Shown here piece by piece: positions 1 through 60,175 of a stretch of DNA of 60,175 nt. The notes beneath the pieces are model-generated. The model was given only the letters and a program-made list of their open reading frames with translations. It had not been told where the DNA came from and made no database searches. Numbering within the stretch: position 1 is the stretch's first letter; every line of letters begins with the position of its first letter. The translations under genes and the position numbers were made by a program. The stretch lies in assembly GCA_947464135.1 (NCBI GenBank), contig CANHVK010000006.1, positions 1 to 60,175 on the forward strand. Reading direction: 5' to 3'. The stretch is from Flavobacteriia bacterium. Lineage in GTDB: Bacteria; Bacteroidota; Bacteroidia; Flavobacteriales_D; Crocinitomicaceae.

Positions 1-100
1 AAAATTTTACTTTACAAATTTAGTAAAAGTTAAGATTTTCAATAAAGTTTGTGATATTAAAATTATTTTTAAATTAACATTTTGATATAAATTAATTTAG

Positions 101-784
101 ATGTTTAAAATACGTTTTTTAATTACTTGTTCTTTTGTTTTTTATCTTTTTATTTCTTTCCAAAAAACACCAAATAAAAATAATAAACCAAAAGGTTTTG
201 AATCTTTAGTAGACATTCAATCTATAAATCCAACAATATATATTGATTTGAAGTATGCCACAGAAGATAATTTTATGCATAAAAAACTCTATTTTAATAT
301 AGATAAAGTTTACCTACAACCTGATGTTGCAGAACGTCTTTCAAAATGTCAGATTTATCTTAAAAAAACACATCCCAATTATAGCTTGTTAGTTTTTGAC
401 GGGGTAAGACCTTTATCTGTTCAAAAATCAATGTGGGATGCACTTGATTCGATTCCCCCTATACAAAGAGGGAAATTTGTTTCTAATCCACTCAATGGTA
501 GTGTACATAACTATGGAGCAGCTGTCGATTTAACAATATGTGATAACAATAAAAAACCACTAGATATGGGAGCAGGATATGATGATATTCGTGAAATTGC
601 ATATCCATCAAGAGAAGATTATTATTTAAAAAAGGGAATCTTATCATCTACACACATTAAAAATAGAAAATTATTGAGAAAAGTAATGGATTATCAGAAA
701 TTTAGAAATATCCCAACCGAGTGGTGGCATTTCAATGCATGTAGTAGAAATGAAGCGAAAAAGAAATATAAAATAATTTATTGA
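101..784 (+). CDS. VanX-like D-Ala-D-Ala dipeptidase (M15D)
   Basis: The 227-residue protein has the VanX/DdpX zinc dipeptidase pattern. DGVRP is at 100-104, with the Arg that contacts the substrate in VanX. SVHNYGAAVD is at 134-143, giving zinc ligands H136 and D143. EWWHF is at 207-211, giving the catalytic Glu and third ligand H210. The family hydrolyses D-Ala-D-Ala. A hydrophobic N-terminus (about 4-20) suggests export to the periplasm, where the enzyme would recycle peptidoglycan stem fragments. There is no vanH, vanA or two-component gene beside it, so a housekeeping role is likelier than glycopeptide resistance. It stands alone, 84 bases before the aminotransferase. The family call is sure; the exact substrate is inferred. 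Confidence 0.88.
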   Translation: MFKIRFLITCSFVFYLFISFQKTPNKNNKPKGFESLVDIQSINPTIYIDLKYATEDNFMHKKLYFNIDKVYLQPDVAERLSKCQIYLKKTHPNYSLLVFDGVRPLSVQKSMWDALDSIPPIQRGKFVSNPLNGSVHNYGAAVDLTICDNNKKPLDMGAGYDDIREIAYPSREDYYLKKGILSSTHIKNRKLLRKVMDYQKFRNIPTEWWHFNACSRNEAKKKYKIIY

Positions 785-842
785 ATAACATGTTTCTAAT
801 ATACTTAAAGAATTATACAGATAATTTCACAATTTATTTTCA

Positions 843-850
843 TATATTCG
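843..850 (+). promoter_or_regulatory. Possible -7 box TATATTCG of ilvE
   Basis: TATATTCG differs by one base from the Bacteroidota -7 consensus TAnnTTTG and ends 18 bases before the ilvE start. The same octamer sits 18 bases before the thiolase start and 19 before the DUF1015 start. I see no TTG at the expected -33 position, so this rests on the -7 box alone. Confidence 0.4.
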
Positions 851-868
851 CATAAATAAGATTGGCTT

Positions 869-1939
869 ATGTTAGAACAAACAATCAACTTTAAAATTAC
901 TCAAACTAATGCATCAAGAATAACGCAAGTAGATTGGGATAATATACCTTTTGGTAGAATTTTTTCAGATCATATGTTGGTTATGGAATATGCAAACGGT
1001 GAATGGCAAGATCCTGAAATATTGCCTTTTGGTCCAATTCCAGTTCATCCTGCTACATCTGCATTACATTATGGTCAAGCAATCTTTGAAGGAATGAAAG
1101 CAAATCGCAATTCTGATGGTGAAGTATTGATATTTAGACCTGACATGAATGCGAAACGTTTTCAAGAGTCTTGTGAAAGAATGGGGATGCCTACAATTCC
1201 AGAATTCCTATTCGTTGAATGTGTTCGTAAGTTAATTGATTTAGATAGAAATTGGATTCCAAATAAACCTGGGTTCTCTCTCTATATTAGACCTTTTATG
1301 TTTGCAACAGATGAATTTGTTGGAATAAGACCATCTGATACTTATAAGTTTATGATTTTTGCTTCTCCAGTTGGAGCTTACTATTCAGAACCGGTTAATG
1401 TTCTTATTGAGGAACATTATACACGTGCTGCTGAAGGAGGTGTAGGAAGAGCGAAAGCAGCTGGTAATTACGGTGCTTCATTATACCCTGCAAAATTAGG
1501 TCAACAAAAAGGGTATCATCAATTACTTTGGACAGATGCAAAAACTCACGAATATGTAGAGGAATCTGGTACAATGAATATTGTTTTCATTATTGATGGG
1601 AAATTGATAACACCATCGGAAGACAGTGATACAATACTTCGTGGAATAACCAAAAGGAGTGTAATTGAAGTTGCTAAATCTTGGGGAATTGATGTAGAAG
1701 AAAGAAAAGTAACTGTAAACGAAGTTATCACTTCTATAAAAAATGGTAGTTGTACAGAAGTTTTTGGAGCAGGAACAGCTGCGACAATTGCTCACATAAA
1801 TAAAATTGGTTTTAGAGGGGAAGATTATTTTATACCAGCTATTGAAACCAGAAGTTTTTCTCTTAAAATGGAAAAATACTTAAGTGACTTAAAAAATGGT
1901 ATCATTGAAGATGAGTTTGGTTGGTTATTAAAAGCATAG
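869..1939 (+). CDS. ilvE: Branched-chain amino acid aminotransferase
   Basis: This is a 356-residue fold-type IV PLP aminotransferase of the long BCAT class. It interconverts leucine, isoleucine and valine with their 2-keto acids, using glutamate/2-oxoglutarate. The segment GRAKAAGNYGAS (193-204) matches the BCAT motif around the PLP lysine, here K196. LHYGQAIFEGMKA (66-78) and ESGTMN (about 232-237) are also typical. The length is normal for the family and for Bacteroidota. It is monocistronic: an 84-base gap lies upstream and a strong terminator follows. No ilv or leu genes are beside it. Confidence 0.95.
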   Translation: MLEQTINFKITQTNASRITQVDWDNIPFGRIFSDHMLVMEYANGEWQDPEILPFGPIPVHPATSALHYGQAIFEGMKANRNSDGEVLIFRPDMNAKRFQESCERMGMPTIPEFLFVECVRKLIDLDRNWIPNKPGFSLYIRPFMFATDEFVGIRPSDTYKFMIFASPVGAYYSEPVNVLIEEHYTRAAEGGVGRAKAAGNYGASLYPAKLGQQKGYHQLLWTDAKTHEYVEESGTMNIVFIIDGKLITPSEDSDTILRGITKRSVIEVAKSWGIDVEERKVTVNEVITSIKNGSCTEVFGAGTAATIAHINKIGFRGEDYFIPAIETRSFSLKMEKYLSDLKNGIIEDEFGWLLKA

Positions 1940-2009
1940 ATCAAATTTTGATGTTTTTTAAGTATAAAAACAAAATTATATACTTTTTAAATTTAAATAC
2001 ACCGTGAAT

Positions 2010-2050
2010 GGATCATATCACAAGTTTTCTTTGATATGATCCTTTTTTTT
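2010..2050 (+). terminator. Rho-independent terminator after ilvE
   Basis: An 11-bp perfect stem (GGATCATATCA at 2010-2020 with TGATATGATCC at 2032-2042) and an 11-base loop are followed by eight T. It isolates ilvE from the next operon. Confidence 0.9.
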
Positions 2051-2250
2051 TAAAATTGTATATACTTATTAATCACTAAATCTTTAGTATACTGTTTTTA
2101 TAAATTGGGTTAATATTACTTATTATATTTTTTAAGATTAATTCACCGGAAAATTTTTAGTGTTATATTTATGAATTGAATTTTTTGAATTAAAAAAATA
2201 TTTTAATGAATTTTGATAATCACTTTAAAAATTATTTAAACGTTTCTTAA
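2051..2250. other. AT-rich intergenic leader of the 2251 operon
   Basis: These 200 bases separate the ilvE terminator from the next operon and must hold its promoter. I see no convincing TTG/TAnnTTTG pair, riboswitch fold or small open frame. The nearest -7-like octamer is TATATTTA near 2164-2171. Confidence 0.4.
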
Positions 2251-3255
2251 ATGAAAATTTCAGCATCAATTTATAGTGATAAAAAAAGACCTTTAAAAGA
2301 AGTAATTACTGATTTAGTTAGCCATCAGGTTGATTTACTACATGTAGACTGCAATGATGATGAAACTGTTTTTGATGATATTGCTTTAATTAGAGAATGG
2401 TGTTCTTTACCAATTGATTTACATATAATTACTGATAAACCTTCAAAGTATTATTCTTTATTAGAAAAGTATCCTGTAGAATATATCACATTCCAATATG
2501 AAGATTTAAAACAACCAATAAAATTTCCAGATTCTATAACAGGAAAGAAAGGATTAGCAGTTATTACTCCAACTGATGTTTCTGTTTTTGATGAATATAA
2601 TACGTTCGATTTCATTTTGATTATGGCAACAGTTCCAGGTCAAAGTGGAGGGAAGTTCGATCCAATTAACTTTAAGAAAATTAGAGATTTTCAACGTAAA
2701 TATCCAACAAAATCAATTCATGTAGATGGTGGAGTAAATGGCGAAGTTTCGTTTATTTTAAGAACGATGGGTGTGAGTAGTTCTGTATCAGGTTCATATT
2801 TATTCAATGAACCTAGCATTGGACAAGCTCTGATGAACTTAACAAAACGCAATCTTGAATCCCATTTTTTAATAAGGGATTTTATGATTCCAATAGCTGA
2901 AAGTCCAGTGATTAAGGAATGTGAAATTACTTTGAAATCAGTGTTAGAAACTATTGAAGATGGTAAACTAGGATTTTGTTTAGTAACTGATGAACACAAT
3001 AAATACAAAGGATTGATTTCTAATGCAGACGTAAGAAAAACATTGATTAGAGAGTTTGAATCTTTACCTAAAATAAATGTTTCTGGATTATTGAATTCTG
3101 ATGCAGTTGGTTTAAATCAGCAAGAAACTGTAAACGATATGTTGCAATTAATTAAATCAAAATCATTTCCAATTACCTATTTACCGATTTGGGATGATGA
3201 AAAAAATGCTGTTGGAATTGTTACTTTTGTGAATCTTATACGTGGAGAATTATGA
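2251..3255 (+). CDS. Ribulose-phosphate 3-epimerase-like barrel fused to CBS domains
   Basis: Residues 1 to about 200 form an RPE-family TIM barrel. The four metal ligands of the epimerase family are all recognisable: H31 and D33 in HVDCND, H58 in DLHI, and D159 in HVDGGVN. The glycine-rich phosphate loop is present but altered (VPGQSGGKF, about 128-136). Residues 205-334 form a CBS (Bateman) pair, with GFCLVTD plus GLISNADVR in the first repeat and GIVTFVNLI at the end; such pairs usually sense adenine nucleotides. The gene overlaps the DAHP synthase start by four bases (ATGA), so the two are translationally coupled. Known for the family: RPE interconverts ribulose-5-P and xylulose-5-P. Inferred: a nucleotide-regulated pentose or ulose phosphate epimerase that feeds the next enzyme. 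The substrate is not settled. Confidence 0.72.
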   Translation: MKISASIYSDKKRPLKEVITDLVSHQVDLLHVDCNDDETVFDDIALIREWCSLPIDLHIITDKPSKYYSLLEKYPVEYITFQYEDLKQPIKFPDSITGKKGLAVITPTDVSVFDEYNTFDFILIMATVPGQSGGKFDPINFKKIRDFQRKYPTKSIHVDGGVNGEVSFILRTMGVSSSVSGSYLFNEPSIGQALMNLTKRNLESHFLIRDFMIPIAESPVIKECEITLKSVLETIEDGKLGFCLVTDEHNKYKGLISNADVRKTLIREFESLPKINVSGLLNSDAVGLNQQETVNDMLQLIKSKSFPITYLPIWDDEKNAVGIVTFVNLIRGEL

Positions 3256-4250
3256 TAATAGAATTAAAATCAACAATAACAGCTGAGAATGCTGAAAATT
3301 TAGCAATTGAATCTAAAGCATTTCATATAAAATATAACGATAAAAGATATTTAATTGCAGGTTCTGGAGTAAAAGAAGTTCCTGCTAATTTGATAGATTT
3401 TGCTCATAATCATTGGGTGTTTTCGAATGATTTACAATTAGCATCAAGTAAATTTTTACCAACTAAAAGAGAAGTGAAAATTGGTAATGTAACGATTGGT
3501 GGAGATACAAAGAATACTGTTATTATTGGTGGACCTTGTTCTGTTGAAAGTGAAGAACAAATAGTTACTTCTGCTAAGTTTATCAAAAGTTTAGGGTTAA
3601 ACTTATTGCGTGGTGGATGTTACAAGCCAAGAACAAGTCCATACAGTTTCCAAGGATTGGGATTAGATGGCTTGAAATTATTGGCTAAAATGCGTGATGA
3701 TTATGGTTTAACGGTAATTACAGAAGCACGTGATGCTACACATATTCAAGAAATAATAGAATATTCAGATGTAATACAGGTTGGTGCAAAAGCAATGTAT
3801 GACCAAGGAATTTTAAGAGCATGTGCTAAAACTCAAAAGCCTGTGTTAATTAAGCGTGGTTTTGGTACAACATTGCAAGAATTTGTTCAAGCAGCAGAAT
3901 TTGTATTAGCTGGTGGAAATCCAAATGTTATCCTTTGTGAACGAGGTATTCGTACATTTGAGACTGGTACTCGTTTTACACTCGATTTGTGTGGAGTATC
4001 TTGGTTAAAAGAACATACAAATTTACCCATTATTTTAGACCCAAGTCATGCGATGGGATATGCTTACGGTGTTGCTGATTTAGCAAGAGCTTGTGTCGCT
4101 ATGGGAATTGATGGTTTACTAATAGAAGCTCATCCAGATCCAAGTGTAGCAAAATCAGATGCATCACAACAATTGAATCACGACCAATTTGAAACATTGA
4201 TTTCAAGTTTAAAACCTGTTGCTTCAAGTGTAGGTTACAACATTATATAA
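3252..4250 (+). CDS. aroF: 3-Deoxy-7-phosphoheptulonate (DAHP) synthase, type I-beta
   Basis: This 332-residue enzyme of the DAHP/KDO8P synthase superfamily condenses phosphoenolpyruvate with erythrose-4-phosphate, the first shikimate-pathway step. An N-terminal segment of about 75 residues precedes the barrel, as in the Thermotoga-type enzymes. GGPCSVESEEQ, LRGGCYKPRTSPYSFQG, LCERGIRTFE and DPSHAMG are diagnostic. KPRTSPYSFQG argues for DAHP synthase and against KDO8P synthase. No chorismate mutase domain is fused. It overlaps the RPE-CBS gene by four bases, and the KdsC-like phosphatase begins one base after its stop. A variant acceptor aldose is possible given those neighbours, but DAHP synthase is the default reading. 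Confidence 0.88.
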   Translation: MIIELKSTITAENAENLAIESKAFHIKYNDKRYLIAGSGVKEVPANLIDFAHNHWVFSNDLQLASSKFLPTKREVKIGNVTIGGDTKNTVIIGGPCSVESEEQIVTSAKFIKSLGLNLLRGGCYKPRTSPYSFQGLGLDGLKLLAKMRDDYGLTVITEARDATHIQEIIEYSDVIQVGAKAMYDQGILRACAKTQKPVLIKRGFGTTLQEFVQAAEFVLAGGNPNVILCERGIRTFETGTRFTLDLCGVSWLKEHTNLPIILDPSHAMGYAYGVADLARACVAMGIDGLLIEAHPDPSVAKSDASQQLNHDQFETLISSLKPVASSVGYNII

Positions 4251-4251
4251 T

Positions 4252-4941
4252 ATGGTATTTTTAGAACAAAACATAAGAGGACTTTGTACAAAATTCGGTT
4301 TAGATTACGAATTGTTTTTAACAGATTTTCAAGTTGATAGTATAACTGAAATTCCACTAGTTGAATTAGAAGCTATTTGTGAAGAATACGAATTAGATTT
4401 GGAAGCTTTGTTGTTTAAACCATTATATAAATCGGAATATCATATTGAAAAATTAACTCCAATAAAACTTTTGATTTTGGATGTGGATGGAGTTATGACA
4501 GATGGTGGAATGTATTTTACTGAAAATGACGATCAGCTCAAGAAGTTTAATACAAAAGACGGAATGGGGATTCTAGAATTAACTAAAAATAAAATAGTTG
4601 AAGTTGGAATAATTTCATCAGCTTTTAAAGGAAATGCAGTACGTAATCGTGCTGAAATGTTAGGGATTAAACGTTGTTATGTCGGAAGAGATCCAAAAAT
4701 GGACGTACTTCAATCTTGGTTAGATGAGTTAGGTATATCTATGGAAGAAGTTGCTATTATTGGTGATGATGTAAATGATTTACCAATAATGATGAAAGCA
4801 GGTTTTTCTGCATGTCCATCAGACGCAGTACAAGTTGTAAAACAACATGTTAATTTAATTCTTTCTACTAAAGGTGGTCAGGGTTGTATTCGTGAATTTA
4901 TTGATAACTATTTATTACCAAATCCTATTGGTACAAAATAA
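4252..4941 (+). CDS. KdsC-like HAD phosphatase with extra N-terminal domain
   Basis: Residues from about 70 to 225 form a C0-type HAD phosphatase of the KDO-8-phosphate phosphatase (KdsC/YrbI) family. DVDGVMTDG holds nucleophile D77 and acid/base D79; ISS is near 121-123, K149 lies in GRDPKMD, and GDDVNDLP at 171-178 holds the Mg-binding Asp residues. KdsC proteins are usually about 170 residues. Here residues 1-65 form an additional, probably helical domain rich in Glu and Leu that I do not recognise with certainty; it recalls the C-terminal half of XRE-type helix-turn-helix domains. The family removes phosphate from 3-deoxy-ulosonate phosphates. Next to a DAHP synthase rather than a KdsA, its substrate is open: KDO-8-P made elsewhere, or the DAHP synthase product. 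Confidence 0.78.
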   Translation: MVFLEQNIRGLCTKFGLDYELFLTDFQVDSITEIPLVELEAICEEYELDLEALLFKPLYKSEYHIEKLTPIKLLILDVDGVMTDGGMYFTENDDQLKKFNTKDGMGILELTKNKIVEVGIISSAFKGNAVRNRAEMLGIKRCYVGRDPKMDVLQSWLDELGISMEEVAIIGDDVNDLPIMMKAGFSACPSDAVQVVKQHVNLILSTKGGQGCIREFIDNYLLPNPIGTK

Positions 4942-4947
4942 TAAATT

Positions 4948-6162
4948 ATGGAAAGATTAAAAATTGGAATTATTAGAGAAGGTAAAGTTCCGCCTGATTT
5001 TAGGGTTCCTTTAGCACCTTCTCAATGTGCATTCATTAAAGAAAATTATCCACATGTAGATTTTATTGTACAACCGAGTCCTATACGTTGTTTTGATGAT
5101 AATCAATATATTGAAAAAGGAATTTTGGTTCAAGAAGATTTGTCTGATTGTGACTTAATTATGGGGGTAAAGGAAGTTCCTGTTGATGCTTTGATTCCGC
5201 ATAAAAAGTTTATGTTCTTTTCACATACAATAAAAAAACAAACTTATAATCGTAGGTTATTACAAGAAATCTTAGAAAAGAAAATTCAATTAATTGATTA
5301 CGAAGTATTAAAAAACAAAGTCGGTAAAAGATTAATTGGATTTGGTAGATATGCTGGAATTGTAGGATGTTATAATGGATTCAGAGCTTTTGGTTTGAAA
5401 AACAATTTATATTCTATAAAAAAAGCATCGGAATGTCATGATAGAGTAGAGTTAGAGAAGGAATTAAAAAAAGTTGTATTACCTGCAAATACAAAAGTAG
5501 TTGTTACAGGTTTCGGAAGAGTTGGTTTTGGAGCTAGGGAAATTCTTCATTTGTTACCCATAATGGAAGTTGCTCCAGAGGAATATGGCAATGAATTCAA
5601 TCAACCAGTATTTACACATTTAGAAGTGGGTGATTATTTTGCTCGTAAAGATGGTCAAGAATTTGATAAAAAAGATTTTTATACAAATCCTGAGCAATAT
5701 AAATCTGTTTTTCCTTCATTTTCAGATCAATCTGATATGTATATTGCTTGTCATTTTTGGTCAAATAAGTCCCCAAATATTCTTGAAAATGATGATTTAG
5801 TTAAAGAAAATGTTCGTTTAAGTGTTGTTGCTGACATTTCTTGTGATATAGCAGGTCCTATTGCTACTACCTTAAGACCAAGTACGATAAAAGATCCGAT
5901 TTATGGATATAATCCAAAATTACAATATGAAGTTGATTTTATGGATAAAGATGCAATAGCAGTAATGGCAGTGGATAATTTACCATGTGAATTACCAAAA
6001 GATGCATCTGAAGATTTTGGAAATGATTTCATTCAATTTGTTTTACCCCACTTTTTTAATGGAGATCCTGATAGAGTAATAGAAAGAGGTAGTGAGACAA
6101 ATCTAGATGGAGAATTAATGCCAGGATTTACATATCTTGAAGATTACGTATCTAAACATTAA
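4948..6162 (+). CDS. Saccharopine/alanine dehydrogenase-like NAD(P) oxidoreductase
   Basis: This 404-residue protein has the AlaDh/PNT N-terminal fold (GIIREGKVPPDFRVPL, then the SPIRCF segment) followed by a Rossmann domain with the glycine motif VVVTGFGRVGFGA at about 185-197. The conserved block near residues 140-160 and the C-terminal VMAVDNLPCELP resemble the Bacteroidota proteins usually called alanine dehydrogenase or lysine-forming saccharopine dehydrogenase. The reaction would be NAD-dependent formation or oxidation of an amino acid or opine-type product; the substrate cannot be read from sequence. It lies six bases after the phosphatase and two before the transporter, so it is in the same operon. 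Similar proteins are widespread in flavobacteria, so the neighbourhood may not define its function. Confidence 0.7.
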   Translation: MERLKIGIIREGKVPPDFRVPLAPSQCAFIKENYPHVDFIVQPSPIRCFDDNQYIEKGILVQEDLSDCDLIMGVKEVPVDALIPHKKFMFFSHTIKKQTYNRRLLQEILEKKIQLIDYEVLKNKVGKRLIGFGRYAGIVGCYNGFRAFGLKNNLYSIKKASECHDRVELEKELKKVVLPANTKVVVTGFGRVGFGAREILHLLPIMEVAPEEYGNEFNQPVFTHLEVGDYFARKDGQEFDKKDFYTNPEQYKSVFPSFSDQSDMYIACHFWSNKSPNILENDDLVKENVRLSVVADISCDIAGPIATTLRPSTIKDPIYGYNPKLQYEVDFMDKDAIAVMAVDNLPCELPKDASEDFGNDFIQFVLPHFFNGDPDRVIERGSETNLDGELMPGFTYLEDYVSKH

Positions 6163-6164
6163 CA

Positions 6165-7532
6165 ATGTCAACGTCTGCGATAAAAAAAGGGGATAAAAAA
6201 ATTATAAAGGGCTGGGTTTTTTATGACTGGGCTAACTCAGTCTATAACCTAGTTATTTCTTCAGCAATTTTCCCCATTTTTTATGATACAGTGACAACAA
6301 ATTATTTTAAAGCTCAGTACTTTAAAAAAGATATTGCAATAGCGAAAGAAATGAAATTACCTGACAATGTAGAGGTAATGGTTGATTTTTTTGGTACTAA
6401 ACTATCAAATTCAGTCTTGATGTCTTTTGTTTTATCAGCATCTTTTCTCGTTGTTTCTATTCTTTCACCATTGTTGTCTGGTATTGCTGATTATACAGGA
6501 AGTAAGAAGAAATTCCTGAAATTCTTCTGTTATTTTGGATCAATTTCATGTATTTCATTGTATTGGTTTAATCCAGCATACATAGAGTTTGGAATGTTTT
6601 CACTGTTTTTAGCAAGCATAGGTTTTTGGAATAGTTTGGTTTTTTACAATTCATTCCTTCCAGAGATTGCTGAACCAGAAGAACACGATAAAATATCGGC
6701 TAAAGGTTTTAGTATGGGGTATATCGGTTCAATGATTCTTTTAATTCTTTGTTTGATTTGGATTCAAGTATTAAAACTACCTGTACACTGGTGTTTTGTT
6801 TTTGTAGGTTTATGGTGGATAGGATTTAGTCAATTAACTTATAGAGTATTACCAAATAATGTTTACGGTAGAAAACCAAAAGCAGGTTTATGGAGAGGAT
6901 TTAGAGAATTAGGATTTGTATTTAAAGAATTCAAGCAAACTCACAGGCTAAAAAGATATTTATTCGCTTTTTTCTTTTTCAACACAGGAGTACAAACAGT
7001 AATGTTAATGGCTACTATTTTTGCAAAAAAAGAAATTAAATGGCCTAATGAAAATGAAAGTTCAGGTCTAATAATTGCAATATTACTAATTCAAATATTG
7101 GGCGCATTTGGTGCGTTTTTGATGTCCAGATTATCCAATATAATAGGAAATATCAAAACGTTAATTTTAACAGTAATTATTTGGTTAGGAATATGCTATG
7201 CAGCGTTTTTTATTACAACTCCTTTTCAATTTTATGTATTAGCTTCTTTTGTAGGCTTAGTTATGGGTGGTATTCAAGCAATAGCTCGCTCAACATATTC
7301 AAAATTTTTACCTGAAACTAGAAGTCACGCTAGTTATTTTTCCTTTTATGATGCAACTGAAAAAATAGGAATTGTTTTAGGAACTTTTTTCTTTGGAATT
7401 GTAGAACATCTAACTCATTCTATGCGCTTTTCTGTTGTTTCTGTTGCTGGTTTCTTTTTCATAGGATTGTTGTTATTATTCTTTGTTCCTAAAAATGAAA
7501 AAGGATTAATCAAAGGTTATGGATTAGATTAA
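6165..7532 (+). CDS. UMF1-family major facilitator transporter
   Basis: This 455-residue membrane protein has about 12 hydrophobic segments. The N-terminal GWVFYDWANSVYNLVISS is the hallmark of the UMF1/Atg22-like branch of the major facilitator superfamily. A longer hydrophilic loop follows TM1 (about residues 45-80), and LASIGFWNSLVFYNSFLPEIA lies in the first half. Eukaryotic Atg22 proteins export amino acids from vacuoles; bacterial members are largely uncharacterised. Starting two bases after the dehydrogenase stop, it is the last tightly packed gene of the run. Exporting or importing an amino-acid-like product is a reasonable guess from context and no more. Confidence 0.8.
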   Translation: MSTSAIKKGDKKIIKGWVFYDWANSVYNLVISSAIFPIFYDTVTTNYFKAQYFKKDIAIAKEMKLPDNVEVMVDFFGTKLSNSVLMSFVLSASFLVVSILSPLLSGIADYTGSKKKFLKFFCYFGSISCISLYWFNPAYIEFGMFSLFLASIGFWNSLVFYNSFLPEIAEPEEHDKISAKGFSMGYIGSMILLILCLIWIQVLKLPVHWCFVFVGLWWIGFSQLTYRVLPNNVYGRKPKAGLWRGFRELGFVFKEFKQTHRLKRYLFAFFFFNTGVQTVMLMATIFAKKEIKWPNENESSGLIIAILLIQILGAFGAFLMSRLSNIIGNIKTLILTVIIWLGICYAAFFITTPFQFYVLASFVGLVMGGIQAIARSTYSKFLPETRSHASYFSFYDATEKIGIVLGTFFFGIVEHLTHSMRFSVVSVAGFFFIGLLLLFFVPKNEKGLIKGYGLD

Positions 7533-7581
7533 TCTTGATTTAATTAGTTTTTTTACTTATTTTTAGTGTAAGACTTATGAA

Positions 7582-8748
7582 ATGAAAAAAATGATATTCA
7601 TATACTTTTGTTTTCAAAGCTTGATTTTACAGGCTCAAAAGGATAAAGTATATACATCATTGAAAGATGCTTTAAAACATTCTCAGGAAGTTTATAAATT
7701 AGATTTAAGTTATTCTAAAATAAAAAAAATTCCGGACGAAATAAGTAAGTTAACTAATTTAGAAGAATTAAATATTGCACAGAATAAGATTTCATTTTTA
7801 CCTGAATCAATTGGAAAATTAACACATCTTACTTTTATTCATGCATCTTTTAATAATTTATCAAGATTACCAGAATCTATTGGTAATTTGACAAAACTAA
7901 AAATATTAAACGTAAGCCATAACAACTTAGTTTATTTACCGAATTCTGTTTGTTATCTTCAAAGTTTAAAGGAACTTGATTTATCTATTAATAAAATCGT
8001 TAGCCTTCCAGATAATTTCGGATTACTTACTAATCTCTTTTGGCTTGAATTAGGTAATAATAGATTGTCTAATTTACCAGAGTCTTTTAATAAATTACAA
8101 AAGTTAGAAGGTTTAATTTTGAATATTAATAAGTTTAATGTTTTTCCTAAAATCATTAAAGATCTAACAGTATTAAAAACTTTGAATTTAGCCAGAAATA
8201 AAATTAGTGAAATTCCTTCTGAAATTGGAGAAGTTACTAATCTTACACGATTGGATATTCAAGAAAATGGGATAAAAAAAATTTCACCCAATATCAAGAA
8301 TTTAAATATGTTACACTATTTGAATTTAAGTTATAATCCACTTCTAATAATAGATGAAAGTATTGGAGAATTAACACATTTAAAAGATATTGAACTCTCG
8401 TTACTTGAATTATCAGAATTCCCAAACATATTATTCAAAATGCATAATCTTGAACGAATAAATTTAGGATACAATAAACTTGCAACGCTTCCAGATAATA
8501 TTAATAAGTTTAGTAATCTTAAAGAATTCTTTTTATATGAAAACGAAATAATAGTTTTACCTGAAAGTATTGGGGAATTATCTAATTTGAATAAAATAGA
8601 TTTGTCTGGTAATAAACTAAAAAATTTACCCGTAAGTATTATTCAATTATCTAATTTAAAGTTTATTAATATCGAAAGAAACAAGTTTATTGTACTAAAT
8701 AGTGATCAAAAAAAATTTATAAAAAAGAGAGACATGGAAACTTATTGA
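7582..8748 (+). CDS. Secreted leucine-rich-repeat protein
   Basis: The 388-residue protein opens with a signal peptide (residues 1-19, ending LILQAQ) and then consists almost wholly of about 14 leucine-rich repeats of about 23 residues with the core LxxLxLxxNxLxxLPxxIxxLxx. This is the bacterial/SDS22-like type. No enzymatic domain and no Por-type C-terminal sorting domain is visible. It follows the transporter by 49 bases and may be co-transcribed. Its last seven bases overlap the end of the convergent FKBP gene. LRR proteins bind partners; here the partner is unknown. A second LRR protein, with a kinase domain, is encoded at 38.8 kb. Confidence 0.8.
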   Translation: MKKMIFIYFCFQSLILQAQKDKVYTSLKDALKHSQEVYKLDLSYSKIKKIPDEISKLTNLEELNIAQNKISFLPESIGKLTHLTFIHASFNNLSRLPESIGNLTKLKILNVSHNNLVYLPNSVCYLQSLKELDLSINKIVSLPDNFGLLTNLFWLELGNNRLSNLPESFNKLQKLEGLILNINKFNVFPKIIKDLTVLKTLNLARNKISEIPSEIGEVTNLTRLDIQENGIKKISPNIKNLNMLHYLNLSYNPLLIIDESIGELTHLKDIELSLLELSEFPNILFKMHNLERINLGYNKLATLPDNINKFSNLKEFFLYENEIIVLPESIGELSNLNKIDLSGNKLKNLPVSIIQLSNLKFINIERNKFIVLNSDQKKFIKKRDMETY

Positions 8749-9191
8749 ATTTCGATTACGCTAATGCTATCAAAAATTAATATTGAATTTGATGGTACTT
8801 TACCAACACTATTATTACCATAAGCCAATTTTGAAGGAATAAATAATTTACCCTTACTTCCGACTTTAAAATAACCCAAACCTTCACGAAATCCATTTAT
8901 AGCGGTTTTTAATGATAAATATGTTCCATTAAGATTTTTATCAAAAATTGTGTCATTTATTAATTTACCTCTATACTTGATGTATACGGTATTTGTAGGA
9001 TTAACTTTTTTACCCTGACCTTCACTATCGATTTGATAATATAATCCTGAGCTTGTTCTGGTTGCAGAAATATTTTTTGATTTTAAATAATTCCTAATCA
9101 TCTCATCATCAGCTACATCTTGAGAATTATCTATTTTATTACAAGAATATAGGCAAAATAAGAAAAGCAGAATTGAGAAAGTTATTTTCAT
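8742..9191 (-). CDS. FKBP-type peptidyl-prolyl isomerase lipoprotein
   Basis: The 149-residue protein has a lipoprotein signal with lipobox LYSC (Cys at residue 17), so it is probably membrane-anchored and periplasm-facing. The rest is one FKBP domain: TVYIKYRGKLINDTIFDKN, then FREGLGYFKVGSKGKLFIPSKLAYG, then an ILIFDSISVIEI end strand. The function is proline cis-trans isomerisation and protein folding in the envelope. It is a single gene, convergent with and overlapping the LRR gene. A box TAAATTTG at 9202-9209 (minus strand) is a likely -7 element. Confidence 0.9.
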   Translation of the reverse strand: MKITFSILLFLFCLYSCNKIDNSQDVADDEMIRNYLKSKNISATRTSSGLYYQIDSEGQGKKVNPTNTVYIKYRGKLINDTIFDKNLNGTYLSLKTAINGFREGLGYFKVGSKGKLFIPSKLAYGNNSVGKVPSNSILIFDSISVIEIQ

Positions 9192-9201
9192 TTTTTTATT
9201 T

Positions 9202-9209
9202 CAAATTTA
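9202..9209 (-). promoter_or_regulatory. -7 box TAAATTTG of the FKBP gene
   Basis: Read on the minus strand, TAAATTTG matches TAnnTTTG exactly, ten bases before the FKBP start codon. No TTG is seen at the expected upstream spacing. Confidence 0.45.
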
Positions 9210-9297
9210 TTAATTATCTTAAATTACTTAACCTTTTTGCAATAAAAAAGCTCAGATTTTAAACAAATTATCGTTTAAAAGTATTGAAATTACAAGT

Positions 9298-9326
9298 TTG
9301 TAAATCATTAACAGCCTATATTTTTG
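9298..9326 (+). promoter_or_regulatory. Bacteroidota-type promoter of parE-parC
   Basis: TTG at 9298-9300 and TATTTTTG at 9319-9326, 18 bases apart, match the -33 TTG / -7 TAnnTTTG consensus. Transcription should begin near 9332, leaving a short leader before the parE start at 9349. This is the clearest two-box promoter in the window. Confidence 0.75.
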
Positions 9327-9348
9327 TAAAATAAGATATAATCCATTT

Positions 9349-11238
9349 ATGGCAGAAAATCAATACACAGAAGATAATATACGCTCTTTAGATTGGAAAG
9401 AGCATATACGTTTACGACCAGGTATGTATATCGGCAAACTTGGAGATGGGGCTGCAGCTGATGATGGTATTTACATTCTTGTAAAGGAAGTGGTAGACAA
9501 CTGTATCGATGAATTTGTGATGGGTAATGGAAAGCGTGTAGATATTAAAATTAAAGATGGTAAAGTTTGTGTTCGTGATTACGGGCGAGGTATTCCTCTA
9601 GGTAAAGTAGTAGAAGTTGTTTCTCGAATGAATACGGGAGGTAAATATGATTCAAAAGCGTTTAAAAAATCCGTTGGTCTAAATGGTGTAGGAACTAAAG
9701 CCGTAAATGCTTTGAGCTCTTATTTTATGGTTTATTCTGTAAGAGATGGTCAGAAAAAAGGAGCAACTTTTGAAAGAGGTGAATTGGTATCTGAAGAACC
9801 ATTAAGTGAAACAACAGAACTAAATGGTACTTATGTAGAATTTTATCCAGACGATACTATATTTAAAAAATATGCTTTCAAAGCACCTTATTTAATTAAG
9901 ATGTTTTGGAACTATTGTTATTTGAATCGTGGTTTAGCAATTTATTACAATGGTGAAAAATATCAATCTAAGGATGGATTAAAGGATTTACTTGAGAATA
10001 ATATGGATGGTGATCCACTTTACCCTATAATTCATTTAGAAGGTGAGGATATAGAAGTTGCTTTTACCCATGGTAAAACTTATGGTGAAGATTATTATTC
10101 ATTTGTAAATGGACAGCATACAACTCAAGGTGGTACACATCAAAGTGCTTTTAGAGAAGCAGTTGCAAAAGTAATTCGTGATTTTTACAACAAAAACTAT
10201 GATGCAGCAGATATTAGACAATCTATTGTCGCTGCAATTGCCGTAAAAGTAATTGAACCAGTTTTTGAATCTCAAACAAAAACAAAATTAGGTTCTCAAG
10301 AAATTGAACCAGGTGGTCAATCTATGCGGTCGTTTATAAATGATTTTTTAAAAGAAAAATTAGATAATTATTTACATAGAAATCCAGAAGTTGCTGATAC
10401 GCTGGAAAAGAAAATTAAACAATCAGAGCGAGAGCGTAAAGAGTTATCAGGAATTCGAAAATTAGCTAGAGAAAGAGCTAAAAAAGCAAATCTTCACAAT
10501 AAAAAATTAAGAGATTGTAGAGTTCATTATACAGATTTAAAAGACGAACGAAGAGAAGATACAACTTTGTTTATCACTGAGGGTGATTCAGCAAGTGGTT
10601 CAATAACAAAATCCAGAGATGTTAATACGCAGGCTGTTTTCTCTCTTCGTGGTAAACCTTTAAATTGTTATGGTTTAACAAAAAAGGTGGTTTATGAAAA
10701 CGAAGAGTTTAACCTAGTTCAAGCAGCTTTAGATATAGAAGAAGATATGGATAACTTAAGATACAATCGTATAGTTATCGCAACTGATGCTGATGTGGAT
10801 GGTATGCATATTCGTTTGTTATTACTTACTTTTTTCCTACAATTTTTTCCTGATTTAGTAAAGCGAAATCATGTTTATGTTCTTCAAACTCCATTGTTTA
10901 GAGTCAGAAACAAGAAGAAAACGATTTATTGTTATTCAGAAGAAGAAAGAAGAAATGCAATTTCGGAATTAGGAAAAAATCCAGAGATAACACGATTTAA
11001 AGGATTAGGTGAAATTTCACCTGATGAGTTTAAACATTTTATTGGTGAAGATATTCGTTTGGAACCGGTAATCCTATCAAAGGAAGCATCAATTGATGAA
11101 ATATTATCTTATTTCATGGGTAAAAATACACCAGAAAGACAAGATTTTATCATTGATAATCTTCGTGTGGAAAAAGATTTAGAAGAAGAAATTGCAAAAG
11201 ACAAAGAATCTTCAACAGATATTGAAAAAGCATCTTAA
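9349..11238 (+). CDS. parE: DNA topoisomerase IV subunit B
   Basis: This 629-residue ATPase subunit of a type IIA topoisomerase has a GHKL ATP site (VVDNCIDE and YGRGIPLG near residues 50-85), the transducer motif QTKTKLGS (about 304-311) and a TOPRIM domain with [10 protein letters not shown] and [12 protein letters not shown]. With ParC it decatenates daughter chromosomes using ATP. The length and the missing GyrB-type TOPRIM insertion suit ParE. parC follows after seven bases, so this is one operon driven from the promoter at 9298-9326. GyrB is the alternative, but Bacteroidota gyrB is not normally adjacent to its A subunit and this pair has the topo IV layout. Confidence 0.92.
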
Positions 11239-11245
11239 TTAAATT

Positions 11246-13933
11246 ATGGCAGAAGACGAAATTGAAGATATTCAAGGAGGAAATGAAGAAGATAATATTC
11301 ATCATAATCCTTTTGAAAAAGCAGATTTAGATGACAAAATCATTCCCTTAAATGGATTGTACGAAAATTGGTTTTTAGATTATGCATCTTACGTTATTTT
11401 AGAACGTGCCGTGCCATCTTTATATGATGGTTTAAAACCAGTACAACGTCGTATCCTTCATTCTATGAAGGAAATGGATGATGGTAGGTATAATAAGGTA
11501 GCTAATATTATCGGTAATACAATGAAATATCACCCACATGGTGATGCTTCAATTGGTGATGCATTGGTTCAAGTTGGACAAAAAGATTTGTTAGTTGATT
11601 GCCAAGGTAACTGGGGGAATACTTTAACAGGGGATGGAGCGGCTGCATCTAGATATATAGAAGCAAGATTATCTAAATTTGCTAATCACGTATTATTTAA
11701 TCCAAAAACTACGCATTGGTTATCTTCATATGATGGAAGAAATAAAGAGCCTGAGAATTTCCCATCAAAATTTCCTTTGTTATTAGCACAAGGGACTGAA
11801 GGAATTGCAGTTGGAATGGCATGTAAAATTTTACCTCATAATTTTATTGAATTAATAGAGCAATCAATTAATCATTTGAAAGGTAAAAAAGTTGAAATAC
11901 TACCTGATTTTTTAACTGGTGGGATGGCTGATTTTAGTAATTACAATGATGGATTAAGAGGAGGAAAAGTTCGCGTTAGAGCTAAAATAAAAAAGGTTGA
12001 TAATAAAACCTTGATGGTTACAGAAATTCCTTTTGGAACAAATACAGGCTCATTAATTGAGAGTATCATAAAAGCAAATGATAAAGGCAAAATTAAAGTT
12101 CGTAAAATCGAAGATAATACTTCTGCTAACGCGGAGATATTAATACACTTACACCCAGGAGTTTCTCCAGATAAAACACTTGATGCTTTATACGCATTTA
12201 CTGATTGTGAAGTTTCAATTTCTCCAAATGCATCAGTAATTGATGGAGATAAACCTCGTTTCATTGGAGTAAGTGAAATATTAAAAATTAACACAGATAA
12301 TACGGTAAATTTATTAAAATGGGAACTTGAAATCCGTTTAAATGAATTAATGCAACAATGGCATTTTTCTACACTTGAGAAAATATTTATCAAAGAAGAA
12401 ATGTACATTGACTTTAAATTATATTCAGATAGAGATAGTTTATATTCCTATTTGTTTAAACGTTTTGAACCATTTAAAGATAAATTTATTCGAGAAATCA
12501 CTACAGATGACCTGTTTAAATTGACTCAAATTCAAATGATTAGAATCACAAGGTTTGACAGTGATAAAGCAGATGAATCAATTTTGAAGTTGGAGGAAGA
12601 GATGGAATACGTTAAAGATCGTTTAGCAAACTTGATTGAATATGCAATTGATTATTTCAAGGATTTAAAAAAACGATTTGGAGACGGAAAAGAGCGCAAA
12701 ACTGAAATTAAAATCTTTGATAATATTGCAGCTTCTAAGGTTATAATTGCTAATCGTAAACTTTATGTTGATCCTGAAGAAGGTTTTATTGGCTGGGGAT
12801 TAAAAAAGACAGAAGCTGTAAACGATTGTTCAGAAATAGACGACATTATTATTTTCTTTAGTACAGGAAAAATGTTGGTTACTAAAGTCGCTGACAAAAA
12901 ATTTGTTGGAAAAGGAATTATATATGCAAACGTTTGGAAAAGGGGTGATACTCGAACCATTTATCATATGATGTATCAAGATGGAGTTGGTGGACCAACA
13001 ATGATGAAACGTTTTTACGTGAATTCAATAACACGAGATACAGAATATGATTTATCAAGAGGAACAAAAGGAAGTAAATTGTTATATTTTGCTGTCCATC
13101 CTAACGGAGAGAAGGAAGTGGTGACAGTGATGTTGCGTCCAAGACCACATTTAAAACGTTTGCGTTTTGATATAGATTTTGGAGATTTATTGATTAAATC
13201 TCGTTCTTCAGCAGGGAATAGAGTAACAAAAGAGATTGTCCAGAAAATTATTCAAAAAGAAGTAGGTGGATCTACATTAGCTGCCCGTAAAATTTGGTAT
13301 GATAATATTGTTGGTCGCTTAAATGATGATGGTAGAGGTAAATTTTTAGGTTCTTTTAAAGGAAATGATCGTATAATAACATTATATAGATCAGGTGAGT
13401 ACCGTTTAACAAGCTTTGATTTAGCGAATCATTTCGATGAAGATATGATTCACATCGAAAAATGGATACCTGCCAGACCAATTTCTGCAATTTATTACGA
13501 TGCTGAAAAAGAATTACATTTTGTGAAGCGTTTCTTTTGTGAAGTAACACAAGATAAAAAAGTATCATTCATTTCTGAATCAGAAGGTTCATACCTAGAT
13601 GTGGTTTCAACATCATATAGACCTGAAGTTAGAATAGTGTATAATAAATTACTTAAAGAAACGAAGAATCTTCCAGATAATATAATAAATATTGCAGATT
13701 TAATTGATGTTAAAGGATTAAAAGCTCAAGGTAATCAAGTAACTAAATTAAAAGTGAAAGAGATACTGTTGACTCACGAAATAGATGGAGGTGAACCTTG
13801 GCCAGAAGAATCTGCTGTAATTACATCTGAAGGTGGTGATGAAGCACCGATTACTATGGAATGGGATATACAGTCAACAAATGATGATGATGATGAAAAT
13901 CAACCAAGTTTATTCGATACAACTGATGAGTAA
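11246..13933 (+). CDS. parC: DNA topoisomerase IV subunit A
   Basis: This 895-residue breakage-reunion subunit has the winged-helix/tower core with GLKPVQRRILHSM and YHPHGDASIGDALV, and the catalytic tyrosine in AASRYIEARL (near residue 136). A long C-terminal region of beta-propeller type follows (about 500-800), ending in an acidic tail rich in Asp and Glu (about 860-895). It pairs with ParE to pass one duplex through another. It is seven bases downstream of parE. Its length is usual for Bacteroidota, whose ParC proteins are longer than the 750-residue E. coli protein. Confidence 0.92.
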   Translation: MAEDEIEDIQGGNEEDNIHHNPFEKADLDDKIIPLNGLYENWFLDYASYVILERAVPSLYDGLKPVQRRILHSMKEMDDGRYNKVANIIGNTMKYHPHGDASIGDALVQVGQKDLLVDCQGNWGNTLTGDGAAASRYIEARLSKFANHVLFNPKTTHWLSSYDGRNKEPENFPSKFPLLLAQGTEGIAVGMACKILPHNFIELIEQSINHLKGKKVEILPDFLTGGMADFSNYNDGLRGGKVRVRAKIKKVDNKTLMVTEIPFGTNTGSLIESIIKANDKGKIKVRKIEDNTSANAEILIHLHPGVSPDKTLDALYAFTDCEVSISPNASVIDGDKPRFIGVSEILKINTDNTVNLLKWELEIRLNELMQQWHFSTLEKIFIKEEMYIDFKLYSDRDSLYSYLFKRFEPFKDKFIREITTDDLFKLTQIQMIRITRFDSDKADESILKLEEEMEYVKDRLANLIEYAIDYFKDLKKRFGDGKERKTEIKIFDNIAASKVIIANRKLYVDPEEGFIGWGLKKTEAVNDCSEIDDIIIFFSTGKMLVTKVADKKFVGKGIIYANVWKRGDTRTIYHMMYQDGVGGPTMMKRFYVNSITRDTEYDLSRGTKGSKLLYFAVHPNGEKEVVTVMLRPRPHLKRLRFDIDFGDLLIKSRSSAGNRVTKEIVQKIIQKEVGGSTLAARKIWYDNIVGRLNDDGRGKFLGSFKGNDRIITLYRSGEYRLTSFDLANHFDEDMIHIEKWIPARPISAIYYDAEKELHFVKRFFCEVTQDKKVSFISESEGSYLDVVSTSYRPEVRIVYNKLLKETKNLPDNIINIADLIDVKGLKAQGNQVTKLKVKEILLTHEIDGGEPWPEESAVITSEGGDEAPITMEWDIQSTNDDDDENQPSLFDTTDE

Positions 13934-13978
13934 ATAATTATTTACAAATTTGAAAAGAACATATTTAATTAATAATCA

Positions 13979-15268
13979 ATGTCATCGAGTATATCAAAAT
14001 CAGATAAAAAATATGTTTGGCATCCTTTCACACAAATGCAAACAGCTCCTTCTCCTTTAGTAATTACTAAGGCAAAAGATAGTATTTTGTATGCGGAAGA
14101 TGGAAAGGAATACTTGGATTGTAATTCATCATGGTGGGTAAATATACATGGACATGGAAATACTTACTTAAAAGAAGCATTAATTCAACAATATGATGAA
14201 ATTGATCATGTGATTTTTGCTGGAGTAACTCACCCAAAAGCAGTTGAATTATCTGAAAAAATAATCTCCTTATTACCTAAGGATTTAACTAAAGTTTTTT
14301 TCTCTGACAATGGATCTACAGCTGTTGAAGTAGCATTAAAGATGGCTTTTCAGTATTGGTTCAATTTAAATCAACCACGAAAACGAATTTTAGCTTTAGA
14401 AGGTGCTTATCATGGGGATACATTTGGAGCGATGAGTATATCTCAAAGAGGTTATTTCAATGAACCATTTGAACATTTATTTTTCGCCGTTGATTATTTA
14501 CCTTTTCCAAGAATAGATTTGGAAGATGAATTACTTGATCAAGCAAAAGTTAAATTTCAATCAAATGAATTCGCAGCAATTATTTTAGAACCACTTGTTC
14601 AAGGTTCAGCAGGAATGTATATGTATTCTCCATATTTTTTAAATGAGTTAACAGCTCTAGCAAAATCTTTTGGGGTACTTGTTATTTTTGATGAAGTTAT
14701 GACAGGCTGGGGTAGGACTGGTCAATTATTTGCAATGAACCATATAAATGAAACACCGGACATTGTATGTTTATCTAAAGGTTTAACAGGAGGTGTTTTA
14801 CCACTTGGTTTAACTGTTGCTACTGACCATATTTACAATGCTTTTTTAGCTGAAGAAAAAACAAAAGCTCTTTTACATGGACATTCATTTACTGGAAACC
14901 CTTTAGCTTGTGCAGTAGCTTGCGCAAGTATAGATTTAACTCAAAAGACTGAATTTTTTGAAAATGTTAATCGTATATCTAAAAAACATTCACAATTCAA
15001 ATTGAGTTTAGAAAATATTAATACAATTGAAATAAGGCAATTAGGTACAATAATTGCTATTGAAATAAAATTACCGAATTCTGATTATTTTTCTTCGATT
15101 AGAGATGAAGCATATCATTATTTCCTTGATAAAGGTCTTTTAATTAGACCACTTGGTAATATTATCTTTTTAAATCCACCGTATTGTACGACAAACGAAG
15201 AATTAGATAAAATGTATCTAGGAATTAATAGTTTTTTAGCTTCTAAAAATTTAATATTCAATGTCTAA
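13979..15268 (+). CDS. bioA: Adenosylmethionine-8-amino-7-oxononanoate aminotransferase
   Basis: This 429-residue class III PLP aminotransferase makes 7,8-diaminopelargonate in biotin synthesis. The N-terminus VWHPFTQMQ and SSWWVNIHGHG match BioA rather than ornithine or GABA transaminases. FSDNGSTAVEVALKMA binds the phosphate, IFDEVMTGWGRTG holds the cofactor Asp, and the PLP Lys lies in SKGLTGGVLPLG (near 275). It lies 45 bases after parC and could be read through from that operon. No other bio gene is in the window. Its 3' end overlaps the convergent dnaX end by 18 bases. Confidence 0.92.
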   Translation: MSSSISKSDKKYVWHPFTQMQTAPSPLVITKAKDSILYAEDGKEYLDCNSSWWVNIHGHGNTYLKEALIQQYDEIDHVIFAGVTHPKAVELSEKIISLLPKDLTKVFFSDNGSTAVEVALKMAFQYWFNLNQPRKRILALEGAYHGDTFGAMSISQRGYFNEPFEHLFFAVDYLPFPRIDLEDELLDQAKVKFQSNEFAAIILEPLVQGSAGMYMYSPYFLNELTALAKSFGVLVIFDEVMTGWGRTGQLFAMNHINETPDIVCLSKGLTGGVLPLGLTVATDHIYNAFLAEEKTKALLHGHSFTGNPLACAVACASIDLTQKTEFFENVNRISKKHSQFKLSLENINTIEIRQLGTIIAIEIKLPNSDYFSSIRDEAYHYFLDKGLLIRPLGNIIFLNPPYCTTNEELDKMYLGINSFLASKNLIFNV

Positions 15269-16980
15269 ATTGAATAGTTTTTGAAGAGTGTATAAATTAG
15301 GATTTTTTCTTGCTAAAACTGCAAATTTATCTTTTCCAGTTTGAAATTTAATATTTTCTTCTTGAGTCTCAGTTATTGAAAATTTAACACTTACACCCCA
15401 GTTTTTCAAATTTTCACGTAAAAAATCAAGTAACTCCGTTATGTGAGTTTGTATATAATCAATTTGAATTTGGTTATCTACTTCATGAATAATAACATAC
15501 TCGTTAGCTAATTTAGGATCTCTTTTTTTCATAGCTAAGTAAATGGTATCATTACCATCTTCTTTCATTTTAAAAGCAAACTTTCTCCAATAGATCAATA
15601 AATCGTCAATAGTAAAAGGTGTCTTAGGTTTGTTTTCAAAGTTTTCTAAACTTTCACTTGATTCTTTTTTCTCAAGAATCTCTTTTACAGAAATTAAACC
15701 TGATGTTAGAGTACCAGTTGGAGATGATAAAGTTTTAACTTCTTTTTTAAATGAGATATCACCTAAAGAAATGTTATTAGGAGTTTTATTTTGATGTTCT
15801 ACTTTTTGTTCTGATATAGTTTTTGACTTCTGACCTGAAAAGGGAATTAGTTCTACAAAATCAGTAAAGCTTTTTTTTTTTCAAGCTCAGATTTAATTGA
15901 GCATAGTTGCATGATTGTAATTTCAACTAATAATCTCTGATTTTTAGAAGATTTGTAATCTACATCTGCCTTACTCAAAACGCCCAAACAACGCATTATG
16001 TGTGCGGAATCTAATAGTTTTGATTGTTCAATATATCGATTTTCAACACTTTCGCCAACTTCAAGAAGCTTCGCAGTTCTTACATCTTTACATACCAATA
16101 AATTACGAAAATGTTCTGATAGACCAAGTATGAAATTATGACCATCAAAACCCTTCTCCATAATATCATTATACATCAATAAACAAGCAGGTATATCTTC
16201 TTTATATGAGCTTTCAACGATACGGAAAAAATAATCGTAATCTAGTATATTTAGATTTTCTAATACAGCTTGATAGGTAAGATTATTTCCAGCGAAACTT
16301 ACAATTTGATCAAAAATTGATAAAGCATCTCGTAAAGCACCTTCTGCCTTTTGAGCAATAACATGTAATGCTTCAGAATCAGAACTAATACCTTCTTTTA
16401 CTGAAATATAAGATAAATGATCAGCAATATCTTTTATTTTTATTCTTTGAAAATCAAAAATTTGACAACGTGATAAAATTGTTGGAATAATTTTATGTTT
16501 TTCTGTAGTAGCAAGAATAAATATAGCATGAGCTGGCGGTTCTTCTAATGTTTTTAAAAAAGCATTAAAAGCTGCATTTGATAACATGTGTACCTCATCA
16601 ATGATATAAACTTTGTGAGTACCTATTTGGGGAGCAATGCGGACTTGATTTACTAATTCTCTTATATCATCAACAGAGTTGTTAGAAGCAGCATCTAATT
16701 CGTATACATTTAATGAAGCTCCAGTATTAAAAGATAAACAAGATTCACATTGATCACAAGCTTCAATATGTTCAGTACGATTAAAACAATTGATAGTTTT
16801 TGCTAATATTCTGGCAGTTGTAGTTTTACCAACTCCTCTTGATCCACAAAATAAAAAAGCTTGGGCTAAATGTTTGTTTTTAATTGCGTTTTTTAAAGTG
16901 GATGTTATAGAGCGCTGACCAACAACAGTATCAAATGTTTGTGGTCTGTATTTACGTGCAGAAACAACGAAATCGCTCAT
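15251..16980 (-). CDS. dnaX: DNA polymerase III tau subunit, full length via -1 frameshift
   Basis: The clamp-loader ATPase starts at 16980. It has the P-loop GSRGVGKTT, a zinc module (C-x(11)-C-x(2)-C-x(2)-C near 65-85), IIDEVHML, and the SRC motif in TILSRCQIF. The zero frame stops at 15853. Shifting to -1 at the A11 run (15871-15881) opens a frame with no stop down to 15251. I translated this link: it runs from the A run through a proline/lysine/serine-rich linker (about 370-460) into a C-terminal region with WRKFAFKMKEDG, typical of Bacteroidota tau. The product is 367+209=576 residues, normal tau length. Tau would bind the polymerase and helicase. A one-base sequencing error in the A run is the main alternative; it would change whether gamma is made but not the tau reading. 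Confidence 0.85.
15853..16980 (-). CDS. dnaX: DNA polymerase III gamma-like short product (zero frame)
   Basis: Without a shift, translation passes the A11 run and ends after six more codons, GCT TTA CTG ATT TTG TAG, at 375 residues. That length holds domains I-III (ATPase plus collar) and nothing else, so the product would resemble gamma: able to load clamps but lacking the polymerase/helicase-binding tail. E. coli makes gamma by -1 ribosomal frameshifting into an early stop, and Thermus by polymerase slippage on an A run. Here the arrangement is the mirror of E. coli: the zero frame is short and the -1 frame is long. Confidence 0.7.
   Translation of the reverse strand: MSDFVVSARKYRPQTFDTVVGQRSITSTLKNAIKNKHLAQAFLFCGSRGVGKTTTARILAKTINCFNRTEHIEACDQCESCLSFNTGASLNVYELDAASNNSVDDIRELVNQVRIAPQIGTHKVYIIDEVHMLSNAAFNAFLKTLEEPPAHAIFILATTEKHKIIPTILSRCQIFDFQRIKIKDIADHLSYISVKEGISSDSEALHVIAQKAEGALRDALSIFDQIVSFAGNNLTYQAVLENLNILDYDYFFRIVESSYKEDIPACLLMYNDIMEKGFDGHNFILGLSEHFRNLLVCKDVRTAKLLEVGESVENRYIEQSKLLDSAHIMRCLGVLSKADVDYKSSKNQRLLVEITIMQLCSIKSELEKKKALLIL
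15871..15881 (-). other. A11 slippery site in dnaX
   Basis: On the coding (minus) strand the sequence is CTTG, then eleven A, then GCTTTACTG. Such a run supports transcriptional slippage (an extra A gives the -1 frame) and also contains the A-AAA-AAA type of ribosomal slip heptamer. The switch from zero to -1 frame is exactly what joins the two dnaX reading frames. Confidence 0.8.
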
Positions 16981-16999
16981 ATCAAAATTTTAAAGTAAA

Positions 17000-17007
17000 C
17001 AAATTTA
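17000..17007 (-). promoter_or_regulatory. -7 box TAAATTTG of dnaX
   Basis: TAAATTTG on the minus strand, 19 bases before the dnaX start at 16980, is an exact TAnnTTTG match. No TTG at 18-20 bases upstream. Confidence 0.5.
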
Positions 17008-17053
17008 ACAAGAGTTTTCAATAATAAAAAACTTAAATTGATTTAAGTGATTA

Positions 17054-18286
17054 TTATTCGAAATCAGAATCTATTCTTCTAATTCTATTCTTGTAAACTA
17101 AATATTTAACTGGTAAATAACTTGATAATATTGATAAAGTTATAACAATAAATAGTACTAAAAAAGCGTCAAAAAATCCAAATTTAATCGGGAAGGGTTG
17201 ATTACCAGTATTAGGTAGAACTAATAGATTTCCATAATATTGAACTAAACAAACAATAGTACCTATAATTGAACCTATAATTATCCCACGTAAAGAAATT
17301 AATAAACCTTCGAAATAAAATATTTTAAAAATAAATTGCTCATTTGCTCCTAAACTTTGTAATGTTAAGATGTTTTTCTTCTTTTCAATATATAACATGG
17401 TAAGGGAAGCTACTAAATTGAATGCAGCAAGGATAAATATGAAAATGAGAATTGCTATAACTATTAATTTTTCTGATTTACTTGTTTTATAAATCAATTC
17501 ATTTTTTTCAAGATGAGTCTTGACTTCAAAATCATTTCCAACTATTGTTTGAATTTCTGATTTAGCTTTTTCTAAATCAGATCCTGGTTTTAAATTAACA
17601 TACAATGCGGTTATATCATTGTAATAGTTTAGCATTTGTGCTGTTAATTCTAATGGAAGTAATAGTATTTCATTATTTACTTCATTATTAAAATTTAAAC
17701 TCCCAGATATATGTATTTGTCTACTTAAAAAAGGATTGGATGTAGGTGATATTTTAGCATCTCTCCTTGGAAAATAGCATATTAGTTCTTCAAAACCAGT
17801 ATTATTAGGAATAATGCCATTTAATTTATTGAGTAAATTAGCTCCTATTAGACCCATTTTGACATGTTGCTCTTCAAAAGTTGGATATCCATCAACAATA
17901 TGTTCTGGAATATTAGCCATTTTTAAAAAGTTATCTTCAACACCTATGACTTTGGCATTTATCCACTTTTTTTCATTTCTCAATACTACAATTTCTTCTA
18001 TTGCTTTAGAAGTTAATTGTATGTAATCCAATTTATCTAATTTTCTAATATCAAGGGTGTTGTAGTCAAATGTTTTTCTCTTTAAAGAACGAATTGTTAT
18101 TGATGAATCAAAATCGGTAAACATTTTTTCAACCATTGATTCAATACCATTAAATGCTGCAAGTAATATTATTAAGGACGCAGTAATAACGGAAATACCA
18201 ACTACAGAAATCCTTGTTATCCAGTGAACTACATTTTTCTTTTTGGATTTCAAATATCTTTTTGCTATAAAAAATGGAACATTCAA
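17054..18286 (-). CDS. Lol/FtsX-type ABC transporter permease
   Basis: This 410-residue LolC/LolE-like permease has an N-terminal transmembrane helix (about 25-48) after the amphipathic segment FFIAKRYLKSKKKNVVHWITR, a large periplasmic domain, then three helices (about 275-298, 320-345, 365-390). The family extracts mature lipoproteins from the inner membrane for transfer to the outer membrane, driven by a separate LolD-like ATPase that is not in this window. It lies 11 bases after rbfA and 73 before dnaX on the same strand; rbfA next to this permease is a familiar Bacteroidota order. It could instead serve another MacB/FtsX-type substrate. Confidence 0.85.
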   Translation of the reverse strand: MNVPFFIAKRYLKSKKKNVVHWITRISVVGISVITASLIILLAAFNGIESMVEKMFTDFDSSITIRSLKRKTFDYNTLDIRKLDKLDYIQLTSKAIEEIVVLRNEKKWINAKVIGVEDNFLKMANIPEHIVDGYPTFEEQHVKMGLIGANLLNKLNGIIPNNTGFEELICYFPRRDAKISPTSNPFLSRQIHISGSLNFNNEVNNEILLLPLELTAQMLNYYNDITALYVNLKPGSDLEKAKSEIQTIVGNDFEVKTHLEKNELIYKTSKSEKLIVIAILIFIFILAAFNLVASLTMLYIEKKKNILTLQSLGANEQFIFKIFYFEGLLISLRGIIIGSIIGTIVCLVQYYGNLLVLPNTGNQPFPIKFGFFDAFLVLFIVITLSILSSYLPVKYLVYKNRIRRIDSDFE

Positions 18287-18297
18287 AGTCTGAAGTT

Positions 18298-18636
18298 TTA
18301 TTTTTTATTTAGTAGGTTTTGAATTTCCATAGCATAATCGAGTGAATCATCAATTTTAAAAACTAAATCAGGAATTTTTCGCATATTTTTTAATCTTTTG
18401 CCAACTTCTCCTCTAATTTTTTTAGCATTTTCGTTGATTGAAGCTAATACTTCTTCCTTAGGTGGACCAGCAAAAATACTTACAAAAATCCTTGCTAAAG
18501 ATAAATCTGATGTAACGCGAACAACTGTAACTGAAACCATTGCTCCTAAACAGATTTCTCTTGCGTTACGTTGAAAAAATACAGATAATTCTTCTTGAAT
18601 TACACCTTCAATTTTATTTTGTCTGATTGACCCCAT
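18298..18636 (-). CDS. rbfA: 30S ribosome-binding factor A
   Basis: This 112-residue KH-fold protein matures the 30S subunit and the 16S 5' end. RQNKIEGVIQEELSVFFQ at the start, the strand VTVVRVTSDLSLARIFVSIF, and RKIPDLVFKIDDSLDYAMEI at the end are the RbfA signature. The only good start is the ATG at 18636. A TATATTTG box ends just four bases upstream, so the mRNA is probably leaderless. It leads a two-gene unit with the Lol-type permease. Confidence 0.92.
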   Translation of the reverse strand: MGSIRQNKIEGVIQEELSVFFQRNAREICLGAMVSVTVVRVTSDLSLARIFVSIFAGPPKEEVLASINENAKKIRGEVGKRLKNMRKIPDLVFKIDDSLDYAMEIQNLLNKK

Positions 18637-18640
18637 AATA

Positions 18641-18648
18641 CAAATATA
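18641..18648 (-). promoter_or_regulatory. -7 box TATATTTG directly before rbfA
   Basis: An exact TAnnTTTG match on the minus strand with only four bases before the rbfA ATG. With initiation about 5-7 bases after the box, the transcript would start at or within the start codon. Confidence 0.55.
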
Positions 18649-18702
18649 AGTAAACGAATAACTAAATTGGATGAATGTAAATTAGTATTCTTTTTTATGT
18701 TT

Positions 18703-18960
18703 CTAATTAAGATATAATTCTACTAATTGATATCTTAAATCTGTTAAAGTTTTTAAAGAGTCTGTAGTTAAATATTGACCTTTAAATTCAATTAAATGAT
18801 TAGCATACAGATTTTTTATTTCTTCAAATTTTGAGTGTTCATGAAGGTTTTTAAAAACTTTACCTGATAACATCCCAGGTTTTTCTCCTAAGCTCAATTT
18901 GGTAATACAATTAATGATATCGTTTGATAATTCAATTATGTCTTTTTCTTCCATGTTCAT
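18703..18960 (-). CDS. Small protein of unknown function
   Basis: The 85-residue protein is soluble and acidic, predicted mostly alpha-helical, with no signal peptide, membrane segment or cysteine. The frame opens with ATG AAC ATG GAA, and either ATG could be the start. The central part (KVFKNLHEHSKFEEIKN) and the C-terminus (LTTDSLKTLTDLRYQLVELYLN) look like amphipathic helices. It lies alone between rbfA (66 bases) and the lysozyme gene (131 bases of featureless AT-rich DNA). I do not recognise the family. The codon use and compact globular pattern suggest a real gene. Confidence 0.55.
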   Translation of the reverse strand: MNMEEKDIIELSNDIINCITKLSLGEKPGMLSGKVFKNLHEHSKFEEIKNLYANHLIEFKGQYLTTDSLKTLTDLRYQLVELYLN

Positions 18961-19091
18961 TTTATTAAGTTTTTTAAAGTTATTGAAATAAAATTTAATT
19001 TTATTAAATAAGTTAATTTATTAAAATCTCTTCTAATAATAAATTTAAATTTTGAGAATAAATAGATTTAAAATAATTACTTTATTAGTTT

Positions 19092-19904
19092 TTAAAATTC
19101 TATTTTAGAAACATTTACATCAATTTTAGAATCCAATGCAGGTAATTTACCTTGATCTGTATATTGCCAATTTATGATGCGTTTATCGTTAATACAAGCT
19201 GGTTTGTAGGTGTAGGATGCAATCCAAAATTGATAATCTTTAAATTCATTTTTAAATTTTGTTTCAAAGAAGTTTAATGATGTATAAATAATAGGTTTTA
19301 TTCCTGTTTCTTTTTCTACATATTCTAACCAATCATAGATATTATCAATTAGAATTTTGTCGGTAGGACCTTCTTGTTCTACATCAAGTACGGGTGGTAA
19401 ATCAATATCGCGTTTTTTCCAATAAGATAGGAAATGTTTCGCTTGCGGAATAGAGTAGGTATTTGGATTAAGAAAATGATATGCTCCATTAATGACCCCT
19501 AGCTCATTTAATGTTTCACGATTTCTATTCCATTCTGAGTCAACAAAATTACTACCTTCAGTAGCTTTACAATAAACAAAATCAATAAGTGTATCTAATG
19601 GTGATTTTGAAAACCAATTGTTCCATGGAACCTTACCTTGATGATGTGATACATCAATGCCAACACTTTTAAAACCTTCTGGAATATTTAGAACAAAATT
19701 TTGTAACTTATTGATATCTTTTTTAACCTGATATCTATGATACAAAAACAAAACACCTCCTAATATCCCAATAATTATTAAGGTTGAATAAAGAAAGGTG
19801 TTAGTATTTTTTTTAGGAGTTTTTTTTCTTCTTGTAGTAGTTTTTGTGGTTGATTTTAATCTTTTATTGCCTGTTACGGCATTCATAGGATTTGATTTCG
19901 CCAT
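19092..19904 (-). CDS. Glycoside hydrolase family 25 lysozyme, membrane-anchored
   Basis: The 270-residue protein begins with a Lys/Thr-rich cytoplasmic stretch (1-36), then one transmembrane helix (about 37-55), then a GH25 domain. Visible are GIDVSHHQG (82-90, with the conserved Asp), FVYCKATEGSNFVDS, INGAYHFLNP, and PPVLDVEQEG with the catalytic acidic pair. GH25 enzymes cleave the MurNAc-GlcNAc bond of peptidoglycan; anchoring would place this one on the periplasmic face for wall remodelling. It lies 14 bases after the hydroxybutyryl-CoA dehydrogenase gene, same strand, probably one transcript. Confidence 0.9.
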   Translation of the reverse strand: MAKSNPMNAVTGNKRLKSTTKTTTRRKKTPKKNTNTFLYSTLIIIGILGGVLFLYHRYQVKKDINKLQNFVLNIPEGFKSVGIDVSHHQGKVPWNNWFSKSPLDTLIDFVYCKATEGSNFVDSEWNRNRETLNELGVINGAYHFLNPNTYSIPQAKHFLSYWKKRDIDLPPVLDVEQEGPTDKILIDNIYDWLEYVEKETGIKPIIYTSLNFFETKFKNEFKDYQFWIASYTYKPACINDKRIINWQYTDQGKLPALDSKIDVNVSKIEF

Positions 19905-19918
19905 AAAACTAGAATTGA

Positions 19919-20812
19919 TTAATTCTTTCTAAATTTCGATGATACAATTAATTCTTTTGATTCATGGGACCAATTATAAAAACCTTCACCTGATTTAACA
20001 CCTAATTTTCCTGCTGTGACCATATTCACCAACAATGGACATGGTGCGTATTTGGGTTGTCCAAAACCATCATGTAAAACTCGTAAAATAGCTAAACAAA
20101 CATCTAAACCAATAAAATCAGCTAGTTGTAATGGTCCCATTGGATGAGCCATACCTAATTTCATAACTGTATCAATTTCGTTAACACCAGCTACTCCTTC
20201 ATATAAAGAATAAATAGCTTCATTAATCATAGGCATTAGAATTCTATTTGCAATAAAACCTGGATAGTCATTTACTTCTACAGGGACTTTATTTAAGTCT
20301 TTAGAAATTGAAAAAATTGTTTTTGTAACTTCATCCGTTGTGTTATATCCGCGAATTATTTCAACTAATTTCATAACAGGCACAGGATTCATAAAATGCA
20401 TACCGATTACTTTTTCAGGTCTTGATGTAACTGCGGCAATTTTCGTTATAGATATAGAAGAAGTGTTGGATGCTAAGATTGAATCAGTAGGGGCAAATTT
20501 ATCTATATCTCTAAAAATTTGAAGTTTTAAATCTATATTTTCTGTTGCCGCTTCTACTACCAACGAAACATTTTTCACACCTTCTTCAAGAGAAGTGAAA
20601 GAAGAAATTCTGTCAAGTGTGGCTTTTTTTTCTTCTTCAGACAAAATTCCTTTTGATACTTGTCGATCTAAATTTTTAGTAATTGTATTAATTCCTTTTT
20701 CTAATGCTTTATCTGATATATCTATTAGATTAACTAAGTATCCAAATTGTGCGAAAGTATGAGCAATCCCATTACCCATAGTACCTGAACCAATAACTGC
20801 AATATTTTTCAT
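19919..20812 (-). CDS. 3-Hydroxybutyryl-CoA dehydrogenase
   Basis: This 297-residue NAD-dependent dehydrogenase has the Rossmann motif GSGTMGNGIAHTFAQFG at the N-terminus, ILASNTSSISIT, then GMHFMNPVPVMKLVEII with the catalytic His and an NxxP turn, and the C-terminal domain with LGMAHPMGPLQLADFIGLD. It oxidises 3-hydroxyacyl-CoA to acetoacetyl-CoA, or the reverse, in short-chain fatty acid or butanoate metabolism. The thiolase at 58.7 kb would be a functional partner but is far away. A terminator at 20825-20859 separates it from yidC upstream, so it must have its own promoter, which I cannot place. Enzyme class firm, direction open. Confidence 0.9.
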   Translation of the reverse strand: MKNIAVIGSGTMGNGIAHTFAQFGYLVNLIDISDKALEKGINTITKNLDRQVSKGILSEEEKKATLDRISSFTSLEEGVKNVSLVVEAATENIDLKLQIFRDIDKFAPTDSILASNTSSISITKIAAVTSRPEKVIGMHFMNPVPVMKLVEIIRGYNTTDEVTKTIFSISKDLNKVPVEVNDYPGFIANRILMPMINEAIYSLYEGVAGVNEIDTVMKLGMAHPMGPLQLADFIGLDVCLAILRVLHDGFGQPKYAPCPLLVNMVTAGKLGVKSGEGFYNWSHESKELIVSSKFRKN

Positions 20813-20824
20813 AAAGAATAGTTT

Positions 20825-20859
20825 AAAAAATTAAAGGCATACTATAAGTTTGCCTTTAA
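20825..20859 (-). terminator. Terminator after yidC
   Basis: On the minus strand TTAAAGGCA, an 11-base loop and TGCCTTTAA form a perfect nine-bp stem followed by a T run. It lies 35 bases past the yidC stop and ends the pyrG-yidC unit. Confidence 0.8.
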
Positions 20860-20894
20860 TTAAAAATAAAAAAAAAAATGATTTTTAAAATTGA

Positions 20895-22748
20895 TTATTT
20901 TTTAACGTTCTTAAGTTTCTCTTGTTGCATTTTTTGCATTTGCTCTAAACGTTCACGAAATCCTGATTTTTTCTTTGGATTTTGTGAAGCAGCCATTTTC
21001 TTAGCAGCCATTTTTTGTTTTAATTTATCTTCATCTACAAAGAAAAACTTAATTGCTAACATAATTACAATTGAAATTAAGGTTGAAATGAAGTAATAAT
21101 AACTTAATCCTGCAGAATAATTATTGAAAAAGAAAATCATCATCACAGGGAAAAAGTACATGATTACTTTCATATTTGGCATCCCTGGTTGTTGTGGAGT
21201 TGTAACATTTCCACTATTAATATATGTATAAACTAAGGTTGTTGCTGACATTAATAAAGTAAATAGTGAAATATGATCTCCATATAAAGGGATAAAATAT
21301 CCAAAATCAAAAATCGAATCATAAGAAGATAAATCTTCTGCCCATAAGAACGGTTTTTGACGAAGTTCAAATGCAGCAGGGAAGAAGCGGAAAATAGCTA
21401 ATAAAATAGGCATTTGAATTAACATTGGAATACAACCTGCAAGTGGAGAAGCACCACTTTCTCTGTAAAGAGTCATCATATCCATTTGCTTTTTCATAGC
21501 ATCTTCTTTGTTTGGATATTTTTCATTTAATGCGTCAATTTCAGGTTTTAGTATACGCATCTTTGCAGATGATACATACATCTTCCATTGAATAGGGGTT
21601 AAAAACAACTTTAAAATTAAAGTGATTAATAATATTACAATACCTAATTGAATTCCCATTTCAGCAAATGCATTAAACATTGGTTGTATTGCATAAATAT
21701 TTATCCAACGGAATAATCCCCAACCATAGTTAATTATGTCTTCAAAGTTTGAATCATATGATTTTAATAATTCATAGTCATTAGGTCCGAAAAACCAATT
21801 TATTTTAGCTGTACCAACACCTGTTGTACTTATTGGTATGTTTAAATCAGCTACATACTTTTTGATGTGAGTAGAAAATTTTGGGCTACCTTCTTTAAAG
21901 TTTACAATTTTAACTGAAGATTTAGAAGGATTAAAACCATTTTCAGGTTTCATAATTGAAGAGAAATAGCTTTGCTTAAAAGCTACCCAATCCACTTTTT
22001 TCTCGAACGTTTCATCATCATCTGATGTTTCACTCAAATAGTCATAATCTTCTCCATTGGCTTTGAAGAAAATCGTTGAAACACGTCTTTGTTCAGATAA
22101 TAGTCTTTCTGTTTTTGAAAGATTAGCTTCCCAATGAATGTTAACACTATTAGGTGCAATTTCCCCAGGTTTAAATCCATCCAATTTAACTTCATAGTCT
22201 AAATCATATCCTTTTTCATTTAAAGCATAAACGAATTGAATTGTTCTTTCAGCTGCAGGTGTAGCTTCCAAAACAAGAGCATGTTTAGATTTTGATGCAA
22301 TTTCGAAGTTTAAATCAGAAGTGTTTATTTCTTTACCATTTAATTTAAAAACAAGTGCATTCGTATTGTTTTCTTTAGATACAAAATTTAAAGATCCTTT
22401 GCTTTTTTTATTTCTAAATTGATGATAGGTTTTGTATTCCTTTAAATAAACAGAAGATACAACACCTCCTTTTGTCGAAATTTCAACTTTTATCTTATCA
22501 GATTCAAGTGGGAGAATTTCTTCTTTGAAAGTTGACGCTATATTTTTAGTTTTAGAACCAAGTTTTATTGTTTTAGCATCAATAGCTTTCTTTTGATCTT
22601 CCTTGATTTCTTTTTGTTGTTCAATTTGTGCCTTCTTTTCTTTTTCTCTTTGTGCTTTTAATTCAGCTTCTGTTGGTTTATTTAAATAGGTGAATGTAAC
22701 TAAAATAGCTCCAATTAACCCAAGGCCAATCATAAAATTCTTATCCAT
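20895..22748 (-). CDS. yidC: Membrane protein insertase YidC
   Basis: The 617-residue protein has the Gram-negative YidC layout: TM1 (about 5-22), a charged Glu/Lys/Gln-rich linker, a large periplasmic beta-sandwich (about 70-340), then the conserved five-helix insertase core (about 355-580) with SPLAGCIPMLIQMPILLAIFRFFP. A basic tail (about 585-617) rich in Lys, Met and Gln probably contacts ribosomes. It inserts membrane proteins with or without SecYEG. It lies two bases downstream of pyrG, a common Bacteroidota pairing, and is followed by a terminator. Confidence 0.94.
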   Translation of the reverse strand: MDKNFMIGLGLIGAILVTFTYLNKPTEAELKAQREKEKKAQIEQQKEIKEDQKKAIDAKTIKLGSKTKNIASTFKEEILPLESDKIKVEISTKGGVVSSVYLKEYKTYHQFRNKKSKGSLNFVSKENNTNALVFKLNGKEINTSDLNFEIASKSKHALVLEATPAAERTIQFVYALNEKGYDLDYEVKLDGFKPGEIAPNSVNIHWEANLSKTERLLSEQRRVSTIFFKANGEDYDYLSETSDDDETFEKKVDWVAFKQSYFSSIMKPENGFNPSKSSVKIVNFKEGSPKFSTHIKKYVADLNIPISTTGVGTAKINWFFGPNDYELLKSYDSNFEDIINYGWGLFRWINIYAIQPMFNAFAEMGIQLGIVILLITLILKLFLTPIQWKMYVSSAKMRILKPEIDALNEKYPNKEDAMKKQMDMMTLYRESGASPLAGCIPMLIQMPILLAIFRFFPAAFELRQKPFLWAEDLSSYDSIFDFGYFIPLYGDHISLFTLLMSATTLVYTYINSGNVTTPQQPGMPNMKVIMYFFPVMMIFFFNNYSAGLSYYYFISTLISIVIMLAIKFFFVDEDKLKQKMAAKKMAASQNPKKKSGFRERLEQMQKMQQEKLKNVKK

Positions 22749-22750
22749 AA

Positions 22751-25593
<2,843 letters not shown>

Positions 25594-25618
25594 GATCAAG
25601 TAGAATTTTAATGTAACA

Positions 25619-25626
25619 CAAAAATA
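25619..25626 (-). promoter_or_regulatory. -7 box TATTTTTG of the 24478-25593 gene
   Basis: Exact TAnnTTTG on the minus strand, 25 bases before the ATG. It shares a divergent intergenic region (25594-25752) with the box at 25720-25727. Confidence 0.45.
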
Positions 25627-25719
25627 TACTATGTGTTTGATATTTTTTAATTGTAACGTATAATTAAACTAAATATTATTTTGATTCAAACTTTGTATTT
25701 AATTACGTGTTGTATTTAG

Positions 25720-25727
25720 TACATTTG
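25720..25727 (+). promoter_or_regulatory. -7 box TACATTTG of the DUF4494-pdxH operon
   Basis: Exact TAnnTTTG, 25 bases before the start at 25753. The nearest upstream TTG (25693-25695) is 24 bases away, longer than usual. Confidence 0.5.
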
Positions 25728-25752
25728 TGAGTAAAGAATTAAAAAAGATTGT

Positions 25753-26343
25753 ATGAATACTTGGTTTACGGTTAAAGTTAAATATACCAAACAGTTAGAG
25801 AACGGAGAGTTTAAAAAAGTTTCAGAACCGTATTTGCTGGCAGCAATGACATTTACTGATGCAGAAGCTCGTATTTATGAAGAATTAGGTTCATTGATCC
25901 GCGGTGAGTTTAGTGTGACAAATATTGCAAGAACTGATTTTCATGATATTTTCCACTATGAAGATAGCTTTACATGGTATAAAGTAAAAGTATCCTATGA
26001 AAGTATGGATGCAGATAATGAAAAGAAAAAGAAAATTTCTCAAAATTTTTTAGTCTCTGCAAGTTCAGTAAAGGAAGCTTATGAACGAATTCATGAGAGT
26101 TTATCTACCATGTTGGTTGACTTTATCGTTCCATCTGTAACAGTTTCTCCAATTGTAGATATTTTCCCATTTAATGATGTAGCTGCTGATAAAGAAATTT
26201 CACGTAAACCTTTGGTTGAAATATCGGAAGAAATGGAAGAGCCGGTAAGTGGAAAGGGGGTTGTTTTTTCTGCATCAGGCTCTGATTTTGATGATGAAGA
26301 AATAAGCAATATAGAAGACGAATATAGCTCTGAAGAAGAATAA
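25753..26343 (+). CDS. DUF4494 family protein
   Basis: The 196-residue cytoplasmic protein resembles the Bacteroidota DUF4494 family in its N-terminus NTWFTVKVKYTKQLENGEFKKVSEPYLL, followed by FTDAEARIYEE and FSVTNIARTDFHDIF. The domain repeats itself: FTWYKVKVSYESMD with ASSVKEAYERIHESL at about 75-115 echoes the first half. The last 55 residues are acidic and probably disordered (Glu, Asp, Ser), longer than I expect for the family. Function is unknown. It heads a plus-strand run with pdxH (46 bases later) and the M16 peptidase. Confidence 0.75.
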   Translation: MNTWFTVKVKYTKQLENGEFKKVSEPYLLAAMTFTDAEARIYEELGSLIRGEFSVTNIARTDFHDIFHYEDSFTWYKVKVSYESMDADNEKKKKISQNFLVSASSVKEAYERIHESLSTMLVDFIVPSVTVSPIVDIFPFNDVAADKEISRKPLVEISEEMEEPVSGKGVVFSASGSDFDDEEISNIEDEYSSEEE

Positions 26344-26389
26344 TTCATTTTTAATTCCTTAATGCTGATTCAAAATCAATAACATAGCA

Positions 26390-27043
26390 ATGGAAGACTT
26401 TTTAAATCAAATTCGAAACGACCATCATAATTTTGATAAAGGTCAATTGAGCGATCATATAGGAAATGATCCTTTTGTTTTTTTTCATCAATGGTTTAAA
26501 GAAGCTTTTGATGTAAAACAACCAGAAGAAAATGCATTCGTATTATCAACGGTTAGTGAAAATGGTCAACCTAGTTCAAGAATTTTGTATCTTAAGGAAT
26601 TAGATGACCAAGGCTTTGTTTTTTATACTAATTACGCTTCTCAAAAGGGTGCTGAATTAAGTGTTCATCCAAAAGCATCCATGTTGTTTTTTTGGCATCA
26701 ATTAGAAAGACAAGTTCGCATTGAAGGTATTGTTGAGAAAATTGATAGTGCATCCAGCGACGCTTACTTTTCAACGAGACCTAGATCAAGTAAACTAGGA
26801 GCTTGGGCATCTCATCAGAGTCAAAAATTGAATTCTAGAGATACATTGATGGATCGCTTAGAAGAATTGGCAGGTAGATATCCAGAAGAAGTTCCAAGAC
26901 CACCTCATTGGGGTGGTTATAAACTAATTCCAACTCAAATAGAATTTTGGCAAGGTAGACCATCAAGATTACATGATCGTTTAATTTTTGAACGAGATTC
27001 GATTTGGTCTTCAGATTGGAAATTATTTAGAAAAAATCCTTAA
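26390..27043 (+). CDS. pdxH: Pyridoxamine 5'-phosphate oxidase
   Basis: This 217-residue FMN enzyme oxidises pyridoxamine- or pyridoxine-5-phosphate to PLP. Visible are AFVLSTVSENGQPSSRILYLKELD, FVFYTNYASQKG (FMN phosphate contacts), the dimer segment FFWHQLERQVRIEG, the RPRSSKLGAWASHQS loop, and the C-terminal family motif PHWGGYKLIPTQIEFWQGRPSRLHDR. Length and motif order are normal. Its stop and the next start overlap as TAATG. Its product serves the PLP enzymes encoded in this window (ilvE, bioA, the YggS-like protein). Confidence 0.95.
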   Translation: MEDFLNQIRNDHHNFDKGQLSDHIGNDPFVFFHQWFKEAFDVKQPEENAFVLSTVSENGQPSSRILYLKELDDQGFVFYTNYASQKGAELSVHPKASMLFFWHQLERQVRIEGIVEKIDSASSDAYFSTRPRSSKLGAWASHQSQKLNSRDTLMDRLEELAGRYPEEVPRPPHWGGYKLIPTQIEFWQGRPSRLHDRLIFERDSIWSSDWKLFRKNP

Positions 27044-28284
27044 TGATAGAATTAGAACCAGTAATAATTACCCTTTCAAATGGTATAAGATTGGTATATA
27101 TGCATACCAATTCTGTTGTTGCTCATATGGGGGTAACTGTTCTTGCAGGTTCAAGATATGAACAATCTACTGAAGAAGGATTGGCTCATTTTTTAGAGCA
27201 TTGTATTTTTAAAGGGACATCTAAAAGACGTTCATTACATATTCTTTCGAGATTAGATTCAGTGGGTGGTGAATTAAACGCATACACTACAAAAGAAGAA
27301 ATTTGTGTTTATGCATCATTCACAAAAGAACATACATCTAGAGCTTCTGAATTATTAGCTGACATAGTAATTAATTCTAATTTTCCAGAAAAAGAAATTA
27401 AAAAAGAAAAAGAAATCGTTTTAGACGAAATAAATTCTTATTTAGATTCCCCAAGTGATAAAATATTTGATGACTTTGAAAATTATTTATTTAAAAATCA
27501 TCCACTTGGAGCAAATATATTGGGGACTAAAGAATCCGTTTCTGGTTTTACACGAGAAGATTTAATGCGATACATTAAACGTTTTTTCTTTGCGGAAAAT
27601 ATTGTTATTTCTTATGTAGGTGACATTTCAATTTTACGATTAACAAAGATTCTTGAAAGACATTTTAGTACATTAAAACATTCTTCAATACAAGTAAAAC
27701 CAATAGAGTTTTCAGATTATCAACCTTTTAAAATACGGTCACAAGAAGCAAATTTCCAAGCTCATGCTATTATTGGTGGACTTGCACCAGGTTATAATAA
27801 TGAACATCGACGTGGAATGACATTATTAACAAATGTATTGGGTGGCCCCGCATTAAATTCAAGGCTAATTTTAAGTATTAGAGAAAAGTATGGGTATACT
27901 TACAATATTGAAGCTAGTTATGCCCCCTATGCTGATATTGGATACTGGTCTATATACTTTGGAACGGATCAAAAATATTTAGAAAAAACTTTAAAACAAG
28001 TTTATAAAGAAATTCGATTAATGTGTACTGAAGCATTGAATGAAAAGCAGTTACATCAGGCAAAAGTGCAACTTAAAGGACAATTAGCTTTATCTTTAGA
28101 TAGTAATTCCGGAATTATGCTTGGTTTAGGAAAAAGCTTATTACTTTTTAATCAAATTGATTCTATACAAGAGATTTACGCTGGTATAGATAAGCTTACA
28201 GTAGCAGAATTGAGAGAAATAGCATCTATTTATTTTAACGAAAAAAACATTTCAGAATTAATTTTCGAAGTTGGGGAAGAGTGA
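27043..28284 (+). CDS. M16 family zinc metallopeptidase
   Basis: This 413-residue pitrilysin/processing-peptidase-like protein has the inverted zinc motif HFLEH at 49-53 and a downstream Glu in EKEIVLDEINSY (about 123-134). The second M16 half follows, with GGPALNSRLILSIREKYGYTYNIEASYAPYADIG. It has no signal peptide, so it is cytoplasmic, like PqqL/YmxG-type single-unit members that act as homodimers. It is translationally coupled to pdxH by the TAATG overlap, and its end is only two bases from the convergent DUF2147 gene. Substrate unknown. Confidence 0.9.
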   Translation: MIELEPVIITLSNGIRLVYMHTNSVVAHMGVTVLAGSRYEQSTEEGLAHFLEHCIFKGTSKRRSLHILSRLDSVGGELNAYTTKEEICVYASFTKEHTSRASELLADIVINSNFPEKEIKKEKEIVLDEINSYLDSPSDKIFDDFENYLFKNHPLGANILGTKESVSGFTREDLMRYIKRFFFAENIVISYVGDISILRLTKILERHFSTLKHSSIQVKPIEFSDYQPFKIRSQEANFQAHAIIGGLAPGYNNEHRRGMTLLTNVLGGPALNSRLILSIREKYGYTYNIEASYAPYADIGYWSIYFGTDQKYLEKTLKQVYKEIRLMCTEALNEKQLHQAKVQLKGQLALSLDSNSGIMLGLGKSLLLFNQIDSIQEIYAGIDKLTVAELREIASIYFNEKNISELIFEVGEE

Positions 28285-28286
28285 TT

Positions 28287-28715
28287 TTACTCTTGTTTTG
28301 GTAAATTAGCTGTATATCTTGTAAATGATACGTTTTCTCCGAGCATGGAGATTAGTACATAACCTCTTACAACTATAAAATTCTTACTTTTCATCTGAAT
28401 AGTTGCATCATAAGTATGACCTGTTTTTATTTGATGAATTACCCCATTTATCCATTTTTCACCATCAAAAATAAAATGCTCCATTACTTTGTAATTAAGC
28501 CACTTACTTTTAGGTAGTCCTTTTTCAGAATATTTTTCAATCCGTTTATTTTCATTTTCAAACCATCTGATTTTAGCAAAATATTGATTTTCAATTTTAT
28601 ACGTTTCAACTATTAATTTTTTACTTTCATCTAACCATAAACCTAAAAGGTCGTCAGACTTAACTGTTGAACCAGTTAAAAAACCTAAAAGTGTAATTAG
28701 AATTAATGTTTTCAT
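28287..28715 (-). CDS. DUF2147 family secreted protein
   Basis: The 142-residue protein has an N-terminal signal peptide (about 1-20) followed by the DUF2147 pattern DDLLGLWLDESKKLIVETYKIENQYFAKI, then SKWLNYKVMEHFIFDGEKWINGVIHQIKTGHTYDATIQM and a closing VRGYVLISMLGENVSFTRY. It is predicted to be a small periplasmic beta-barrel, function unknown; many members follow other exported enzymes. It overlaps the end of the M1 aminopeptidase by four bases (ATGA), so it is the last gene of the mtaB-aminopeptidase-DUF2147 unit. Confidence 0.8.
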   Translation of the reverse strand: MKTLILITLLGFLTGSTVKSDDLLGLWLDESKKLIVETYKIENQYFAKIRWFENENKRIEKYSEKGLPKSKWLNYKVMEHFIFDGEKWINGVIHQIKTGHTYDATIQMKSKNFIVVRGYVLISMLGENVSFTRYTANLPKQE

Positions 28716-30349
28716 TTTGGTGGTTTTCCTTCGTCAAATAATAGCTTGCAATTAGGGTCTAATTTTAATTGCTTTATCTTTTTTGAAGATACTAAATTTT
28801 GCGTAATAATACTATTATTAACATCAAACGTTAAAATTTCATCTGTATTATCATCAAAGAAAAATTTTATTTCTAAAGGAAAATGAAATTGTATTTTTTG
28901 TTGTTGTTTAATTTCAATTGTATATTGAAATTTTGTTGTGTTAGTAATTGTATCTATGATTAAATTTTCGTTTATCATTGAACTTAATATAGGGTGACCT
29001 GGTTGTGTAATCCAATCTTTATAAAATTGACTAAAATCTTTTTGAGTAGTTTTCTCTAATACTTTAAAAAAATCTTTACTTGATGCATTGCTGTACTGAT
29101 AGGCTTCATAATATTTTTGAATTACTTTCCAAAAAAGATCTTTCCCTATTTGTTCACGAATCATGTGTAAGATCCAACCACCTTTTTGATATGCATTTGG
29201 ATTTAATAAATCTTGAACATTTTGCGTTAGTGTATCTTTAAGTGGTGGTAGTGTTTTTTGAGCAAAAGCAATTACTTTTTTTCTGTCTTTTATTAATTGT
29301 TCTTGAAAAGCTTTTTTACCTAAAGATTCTTCAATGTATAAATTAGTAAGATAAGTTGCGAAACCTTCGCTTAACCAAAGATCTGACCACTCTTTTTCAG
29401 AAGCGGAATTACCAAACCATTGGTGTACAACTTCATGAGCAATTAAATCATTGATTTTTCTATCCCCTTTAATACTATTTTCATCATAAAATATACAACT
29501 AGCATTCTCCATCCCTCCATACATGGTAGTTGATTGAACATGCGCTAATTTTTCAAATGGAAATAAACCAATATTTTTCTCATAAAAATTTAAAATGCTA
29601 TCTTTTAAATAGAAATCTTTTCTGCCGTTTAATTTATCTTTTGGGTAAACCCAAGTAGATGTTTCAAAATTTTTAGAGTATTTTGTTTTTTCTATTTCAA
29701 AATTAGCAATTCCTATAACCATTACTTTTGTAGGTATTGGTTTAGATGTTTCAAAAGTATGTCTTGTTAATGAAGGATTGTTTACATCAGGTAAACTTTC
29801 GATGTGTCTACCATTTGCAATGACTTGATAATGGCTAGGAGCAGTAATTTTAAATCGAACATCTGCTTTATCAGAAGGATGATCAACACAAGCAAACCAA
29901 TTATGTGCACGTTGTGGCCAATTATCACCAAAGAAGGTTCGTTCATTAAACTTATTTTTACCAATGATTAAACCATCAGTAGGAATACCTTCATATTCAA
30001 TTTGAAAATCAAAATAGGGAGTGTTTTTAGCTGGGGGTACAACTAAAATTCCCAAGCGATTATTTTTATGAAAAAACGGAACCGGATTTCCTTGTTCTAA
30101 TACTCTGGAAACATTCATTCCGGAATTTCCATTAAAATTCGTTAGGTCTAGATATAGTGTATCAATTGATGTTGTGAACTGTGCATGGACATTCTCGATA
30201 ACTTTTATTTTATTGCTTTCATCATTAACATGAATATCAATAATGTATTTTAAAATATCTGCAGGTTGTTTAGGGTATTTTTGTTGACCAAAACTTAAAA
30301 AACAACAAATAAATAAACAGAATAAAATTAAAACTCGCAGTAAAATCAT
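28712..30349 (-). CDS. M1 family aminopeptidase
   Basis: This 545-residue exported zinc aminopeptidase has a signal peptide at 1-21 ending SFGQ. It shows the substrate-recognition motif GGMEN at 278-282, the zinc site HEVVHQWFG at 305-313 (H305, E306, H309) with third ligand E328 in WLSEGFATYL, and the proton-donor region further on. An N-terminal beta-saddle domain (about 30-230) is present. The C-terminal helical domain is shorter than in PepN, and the TQPGHP motif near 448 is typical of compact M1 proteins. It removes N-terminal residues from peptides, probably in the periplasm. It follows mtaB by six bases. Confidence 0.9.
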   Translation of the reverse strand: MILLRVLILFCLFICCFLSFGQQKYPKQPADILKYIIDIHVNDESNKIKVIENVHAQFTTSIDTLYLDLTNFNGNSGMNVSRVLEQGNPVPFFHKNNRLGILVVPPAKNTPYFDFQIEYEGIPTDGLIIGKNKFNERTFFGDNWPQRAHNWFACVDHPSDKADVRFKITAPSHYQVIANGRHIESLPDVNNPSLTRHTFETSKPIPTKVMVIGIANFEIEKTKYSKNFETSTWVYPKDKLNGRKDFYLKDSILNFYEKNIGLFPFEKLAHVQSTTMYGGMENASCIFYDENSIKGDRKINDLIAHEVVHQWFGNSASEKEWSDLWLSEGFATYLTNLYIEESLGKKAFQEQLIKDRKKVIAFAQKTLPPLKDTLTQNVQDLLNPNAYQKGGWILHMIREQIGKDLFWKVIQKYYEAYQYSNASSKDFFKVLEKTTQKDFSQFYKDWITQPGHPILSSMINENLIIDTITNTTKFQYTIEIKQQQKIQFHFPLEIKFFFDDNTDEILTFDVNNSIITQNLVSSKKIKQLKLDPNCKLLFDEGKPPK

Positions 30350-30355
30350 AAATAA

Positions 30356-31660
30356 TTAATTACTTAAATCAATTTTCATGATACCATCACGATCAATTGC
30401 ATTCAATTTAACTTTTCTAAATTGATTAACAAAAGAAGCATCAAAAGGAGTTTTAACTTTTACGTAGTTTTCAGTAAATCCATACATCATACCTTCATCT
30501 TCTTCTGCTTCGAAAAGTGCTATTCGTTCAGAACCAATATTTTCTTCATAAAAAGCACGTTTTTTCTTATCGGAAAGAATATGTAACATTTTACTTCGTT
30601 CTTTTCGTTTTTCCATAGATACAGTTTCACCTAATTTTGGAGCACTTGTATTTGCTCTTTCTGAATATGTAAATACATGTAAATAAGAAATATCTAAACC
30701 TTGAAGAAAATTATATGAATCTAAAAACTCTTCATCTGTTTCACCAGGAAAACCTACAATTACATCAACACCAATACAACAATCTTTACGTAATGATTTG
30801 ATGTGTGATACTCTTTCAGCGTATAATGAACGTTCATATTTTCTGCGCATTGCTTTAAGAATACGATCATTTCCGACTTGTAAGGGGATATGGAAATGCG
30901 GAACAAAATGAGCAGATTTTGACAAACAAAAATCTATGATTTCGTTTGAAAGTAAGTTTGGTTCAATGGATGAGATTCTATATCTATCTATACCTTTAAT
31001 TTTATCTAACTCCTGTATTAATTTGAAGAAATTTTCATCGTTACCTTGACCAAAATCTCCAATATTAACTCCAGTTAAAACAACTTCCTTAATATCAGTT
31101 TTGGCAATTTTTTCAGCTTCCAAAACTGTTTCTGCGATAGTAGCATTTCTACTTTTTCCTCTAGCTAGTGGAATAGTGCAGAAAGTACAAAAGTAATCAC
31201 ATCCGTCTTGTACTTTTAGAAAAGATCGTGTTCTGTCACCAAAAGAAACAGAAGGAACAAACGATTTTGTTTCCTTGATATTTTTATAAGCAATGGTTGC
31301 TTCTTCTTTTTTATCAGTATTTTCTATGTATGAAATAATATCAAATTTTTCATTTGCACCTAATACTAGATCAACTCCTGGGATTTTACCAATTTCTTCT
31401 GGTTTTAATTGAGCATAGCAACCAACAATCGTTACGAAAGCACTTGGATTTGTTTTTAATGCCTTTTTAACAAGTTGCTTACATTTTTTGTCAGCATTTT
31501 CTGTTACAGAACATGTATTGATTACATATACATCTGGTGTGTCTTCAAAGTCAACTTTTGCAAAACCAGCATCTTCAAACAGACGCGCTATGGTTGACGT
31601 TTCTGAAAAATTCAGTTTACACCCTAATGTGTAAAAAGCAACTTTTTTGAATTGTATCAT
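30356..31660 (-). CDS. mtaB: tRNA t6A37 methylthiotransferase
   Basis: This 434-residue radical SAM enzyme of the MiaB/MtaB family converts t6A37 of ANN-decoding tRNAs to ms2t6A. The N-terminal UPF0004 domain carries the auxiliary-cluster cysteines (TLGCKLNFSET, INTCSVTENADKKC, VGCYAQ). The radical SAM motif is GCDYFCTFCTIPLARG, a canonical CX3CX2C. A TRAM-like tail follows. Early text (FYTLGCKLN, IPGVDLVLGANEK) fits MtaB better than MiaB or RimO. It heads a unit with the M1 aminopeptidase and DUF2147. A TATTTTTG box lies seven bases before the ATG. Confidence 0.92.
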   Translation of the reverse strand: MIQFKKVAFYTLGCKLNFSETSTIARLFEDAGFAKVDFEDTPDVYVINTCSVTENADKKCKQLVKKALKTNPSAFVTIVGCYAQLKPEEIGKIPGVDLVLGANEKFDIISYIENTDKKEEATIAYKNIKETKSFVPSVSFGDRTRSFLKVQDGCDYFCTFCTIPLARGKSRNATIAETVLEAEKIAKTDIKEVVLTGVNIGDFGQGNDENFFKLIQELDKIKGIDRYRISSIEPNLLSNEIIDFCLSKSAHFVPHFHIPLQVGNDRILKAMRRKYERSLYAERVSHIKSLRKDCCIGVDVIVGFPGETDEEFLDSYNFLQGLDISYLHVFTYSERANTSAPKLGETVSMEKRKERSKMLHILSDKKKRAFYEENIGSERIALFEAEEDEGMMYGFTENYVKVKTPFDASFVNQFRKVKLNAIDRDGIMKIDLSN

Positions 31661-31667
31661 AGTATTA

Positions 31668-31675
31668 CAAAAATA
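31668..31675 (-). promoter_or_regulatory. -7 box TATTTTTG directly before mtaB
   Basis: Exact TAnnTTTG on the minus strand, seven bases before the mtaB ATG, implying an mRNA leader of only a few bases or none. Confidence 0.5.
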
Positions 31676-31742
31676 AGGATTATTGTGGGAAATGAAGGCA
31701 ATATTACATCAACACATAATTCTAAAAGCAAGATTTTCTTCT

Positions 31743-31750
31743 ATTTTTGT
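31743..31750 (+). promoter_or_regulatory. -7 box TATTTTTG directly before the porin gene
   Basis: Exact TAnnTTTG, four bases before the ATG at 31755. It gives a leaderless mRNA if 31755 is the start, or a 43-base leader if the ATG at 31800 is used. Confidence 0.45.
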
Positions 31751-31754
31751 ATCT

Positions 31755-32906
31755 ATGAGAACTTGGATTCATTTTTTAAGACAAAGTCACTTTATTCGAA
31801 TGGTTTTGTTTTTGTTTTTTTTCATCTTTTTAATAACTGATTTACAAGCACAAGTAACAAACACAGGACTTGTTGATACTACTGGTGGAGTAAAAATTAA
31901 CAAATTAGCCATTGGGGGATATTTGGATGCATTTTATGGAGTTTGTACAGAGAAAAATGAATCACAAACTGTTCCATATTTCGTTAACATGAATCGCAAT
32001 AATGAATTGAATATCAATTTAGCTTACTTAGATATCAGATATACTGATAGTAATTTTAGAGTTCGCTTTGTTCCTGGCTTTGGAACTTATATGAATGCCA
32101 ATTACATATCTGAACCTGGAACCTTAAAAAATATTGTGGAGGGTTCTGTTGGTTTTCGTTTAAATAAAAAACGTGGTATTTGGTTAGATGCAGGAGTTTT
32201 AGGGTCACCATATACAAATGAAAGTGCAGTAAGTAAAGATCATTTGGTATATACAAGAAGTATTGCTCCTGAATATGTTCCATATTATCTTTCTGGAATT
32301 AAATTATCTATGCCATTTTCAAAAAAAGTAACCGGTTATTTATATGTGTTAAATGGATGGCAACAAATACTCGATTTAAATAGTTCTAAATCAATTGGAA
32401 CTCAAATTGAATTTAGACCTACAGATAAACTTTTATTAAACTGGAATACATTTATTGGTGATGAACGTTCAGTTTTAAATCCAAACTATAGATTAAGAAT
32501 ATTTACAGATTTTTATGCTATTTATAATCCTAGTGAAAAGTGGAATTTCACTAGCTGTGTTTATTTTGGAAATCAAGAGGTAAAAACAATTACAAAATCT
32601 ATCAATCAGCACTGGTGGCAAGCAAATATAATTGGAAAATATAATTTCAATAGCAAACATTCACTTTCAGGAAGGGTGGAATATTGGAAAGACCCATCAC
32701 AAACAATGATTGTAAACCCAACTATTACTGGTGGTTTTTCTTTAGGTAGCGCTAGCATTTGTTACAATTTAAAAGCGAATGATCATGCACTTATTCGATT
32801 TGAAGCAAGGCAGTTTTTAAGTGATAAAAATGCTTTTTTAGATTTGGAAAAAAATCCTACTAATCAAATGTCTTGGTTAGTTGGTGGATTAACTGTATGG
32901 TTTTAG
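31755..32906 (+). CDS. Outer-membrane beta-barrel porin (BBP2/OmpL-like)
   Basis: From the ATG at 31755 the protein is 383 residues with a signal peptide ending LQAQ; an internal ATG at 31800 (VLFLFFFIFLITDLQAQ) gives a tidier signal. An in-frame extension further upstream would start at a TTG and is unlikely. The mature part opens with GGYLDAFYG and alternates amphipathic strands with tight turns to the C-terminal WLVGGLTVWF, as in beta-barrel porin-2 proteins. GSPYTNESAV, VPYYLSGIKL and the WNTFIGDE strand are typical. It would let small solutes cross the outer membrane; no specificity is visible. alkC starts one base after its stop. Confidence 0.78.
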   Translation: MRTWIHFLRQSHFIRMVLFLFFFIFLITDLQAQVTNTGLVDTTGGVKINKLAIGGYLDAFYGVCTEKNESQTVPYFVNMNRNNELNINLAYLDIRYTDSNFRVRFVPGFGTYMNANYISEPGTLKNIVEGSVGFRLNKKRGIWLDAGVLGSPYTNESAVSKDHLVYTRSIAPEYVPYYLSGIKLSMPFSKKVTGYLYVLNGWQQILDLNSSKSIGTQIEFRPTDKLLLNWNTFIGDERSVLNPNYRLRIFTDFYAIYNPSEKWNFTSCVYFGNQEVKTITKSINQHWWQANIIGKYNFNSKHSLSGRVEYWKDPSQTMIVNPTITGGFSLGSASICYNLKANDHALIRFEARQFLSDKNAFLDLEKNPTNQMSWLVGGLTVWF

Positions 32907-32907
32907 T

Positions 32908-34020
32908 ATGTCGACATTACTAAAGGATAAATATTCTGTAGCTTTTTATGAAGGTTTCTTAAATTCACTTGAACAAGTCGGATTTGGATTAGATAAAAAA
33001 CGATTTTTTGACTTACTCATGGATCCCCAATGGAAAGAAAAATCGTTGAAAGAACGCATGTATCACACCACAATGGTTTGGAGAAGTTTGTTTAACGGAA
33101 CAATTGAAAATCAAGCGGAAACTATTGTTATATTGACTAAATACTTGAAAACAATTCATTCGACGGAATATAGTTTAGAGTATCTATTTTTAGCTGATTT
33201 TATATCAACTTATCTATTGGAGCAACCTGAGTTGGCTATCACTACCATAGAAACAGTTACCACTTTTACGAGTTGTGAATTTGCCATTCGTCCATTTTTA
33301 ATTCGCTATCCTGGGCAATTTGAGAAACAGATGATGAGTTGGTCAATGCATACTAATGAGCATTTGAAAAGATTAGCCAGTGAAGGAATTCGACCGAGAT
33401 TACCTTGGGGAGAAGTTTTACGAGCGTACGTGAAAGACCCCTCTGTGATTTTTCCAATTTTGGATAATTTAACGAACGATCCATCTGAATATGTAAGAAG
33501 AAGCGTTTCGAATAACATCAATGATATTTCAAAAACACATCCAGCGTTGGTGTTAGATTGGTGTAATGCTAAAAAATCATCAAAAAAAGAAGTGCAACAA
33601 TTAATCAAACACGGATTAAGAACCCTTTTAAAACAAGGGAATTCGAAAGCGTTGGCGATTATTGGAATAAAACCAGATACCTCGATTCAGGTAAAATCGT
33701 TTGAAATCCAACAAAATCAAATTCCTTTCGACGGAGAGTTACAATTTACTATAGAAATTCAAAATACAGGCACAACTGATAAATCTGTTCGTGTAGAATA
33801 TAAACTCTTTTTCAAGCGTTTGAATAAAGAATTCGGAGAAAAAGTGTTTCAGATTACCTCACAAAATATGTCTGCAAATTCTTCGTTATCAATTACTCGT
33901 AAATATTCTTTCAAACCGATAACTACACGCACGTATTATCCGGGAGAGCATTTTATTTCATTGATAGTGAATGGGGAAGAACAGGAAAGAATAGGGTTTA
34001 TGTTGAATGATACTATTTAA
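32908..34020 (+). CDS. alkC: AlkC-type DNA glycosylase with Ig-like domain
   Basis: The 370-residue protein of the AlkC/AlkD superfamily is built of HEAT-like helices (about 1-255) with RYPGQFEKQMMSWSMHTNEHLKRLASEGIRPRLPWGE and DPSEYVRRSVSNNINDISKTHP. Residues 262-370 form an immunoglobulin-like beta-sandwich (IEIQNTGTTDKSVRVEYKLFF, then YPGEHFISLIVNGEE). This fits the AlkC subgroup with an appended Ig-like domain. AlkC excises cationic N3-methyladenine-type lesions without flipping the base. It starts one base after the porin gene; co-transcription with a porin is odd and may be incidental. Its end abuts the convergent RibD-like gene. Confidence 0.82.
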   Translation: MSTLLKDKYSVAFYEGFLNSLEQVGFGLDKKRFFDLLMDPQWKEKSLKERMYHTTMVWRSLFNGTIENQAETIVILTKYLKTIHSTEYSLEYLFLADFISTYLLEQPELAITTIETVTTFTSCEFAIRPFLIRYPGQFEKQMMSWSMHTNEHLKRLASEGIRPRLPWGEVLRAYVKDPSVIFPILDNLTNDPSEYVRRSVSNNINDISKTHPALVLDWCNAKKSSKKEVQQLIKHGLRTLLKQGNSKALAIIGIKPDTSIQVKSFEIQQNQIPFDGELQFTIEIQNTGTTDKSVRVEYKLFFKRLNKEFGEKVFQITSQNMSANSSLSITRKYSFKPITTRTYYPGEHFISLIVNGEEQERIGFMLNDTI

Positions 34021-34021
34021 A

Positions 34022-34558
34022 TTAGTTTGATTTCTTATAATGCAAATTCACCAATCCAGTCTCATACGTTGTACAATCAATTAATTCGAAATCAGTTTCA
34101 ATACAACCCTCACTGAAAAGTTTTATTCCATTTCCAATGGTTTTTGGTAGAATGGATATGATTATTTCATCAATGAGTTGTTTGTCAAATAAAGATTTAA
34201 TTAAATGCGCACCACCAACAATCCAAGCGTTTTTAGTTGCGTTTGTTTTCCAATCAGATAGCTGTTTTTCAATATTATCAGAAACTAATGTTGTATTTTC
34301 TGTATTGATTTTAAATGCTGAATTTGAAGAAACAACCAGCGTTTTAAAATCAATATAAGGCCAATCTATTCCGAAATCTAATAGTTCTTCGTAGGTTTTT
34401 CGTCCCATTAATATTAATTCCGTTTGTTTTAACAAACTTTCATATCCGTAATCGCCCGTTTTAGGAGGATGAAAAGATGTTAACCAATCCAAATTCCCAT
34501 CAGGACGAGCAATGTACCCATCCAAACTTTGAGCGATATATAAAATTGTTTTTGACAT
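34022..34558 (-). CDS. RibD C-terminal/dihydrofolate-reductase-like protein
   Basis: The 178-residue protein has the YyaP/RibD_C fold: KTILYIAQSLDGYIARPDGNLDWL at the N-terminus, LILMGRKTYEELL, a strand pattern with LVVSSN, and NAWIVGGAHLIKSLFDKQLIDEIIISILPKTIGNG. It is an NADPH-dependent reductase-like fold. Members are annotated as dihydrofolate reductase family, but real DHFR activity is unproven for most. It begins five bases after the stop of the U32 gene on the same strand, so it is likely the second gene of that unit. Confidence 0.85.
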   Translation of the reverse strand: MSKTILYIAQSLDGYIARPDGNLDWLTSFHPPKTGDYGYESLLKQTELILMGRKTYEELLDFGIDWPYIDFKTLVVSSNSAFKINTENTTLVSDNIEKQLSDWKTNATKNAWIVGGAHLIKSLFDKQLIDEIIISILPKTIGNGIKLFSEGCIETDFELIDCTTYETGLVNLHYKKSN

Positions 34559-34563
34559 ATTTT

Positions 34564-36432
34564 TTATTCCTCATCATCAAAAACTAAATCTGCTTCTTTT
34601 TCCCAGATTTCCATTTCGCAAGGCTTACAATTGAATTTAAGTTTGTATTCGTTTTCTCCGTGTTTTAACGTTAAAGGCTCTACCACTTTTATACCCATAG
34701 TATCACGTTGGAAACGAGCACATTTACCAAGTTCGTATTTTACACAGTATTTTGTCGTCATAACACGGGCTTTTCCAGGATCCCATTGTAATTCAAACGC
34801 TTTTTCAATTTCGGTAACTCCATGACGTTCATAGAATTTACGAGCTAATTTATTCGATACGTTATAAGTGAAATCTAAGGTAGTAACAGGATAAGGATGA
34901 TTTGTTTTCGTAATTTGGAATTCTTCTCTGTGGTATTCGTTTAAACGAGTTTCGATAAGTAAATCAAGTACTTCACGACGTAATTCGTTTATTTTAGAAA
35001 TAGGGAAGAACCAGTTTGCGCTTAATTCTATTTTTAAGTCATCAACGATGAAAGGCGTATTTCCGGTTTTAGCAAGGTTTTTCTCCAAGTTAGGGATAAC
35101 CGTTTCTTCATTTTTAGCCAATTCTTTAGCCGATTCCATTTCCACCGAAGCAGTATGATTATCTTCATCAATAACGGTTAATTTAAAACCGTTAGTTGTT
35201 TCTGTAAGGGTTAATGAAACTCCGATTTTTCTTACCGCACTGTCTTCACGCTCTACCAAACGGTTAAATTCAGCATCCGAATTACGGTAGATTTCAGTAC
35301 CTATTGCAATCTCTCTGAAAGTGTTAGGGATTACTACATTGTTTAGAACAACGTTTACTTGCATCCCATCAGCTTCATGTTTTTCGTTTAAGAAATATAA
35401 TCCATCCCCGTTGTTCAATAGTTCAGCATTTTCAATCTTAAATCCTTTCCCTACAATTTCTGTGATTTTTCCAATGTATTGTCCTTGTGATTTTGGAGTG
35501 TCCCACGAACCAATTTTCTTAGTTCTGTGATTTACAAAGTAATCTGTATATCCACGATTGAAACTACGAGACATTTCAGCGTCGAAAGTATAGAAAGTTC
35601 TACCCGAAGATGATTTGATGTAATGCTCGTTATTTTCTAAAAATGAGTCTAATTTTTTACGAAGGTAGGAAACGTTGTTTTTAACATAAACGACATCTTT
35701 TAATCGGCCTTCAATTTTGAAAGATGTAACTCCTGCATCAATTAAGTTGGGTAATTGGTCGCTTAAATCAAGGTCTTTGATAGAAAGTAAGTGACTGCTT
35801 TGAATTAACGTAGTTCCCGTTCCGTCTACTAATTCATACGGCAAACGACAGTTTTGTGCACAAGAACCCCTGTTAGCGCTTCGTTCGCCACCAGCAATAC
35901 TCATATAACAATTTCCACTAAATGAAACACACAAGGCACCTGAAACAAAAAATTCAAGTTCTACATCCGTTGCTTCATGTATTTCACGAATTTGATCTAA
36001 GTTTAATTCTCGTGCCAATACCACACGTTGCATTCCTGCATCTTTCAAGAATTTCACATGCTTTGGGTCTCTGTTGTTTGCTTGTGTACTCGCATGGATT
36101 ACGATAGGTGGTAAGTCCATTTCCATAATTGCCATGTCTTGAACAATAAGTGCATCAACACCGATATTGTACAATTCATGAATTAATTTTCTACAATCTT
36201 CTAATTCATTATCGTACAAAATGGTATTAATAACCACAAAAACCTGCGCTTTGAATAAGTGAGCATATTTCACTAATTCAGCAATATCTTCAACAGAATT
36301 GGTAGCGTTTGAACGAGCACCATATTGTGGAGCACCAATATAAACAGCATCAGCACCGGCATTAATTGCCATCTGACCTTGCCATAGATTTTTAGCGGGA
36401 GCTAAGATTTCAACTTTCTTTTTCATAGACAT
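34564..36432 (-). CDS. rlhA: U32-family protein, RlhA-like 23S rRNA hydroxylase
   Basis: The 622-residue protein is close to E. coli RlhA (YdcP) in the N-terminal half: EILAPAKNLWQGQMAINAGADAVYIGAP, NTILYDNELEDCRKL, LIVQDMAIMEMDLPPIVIHASTQANNR, VVLARELNLDQIREIHEAT, and GALCVSFSGNCYMS with RGSCAQNCRLPYELVD, which contains the conserved cysteines. A middle insert and a C-terminal region with four Cys (CVKYELGKC and CKPC) complete the RlhA-type length (about 650 in E. coli). RlhA makes 5-hydroxycytidine at C2501 of 23S rRNA, using prephenate as precursor. The peptidase name is historical. Orthology is inferred from motifs and length. Confidence 0.82.
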   Translation of the reverse strand: MSMKKKVEILAPAKNLWQGQMAINAGADAVYIGAPQYGARSNATNSVEDIAELVKYAHLFKAQVFVVINTILYDNELEDCRKLIHELYNIGVDALIVQDMAIMEMDLPPIVIHASTQANNRDPKHVKFLKDAGMQRVVLARELNLDQIREIHEATDVELEFFVSGALCVSFSGNCYMSIAGGERSANRGSCAQNCRLPYELVDGTGTTLIQSSHLLSIKDLDLSDQLPNLIDAGVTSFKIEGRLKDVVYVKNNVSYLRKKLDSFLENNEHYIKSSSGRTFYTFDAEMSRSFNRGYTDYFVNHRTKKIGSWDTPKSQGQYIGKITEIVGKGFKIENAELLNNGDGLYFLNEKHEADGMQVNVVLNNVVIPNTFREIAIGTEIYRNSDAEFNRLVEREDSAVRKIGVSLTLTETTNGFKLTVIDEDNHTASVEMESAKELAKNEETVIPNLEKNLAKTGNTPFIVDDLKIELSANWFFPISKINELRREVLDLLIETRLNEYHREEFQITKTNHPYPVTTLDFTYNVSNKLARKFYERHGVTEIEKAFELQWDPGKARVMTTKYCVKYELGKCARFQRDTMGIKVVEPLTLKHGENEYKLKFNCKPCEMEIWEKEADLVFDDEE

Positions 36433-36521
36433 TACAAAAATCTACAAAAAAAGGTATGAAAGCAAATCGTATTTGAATAAAATACTATTTAAAAAAAGAA
36501 CTATCAAATAGCCATTACATT

Positions 36522-38741
36522 TTAAAAAATCAATAATCCAATATCTCTTAGTTCAGCACAAGTTGAACTATTAAAAAATGTTTCAAAATCACCTAAATTT
36601 TGTGATTCAAAATCGATTTTAACAGTATCTAATTTATTTATTTTTAAATTATTAAATTCATTATTTCGCAAAAATAAAAAAATCCAGTTTCCAAGTGCAG
36701 GATTACATTTAACTTGAACTTGTTCTGAAAGTGTATTAAACTGTAAAATAGATTTTTGAGTTACTTTACCTTTCTTTTTACTTTCAATTATTTTTATATT
36801 AGGCACAGGACCTATCCAAACATATCGTTTTTGTGAATTTACATCATTAAAATCCGGGTTGTCTATGCAACGTTCAATGTAATTTTTAGGAATGAGTGTT
36901 CGTGGTGTTTTAAAATCAAACCAAGTATGTAAAGGCATTTCAAAACCAATTCCATGCATGTAATTAAATAATGATTTTTTTAATCCGTCGCTAAAAAGTG
37001 AATGATCAGCTCCTGTCGGATCGTCATGTTCCAAATCATTGTTAGCAAAACTACCGTTTTCTAATCCTGTAATTTTTATCTTAAACGCATCAGGATTAAG
37101 TCCGATTGGGCTATGCGCAGTAAGTGCAAACTGATGCCAAAATCCGGATTGAACAATACCAAGTTCAAATAATTGGCGAACCATTTCCATTGAATCTATG
37201 GTTTCTTGCGCCGTTTGAGTGGGAAAACCATACATTAAATAGGCGTGAACCATAATTCCAGTCTGTGTGAAATTATCTGCTACTTTGGCAACTTGTTGTA
37301 CGGTAACCCCTTTGTCAATAAGGTTTAACAAACGGTCAGAAGCAACTTCTAAGCCACCTGAAACGGCAATACAACCTGAACGAGCCAACAATCGACATAA
37401 ATCAAATGAAAAACTCTTTTCAAAACGAATATTCGTCCACCATACAACCGTGAGTTTACGTCTTAAGATTTCAAGTGCTAAATCACGCATAAGCGCAGGC
37501 GGTGCAGCTTCATCTACAAAGTGAAAACCATTATTTCCAGTTTGTTCGATAAGTTCTTCAATACGGTCTACCAATAATTTAGCCGTCGCTGCTTCGTATG
37601 TTTTTATATAATCTAGAGAAACGTCACAGAAGGTACATTTTCCCCAATAACAACCATGAGCGAGCGTTAATTTGTTCCATCGACCATCACTCCAAAGTCG
37701 ATGCATGGGATTGGCTAATTCTATAACTGACAAGTATTTTTTAAGTGGAAGGTCTGTATAATCAGGTGTTCCAACATCTTTTTGTTTGTAATCACCTTCA
37801 GTTGCGCCGTTGTAGTATGTAACTTCGTTTTTAATACAAGTAAAGGTCCGTTTCAGCTTTTCGATTGGTCTTTTTCCAGCTAAATGCTCAAGCAAGTTCT
37901 GTAATGGTCTTTCTCCATCGTCTAATGTAATAAAATCAACGAATTCGAAAACCCTTGAATCTTTTAATGATCTTAATTCAGTATTGGCGTAGCCACCACC
38001 AAGAGCCACTTTTATTGTTGGATAATGTTTTTTTATCCACTGACCACATTTGAACGCACTATATAAATTACCAGGAAATGGAGCAGAAAGTGCTACTAGC
38101 GTTGGATTTTCAGAATTAATTAAATTAGCTAGTAAATCTATCGTTATCAAATCAATATGAGAATTTTTATTAATCAACGCTTTATGTAGTTGATCAAAGG
38201 TAGAAGCTGATCTTCCAAGTCTTTCAGCATAACGACTAAATCCAAAATAAGGATCAATAGCTTCGATGATTAAATCTGAAATATCTTCCAAATATAAGGT
38301 TGCAAGGTGTCTTGCTTTGTCACGAATACCAATGGTTCCGAAAGCCCACTCTAAATCTTCTAATTGTTCAAAACGAGATGCTTCGGGTAAGTAGTTTCGT
38401 TCGCAAATTAAATAGGCCAACGTAGGATTTGTGTCATGTAAAAAAGCAATAACCGTATCAATGGTTTGTAAATAGGTATCTTGTAAATCAATGATACGTT
38501 GACTATTGTCTGAAAGAGTGTTTTTTTTTGTTTCTGCTTCCTTAAAAATAGTCGTTAATCCTTTGCTAGAAAAAAGTCTAAGAATTACTTCAATCCCTAA
38601 ATCAACTTGAAAAGATGGAATATTTAGTGTGTTTAGAAACCCTTTCAGATAGGCTGTTGCTGGATACGGTGTATTCAACTGTGTGAAAGGCGGTGTGATA
38701 AATAAGACTTTCTGTTCCAATAGTTCGTTATTTGAATTCAA
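36522..38741 (-). CDS. B12-binding-type radical SAM protein with CX4CX2C motif
   Basis: The 739-residue protein starts VLFITPPFTQLNTPYPATAYLKGFL, typical of cobalamin-binding radical SAM enzymes. A Rossmann-like B12-binding region (about 195-290) has LVALSAPFPGNLYSA and VALGGGYANTELR, but no DxHxxG cobalamin-ligand motif. The radical SAM barrel starts near 355 with GCYWGKCTFC: cysteines 364, 369 and 372, spaced CX4CX2C instead of CX3CX2C, confirmed in the codons near 37630-37655. Further family blocks are HFVDEAAPP, VVWWTNIRFEKSF and MVHAYLMYGFPTQT. Such enzymes methylate or rearrange unactivated carbons; the substrate is unknown. It stands alone on the minus strand, with 89 bases after the U32 gene start and a 103-base divergent gap to the LRR-kinase. 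Confidence 0.82.
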   Translation of the reverse strand: MNSNNELLEQKVLFITPPFTQLNTPYPATAYLKGFLNTLNIPSFQVDLGIEVILRLFSSKGLTTIFKEAETKKNTLSDNSQRIIDLQDTYLQTIDTVIAFLHDTNPTLAYLICERNYLPEASRFEQLEDLEWAFGTIGIRDKARHLATLYLEDISDLIIEAIDPYFGFSRYAERLGRSASTFDQLHKALINKNSHIDLITIDLLANLINSENPTLVALSAPFPGNLYSAFKCGQWIKKHYPTIKVALGGGYANTELRSLKDSRVFEFVDFITLDDGERPLQNLLEHLAGKRPIEKLKRTFTCIKNEVTYYNGATEGDYKQKDVGTPDYTDLPLKKYLSVIELANPMHRLWSDGRWNKLTLAHGCYWGKCTFCDVSLDYIKTYEAATAKLLVDRIEELIEQTGNNGFHFVDEAAPPALMRDLALEILRRKLTVVWWTNIRFEKSFSFDLCRLLARSGCIAVSGGLEVASDRLLNLIDKGVTVQQVAKVADNFTQTGIMVHAYLMYGFPTQTAQETIDSMEMVRQLFELGIVQSGFWHQFALTAHSPIGLNPDAFKIKITGLENGSFANNDLEHDDPTGADHSLFSDGLKKSLFNYMHGIGFEMPLHTWFDFKTPRTLIPKNYIERCIDNPDFNDVNSQKRYVWIGPVPNIKIIESKKKGKVTQKSILQFNTLSEQVQVKCNPALGNWIFLFLRNNEFNNLKINKLDTVKIDFESQNLGDFETFFNSSTCAELRDIGLLIF

Positions 38742-38844
38742 ATATCGAGAATATTATAAATAATTCGGTAAATAAAGGAAAATTAATCTTTTTTAAGGGT
38801 GAAATAGATAACTTCGCGAAAGTGTTTTTAATACATTTATTACC

Positions 38845-40137
38845 ATGATAGACGCTTCATCTTTGATTACTGAAAAATTCCCAATAGGTTCAAAAAAAAT
38901 TACCTTATCTGAAGGTTTTTCTGTCTTTCCAAAGGAATTGTTTAAATATAAAGAAACACTTGAAATCCTTGATTTATCGAAAAATAACCTATCATATTTA
39001 CCTGATAATTTTACGGAGTTCAAAAAATTAAAAATCGTGTTTTTTTCAGAAAATAATTTTGAAGAATTTCCATCAGTTTTAGCTGAATGTCCTTCTTTAA
39101 CTATGGTTGGATTTAAATCAAACCGAATTAAATCTATTCCTGAAAATGCCTTCCCAAAACATTTACAATGGTTAATACTAACTGATAATCAGATTGATTT
39201 ATTACCAAATAGTATAGGAGATTGCTACTTACTTCAAAAATGTGCGTTATCTGGAAACAAGATTTCGAAATTACCTACAACGATGCAACATTGTACTAAT
39301 CTTGAGTTATTGCGTATTTCAGCAAATCAATTACAAGAAATTCCCTTTTGGTTGGTGAATTTACCAAAGCTTTCTTGGTTGGCTATTGATGGGAATCCAT
39401 GTTCTGTAAAGCGTGATATGTCTCAAGTAAGTATTGAATTCATTGATTTTAAAGATCTTGAAATTCAAAACAAAATAGGAGAGGGCGCTTCTGGGGTTAT
39501 TTACAAGGGAGTGTTTACATTTACGAACGAACCTGTTGCAGTTAAAATATTTAAAGGAGATGTAACAAGTGATGGGTATCCTATTGATGAATTGGAAAAT
39601 TGTTTAATAGTCGGTCGTCATGAACATATAGTTCCTTTAAAAGGTAGAATTGTTAATCATCCTGAAGGTAAAGAAGGAGTTATTATGGATTTTATACCAA
39701 CAGAATTTAGTACATTGGGATTGCCTCCTAGTTTTGTTACTTGTACAAGAGATGTTTTTGAAAATGGACAAAAGTTATCATCAAAACAAGTATTTGAAAT
39801 CGCATTATCAATAGCTAAAGGTGCTGCGTTTTTACACCAACAAGGAGTAATGCATGGCGATTTATATGCACACAACACCTTGTTTCATAAGGAATCGGGA
39901 TTTTCATATTTAGGAGATTTTGGTGCATCAACTCATTATGAAAAGAATAATTTATTTGCTTCGTATTTTGAACGTTTAGATGTACGTGCTTTTGGTTGTT
40001 TAATAGATGATTTGATATCAATTACGATCCAAGACGTTTCAAAAAATAAGTTTACGATTATCAGAGATCTTTGTTGGAATGAGAATGTTTTCGAACGTCC
40101 AAGTTTTAAAGAGTTAATTCAAAAGTTAGAGAATTAA
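38845..40137 (+). CDS. Leucine-rich-repeat Ser/Thr protein kinase
   Basis: In this 430-residue protein, residues 35-185 hold about seven LRRs and residues 205-430 a Hanks-type kinase domain. Kinase features: glycine loop GEGASG (212-217), VAVK with K234, a Glu in DELEN (near 249-251), catalytic loop HGDLYAHNTL (D339, N344) with HGD in place of HRD, DFG at 358-360, and a closing FERPSF. All catalytic residues are present, so it should be active. There is no transmembrane segment, so it is cytoplasmic. The LRR part may sense a ligand or dock a substrate. It stands alone between the divergent radical SAM gene and the convergent cmk, and its end is one base from cmk. Bacterial LRR-kinases are known; this one's targets are not. 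Confidence 0.87.
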   Translation: MIDASSLITEKFPIGSKKITLSEGFSVFPKELFKYKETLEILDLSKNNLSYLPDNFTEFKKLKIVFFSENNFEEFPSVLAECPSLTMVGFKSNRIKSIPENAFPKHLQWLILTDNQIDLLPNSIGDCYLLQKCALSGNKISKLPTTMQHCTNLELLRISANQLQEIPFWLVNLPKLSWLAIDGNPCSVKRDMSQVSIEFIDFKDLEIQNKIGEGASGVIYKGVFTFTNEPVAVKIFKGDVTSDGYPIDELENCLIVGRHEHIVPLKGRIVNHPEGKEGVIMDFIPTEFSTLGLPPSFVTCTRDVFENGQKLSSKQVFEIALSIAKGAAFLHQQGVMHGDLYAHNTLFHKESGFSYLGDFGASTHYEKNNLFASYFERLDVRAFGCLIDDLISITIQDVSKNKFTIIRDLCWNENVFERPSFKELIQKLEN

Positions 40138-40138
40138 T

Positions 40139-40840
40139 TTATATTCCTCCAGCTTTTTTAACTAATTCTAATGCGACTTGTAATTGTTCTTCTTGTGTGT
40201 AGTTGCTATTATCTAACAAAATAGCATCTTCCGCCTGAATCAGAGGACTTTCTTCTCTTGTAGAATCTAAATGATCACGTTCTTCAAGATTTTTTCTAAT
40301 ATCTTCTTTTGAAACAGTATTGTTTGTCTGATAAAGTTCTAAATATCTTCTTTCCGTTCTGATTTCTGGAGAAGCTGTTATAAATAATTTTAATTCCGCA
40401 TTAGGAAAAACAACAGAACCTATATCTCTTCCATCCATAACAACCCCACCTTTAATGCCCATCTTTTGTTGTTCTTCTACCAATTTAGCGCGCACTTCCT
40501 TTATAGCTGCAATTTTACTAACTAACTGACTTACTTCCATTGTTCGAATAAAAGGCTCAACAAACTCCTTATTTAATTGAACTTCAAGCTTTCCGGAAAT
40601 TTGATTTTTATCAAAATGAATATCAATTTTTGGTAATACATCAATAATTTCGAGAGTATTGATTTCATTATTATGAACCAAATTATTTCTCAAACAATAT
40701 AGTGCAACGGATCTATACATTGCACCTGTATCAATAAAAATATAATCTAATTCTTTAGCAATTGCTTTAGCTAATGTACTTTTTCCACAACTAGAAAATC
40801 CATCAATTGCTATTGTAATTTTTCTTGAACTCATTATCAC
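40139..40840 (-). CDS. cmk: Cytidylate kinase
   Basis: This 233-residue P-loop kinase phosphorylates CMP and dCMP to the diphosphates. IAIDGFSSCGKSTLAKAIAKEL is the P-loop, IDTGAMYRSVALYCL the family nucleotide-monophosphate motif, GGVVMDGRDIGSVVFPNAELKLFITAS the central block, and RRYLELYQ lies in the lid region. SSCGKST in place of SGSGKST is the common Bacteroidota form. It overlaps the end of the E1 gene by four bases (ATGA) and is the last gene of that unit. Confidence 0.93.
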   Translation of the reverse strand: MIMSSRKITIAIDGFSSCGKSTLAKAIAKELDYIFIDTGAMYRSVALYCLRNNLVHNNEINTLEIIDVLPKIDIHFDKNQISGKLEVQLNKEFVEPFIRTMEVSQLVSKIAAIKEVRAKLVEEQQKMGIKGGVVMDGRDIGSVVFPNAELKLFITASPEIRTERRYLELYQTNNTVSKEDIRKNLEERDHLDSTREESPLIQAEDAILLDNSNYTQEEQLQVALELVKKAGGI

Positions 40841-43284
40841 GAAAATAATTTAGGATATTTTAAAGGATTGACTTCGTGCATCATTTCCATTACTTTTTCT
40901 ACAATATCCTCTAAATTTGGTTTAGAGAAATAATCACCATCAGTTCCATAAGCTGGTCTATGGTCTTTAGCTGTTAATGTTTGCGGAGCAGAATCTAATG
41001 AGAAATATGCTTTTTGTTCCACAAGAATCTTATCTAACATATAACCACATGCTCCACCACTTACATCTTCATCTATTAATAATAAACGATTTGTTTTCTC
41101 CAAGGATGATTTAATAATATGATTTATATCGAATGGTAATAAAGTTTGAACATCAATTAATTCAACTGAAATTCCAAACTCTTTTAGAACACCACACGCT
41201 TTCTCGCATATATTGAAAGTTGAACCATATGATACAATGGTAATATCAGTACCTTCAAGAACGATTTCAGGAATACCAATCGGTGTTTTAAATTGACCAA
41301 AATTTGTTGGTTTACGTTCTTTTAGTCTATATCCATTTAGTGGTTCTATTACTAACGCACAATCGTCGCTTTGCAATAAAGTATTATAAAAACCTGCTGC
41401 TTTTGTCATGTTTCTTGGAACACATACAACCATTCCACGTACAGAATTAATAATCATCCCCATAGGACTTCCTGAATGCCATATACCTTCCAGACGATGA
41501 CCACGTGTACTGATAATCAAAGGAGCTTTTTGTCCACCTTTTGTACGATATTGAAGCGTTGCTAAATCATCTGACATGATTTGAAGAGCATAAATCAAAT
41601 AATCTAAATATTGTATTTCTGCTATGGGTCTTAATCCACGCATTGCCATACCAACCCCTTGACCAATAATAGTATTTTCACGAATTCCAGTATCAAATAC
41701 GCGAAGTTCTCCAAAAGCTTCTTGTAATCCCTCACAACTTTTATTTACACCACCAATACCACCAACATCTTCACCAAAAATCAATGTTTCAGGATATTTT
41801 TCGAACAGCGTAAAATAGTTCTCTTTCAAAATCAGACGACCATCAGTCATTTCAACGTCTTCGTTATAAACAGGTAGCACTTCTCTAACAGCAACAGACT
41901 GTAGGTCAGATTGTGAATATATATGTGAAGAGTATCGTTCTTCTAAATGACTTAATTGTAATTTAATCCAATCTCCAAGAAGTTTTTTACAGGAAATGTT
42001 TTCTAACGCAATTGTTCTCAAAGAACCACGAATAATTGCATACACATCTTTGCGCAATAAATCCTTTTCTTTAGTTAAGCGATCAATATCAGCTTGAATT
42101 TTATCTTTGTGTTGCGTCTCATTCATCACTTGATTTAAAATGATCAAAACGCCATCTATATCTTTTTGAATATCATCACAAAAATCTTTCCAAGCTTCAT
42201 TTTTGAAGTTTTTAACATCTTCTTTTGCTTGCTTTTCTATTGTATCTAATTCATCAATTGTAGCGATTTTTTCACCATCAGCGTCAAATTGAATAATCCA
42301 TTCTTTGAATTTTTTTATGCAATCAAAATCTTTTTCCCATTGTAATCTTTCAGCATCTTTATAGTGTTCATGTGAACCAGATGTAGAGTGACCTTGTGGT
42401 TGATTTACCTCTTTTACATGAACTAAAACAGGAATTCTTTCTTCTCGCACAATTCGCGCAGCTTCTTCATATGTCTCAACCATATGAACATAATCCCATC
42501 CTTTTGTAACTAAAATTTCAATTCCAGGTTTTTCATTCGTTCTTTTTAATCCTGCAAGCGCTTCTGATATACTTCCTTTAGTCGTCTGTTTTGAAGTAGG
42601 TACAGAAATTCCATAACCATCATCCCAAACTGACATTAAAATAGGTAATTGAAGTACTCCCATTGCATTCATTGATTCCCAAAATACACCTTCAGAAGTA
42701 GAAGCATCTCCAATAGTTCCAAATACAATTTCATTTCCATCATTTGTAAATTTCTGAAAATGAGAATTCGATTTTAAAGAAGGGTGTTCTTTATAAACTT
42801 TGGAAGCTTGAGCAAGTCCTAACATTCTTGACATTTGCCCAGCTGTTGGTGAAATATCTGAAGCAATATTGTAATGTTGCATAAGATCTACCCAATGTCC
42901 GTTATCATCAATATTTCTTGTACAGAAATGACCTCCCATTTGTCGTCCTCCAGAAGTAGGTTCCAAATCAACATCAGCATGCGCATATAATCCTGCAAAA
43001 TATTCCTTGATAGTCAATTCACCCAAAGCAAAAACCATTGTTTGATCTCTGTAATACCCTGATCTAAAGTCACCTTTTCTAAATTGTTTTGCAACAGCAA
43101 GTTGAGCTAATTCTTTTCCGTCACCGAAAATTCCGAATTTTGCTTTACCTGTTAGTACTTCACGTCTTCCTAAAAGCGAAGTTTCTCTTGAAAGACAGGC
43201 TAATTTATAATCATTGAGAATTTGACTTTTAAATGTATCAAAATCAACATTTTGGTTTTCAGTTTGAACAAGGTCTTTTGACAT
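40837..43284 (-). CDS. 2-Oxo acid dehydrogenase E1, fused alpha and beta subunits
   Basis: This 815-residue thiamine-diphosphate enzyme fuses the alpha subunit (about 1-370: YYRDQTMVFALGE, GRQMGGHFCTRN, GTIGDASTSEGVFWESMNAMG) to the beta subunit (about 470-815: LIFGEDVGGIGGVNKSCEGL, FDTGIRENTIIGQGVGMAMRGLRPIAEIQYLDYL, LLIDEDVSGGACGYML). It decarboxylates a 2-oxo acid and passes the acyl group to a lipoyl E2, which is absent from this window. Fused E1 proteins of this length are common in Bacteroidota and are annotated as branched-chain 2-oxoacid or pyruvate dehydrogenase; I cannot choose between them from motifs. It is coupled to cmk downstream. TATATTTG at 43307-43314 is a likely -7 box. Confidence 0.9.
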   Translation of the reverse strand: MSKDLVQTENQNVDFDTFKSQILNDYKLACLSRETSLLGRREVLTGKAKFGIFGDGKELAQLAVAKQFRKGDFRSGYYRDQTMVFALGELTIKEYFAGLYAHADVDLEPTSGGRQMGGHFCTRNIDDNGHWVDLMQHYNIASDISPTAGQMSRMLGLAQASKVYKEHPSLKSNSHFQKFTNDGNEIVFGTIGDASTSEGVFWESMNAMGVLQLPILMSVWDDGYGISVPTSKQTTKGSISEALAGLKRTNEKPGIEILVTKGWDYVHMVETYEEAARIVREERIPVLVHVKEVNQPQGHSTSGSHEHYKDAERLQWEKDFDCIKKFKEWIIQFDADGEKIATIDELDTIEKQAKEDVKNFKNEAWKDFCDDIQKDIDGVLIILNQVMNETQHKDKIQADIDRLTKEKDLLRKDVYAIIRGSLRTIALENISCKKLLGDWIKLQLSHLEERYSSHIYSQSDLQSVAVREVLPVYNEDVEMTDGRLILKENYFTLFEKYPETLIFGEDVGGIGGVNKSCEGLQEAFGELRVFDTGIRENTIIGQGVGMAMRGLRPIAEIQYLDYLIYALQIMSDDLATLQYRTKGGQKAPLIISTRGHRLEGIWHSGSPMGMIINSVRGMVVCVPRNMTKAAGFYNTLLQSDDCALVIEPLNGYRLKERKPTNFGQFKTPIGIPEIVLEGTDITIVSYGSTFNICEKACGVLKEFGISVELIDVQTLLPFDINHIIKSSLEKTNRLLLIDEDVSGGACGYMLDKILVEQKAYFSLDSAPQTLTAKDHRPAYGTDGDYFSKPNLEDIVEKVMEMMHEVNPLKYPKLFS

Positions 43285-43306
43285 ACAACATAATATAGTT
43301 CTTTTA

Positions 43307-43314
43307 CAAATATA
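43307..43314 (-). promoter_or_regulatory. -7 box TATATTTG of the E1-cmk operon
   Basis: Exact TAnnTTTG on the minus strand, 22 bases before the E1 start. The nearest TTG on that strand (43339-43341) is 24 bases upstream, somewhat far. Confidence 0.5.
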
Positions 43315-43380
43315 GTGAAATCAGTTTTAATATTTTAACAAAAAAACTATACTCAGCAGATATTATTGTGAATATAAAAG

Positions 43381-44361
43381 TCAAAAAAGTGAATCATTAC
43401 AAATTAAGATTTGATAACTTGTAGCAAAACCACTAAATATTCCAAGTGCTCCATTTGAGATGTTTGAAGGAACATTTATTGGAGAAGAAAAAGGACTTCC
43501 ACCTGAATTAATTTGAGCATATTTGTTACTGAAATATTTATATGCCGTCGAATTTATCGTAGAAAATTTGATCACCACAGTATCATTTCTTTTATAAAGT
43601 CCTTTTTCATTTTCAGGAAGTGATTTATCAAAAGATGTTCTTGGATTTTCAAACCAAAAATTAAACTTTTTACCATTAAAAAAATTATCATCAAAAACTG
43701 GATTTCTAGGTCTGTAAAATCTCGTGTCTGCGTTTTGATTATTTCCAGTCTTAATTCTCAATACCTCCCAAAAGTAGGAATCACCAATGGCTGCAGGGTC
43801 TGATAATTTAGCATATGCAAAACCAAAATTTGGGGTAGATTTTTCAGGCTTCCAATAAACAGTATCAAGTGGAATCGATGTAGGAATCGATGTGTTTGCA
43901 GAATATTTTTTTCCTTTATAGTGAATTGTTATGGTATAATTTGTGTTTTCTCTTCCAAAAAACAAAGGATTTAAAGTTGAATAGGCACAAAATTTAAACT
44001 TTTTTAAATAAAATGATGGGATTCCAAAAACGTATGCCCCAAGTTCTTCATAACCTGTTGGAATATCTGAAGAACAAACTGTTTGTAAAGTATCAAAATT
44101 GATTCCATCTGAAATTGTAATAACTGCATCTGAAATATATGAACCAAACAAACTGTCTAATGAGTTTTCTTCAAAAATATTTCTATTTGTTGTTAATAAA
44201 ATAAAAGGTGGAAGTCCTGTTTCAATTCTTCCATCAACGACGAGTTTTTCTTCATAACCTGGAATATCTAGAATGATATCTTTTTGACAACCAATAAATA
44301 TGGTGGTTAAAAGCAAACAAGCCCAAAGAATAGATTTATATTTTAAAATGAGAAATTCCAT
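43381..44361 (-). CDS. DUF4249 family lipoprotein
   Basis: The 326-residue protein has a lipoprotein signal with lipobox IFIGC near residue 25, so it is probably on the outer-membrane side. The mature part opens with the family pattern (IPGYEEKLVVDGRIETGLPPFILLTTN) and is beta-rich, with aromatic-rich strands. DUF4249 proteins regularly accompany TonB-dependent receptors in Bacteroidota. Here the gene overlaps the end of the receptor gene by 19 bases, so they surely form a pair. It may act as the receptor's surface partner, comparable in position to SusD though unrelated. Substrate unknown. Confidence 0.82.
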   Translation of the reverse strand: MEFLILKYKSILWACLLLTTIFIGCQKDIILDIPGYEEKLVVDGRIETGLPPFILLTTNRNIFEENSLDSLFGSYISDAVITISDGINFDTLQTVCSSDIPTGYEELGAYVFGIPSFYLKKFKFCAYSTLNPLFFGRENTNYTITIHYKGKKYSANTSIPTSIPLDTVYWKPEKSTPNFGFAYAKLSDPAAIGDSYFWEVLRIKTGNNQNADTRFYRPRNPVFDDNFFNGKKFNFWFENPRTSFDKSLPENEKGLYKRNDTVVIKFSTINSTAYKYFSNKYAQINSGGSPFSSPINVPSNISNGALGIFSGFATSYQILICNDSLF

Positions 44362-46751
44362 GTGATACTCGGTATAATTGGAAATAATGTGACTTGTCTT
44401 AGAGTCATTTTAAATGTTCCTTGTAATGCAAAACCATCACCCTTAAGATAAATAAAAAATGGATTGGGATAATTATATATATTGTAAATTGAAAAATTCC
44501 AATTACTTCTAAATTTTTTAGTCACATCTATTTCTTCTCCAATAGATTCGACATATTTCTTTTTAGTAGGTTTGTCGTATAAGGTTAGGGAAATATCTAG
44601 TCGTTGATAAGATGGCATACGTGATGAATTTCGAGCGAAATAATCAAAAAGTATATTCTGTTCCTGAATATACCAACTTGATGGTAAAGTAAATGTATTT
44701 CCAGTAGCAAATACAAATACGGCACCTAAATTCCATCTTTCATTAAATTTATAATTACTAACAAAAGTTAAATCGTGTCTTCTATCGTATTTTGAAGGGA
44801 AACGATCTGGTTGAATGTCTGGGAAATAACGATCAGATTTAGCTAATGTATATCCTATCCAACCCGTCCATTTTCCAGTTGTTTTTTTTATAAAAAATTC
44901 AATTCCTTTACTAATGCCCGAACCGAAAACTAATATATTATCAACGTTGTCTTTGATATTATCTGATGGTAGTGCACCTGGTTTATACTCAATAAGATTA
45001 TTTACTGATTTGTAATAAATCTCAACTGAAGTTTCTAATTTGTCATCAAACCAATTTTTAAAATAACCAATTGAAGCTTGATATCCGGCTTGTGGTTTAG
45101 CTACATCGGTTGTTGGAAACCAAATATCGGTTGGTAAAGACAATGAACTAAGAGAAGTTAAGTGAACATATTGATAATGATACGTATATCCTGCTCTAAT
45201 AATTCCTTTATTTTTAAATTCATAGCTTATTGAAATACGTGGTTCAAATCCACCATACGGCTTGATTATTTTATTTTTAGAATAATTAAAAGTGTCAATA
45301 ACATTTCCAATACCATCTTTAACAAAACGTTGAAATGGTCCCACGAATTGAAACATACTATAACGTAGACCTGCGTAAAGTTTTAAATTAGGTTGAATGA
45401 AATAATCATCTGAAATATAAAGAGCGCTTTCATGACTAAATAATTCTGGGTTGTTTCCTGGAGTAAATTCCGTTTCCCCTTGTTTTGCGCTAATTGATGA
45501 TGGGGTAAATTTATGGAATATATAATCAATTCCAGTACGCATTGTATGTTTATCATTTGGTCGCCATATTAGACTAGCTTTTTGTCCATAGTCAAAAATT
45601 CCTGAACTTAATTTGATAGAGAAATCTGTTTGTTCAGATCCGAATGAAAAATTATAACGAGTGTAATAGGTGGTTGTATTCAGTTGTAACTTTTCTTTGA
45701 TTTTATAGTTCCATTTCAATGCTGTAAGAAAATTACCCCAAGGAATTTGAACATTAAATTCATCAGTTTTATTGACGTATTGAAACCTATCAATTCCATT
45801 GTAAAGAACAAACTGAAGATTCTGTTTGTCTGTTAGTTTGTAATTTGTTTTTATGTTAAAATCATAAAAAAAATAAGATGAACCGTAAAATTCAGAAGTT
45901 TTTGGTATAAAAGGTTTTGTTAAAACATCAATATAAGTTCTTCTTCCAGCAATCATAAAACTTCCTCTTTTTTTATGGAAAGGAGTTTCTATTTCCAAAC
46001 GGGAAGAAATCAATCCTATTCCACCATTCATTTTTAATCTTTCAGAATTACCTTCATTTGCAGTGATTTCAAGTACTGAAGACATTCTTCCACCGTAATA
46101 AGCAGGCATTGATCCCTTTATTAAATTAGCACTTTTTACTGCATCACTATTAAAAACTGAGAAAAATCCAAATAGGTGAGAAGCATTATAGATGGGAACG
46201 TCATCGTATAAAACCAAATTTTGATCAGGACTACCACCACGTACATAAAATCCTTGTCCACCTTCACTGACGGAAGATACTCCTGGTAGTAATTGTATAG
46301 TTTTTAAAATATCCGCTTCACCCATAAATGATGGTAATGTTTTTACCTCACTCATTGAAATTTCAATTTGACCTAATTTTGGATTTTTAATATCATTCGT
46401 ATTTTTCTTTTTAATTACAACTTCTTTTAAACTATTAATTTGTCGTACTAATTCTAAATCAATATTCGTATTTGAATGTATATCAATCTGTTTCTTAATA
46501 GAATAATGACCAGGTGATTTTACTTCAATGGTAACTACACCTTCTTTAATCGTTGTATAAAAAAATCCAGATAAATCACATTTTAAATTTATATTACCTG
46601 GATTTATTTTTATTATAGCAACAATACTATCTGGATTTTCAGGTGTAAGGATAGTACCAGATAATGTAAATGATTGTTGAGCCCAATTATGAATGGGTAA
46701 AAAGAGACACCAAAACAAGGCGATTAGAAATGTCTTGGTCAAATACTTCAT
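44343..46751 (-). CDS. TonB-dependent outer-membrane receptor with carboxypeptidase-like domain
   Basis: The 802-residue protein has a signal peptide (1-24, ending NWAQ), a CarboxypepD_reg-like beta domain (about 27-115), a plug (about 125-240: MGEADILKTIQLLPGVSSVSEGGQGFYVRGGSPDQNLVLYDDVPIYN) and a 22-strand-type barrel ending in an aromatic TWNFSF. It imports or binds a large ligand with TonB energy. It starts inside the stop of the YggS-type gene (TAATG) and overlaps the DUF4249 gene, so DUF1015, YggS, receptor and lipoprotein are one coupled run. It is a SusC-like fold without a SusD partner. Ligand unknown. Confidence 0.9.
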   Translation of the reverse strand: MKYLTKTFLIALFWCLFLPIHNWAQQSFTLSGTILTPENPDSIVAIIKINPGNINLKCDLSGFFYTTIKEGVVTIEVKSPGHYSIKKQIDIHSNTNIDLELVRQINSLKEVVIKKKNTNDIKNPKLGQIEISMSEVKTLPSFMGEADILKTIQLLPGVSSVSEGGQGFYVRGGSPDQNLVLYDDVPIYNASHLFGFFSVFNSDAVKSANLIKGSMPAYYGGRMSSVLEITANEGNSERLKMNGGIGLISSRLEIETPFHKKRGSFMIAGRRTYIDVLTKPFIPKTSEFYGSSYFFYDFNIKTNYKLTDKQNLQFVLYNGIDRFQYVNKTDEFNVQIPWGNFLTALKWNYKIKEKLQLNTTTYYTRYNFSFGSEQTDFSIKLSSGIFDYGQKASLIWRPNDKHTMRTGIDYIFHKFTPSSISAKQGETEFTPGNNPELFSHESALYISDDYFIQPNLKLYAGLRYSMFQFVGPFQRFVKDGIGNVIDTFNYSKNKIIKPYGGFEPRISISYEFKNKGIIRAGYTYHYQYVHLTSLSSLSLPTDIWFPTTDVAKPQAGYQASIGYFKNWFDDKLETSVEIYYKSVNNLIEYKPGALPSDNIKDNVDNILVFGSGISKGIEFFIKKTTGKWTGWIGYTLAKSDRYFPDIQPDRFPSKYDRRHDLTFVSNYKFNERWNLGAVFVFATGNTFTLPSSWYIQEQNILFDYFARNSSRMPSYQRLDISLTLYDKPTKKKYVESIGEEIDVTKKFRSNWNFSIYNIYNYPNPFFIYLKGDGFALQGTFKMTLRQVTLFPIIPSITWNFSF

Positions 46752-47410
46752 TATCTGCTTCCAAAGATAGTGCTGCCAACGCGAATCATTGTACTACCGT
46801 GTTCTATTGCAATAGCATAGTCACCACTCATACCCATAGAAATTTCTTTGAATTCAGGATTAAACTTGAAATAATGGCTTTTTATAATTTGAAAATAATC
46901 GTGAAGAGTTTGAAATTCAGAACGAATTATATCTTCATCTTCTGTAAATGAAGCCATTCCCATAATACCAACAATTTTGATATTATTGAAAGATAAAAAT
47001 GAATCTGACTCTAATAATTCTTTAACTTCACCAAAAGAAAAACCAAACTTTGTTTCTTCTTTAGCAATATGAAATTGTAGTAAACAAGGAATAATTCGAT
47101 CGTTTTTCAAAGCTTCCTTGTTTACTTCCTTTAATAATTTCTCACTGTCTATCGAATGTATTAACGAAACAAATGGTGCTATATATTTTACTTTATTGGT
47201 TTGTAAATGACCAATTAAATGCCATTGAATATCTTTGGGTAATACTTCGTGTTTTGCAGACATTTCCTGCACTTTATTTTCGCCAAAAATACGTTGACCT
47301 GCATTATATGCTTCTATAACATCTTCTACAGGCTTTGTTTTAGAAACAGCTATCAACGTTACATCCTTAGGTAAATTGGAATGAAACTCTTTTATTTTTT
47401 CAGCTATCAT
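46751..47410 (-). CDS. YggS/PLPBP family pyridoxal-phosphate homeostasis protein
   Basis: The 219-residue PLP-binding barrel has the cofactor Lys in LIAVSKTKP (about 19-27). It also shows FGENKVQEM, WHLIGHLQTNKVKYI, LIHSIDSEKLL, and the C-terminal phosphate-binding EISMGMSGDYAIAIEHGSTMIRVGSTIFGSR, which matches the family closely. It keeps free PLP and amino-acid pools in balance and has no known catalytic activity. It overlaps DUF1015 upstream (ATGA) and the receptor downstream (TAATG). Confidence 0.93.
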   Translation of the reverse strand: MIAEKIKEFHSNLPKDVTLIAVSKTKPVEDVIEAYNAGQRIFGENKVQEMSAKHEVLPKDIQWHLIGHLQTNKVKYIAPFVSLIHSIDSEKLLKEVNKEALKNDRIIPCLLQFHIAKEETKFGFSFGEVKELLESDSFLSFNNIKIVGIMGMASFTEDEDIIRSEFQTLHDYFQIIKSHYFKFNPEFKEISMGMSGDYAIAIEHGSTMIRVGSTIFGSR

Positions 47411-48642
47411 GATTCAATTTCATAAATAGTTAAACCACTTCTTAATTTTGGCTCCACATAAGTAGATTTTGGTGGCATAATCCCATTGTTATCAGCAACG
47501 CGTATCACTTGTTCCATCGTAACTGGAAATAACAAAAAACCAACTGCTGATTTTCCTTGTTTGATAGGTTCTGTTATTGCATCAATGCCCAAATTACCAG
47601 GAATGAAGTGAATTGATTCATTGGTTTTTAAATCTTCTATACCTAATATTGGTTTTAAAATATAATTAGTTAGTATTTCAGCATCTAAACAAGCTACAGG
47701 GTCAGTGTTATTTATTATTTCGTATTTACAAGTAAGTTCATACCAATTGTTTTTGAGATTCATTACAATTTGGTGTTCTTTATCAGGGTGTTTAGCTGAT
47801 TCAATTTCTTTAACATCAAAAGTATGATGCAATTTTAAAAGAAATTCTTCAGTAGTTAATTTATTTAAATGATCTACTAAACGATTAAATTCAAGAATAT
47901 TCATGCGTTTTTCGTCCATAAAAAAGGCAAGAAAATAGTCATGGCTTTCATCTTGAAAGCCTTTAATTTTATTTTTTTCAGATGCCAATCGGGAAGATGA
48001 AGCACTTCTATGATGACCATCAGCTATATAGGTAGCTTGAATTTTTTCAAAAGCTTCTTGAATAGCAATTTGGTGTTTTTCTGAAACAATCCAAAGTTCA
48101 TGTTTAATCCTGTCAGTTGTAGAGAATTCTATTTCAGGTCTTTCGATAATTATCTCATCGTAAATAGCTTCTAGGGTAGGGTTGTGTGGATAAGATAATA
48201 GTACTGGTTCTGCATTATACCCAACAATATTTAAATAATTTGTAAACATGGATTCTCTACTTGTAAGTGTAGCTTCATGTTTTTTAATTAAATCATGTTG
48301 ATATTCTTCAATACTTGCACCGCCTATTACTCCAATAAATTCATGAGTAGGAGTTGATTGTTTATAAATATAGAGCGAAGGTTGTTTATCTTGTACTAAT
48401 ATCCCATCTGAAATAAACTCATTGTATTTTTTTCGAACTAGTTCAAATCGTTCTTTTGAGTTTGGTGCTGTTTTAGTTGATTTATCAAATTCTGGGTGAA
48501 TAATACGAATAAAAGTATATGGATTAGATTCTAATCGAGCTTTTAAGACTGTTTTAGAATAGGAAGAAACAGGTTTTGTAACCACCAGGTGCGCTTTGTC
48601 TCTGGTTGGACGAATTGCTTTGAACGGTTTGATTTTTGTCAT
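47407..48642 (-). CDS. DUF1015 family protein
   Basis: The 411-residue cytoplasmic protein begins KIKPFKAIRPTRDKAHLVVTKP. It carries the family hallmarks NPYTFIRIIHPE near residue 40, a YIADGHHRSASS core near 206-217 that looks like a nucleotide- or phosphate-handling site, and a C-terminal LLFPVTMEQVIRVADNNGIMPPKSTYVEPKLRSGL. Some relatives elsewhere are annotated as kinase-like or serine kinase homologues; the function here is unknown. It is first in the coupled run with YggS, the receptor and DUF4249. A TATATTCG box is 19 bases before its ATG. Confidence 0.85.
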   Translation of the reverse strand: MTKIKPFKAIRPTRDKAHLVVTKPVSSYSKTVLKARLESNPYTFIRIIHPEFDKSTKTAPNSKERFELVRKKYNEFISDGILVQDKQPSLYIYKQSTPTHEFIGVIGGASIEEYQHDLIKKHEATLTSRESMFTNYLNIVGYNAEPVLLSYPHNPTLEAIYDEIIIERPEIEFSTTDRIKHELWIVSEKHQIAIQEAFEKIQATYIADGHHRSASSSRLASEKNKIKGFQDESHDYFLAFFMDEKRMNILEFNRLVDHLNKLTTEEFLLKLHHTFDVKEIESAKHPDKEHQIVMNLKNNWYELTCKYEIINNTDPVACLDAEILTNYILKPILGIEDLKTNESIHFIPGNLGIDAITEPIKQGKSAVGFLLFPVTMEQVIRVADNNGIMPPKSTYVEPKLRSGLTIYEIES

Positions 48643-48661
48643 AACTGAAAATAGTCTAATA

Positions 48662-48669
48662 CGAATATA
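48662..48669 (-). promoter_or_regulatory. Possible -7 box TATATTCG of the DUF1015 operon
   Basis: On the minus strand, 19 bases before the DUF1015 start. A TTG lies at 48692-48694, 22 bases further upstream. It is identical in sequence and nearly identical in position to the boxes before ilvE and the thiolase. Confidence 0.45.
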
Positions 48670-48742
48670 GAAAAAAAGAACACTGAATTTTCAATCGCGT
48701 TAGTTTAAATGTAATTTTATGTTCGAAATAAAGAAGATCTAG

Positions 48743-49459
48743 ATGTTTAAAAGTGAGAATAGAGTAGGGCAAAGAATTATGTTACTTTTGTTTCCTTTTT
48801 TTACGTTTTTCACACTCAAATTAGATTCTAATCAATTCACTAAATATTCAAATGACGGACAATTTTACCTTAATTATATTGTATTGATATTTACTATTTT
48901 AATGTGGTATTTTTCTGGTAAACAATTAAAGAAATTAATCATTCTAATGATTTTTTTATCTTATATTGGTGAGTTAATTTTCTGTAAATTATTAGGTTGG
49001 TATTCCTACAGATTAGGGAATATTCCTTTATATGTTCCTTTGGGACATGCCATAGTTTTTGCTTCGGGATACATATTATCAGAAATAGAATTTCTTAAAA
49101 GAAATGATAAACTAGTTAATTCAATGTTTAAATTGTTTTTTAGTATCATGTTTTTACTCCTTTTTTTCATAGGTGGAGATTTATTTTCATTGATTTCTGG
49201 TATTTTATTTTTTTTATTAATTAAACGAAAAAAATGGCAATCACTTTATTTTTACATTGCTTTGTGTGTGATTTTCATTGAACTTGTTGGAACTTATAAT
49301 GGTGCATGGAAATGGAAACCTATTCTTTATGGTATAATTAAAACCTTGAATCCACCTATTGGCGCAGTGTTTTTTTATGCAGGTGGAGATGTATTGTTGG
49401 TTAAGCTCGTTCAACTTTACGATAAAATACATGTTAATTATTCTATTAAAAACAAATAG
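48743..49459 (+). CDS. Integral membrane protein of unknown function
   Basis: The 238-residue protein has about seven hydrophobic helices (near 11-25, 45-60, 65-85, 95-115, 130-155, 168-185, 205-225). The conserved-looking segment GWYSYRLGNIPLYVPLGHAIVFASGY in the middle, and YNGAWKWKP with NPPIGAVFFYAGGD near the end, recall uncharacterised membrane proteins with a WxYRLGNxPxxVPxGH motif. Tyr, Trp and His at these places could line a lipid or cofactor site. No signal or catalytic motif is recognised. It is followed 58 bases later by two outer-membrane-like genes and may start that unit. TATGTTCG at 48718-48725 is a possible -7 box. Confidence 0.7.
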   Translation: MFKSENRVGQRIMLLLFPFFTFFTLKLDSNQFTKYSNDGQFYLNYIVLIFTILMWYFSGKQLKKLIILMIFLSYIGELIFCKLLGWYSYRLGNIPLYVPLGHAIVFASGYILSEIEFLKRNDKLVNSMFKLFFSIMFLLLFFIGGDLFSLISGILFFLLIKRKKWQSLYFYIALCVIFIELVGTYNGAWKWKPILYGIIKTLNPPIGAVFFYAGGDVLLVKLVQLYDKIHVNYSIKNK

Positions 49460-49517
49460 AAATCATATATTTAAAAAAATATTCAATTTAATTTTGTCTC
49501 AAACAATTTAGATCATT

Positions 49518-50144
49518 ATGAAAAAAATAGTATTAACCTTATTACTTGGTTTGACAGTTACAGGTTTTTCTCAAGGAATTAAGTACCCAAAAAATGATAC
49601 AATCAGATATATAGTAAAGAATGAAATACCACGTTTTTTTTCTGGAACTTTCTGGACAGGTGTTGAATTTCCATTAAAAAATAAAAAATCAATTTATGTT
49701 TCAGGAATTGCCACATATGGGTCCAATTTTGATTCTGAAAGACAATTAATTGGTTATGGTGGTGAATTTCAATATAGAAGTTATCTTGGTAAAGGTGATT
49801 TTAATACAAACTTTCCTATTTACATGGCAGGTCAATTAATGTATCGTCACATTGATAGATATACCCGAACTACTAATTATGTTAATGATCCTGATACTTT
49901 TATTTCTACACCAGTGTATACAGAAGGAAAAGATGCTTTTAATGTATATTATGCTGGTTTATTGGTTGGTTGTCAGGTTTTCGTAAATCAAATATTCACG
50001 CTTGATTTAAACTTTGGAGGTGGTATAAGATTATCACAGATCGTTGGTGAGAAATCATTTACTAAATACAAAGATATTGTCAATTTAGATTATTCTGGAG
50101 TTGTTCCAAGAATTGGTGTTGTTATTGGTATTATTCAACATTAA
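49518..50144 (+). CDS. Secreted outer-membrane-like protein, copy 1 of tandem pair
   Basis: The 208-residue protein has a signal peptide at 1-19 (ending TGFSQ). The mature part is beta-rich: FFSGTFWTGVEFPL, ISVSG-type alternation, LIGYGGEFQYRSYLGKGD, IYMAGQLMYRH, and a C-terminal strand VVPRIGVVIGII. It has the features of a small outer-membrane barrel, but no family comes to mind. The end KYKDIVNLDYSGVVPRIGVVIGII lines up with KYRNSYQVDYTGFYLNMGILIGIV of the next protein, so the two are diverged paralogs. They are 45 bases apart. Confidence 0.65.
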   Translation: MKKIVLTLLLGLTVTGFSQGIKYPKNDTIRYIVKNEIPRFFSGTFWTGVEFPLKNKKSIYVSGIATYGSNFDSERQLIGYGGEFQYRSYLGKGDFNTNFPIYMAGQLMYRHIDRYTRTTNYVNDPDTFISTPVYTEGKDAFNVYYAGLLVGCQVFVNQIFTLDLNFGGGIRLSQIVGEKSFTKYKDIVNLDYSGVVPRIGVVIGIIQH

Positions 50145-50189
50145 AAAATTAGGATACTACTTCCAGAATATATATCCCTTGTTTAAAAC

Positions 50190-50846
50190 ATGAAAACCAA
50201 TAAAATAAGTATCATTTTTTTTATTCTTTTTTCATTGTGTGCGAAAAGTCAAGAAAAGACACGTTTCGTAAATTACAAATGGGATTTATTTAGAGCAGTT
50301 CAGGGTACAATTCAATTGTCCAGAGAACAATCGATTGGTGAAAAACATACCTTGAACATTGGTTTGATGGGTACATATGCATCTACTAGAGGATTGGCTA
50401 AACCTTATTTGAAAGCTCAAAATTTCGAATATAAAGATCCATCATCCACTGTAATTTATGGTTTAGAAAATGTTCAGGTTTTAGGAAGTGGTGTAAATAT
50501 TCAACTTAGGAAATACTTAGGAAAAAGTCCAGTGGTTGGCTCTGGTTTTTATTTGACACCAGAAGTATTTTATCGTTTTTTAAATTTAGAATCAGAAGTT
50601 TATAATTCTGTGAAATCTTCAAGTGAAACCATACGAAGGGCATTAAACTTGGGGTATATAGGTTATTCATTGGGGTATCAAAAAATATTAAGAGAAATGT
50701 TATCCATTGATAGTTATATAGGTGGAGGTTTTTTCTTTAGCAAATACGACGATCAATCCAAATTAACTAAATACAGAAATTCATATCAGGTTGACTACAC
50801 TGGGTTTTATCTAAATATGGGAATCTTAATTGGTATTGTAAGATAG
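50190..50846 (+). CDS. Secreted outer-membrane-like protein, copy 2 of tandem pair
   Basis: The 218-residue protein has a signal peptide (about 1-20, ending AKSQ). It shares the layout of the preceding protein: a WDLFRAVQGTIQLSRE opening, a mid segment with VNIQLRKYLGKSP (compare FQYRSYLGKGD), SIDSYIGGGFFFSKYDD (compare LDLNFGGGIRLSQIV), and a C-terminal strand pair. It is probably a small outer-membrane beta-barrel. The glycosyltransferase begins one base after its stop, so these genes are co-transcribed. Function unknown. Confidence 0.65.
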   Translation: MKTNKISIIFFILFSLCAKSQEKTRFVNYKWDLFRAVQGTIQLSREQSIGEKHTLNIGLMGTYASTRGLAKPYLKAQNFEYKDPSSTVIYGLENVQVLGSGVNIQLRKYLGKSPVVGSGFYLTPEVFYRFLNLESEVYNSVKSSSETIRRALNLGYIGYSLGYQKILREMLSIDSYIGGGFFFSKYDDQSKLTKYRNSYQVDYTGFYLNMGILIGIVR

Positions 50847-50847
50847 C

Positions 50848-52059
50848 ATGTCAAAAGTTCTGATTATTGGTTTTGTATGGCCTGAACCTACATCTTCCGC
50901 CGCAGGTGTACGAATGATGCAATTAATACATTCATTTTTAGATCAAGGGTTTGAAGTACATTTTGCGACACAAAGCCAAGATAAAACCTACGCTTTTGAT
51001 TTAAATTCGCTGGGTATCACAACACATCCTATTGAAGTAAATAATTCTAATTTCGATTCGTTTATTATCGAACTATCCCCTGATATCGTTTTATTTGATC
51101 GCTTTATAATGGAAGAACAATTTGGTTGGCGCGTTGCTGAAAATTGTCCAAATACTTTACGAATACTTGATACAGAAGATTTACATTTTTTACGAAAAGA
51201 AAGACAACAACAATTAAATAAATCCAACGCTGAAGAATCATCTTTTTCAGAAATTGCTAAACGTGAAGTTGCTTCTATATATCGCTCAGATTTAACTCTT
51301 ATAATTTCAGAAGTTGAAATTGAATTATTATTAAATAAATATCAAGTACCATCTGAACGATTGCTTTATCTTCCTATGTGGTCAGAAATTTATGATAGCT
51401 CAAAATCATTTGAAGAAAGATTTCATTTTATGTTCATTGGTAATTTTATGCATGAACCTAATTGGGATGCTGTTCGTTTTTTGAAAAATGATATTTGGCC
51501 TAAGATTCGTCAAAAATTACCAATTACTGAGCTTCATATTTATGGAGCATATCCTTCAGATAAGGTTTTTCAGTTAACGAATGAAAAAGAAGGTTTCATT
51601 ATAAAGGGAAGAGCGGATACAGTAAATGAAATATGCCAACAATATAGGGTGATGCTTGCGCCATTACGATTCGGAGCTGGAGTTAAAGGGAAATTTATTG
51701 ATGCTATGCGCAATGGGTTACCTTCAATAACAACACCATTAGGTTCAGAATCAATGTTAGAAACATCAAGCTGGCCAGGTTTTGTTTCGAATAATTCAGA
51801 AGAAATCATTTCTAAATCAATAGAGATATATTTAAACAAAGAATATTGGAATGATTTAAGTAGAAGTGCACTTTCTATTCATAATGAAAAGTTTACAGCG
51901 CAAAATTGGCCTTTATTATTTATTGAAAAAGTAAACGAATATAAAATCAATTTAAGACAAATTCGTAATAGAAATTTCACAGGTGCAATGTTGATGCATC
52001 ACACAGTTCAAAGTACAAAATTTATGTCTAAATGGATTGAATTAAAAAACAGATCATAA
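50848..52059 (+). CDS. Family 4-type glycosyltransferase
   Basis: The 403-residue GT-B fold protein opens with VLIIGFVWPEPTSSAAGVRMMQLIHSFLDQGFEVHFAT, the acceptor-side Rossmann motif. A nucleotide-sugar half follows: FHFMFIGNFMHEPNWDAVRFLKNDIWPKIRQKLP, LHIYGAYPSDKV, GFIIKGRADTVNEI, and MLAPLRFGAGVKGKFIDAMRNGLPSITTPLGSESM with the conserved Gly/Glu region. It would transfer a sugar to a surface glycan or protein. It starts one base after the second outer-membrane-like gene, which hints at glycosylation of an envelope component. Donor and acceptor unknown. It is the last gene before tmRNA. Confidence 0.85.
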   Translation: MSKVLIIGFVWPEPTSSAAGVRMMQLIHSFLDQGFEVHFATQSQDKTYAFDLNSLGITTHPIEVNNSNFDSFIIELSPDIVLFDRFIMEEQFGWRVAENCPNTLRILDTEDLHFLRKERQQQLNKSNAEESSFSEIAKREVASIYRSDLTLIISEVEIELLLNKYQVPSERLLYLPMWSEIYDSSKSFEERFHFMFIGNFMHEPNWDAVRFLKNDIWPKIRQKLPITELHIYGAYPSDKVFQLTNEKEGFIIKGRADTVNEICQQYRVMLAPLRFGAGVKGKFIDAMRNGLPSITTPLGSESMLETSSWPGFVSNNSEEIISKSIEIYLNKEYWNDLSRSALSIHNEKFTAQNWPLLFIEKVNEYKINLRQIRNRNFTGAMLMHHTVQSTKFMSKWIELKNRS

Positions 52060-52156
52060 TTTGGTTTGTTTTTAAACTCCAAATATGAAACTTGTCTTAG
52101 TTTTTTTATGTTTTCACAAATTATCTTAATTAAAACGAATTACTAAAAATCATTCG

Positions 52157-52164
52157 TAAATTTG
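52157..52164 (+). promoter_or_regulatory. -7 box TAAATTTG of tmRNA
   Basis: Exact TAnnTTTG ending 12 bases before the mature tmRNA 5' end at 52177. No TTG at the expected -33. Confidence 0.55.
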
Positions 52165-52176
52165 TAAATGATTATC

Positions 52177-52578
52177 GGGGCCGTACCTGGATTTGACAGC
52201 ATAAGCGATAGTTAAGTGTAAGCATGTAGAGCGTTGAGGTGGAGCTCTATAATATCCTGTCTCAAACAATAACTGACAATACGTCATACGCACTTGCTGC
52301 TTAATCAATTAGATTGTTTAAGCTTAATCTCAGCTGAAGTATAGTAGGCGAGACAAGTTCCCTCTCCAAAGCTTTTGTCTTTTGGGCTTGGAAATCGAGG
52401 GAATCATTTTAAAAAGGCTGGTGTCAACCTTGCTTCGTGGAAGACATAAGATCTTAGAAGATAAGTTGTATTTAGGGTGTTTTTGTCCGGCTTACAATCG
52501 AAAATCAATCAAAAACTAAACATGTAGAAGCCTTGAAAATTCTATGTTTGGACGAGGGTTCGATTCCCTCCGGCTCCA
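52177..52578 (+). ncRNA. ssrA: tmRNA, trans-translation RNA
   Basis: The 5' end GGGGCCGTACCTGGATTTGACAG and the 3' T-arm/acceptor GTTCGATTCCCTCCGGCTCC are diagnostic. GGGGCCG (52177-52183) pairs with CGGCTCC (52571-52577), with one G-U, and A52578 is the discriminator. The genome continues CGA, so CCA must be added by enzyme. The tag frame ends TAC GCA CTT GCT GCT TAA at 52287-52304, and counting back nine codons gives DNTSYALAA starting with GAC at 52275. The tag targets stalled products for proteolysis, and the hydrophobic YALAA end is the protease signal. The resume codon is inferred from the nine-residue length of other Bacteroidota tags. The molecule is about 400 nt in one piece, not permuted. 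Confidence 0.95.
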
Positions 52579-52596
52579 CGAAAAGGATTTAAAAAA

Positions 52597-52637
52597 AGCG
52601 TAATTATTTGATTTAAAATAATTACGCTTTTTTTTTT
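52597..52637 (+). terminator. Terminator after tmRNA
   Basis: AGCGTAATTAT (52597-52607) pairs perfectly with ATAATTACGCT (52618-52628), loop of ten, followed by a run of T. A leading A run makes the structure able to work on both strands, so it may also end transcripts of the convergent YqgE gene. Confidence 0.88.
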
Positions 52638-52739
52638 CTAAATATTAGGTTTGTATTTTCTGGTTCAAGTCTACTTTACAATTATTTTATAATAAAGACG
52701 TAAATTCTTACAAATTGTAATCTCTTACAAAATACTGAA

Positions 52740-53318
52740 TCAATTATCAGAAGGATTCAAAGGGAAAGTAGTATATAATTCGAATTTTTTACCAAGCTTT
52801 GAAATAAAGTATTTCCAAGGATCGTCCATTTGAGTATTCATAATCTCATAGATATTGTCAACTTCAGCAACTATCCACGCATTATCTTCAATCTCGTATT
52901 TTAATTGTTCAGGATCCCACCCAGCATAACCAAGAAAAAAACGAATTTGATTGTTCTCAAAATGGGTGTCATTGATCACTTTAGTTAGCTGATCGAAATC
53001 ACCACCGATAAAAATCCCATCTTTAAGTTCAATGCTATCATTTAATTCATTTCCTAAGGTATGAAGAAAATAAAGGCTTTCTGTTTCGACAGGTCCACCA
53101 AGGGTTAACCTAGTTTTTAATTCTGGAAAATCAGGATTTAATTCGTTTATATCTATTTCAACATATTTATTTAAAATAAACCCAAAACTTCCTTCTTTAG
53201 AGTGTTCGCATAGATACACAACAGATCTTTCAAAATATTCATCACCAGTAAAAGGGTCAGAGATTAATACTCTTCCTTTTTTAGGTTCTAAATCTGTTTC
53301 AAAAGTGATGTCTAACAC
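52740..53318 (-). CDS. YqgE/AlgH family protein
   Basis: The 192-residue protein has the UPF0301 pattern: KGRVLISDPFTGDEYFERSVVYLCEHSKEGSFGFILNK, RLTLGGPVETESLYFLHTL, GIFIGGDFDQL, and IRFFLGYAGWDPEQLKYEIEDNAWIV. It is cytoplasmic with no signal. The molecular function is not established; AlgH was linked to alginate regulation in Pseudomonas. It is a single gene on the minus strand. TATTTTTG at 53338-53345 lies 19 bases before the ATG. The 103 bases between it and the tmRNA terminator hold nothing I recognise. Confidence 0.92.
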   Translation of the reverse strand: MLDITFETDLEPKKGRVLISDPFTGDEYFERSVVYLCEHSKEGSFGFILNKYVEIDINELNPDFPELKTRLTLGGPVETESLYFLHTLGNELNDSIELKDGIFIGGDFDQLTKVINDTHFENNQIRFFLGYAGWDPEQLKYEIEDNAWIVAEVDNIYEIMNTQMDDPWKYFISKLGKKFELYTTFPLNPSDN

Positions 53319-53337
53319 GTAAAAATAAATTAAGCTA

Positions 53338-53345
53338 CAAAAATA
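53338..53345 (-). promoter_or_regulatory. -7 box TATTTTTG of the YqgE gene
   Basis: Exact TAnnTTTG on the minus strand, 19 bases before the start at 53318; no TTG at 18-20 bases further upstream. Confidence 0.5.
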
Positions 53346-53403
53346 ATCAAATTATAAACTGAATATGAAGTGCAATTCATAATTTATAAGTTACCATTAA
53401 TAA

Positions 53404-55743
53404 TTAGAATTTATAATTCATTCCTACACTCGGTAAAAAAGGAAATTGATAAATCCTTTCATTTGTAATTCTGTTAATATAGAACAAGTTATTTCTATTA
53501 TAAACATTCGTAACACCCAGAATCAATTCAAGATTTTGTGTTTCTTTTATTTTGAAATTTTTCTTTATTGTAATATCCAATCGATGATAGTAAGGAAGCC
53601 TTCTACTATTAAAATCGCCCAATATCAATGATACTTCTTTTGCATTACTAGTAGTTACATCAGTTGTTAATCCAGCGGAAAGATTTTCTTTTTGATACAC
53701 ACCAACAGTTGGAGTAAAAGGCAAACCTGAACCTAGATTCCATCGTATATTAAACTCAAATGTTTTTTTAGCATCAAGCATAACACTAGATACAAGATTG
53801 ATATTATTTCTTCTATCAAATATGGGATAATAGGAGTTTAATCCATCCCATCTTAGGGATTTACTCCAAGAATAGGCTGCCCAAAAATAAAGTCTACTTA
53901 GATTGTATTTCAGTAAGACATCAAAACCATATGATTTTCCAGTTTCAATGATAAAATCTTTTTTATAAATATCTGCAATATCATTATTTTCATCATCATA
54001 CATTTTATTTTGATTGATATTACTTATTTGTGGGAAATATTTATAAAAACCTTCAATATTAAGATCTAATTTTTTTGCTATGTCTATTTCTGCCCCTAAA
54101 ACAGCATGCCAAGCATATTGAATTCCATTAGAAATATTTTTAGTATTACCATCTTCTAATGTGATAGAAGATGGTACACTTTTAGGAGCGGTTAGGATAC
54201 CATTAAACAAATTAACCATATCACGGTCTGAAGAAATGGAAGTTAAATTTTGAGAATAACGACCTCCTGCAAATTTCAAGCGAAATTTTTCAAGTGCATT
54301 GTACTTTATTGCCAATCTTGGTTCTGGTGATATAACACTTAATCTGGAATAATTTTGTATACGAATTCCAGGTTGGAAAATTAATTTATTTAGTATGAGT
54401 TTATAATTTAAATATGTTCCAATTTCGAATGTAAAATTTTCATCAGTTATTTCTCGATTTGTTATATTAAAAGTCTTGTAATTCGTACTATTTCCTCCAA
54501 TAGTTATTCCAGCATCCAATTGACTTTCATTTTTTAAGAAATAAGAGAAATCAAAACCAAGTTCTCCATTTTTAATTGAGCTTGATCTTGGAGCTGCATT
54601 TTGTTCTTGAAAATCGATATTGTAAGTCGAACCATTTACATGTCCTTTGATAAAAACACCAGAACTTCCTGGAATAACAATAAAATTCATTCCTGCACCG
54701 TTTTGTTGCCAGGTTAAATTGGCTAAATCTGTATAATTCACTTGGTCAGTATTTTTAAATCCAAATAAATTCAGTTTTGAACCGTCATCAGCATTTAACG
54801 TTATCTTTCCATAAAAATCGTTAAACTTATATGGCATTCCATTTCCGTTATTTATGTTTTTATACAATTTAGGAGATGTGTAATCTATAATACTTTGTTT
54901 GGTTGAAAATATATAAGAGCCAGAAGCTAACTCGCTATCATTCTTCTTTTTTCCTAAAGGTCCTTCTACAACTAATTTCCCCATGAATGGACTCACAGAT
55001 AGTTTGGTTGAGAATTTACGTCTATTCCCATCTCTGTACGAAATATCCATAATAGATGATATTCTACTCCCATATCTTGCATCAAAACCACCGGTATACA
55101 CATCCGCGTTTTTGATGATTTCAGTTTCAAATACTGAAAAGAAACCAATGGAGTGGAAAGGGGAATAAATAGTCATTCCATCTAATAATACTTTATTTTG
55201 AATTGGTGTTCCACCACGTACATAAAGTTGTCCACCTTGATCGCCAGTTGAAACGATACCAGGGGTAACACTTAACGCACCAACAATATCGTTTTCTGCT
55301 CCGATAGACGGAATCCGTTCAAGTGCTTTTTTGTCAAGTTTTAAAACAGATGTTGAAACTTCCGTCGTTTTTCGTTTTTCGGTTGCACTAATCACAATTT
55401 CATTTAATGCCTTAACCTTATCTCCCTTTATTAATTCGATTTTAACTTGTTCGATCGCGTCAGGAGCACCAATTACAAAAGGTGATGTATATATTTCAAA
55501 TCCAACATGTTCAATTTTTAATGAATAATCACCTGGTACCAATTTGGGTACAGAAAAAAAACCATTTACATCTGTAAGACCACCTCCTTTTAAACTATCG
55601 TTTTTATACACTTTAACCTTAACAAAGGGAATTGGTTCACCATTTATTTTTTCATAAACAAACCCTCTAAATATACCATTTTGACCAAAAGAAATGGTTG
55701 ATATTAAAATGATTAAAAGGTTAAAAAAATGTTTTTTTATCAT
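53404..55743 (-). CDS. TonB-dependent receptor with carboxypeptidase-like domain
   Basis: The 779-residue protein has a signal peptide (1-20, ending SFGQ) and a CarboxypepD_reg-like domain (about 22-110: GIFRGFVYEKINGEPIPFVKVKVYKND). Then come a plug (about 130-240: IGAENDIVGALSVTPGIVSTGDQGGQLYVRGGTPIQNKVLLDG) and a barrel ending LPSVGMNYKF. It is related in layout to the receptor at 44.3 kb but has no DUF4249 or SusD partner. It follows mazG by two bases, so it is expressed from a unit that also encodes MazG and a von Willebrand-type membrane protein. Ligand unknown. Confidence 0.9.
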   Translation of the reverse strand: MIKKHFFNLLIILISTISFGQNGIFRGFVYEKINGEPIPFVKVKVYKNDSLKGGGLTDVNGFFSVPKLVPGDYSLKIEHVGFEIYTSPFVIGAPDAIEQVKIELIKGDKVKALNEIVISATEKRKTTEVSTSVLKLDKKALERIPSIGAENDIVGALSVTPGIVSTGDQGGQLYVRGGTPIQNKVLLDGMTIYSPFHSIGFFSVFETEIIKNADVYTGGFDARYGSRISSIMDISYRDGNRRKFSTKLSVSPFMGKLVVEGPLGKKKNDSELASGSYIFSTKQSIIDYTSPKLYKNINNGNGMPYKFNDFYGKITLNADDGSKLNLFGFKNTDQVNYTDLANLTWQQNGAGMNFIVIPGSSGVFIKGHVNGSTYNIDFQEQNAAPRSSSIKNGELGFDFSYFLKNESQLDAGITIGGNSTNYKTFNITNREITDENFTFEIGTYLNYKLILNKLIFQPGIRIQNYSRLSVISPEPRLAIKYNALEKFRLKFAGGRYSQNLTSISSDRDMVNLFNGILTAPKSVPSSITLEDGNTKNISNGIQYAWHAVLGAEIDIAKKLDLNIEGFYKYFPQISNINQNKMYDDENNDIADIYKKDFIIETGKSYGFDVLLKYNLSRLYFWAAYSWSKSLRWDGLNSYYPIFDRRNNINLVSSVMLDAKKTFEFNIRWNLGSGLPFTPTVGVYQKENLSAGLTTDVTTSNAKEVSLILGDFNSRRLPYYHRLDITIKKNFKIKETQNLELILGVTNVYNRNNLFYINRITNERIYQFPFLPSVGMNYKF

Positions 55744-55745
55744 AG

Positions 55746-56522
55746 TTATTTTCGTTCTAATAATTTTGCTTTGTTCCAGTATTCATCCAACTCTTCTAAT
55801 TTCATCTTTCCAATATCCTTTTTATCACTATGGATAAATTCTTCCATAGCAGTAAAACGACGTTTGAATTTTATATTCGTTTTCTCCAAAGCATTTTCAG
55901 GATTAATACCGATAAATCGCGCATAATTAATTAAAGCAAAGAGTACATCACCAAATTCAGATTCTATTTCTTCTTGATTTTTAGATGCTTCAGCATCTTT
56001 TAATTCTTGCAATTCCTCTTGTACTTTATCCCACACCTGAGACTTCTCATCCCAATCGAATCCAACACCTCTTACTTTTTCCTGAATTCTAGTAGCCTTT
56101 ACCAATGCAGGTAATGAGTTTGGAACTCCTTCCAAAACAGATTTTTTACCTTCCTTTAATTTAAGTTTCTCCCAATTTGCTTTTACTTCATCTTCCGTTT
56201 CAGCTTTAGTATCCCCATAAATATGTGGATGTCTAAAAATTAATTTTTCACAGATTGCATTTAAGACACTTTCAACGGTAAATGCTTTAACTTCTTCGCC
56301 TAATTTACAGTAAAAAACCAGATGTAAAAATAAATCACCTATTTCTCCCTGTAATGCTTTCAAATCATTTGTTGCTATTGCATCAGCTAACTCATATGTT
56401 TCTTCTATGGTTAAGGTGCGCAATGTTTCGAATGTTTGCTTTTTATCCCACGGACATTTTTCTCGTAAATCATCCATAATATTCAATAAGCGATCAAAAG
56501 CAATCAAGCGTGGGTCATTCAT
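55746..56522 (-). CDS. mazG: Nucleoside triphosphate pyrophosphohydrolase
   Basis: The 258-residue all-alpha NTP pyrophosphatase has two MazG repeats. N-terminal: CPWDKKQTFETLRTLTIEETYELADAI and GEIGDLFLHLVFYCKLGEE (the EExxE and ExxD metal ligands). C-terminal: VWDKVQEELQELKDAE and ESEFGDVLFALINYAR. IYGDTKAETEDEVKANWEKLKLKE joins them. It hydrolyses non-canonical or excess NTPs to NMP and pyrophosphate. It sits between the membrane VWA gene (11 bases upstream) and the receptor (two bases downstream). The mix of functions suggests coupling by position only. Confidence 0.94.
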   Translation of the reverse strand: MNDPRLIAFDRLLNIMDDLREKCPWDKKQTFETLRTLTIEETYELADAIATNDLKALQGEIGDLFLHLVFYCKLGEEVKAFTVESVLNAICEKLIFRHPHIYGDTKAETEDEVKANWEKLKLKEGKKSVLEGVPNSLPALVKATRIQEKVRGVGFDWDEKSQVWDKVQEELQELKDAEASKNQEEIESEFGDVLFALINYARFIGINPENALEKTNIKFKRRFTAMEEFIHSDKKDIGKMKLEELDEYWNKAKLLERK

Positions 56523-56533
56523 GTTTTTCTAAA

Positions 56534-58609
56534 TTAATATTGTCCTATCCATCTTCTTATAAACCATTCTGAACCCAATAAAATGAACAGAATAATCAAA
56601 ATCCAGACTTCATCAAGAAGCGAATGTTGTTTTATTTCTTCGAAAGACATTGTGGTTACTTCTGGATGATTTTCAATTTTTTGTATTATAGAATTTAATT
56701 CATTCGTTGTATGAAAACTACCTTTACTTTGGTGACTAATTTTTCTTAAAGATGTAAAATCAGAAACAATATCAAAGGTTTCAATTGGTTTGTTTTCAAC
56801 GAAAAACATTCCTTTTTTAGTGTAATTTTTTCCATGATAGGTTGTTGACGCTATCCAAGTATATTTTCCAGGTTTTAATTTACCAAGCGATAGTGTGTAA
56901 TAATCGCCCATCTGAGCAAATTGGAAAATAGATTTTTGTTTATGATCGTTAAAAAGTTGAAATTGAATATCTGCCTTGTTATTCAACGTTTGAATTTCAT
57001 CATAAAATTCAGCTTTTAAATTAATGTTTTCAAAAGTGTTAAACGTTTTAGGTAACGAAATCCTTAATGCTGAATTGTTTTCTTTATTCATTAAATAATT
57101 GAACGTTTTTTGTATGAATTCATCAAAAGCATTATTCCTTTTAGTTTTGGCATATTCATACATTTTCCATCTCCAGATTCCTTCTCCATAAAAAATCCCT
57201 TTTTTTATTCCAGCATTATTAAAAAACAACAAGGGATCATTTTTTTCTATATTTCCAATGCGTTGATATAATAATGTTTGGTAATATGATGGTAAACCTA
57301 TATTTCCATAATGTGTCTGAACAGGAGGGAAATAGCTAAAGGCATCTACTACATCATCTGAAAAATCAATAATCCCATTTTCTTTTTTCAGGTTAGCCTG
57401 AACATCATCGGATTGATTTCCTGAAGGGACAGATATTCCAAGGTTTAAATGATTAATGACTTGTTGATTCGTTTCATTCCCAATAAAATAAAATACAGGT
57501 TTGTTCATCTGTTCAATAGCAAGTGCATTTTCTTTATTGAAATTTGTTCCTGGTTTATGCCAAATAACTAGATTGTATTTAGATTTTCTGTTTTTCCAGG
57601 TATCAAAAGTAGCCACATCAACTTTTAGGTTTGTCAATTTTTCTAATGCAGATTTCATTGCTGTAATGTCAGGATGAGGGGCAGAAGAAATAATTAAAAC
57701 TTGATTTCGATTATCTAAAACTTCAATGTAAAAAGTTTGTTTGTTGTTCAATGTATTTTTTTCTCCAGGAATTGGTTTTATTCTTACTTCATATTGTTGA
57801 AAACCCACTTCATCAGCATCAAGATCAAAGTTTAGTTTTTGATACGCTTCATTTGATGTAATATTGATTGATTTTTCTGCGATTTTTTTTCCATTATGAT
57901 AAATATCAGCAACAGCATTTTTCCCTTTGAGTAAAGTAGATTTTAAAGTTACTTCTAACGGAAACTTATTGTTTAAAAAGGCTACTTCATTCGATAATAA
58001 TCGATCTATTTCACAATCTTTTTGAGCGGTTGTATCTCCTATACCTACTGTATATATCGGGCAAATTGGTAGCAGTTTTGATGTGTATTCAGGGTTAATA
58101 CCATAGTTGAAATTTCCATCCGAAGCGAAAATGATAGCACCAATGTTTCGATTGTAATACAGAGAAGACAATTCTTCAAAGGCAAGGGAAAGGTTTGATT
58201 TTTGTTCGTTAAAAGATAAACTTTTTTGTTGCGTTAATTTTTCTCCAATGGTATAAGTTACGACATCAAACTTATCAGAATTTAATATTTTAATTTTTTC
58301 ATTAAATGCTTTGATTTTTGTAATCTCATCTTTACTATTTGAATAATTATTAATTGATTGTGAATTATCAAAAACGGTGATTAACAATGGTTTTTCATAG
58401 CGATATCCAATGAATTCAATGGCTAATCCAATCAAAAGAGAAATAATAATAAACAAGGATAAAGAACGAATAGAAATCAATATTCTTTTAACCCACTTGT
58501 TTTCTTCAGAAATGGACTCATTATCTTTATAGTAAAAAAAAGATATTCCGATACTTATAGCCAAAATTGGCAATAACCAAAGTGGATGAATGTCCGTTAT
58601 GATTTTCAT
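56534..58609 (-). CDS. Membrane protein with von Willebrand A-like domain
   Basis: The 691-residue protein has two N-terminal transmembrane helices (about 8-26 and 42-66), then a vWA-like domain with an intact MIDAS motif DNSQS at 81-85 and FASDGNFN near 161-168. A beta-sandwich region follows (about 200-290), then a Rossmann/GATase-like domain (about 295-400: VLIISSAPHPDITAMKSALEKL) and a further beta domain, with a C-terminal helix (about 668-685). The layout resembles Bacteroidota membrane proteins near Bat (aerotolerance) systems, but no bat gene or MoxR ATPase is here. A role in envelope stress or surface assembly is only a guess. It heads the VWA-mazG-receptor unit; TATTTTCG at 58618-58625 lies eight bases before its ATG. 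Confidence 0.78.
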   Translation of the reverse strand: MKIITDIHPLWLLPILAISIGISFFYYKDNESISEENKWVKRILISIRSLSLFIIISLLIGLAIEFIGYRYEKPLLITVFDNSQSINNYSNSKDEITKIKAFNEKIKILNSDKFDVVTYTIGEKLTQQKSLSFNEQKSNLSLAFEELSSLYYNRNIGAIIFASDGNFNYGINPEYTSKLLPICPIYTVGIGDTTAQKDCEIDRLLSNEVAFLNNKFPLEVTLKSTLLKGKNAVADIYHNGKKIAEKSINITSNEAYQKLNFDLDADEVGFQQYEVRIKPIPGEKNTLNNKQTFYIEVLDNRNQVLIISSAPHPDITAMKSALEKLTNLKVDVATFDTWKNRKSKYNLVIWHKPGTNFNKENALAIEQMNKPVFYFIGNETNQQVINHLNLGISVPSGNQSDDVQANLKKENGIIDFSDDVVDAFSYFPPVQTHYGNIGLPSYYQTLLYQRIGNIEKNDPLLFFNNAGIKKGIFYGEGIWRWKMYEYAKTKRNNAFDEFIQKTFNYLMNKENNSALRISLPKTFNTFENINLKAEFYDEIQTLNNKADIQFQLFNDHKQKSIFQFAQMGDYYTLSLGKLKPGKYTWIASTTYHGKNYTKKGMFFVENKPIETFDIVSDFTSLRKISHQSKGSFHTTNELNSIIQKIENHPEVTTMSFEEIKQHSLLDEVWILIILFILLGSEWFIRRWIGQY

Positions 58610-58617
58610 AGTTGTTA

Positions 58618-58625
58618 CGAAAATA
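58618..58625 (-). promoter_or_regulatory. Possible -7 box TATTTTCG before the VWA gene
   Basis: One base off TAnnTTTG (TTCG variant), eight bases before the ATG, implying a very short leader. Confidence 0.35.
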
Positions 58626-58690
58626 TAAATAAATCGCGATTAAACTTATTATCTCGTTATTTAGAAGGTTTAAAATAGTCACTTTATTAT

Positions 58691-58698
58691 TATATTCG
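58691..58698 (+). promoter_or_regulatory. Possible -7 box TATATTCG of the thiolase gene
   Basis: Same octamer and the same 18-base spacing to the start codon as at ilvE; no clear TTG upstream. Confidence 0.4.
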
Positions 58699-58716
58699 CG
58701 CAACAAAATTTGAATT

Positions 58717-59898
58717 ATGAGCAAACAGGAAGTATACATAGTATCAGCAGCTAGAACTCCAATTGGAAGTTTTTTAGGCGCATTCGCTGGTGTTTCTGCA
58801 ACTGATTTGGGTGCTACAGCGATTAAGGCTGCTGTAGAAAGAGCTGGGGTAGCAGTAGAACATATCGATGAAGTTTTTATGGGAAATGTTTTACAAGCTG
58901 GTGTTGGTCAGGCTCCTGCTCGTCAAGCTGCATTGAAAGCAGGTTTAACGAATGAAGTTCCTTCAACTACTGTAAATAAAGTGTGTGCTTCTGGAATGAA
59001 GTCTGTCATGCTAGGTGTTCAATCTATTTTAGCTGGTGATAATCATATTGTTGTAGCTGGTGGGATGGAAAATATGTCTCAAACTCCTCATTATATTGAT
59101 GGTAGAAACGGAATGAAATTCGGGAACATCACTATGCTTGATGGTATTACAAAAGATGGATTATTAGATGTTTACAGTAAAGTTCCAATGGGGAATTGTG
59201 CTGAATTATGTGCTAAAGAATATCATGTTACAAGAGAAGATCAGGATGCTTTTGCAATTGATTCATATAAAAAATCAGAAGCAGCTTGGAAAAACGGACA
59301 TTTTACTGCTGAAGTGGTACCTGTTGCAGTTCCACAACGCAAAGGTGAACCTGTAATGGTAAGTGAAGACGAAGAATACAAAAATGTATTTATGGATAAA
59401 ATCCCTTCTTTACGTCCTGCTTTCGACAAAGAAGGAACAATTACTGCAGCGAATGCATCTAAGTTGAATGATGGCGCTTCTGCTTTAATCTTAGCTTCCA
59501 AAGAAGCTGTTGATAAATATAATCTTAAACCAATAGCTAAAATTGTTGCTTATTCAGATGCAGCTCACGCTCCTGAATGGTTTACAACTGCACCTGCTAA
59601 AGCAGTAGATAAAGTGTTGGCTAAAGCTGGATTAAATAAAGGAGACATAGACTTCTGGGAATTCAATGAAGCATTTTCTGTTGTTGGAATTGCTAACGTT
59701 AAAATTCTTGGTTTAGATAACGATAAAGTAAATGTTAATGGTGGTGCTGTAGCTTTAGGTCATCCACTTGGGAATTCTGGTTCAAGAATCATAGTTACCC
59801 TTATCAATGTTTTAAAACAACGTAATGCAAAATTTGGCGGTGCGGCTATCTGTAATGGTGGTGGTGGCGCTTCAGCTATGATTATTGAGAACATTTAA
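58717..59898 (+). CDS. Acetyl-CoA C-acetyltransferase (thiolase)
   Basis: The 393-residue biosynthetic-type thiolase has nucleophile Cys in NKVCASGMKSVML (near residue 90), catalytic His in GGAVALGHPLGNSG (near 348) and the second Cys in AICNGGGGASAM (near 380). EFNEAFSVVG is also conserved. It condenses two acetyl-CoA to acetoacetyl-CoA, or cleaves 3-ketoacyl-CoA. The 3-hydroxybutyryl-CoA dehydrogenase at 19.9 kb catalyses the next step of the same route, but the genes are 38 kb apart. Monocistronic: its own possible -7 box upstream and a strong terminator downstream. Confidence 0.94.
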   Translation: MSKQEVYIVSAARTPIGSFLGAFAGVSATDLGATAIKAAVERAGVAVEHIDEVFMGNVLQAGVGQAPARQAALKAGLTNEVPSTTVNKVCASGMKSVMLGVQSILAGDNHIVVAGGMENMSQTPHYIDGRNGMKFGNITMLDGITKDGLLDVYSKVPMGNCAELCAKEYHVTREDQDAFAIDSYKKSEAAWKNGHFTAEVVPVAVPQRKGEPVMVSEDEEYKNVFMDKIPSLRPAFDKEGTITAANASKLNDGASALILASKEAVDKYNLKPIAKIVAYSDAAHAPEWFTTAPAKAVDKVLAKAGLNKGDIDFWEFNEAFSVVGIANVKILGLDNDKVNVNGGAVALGHPLGNSGSRIIVTLINVLKQRNAKFGGAAICNGGGGASAMIIENI

Positions 59899-59904
59899 GT
59901 TTTT

Positions 59905-59932
59905 TTAGACAAAAGATTATTAGACAAAAGAT
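59905..59932 (+). repeat. 13-bp direct repeat after the thiolase gene
   Basis: TTAGACAAAAGAT occurs at 59905-59917 and again at 59920-59932, a 15-bp period. The second copy runs into the left arm of the terminator. It is probably a local duplication rather than a binding site. Confidence 0.6.
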
Positions 59933-59970
59933 AAAAGACTTGGAAAATTTCAAGTCTTTTATCTTTTTTT
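59926..59970 (+). terminator. Terminator after the thiolase gene
   Basis: A 17-bp perfect stem (59926-59942 with 59951-59967, loop GAAAATTT) followed by T residues; A-rich on the left arm, so it could act in both directions. It is the longest stem in the window. Confidence 0.92.
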
Positions 59971-59985
59971 TTGATATACAAGTTT

Positions 59986-60175
59986 ATGAGTAACATAGAT
60001 AGTTTAGTATATTCGATTGAATCTACACATTCAGTTTTACAAAATTCTGCTCTGAATGCTATAAACCAATCATTAACAATAAGAAATTGGATTATTGGAT
60101 ATTACATTGTGGAGTTTGAGCAAAATGGTAATGTAAAAGCAGCTTATGGAGAAAATCTAATAAACAACTTAGCAG
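59986..60175 (+). CDS. YhcG/DUF1016 family protein, N-terminal part (cut by window end)
   Basis: The ATG at 59986 opens a frame with no stop to the window edge: 63 residues. SALNAINQSLTIRNW, IIGYYIVEFEQNG and AAYGENLINNLA match the N-terminal domain of DUF1016/YhcG proteins, whose C-terminal half is a PDDEXK-type nuclease fold. These genes often travel with restriction-modification or other defence genes and vary between strains. The start follows the thiolase terminator by 15 bases, so its promoter must lie within or just after that terminator; I cannot place it. The family call is good; whether the gene is complete cannot be seen. Confidence 0.82.
   Translation, partial: MSNIDSLVYSIESTHSVLQNSALNAINQSLTIRNWIIGYYIVEFEQNGNVKAAYGENLINNLA

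Follow-up and report, generated by a model that had tools for sequence, protein, structure and literature searches.

Three adjoining genes in a member of the Crocinitomicaceae, a family of aquatic bacteria, quite probably fill the slot of KdsD and KdsA in the pathway to Kdo, the sugar that anchors the outer-membrane lipopolysaccharide (LPS) and that nearly all Gram-negative LPS contains. With less assurance, we lean towards this trio replacing KdsD, KdsA and KdsC with true Kdo as the product. The replacement is deduced from the loss of KdsA and KdsD in genomes that keep KdsB and the Kdo transferase WaaA, from a CBS pair in the first protein whose best structural match is that of a KdsD, and from CBS fusions in sister families. 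KdsA and KdsD are drug targets and are often taken as fixed. The tie between the trio and the missing KdsA and KdsD is absent from an earlier note on this DNA. The genes lie in the window, by which we mean the whole stretch of 60,175 nucleotides that was analysed, as follows:

2251-3255, + strand: RPE-CBS gene, 334 aa, with Ribul_P_3_epim (PF00834, E=3e-21) and two CBS domains
2863-3252, + strand: CBS pair of RPE-CBS (profile search of the PDB: 4o9k, E=5.8e-11)
3252-4250, + strand: DAHPS', a type I-beta DAHP synthase homologue, 332 aa (DAHP_synth_1, E=1.2e-69)
4252-4941, + strand: KdsC', a KdsC-like HAD phosphatase, 229 aa (TIGR01670, 133 bits)
4948-6162, + strand: AlaDH/PNT-like dehydrogenase (PF05222, 2.8e-15), not core
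6165-7532, + strand: ATG22/MFS-type membrane protein (PF11700, 1.7e-70), not core

The first two genes share an ATGA overlap (3252-3255) and a single base (4251) separates the second from the third, a coupling described before and confirmed here by the ORFs and domain searches. The AlaDH-like and ATG22/MFS genes (4948-7532) start 6 and 2 bases after the preceding gene. Among the 80 best loci of the wider search described below, the AlaDH-like gene lies directly 3' of the trio in most, and the ATG22/MFS gene is a usual, non-universal downstream neighbour. Both genes accompany the trio in most close relatives and are missing after it in deep branches, where miaA often stands directly 3' of the trio in place of the pair; we therefore do not regard the two genes as core.

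We examined conservation in a sample of 59 genomes of relatives, 36 of them from the Crocinitomicaceae, the window's family. RPE-CBS was present in 34 of the 36 family members and, outside the family but within the order, in G048 and G054, and the order RPE-CBS, synthase, phosphatase was found in nearly all family members, usually with the four-base overlap. In a wider search, through the genomes of 84,980 named species, the synthase came next after RPE-CBS in 80/80 of the best loci (one split RPE-CBS counted in), and the KdsC-like phosphatase came next in all 77 whose contig continues. The trio is thus a conserved unit, and the order kept in 80/80 loci rules out a KdsC gene beside chance neighbours. 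Carriers among these loci were Crocinitomicaceae (Fluviicola, Brumimicrobium) and Marivirga sericea; of 395 genomes sampled from the phylum, only two, both of the window's family, had RPE-CBS. A few loci depart from the pattern. The synthase-phosphatase pair is located away from RPE-CBS in G023 and G013, and a 190-aa P-loop gene sits between RPE-CBS and the synthase in G032 (L056:1-3389). The split RPE-CBS (L162, ~5001-6002), in two frames of 239 and 90 aa, comes from one metagenome-assembled genome; a sequencing error or decay of the gene would account for it.

Marivirga sericea belongs to the Marivirgaceae, within the Cytophagales. In a tree of the trio, its copy (L224) groups with those of Brumimicrobium (support 100/99), which points to transfer; most likely, this species received a Crocinitomicaceae-type trio.

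KdsA above cut-off was found in none of the 36 trio genomes of the relatives sample and in 19 of the 23 relatives without the trio, so that no genome had both. The exclusion reaches 6e-12 by genome in a Fisher test and, as the fairer figure, p = 7e-4 when collapsed to lineages (4 versus 11). The association is strong, yet it is built on few independent lineages (about 4 versus 11). KdsA was likewise missing from all 20 further trio genomes, among them Marivirga sericea, Fluviicola chungangensis and Brumimicrobium glaciale, and SIS-type KdsD above cut-off was missing from both sets (0/36 and 0/20). KdsB was found in 31 of the 36 and in all 20, and WaaA in 35 of the 36. Of the five genomes without a KdsB match, four belong to the family, and one of these four is 59% complete; the fifth is G054, in which only a KdsB fragment at a contig end was seen. 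The trio carriers from other families, G048 and G054, lack KdsA and SIS-KdsD, and KdsA is present in members of the same families (G037, G055, G044); Marivirga sericea keeps KdsB in the absence of KdsA and KdsD. We ruled out that KdsA had been overlooked through incomplete assemblies, because genomes that are complete or almost so lack it as well: G015 is a single contig, and G010, G021, G024, G025 and G033 are given as 100%.

Four genomes of the sample had neither the trio nor KdsA (G006, G027, G040, G050). Two of the four are incomplete family members, one of which, G027, has the synthase-phosphatase pair, and the G050 contig stops within its transaldolase-CBS gene. KdsA was found in 286 of the 395 genomes sampled from the Bacteroidota; in the other ~109 (G061, G066, G071 and others), hardly any of which carry the trio, no KdsA match was strong. 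In one trio genome, G028, a glycan gene cluster contains a 205-aa SIS protein (L231:4557-5174, - strand), which is a weak match and yet the top SIS-region match to the KdsD family within the window's family (92 bits); it counts against the replacement reading. Literature searches for a Kdo route lacking KdsA and KdsD found none among the papers covered.

RPE-CBS consists of a TIM barrel (about residues 1-200) and a CBS pair (about residues 205-334). Its AlphaFold model (pLDDT 89.7) matched RPE at ranks 1-33 in the PDB; it has no SIS domain and the RPE fold instead. The metal ligands H31, D33, H58 and D159 are invariant in 21 aligned proteins, and the metal and catalytic His and Asp residues align with those of rice RPE and of the RPE encoded in the window's own genome. 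Against the RPE equivalog TIGR01163 the protein scored 73.1 bits, under the 212.6 cut-off, and nearly every genome of the family, the window's included, has a separate canonical RPE.

In many bacteria KdsD is a SIS-CBS-CBS protein. The best CBS match of the pair in a structure search of the PDB was 4o9k, the CBS pair of arabinose-5-P isomerase (KdsD), whose ligand we take to be CMP-Kdo. The sequence profile placed 4o9k third, after two archaeal CBS proteins, and as the best single full-length match, with 3k2v and 3fna also matched. An HMM of the CBS pair, run against CBS proteins of the order other than KdsD, singled out none. The suggestion of the earlier note that the pair could tie the pathway to the energy state finds no support, the nearest CBS structure being KdsD's.

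In two sister families, a transaldolase/fructose-6-P aldolase (FSA) domain fused to a CBS pair stands where KdsD is missing. G037 and G039 have KdsA, no SIS-KdsD and this fusion, which stands alone in G037; in G039 it has KdsA on one side and a KdsC-like gene on the other. Fusion loci were seen at L142:5718-6728 (- strand, 337 aa), L230:5766-6773 (- strand, 336 aa) and L143:3578-3994 (- strand). FsaA converts glycolaldehyde and GAP to arabinose-5-P (PMC9947464). The fusion is a candidate arabinose-5-P synthase. KdsD thus appears to have been replaced by another CBS-bearing TIM barrel at least twice.

The second protein of the trio exceeded the cut-off for type I-beta DAHP synthase (TIGR01361, 324.7 bits; cut-off 267.75) and fell below that for Kdo-8-P synthase (TIGR01362, 128.3 bits; cut-off 314). 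Its AlphaFold model (pLDDT 90.9) had the DAHPS 1rzm as best PDB match. All 113 synthases aligned contain KPRT[ST]PY, the E4P motif of DAHPS (KPRTS), and all 113 have Lys for the GAR arginine (GAK-x-MYD). Two hallmarks of KdsA, the KANRS insertion and the long beta7-alpha7 loop, were absent, the loop being short. By these sequence features the synthase is a distinct subfamily of type I-beta DAHP synthase homologues. The subfamily also occurs in genomes with KdsA: in G055 it directly follows KdsD-KdsA-KdsB (L140:4399-7544, - strand), and G044, which has KdsD and KdsA, contains the synthase-phosphatase pair without RPE-CBS (L132:5079-6747, - strand). The occurrence in these two genomes implies that the product may not be Kdo-8-P; together with the retained KPRTS and the missing KANRS and long loop, it would argue against that product. 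E. coli DAHPS can turn arabinose-5-P into Kdo-8-P, which makes the KPRTS motif compatible with Kdo. With this E4P motif retained, a seven-carbon analogue stands beside true Kdo as the less likely product.

The phosphatase scored 133 bits against TIGR01670, the KdsC subfamily (cut-off 106.95), and 136.3 bits against the KdsC equivalog NF007019, below its cut-off of 208. Its DxD and GDDxxD motifs are invariant. An N-terminal extension of ~65 aa is XRE/HTH-like in relatives, and in the G044 homologue the N-terminus matches HTH_3 with 23.1 bits; an HTH_3-like domain is, as judged from these matches, the likely origin of the extension in the window's protein. Of the separate kds genes that the earlier note proposed to look for, kdsA and kdsD are absent from the trio genomes, and a second, short KdsC is present in the window's genome (G000:C32). 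This second copy and the non-random neighbours speak against reading the third gene as simply KdsC, yet G015, a complete genome, has no KdsC besides the trio copy, which is thus probably its working KdsC. Two substrates had been considered for the phosphatase: the product of the adjoining synthase, to give a free 3-deoxy-ulosonate, which we favour as the probable one, and KDO-8-P made elsewhere, against which the absence of KdsA stands.

From what was computed, that is, the three-gene unit, the absence of KdsA and KdsD alongside KdsB and WaaA, the folds and the catalytic residues, we propose the following working model. The host would have lost KdsD and KdsA and would still activate a Kdo-type sugar by KdsB and transfer it by WaaA. 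RPE chemistry is a proton exchange beside a carbonyl, and we infer that it would convert ribose-5-P to arabinose-5-P or E4P to threose-4-P. Through such alpha-carbonyl epimerisation RPE-CBS may supply an aldose phosphate; the simplest case is arabinose-5-P formed from ribose-5-P by a change at C2, and a less simple one starts from Ru5P. We know of no RPE-fold enzyme that makes arabinose-5-P. The DAHPS homologue would condense arabinose-5-P with PEP to Kdo-8-P, from which the phosphatase would release free Kdo. The CBS pair might sense the end product CMP-Kdo, as the CBS pair of KdsD would.

KdsB bears on the identity of the product. The KdsB of the window's genome aligned from end to end with CMP-Kdo synthetases of known structure (E = 5e-54), and 46 residues are invariant across trio genomes and KdsA-bearing relatives, with FSR and LEQLR kept in all groups. 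We considered and rejected a shift of KdsB specificity along with the trio: positions specific to the family, such as TPN at 227-229, are absent from G048 and Marivirga and hence look like lineage marks. No departure from KdsA-bearing relatives was shared by the KdsB proteins of these two transferred cases. Such conservation leads us to lean towards true Kdo.

An alternative that we judge unlikely leaves the trio in the same slot and has it make a seven-carbon Kdo surrogate, which KdsC' would release and KdsB and WaaA would accept. RPE-CBS would turn E4P into threose-4-P and the synthase would then form 3-deoxy-D-lyxo-heptulosonate-7-P, or else the synthase would form plain DAHP from E4P. E4P is Ru5P minus C1, and 3-deoxy-D-lyxo-heptulosonate-7-P shares its C4-C6 configuration with Kdo. 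The E4P motif in every synthase fits this alternative, E4P suits RPE chemistry, and the same synthase loops occur in the KdsA-bearing G044 and G055, where a second Kdo-8-P synthase would be redundant. It is this trio-subfamily synthase in G055 and G044 that keeps the surrogate in view as a minor possibility. Evidence to the contrary comes from KdsB, whose invariant residues are equal in trio and KdsA-bearing genomes, with no departure common to G048 and Marivirga. To our knowledge, no LPS with a seven-carbon Kdo surrogate has been described, and it is doubtful that the Crocinitomicaceae and a few recipients build their LPS on a seven-carbon 3-deoxy-heptulosonate in place of Kdo.

Rather improbable, in our view, is that the trio forms a second regulated DAHP entry or a specialised pathway outside LPS, the loss of KdsA and KdsD being coincidental and an unseen enzyme supplying the Kdo precursor. 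Among protein families the synthase does match DAHPS best, and G044 has the synthase-phosphatase pair in addition to a Kdo pathway. However, the lineages with a transferred trio also lack KdsA and KdsD, the CBS pair has its nearest structural match in KdsD, the shikimate route needs no phosphatase, and a DAHPS-chorismate mutase is encoded separately in the window's genome. The second DAHP synthase whose presence the earlier note had left to be checked is therefore there, and with the canonical RPE it supports the view that the trio lies outside the normal shikimate route. The original proposal that RPE makes xylulose-5-P and, through transketolase, E4P for the DAHP synthase, with CBS sensing energy and KdsC acting on KDO-8-P from elsewhere, has gene order alone in its favour and is very improbable given the lack of a KdsA to make KDO-8-P, the separate RPE and DAHPS-chorismate mutase, and a CBS pair nearest to KdsD's.

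KdsB and WaaA without KdsA and KdsD across a bacterial family constitute a clear pathway hole, for which the trio is a specific candidate. If replacement with true Kdo as the product holds, this would be the first route to Kdo known to us that runs through an RPE-fold and a DAHPS-type enzyme; if the surrogate were made instead, it would be the first natural seven-carbon Kdo surrogate that we know of. Taken with the transaldolase-CBS fusions of the sister families, the trio points to several reinventions of the supply of arabinose-5-P, each of them tied to a CBS sensor.

Compared with the E. coli-type KdsD-KdsA-KdsC pathway, the trio would cover the same three roles, namely a CBS-fused aldose-phosphate maker, a PEP aldol synthase from the DAHPS/KDO8PS superfamily and a KdsC-type phosphatase, and KdsB and WaaA are retained in both. 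It differs in having an RPE-fold protein for the SIS isomerase and a KPRTS-bearing DAHPS-type enzyme for KdsA, and in forming one overlapping operon. RPE-CBS shares the TIM barrel, the His/Asp metal ligands and the phosphate loops with ribulose-phosphate 3-epimerase, whereas it has a DCNDD-type loop in place of MDGxFVPN and an added CBS pair. The transaldolase/FSA-CBS fusion resembles it as a TIM-barrel sugar-phosphate enzyme with a CBS pair in the vacant place of SIS-KdsD, but belongs to another enzyme family and has canonical KdsA retained beside it. With the type I-beta DAHP synthases of Thermotoga maritima (1rzm) and Pyrococcus (1zco) the trio synthase has the fold, metal ligands, KPRTS and N-terminal domain in common, while GAK replaces GAR and a GYAYG-like loop replaces GRR/GIR; it is not in a trp operon and is 34-38% identical to the trp-operon DAHPS of relatives. 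Finally, the phosphatase has the core catalytic motifs of KdsC and KDN-9-P phosphatase (HAD-IIIA) and differs from them by its added 65-aa N-terminal extension, which is HTH_3-like in deep relatives.
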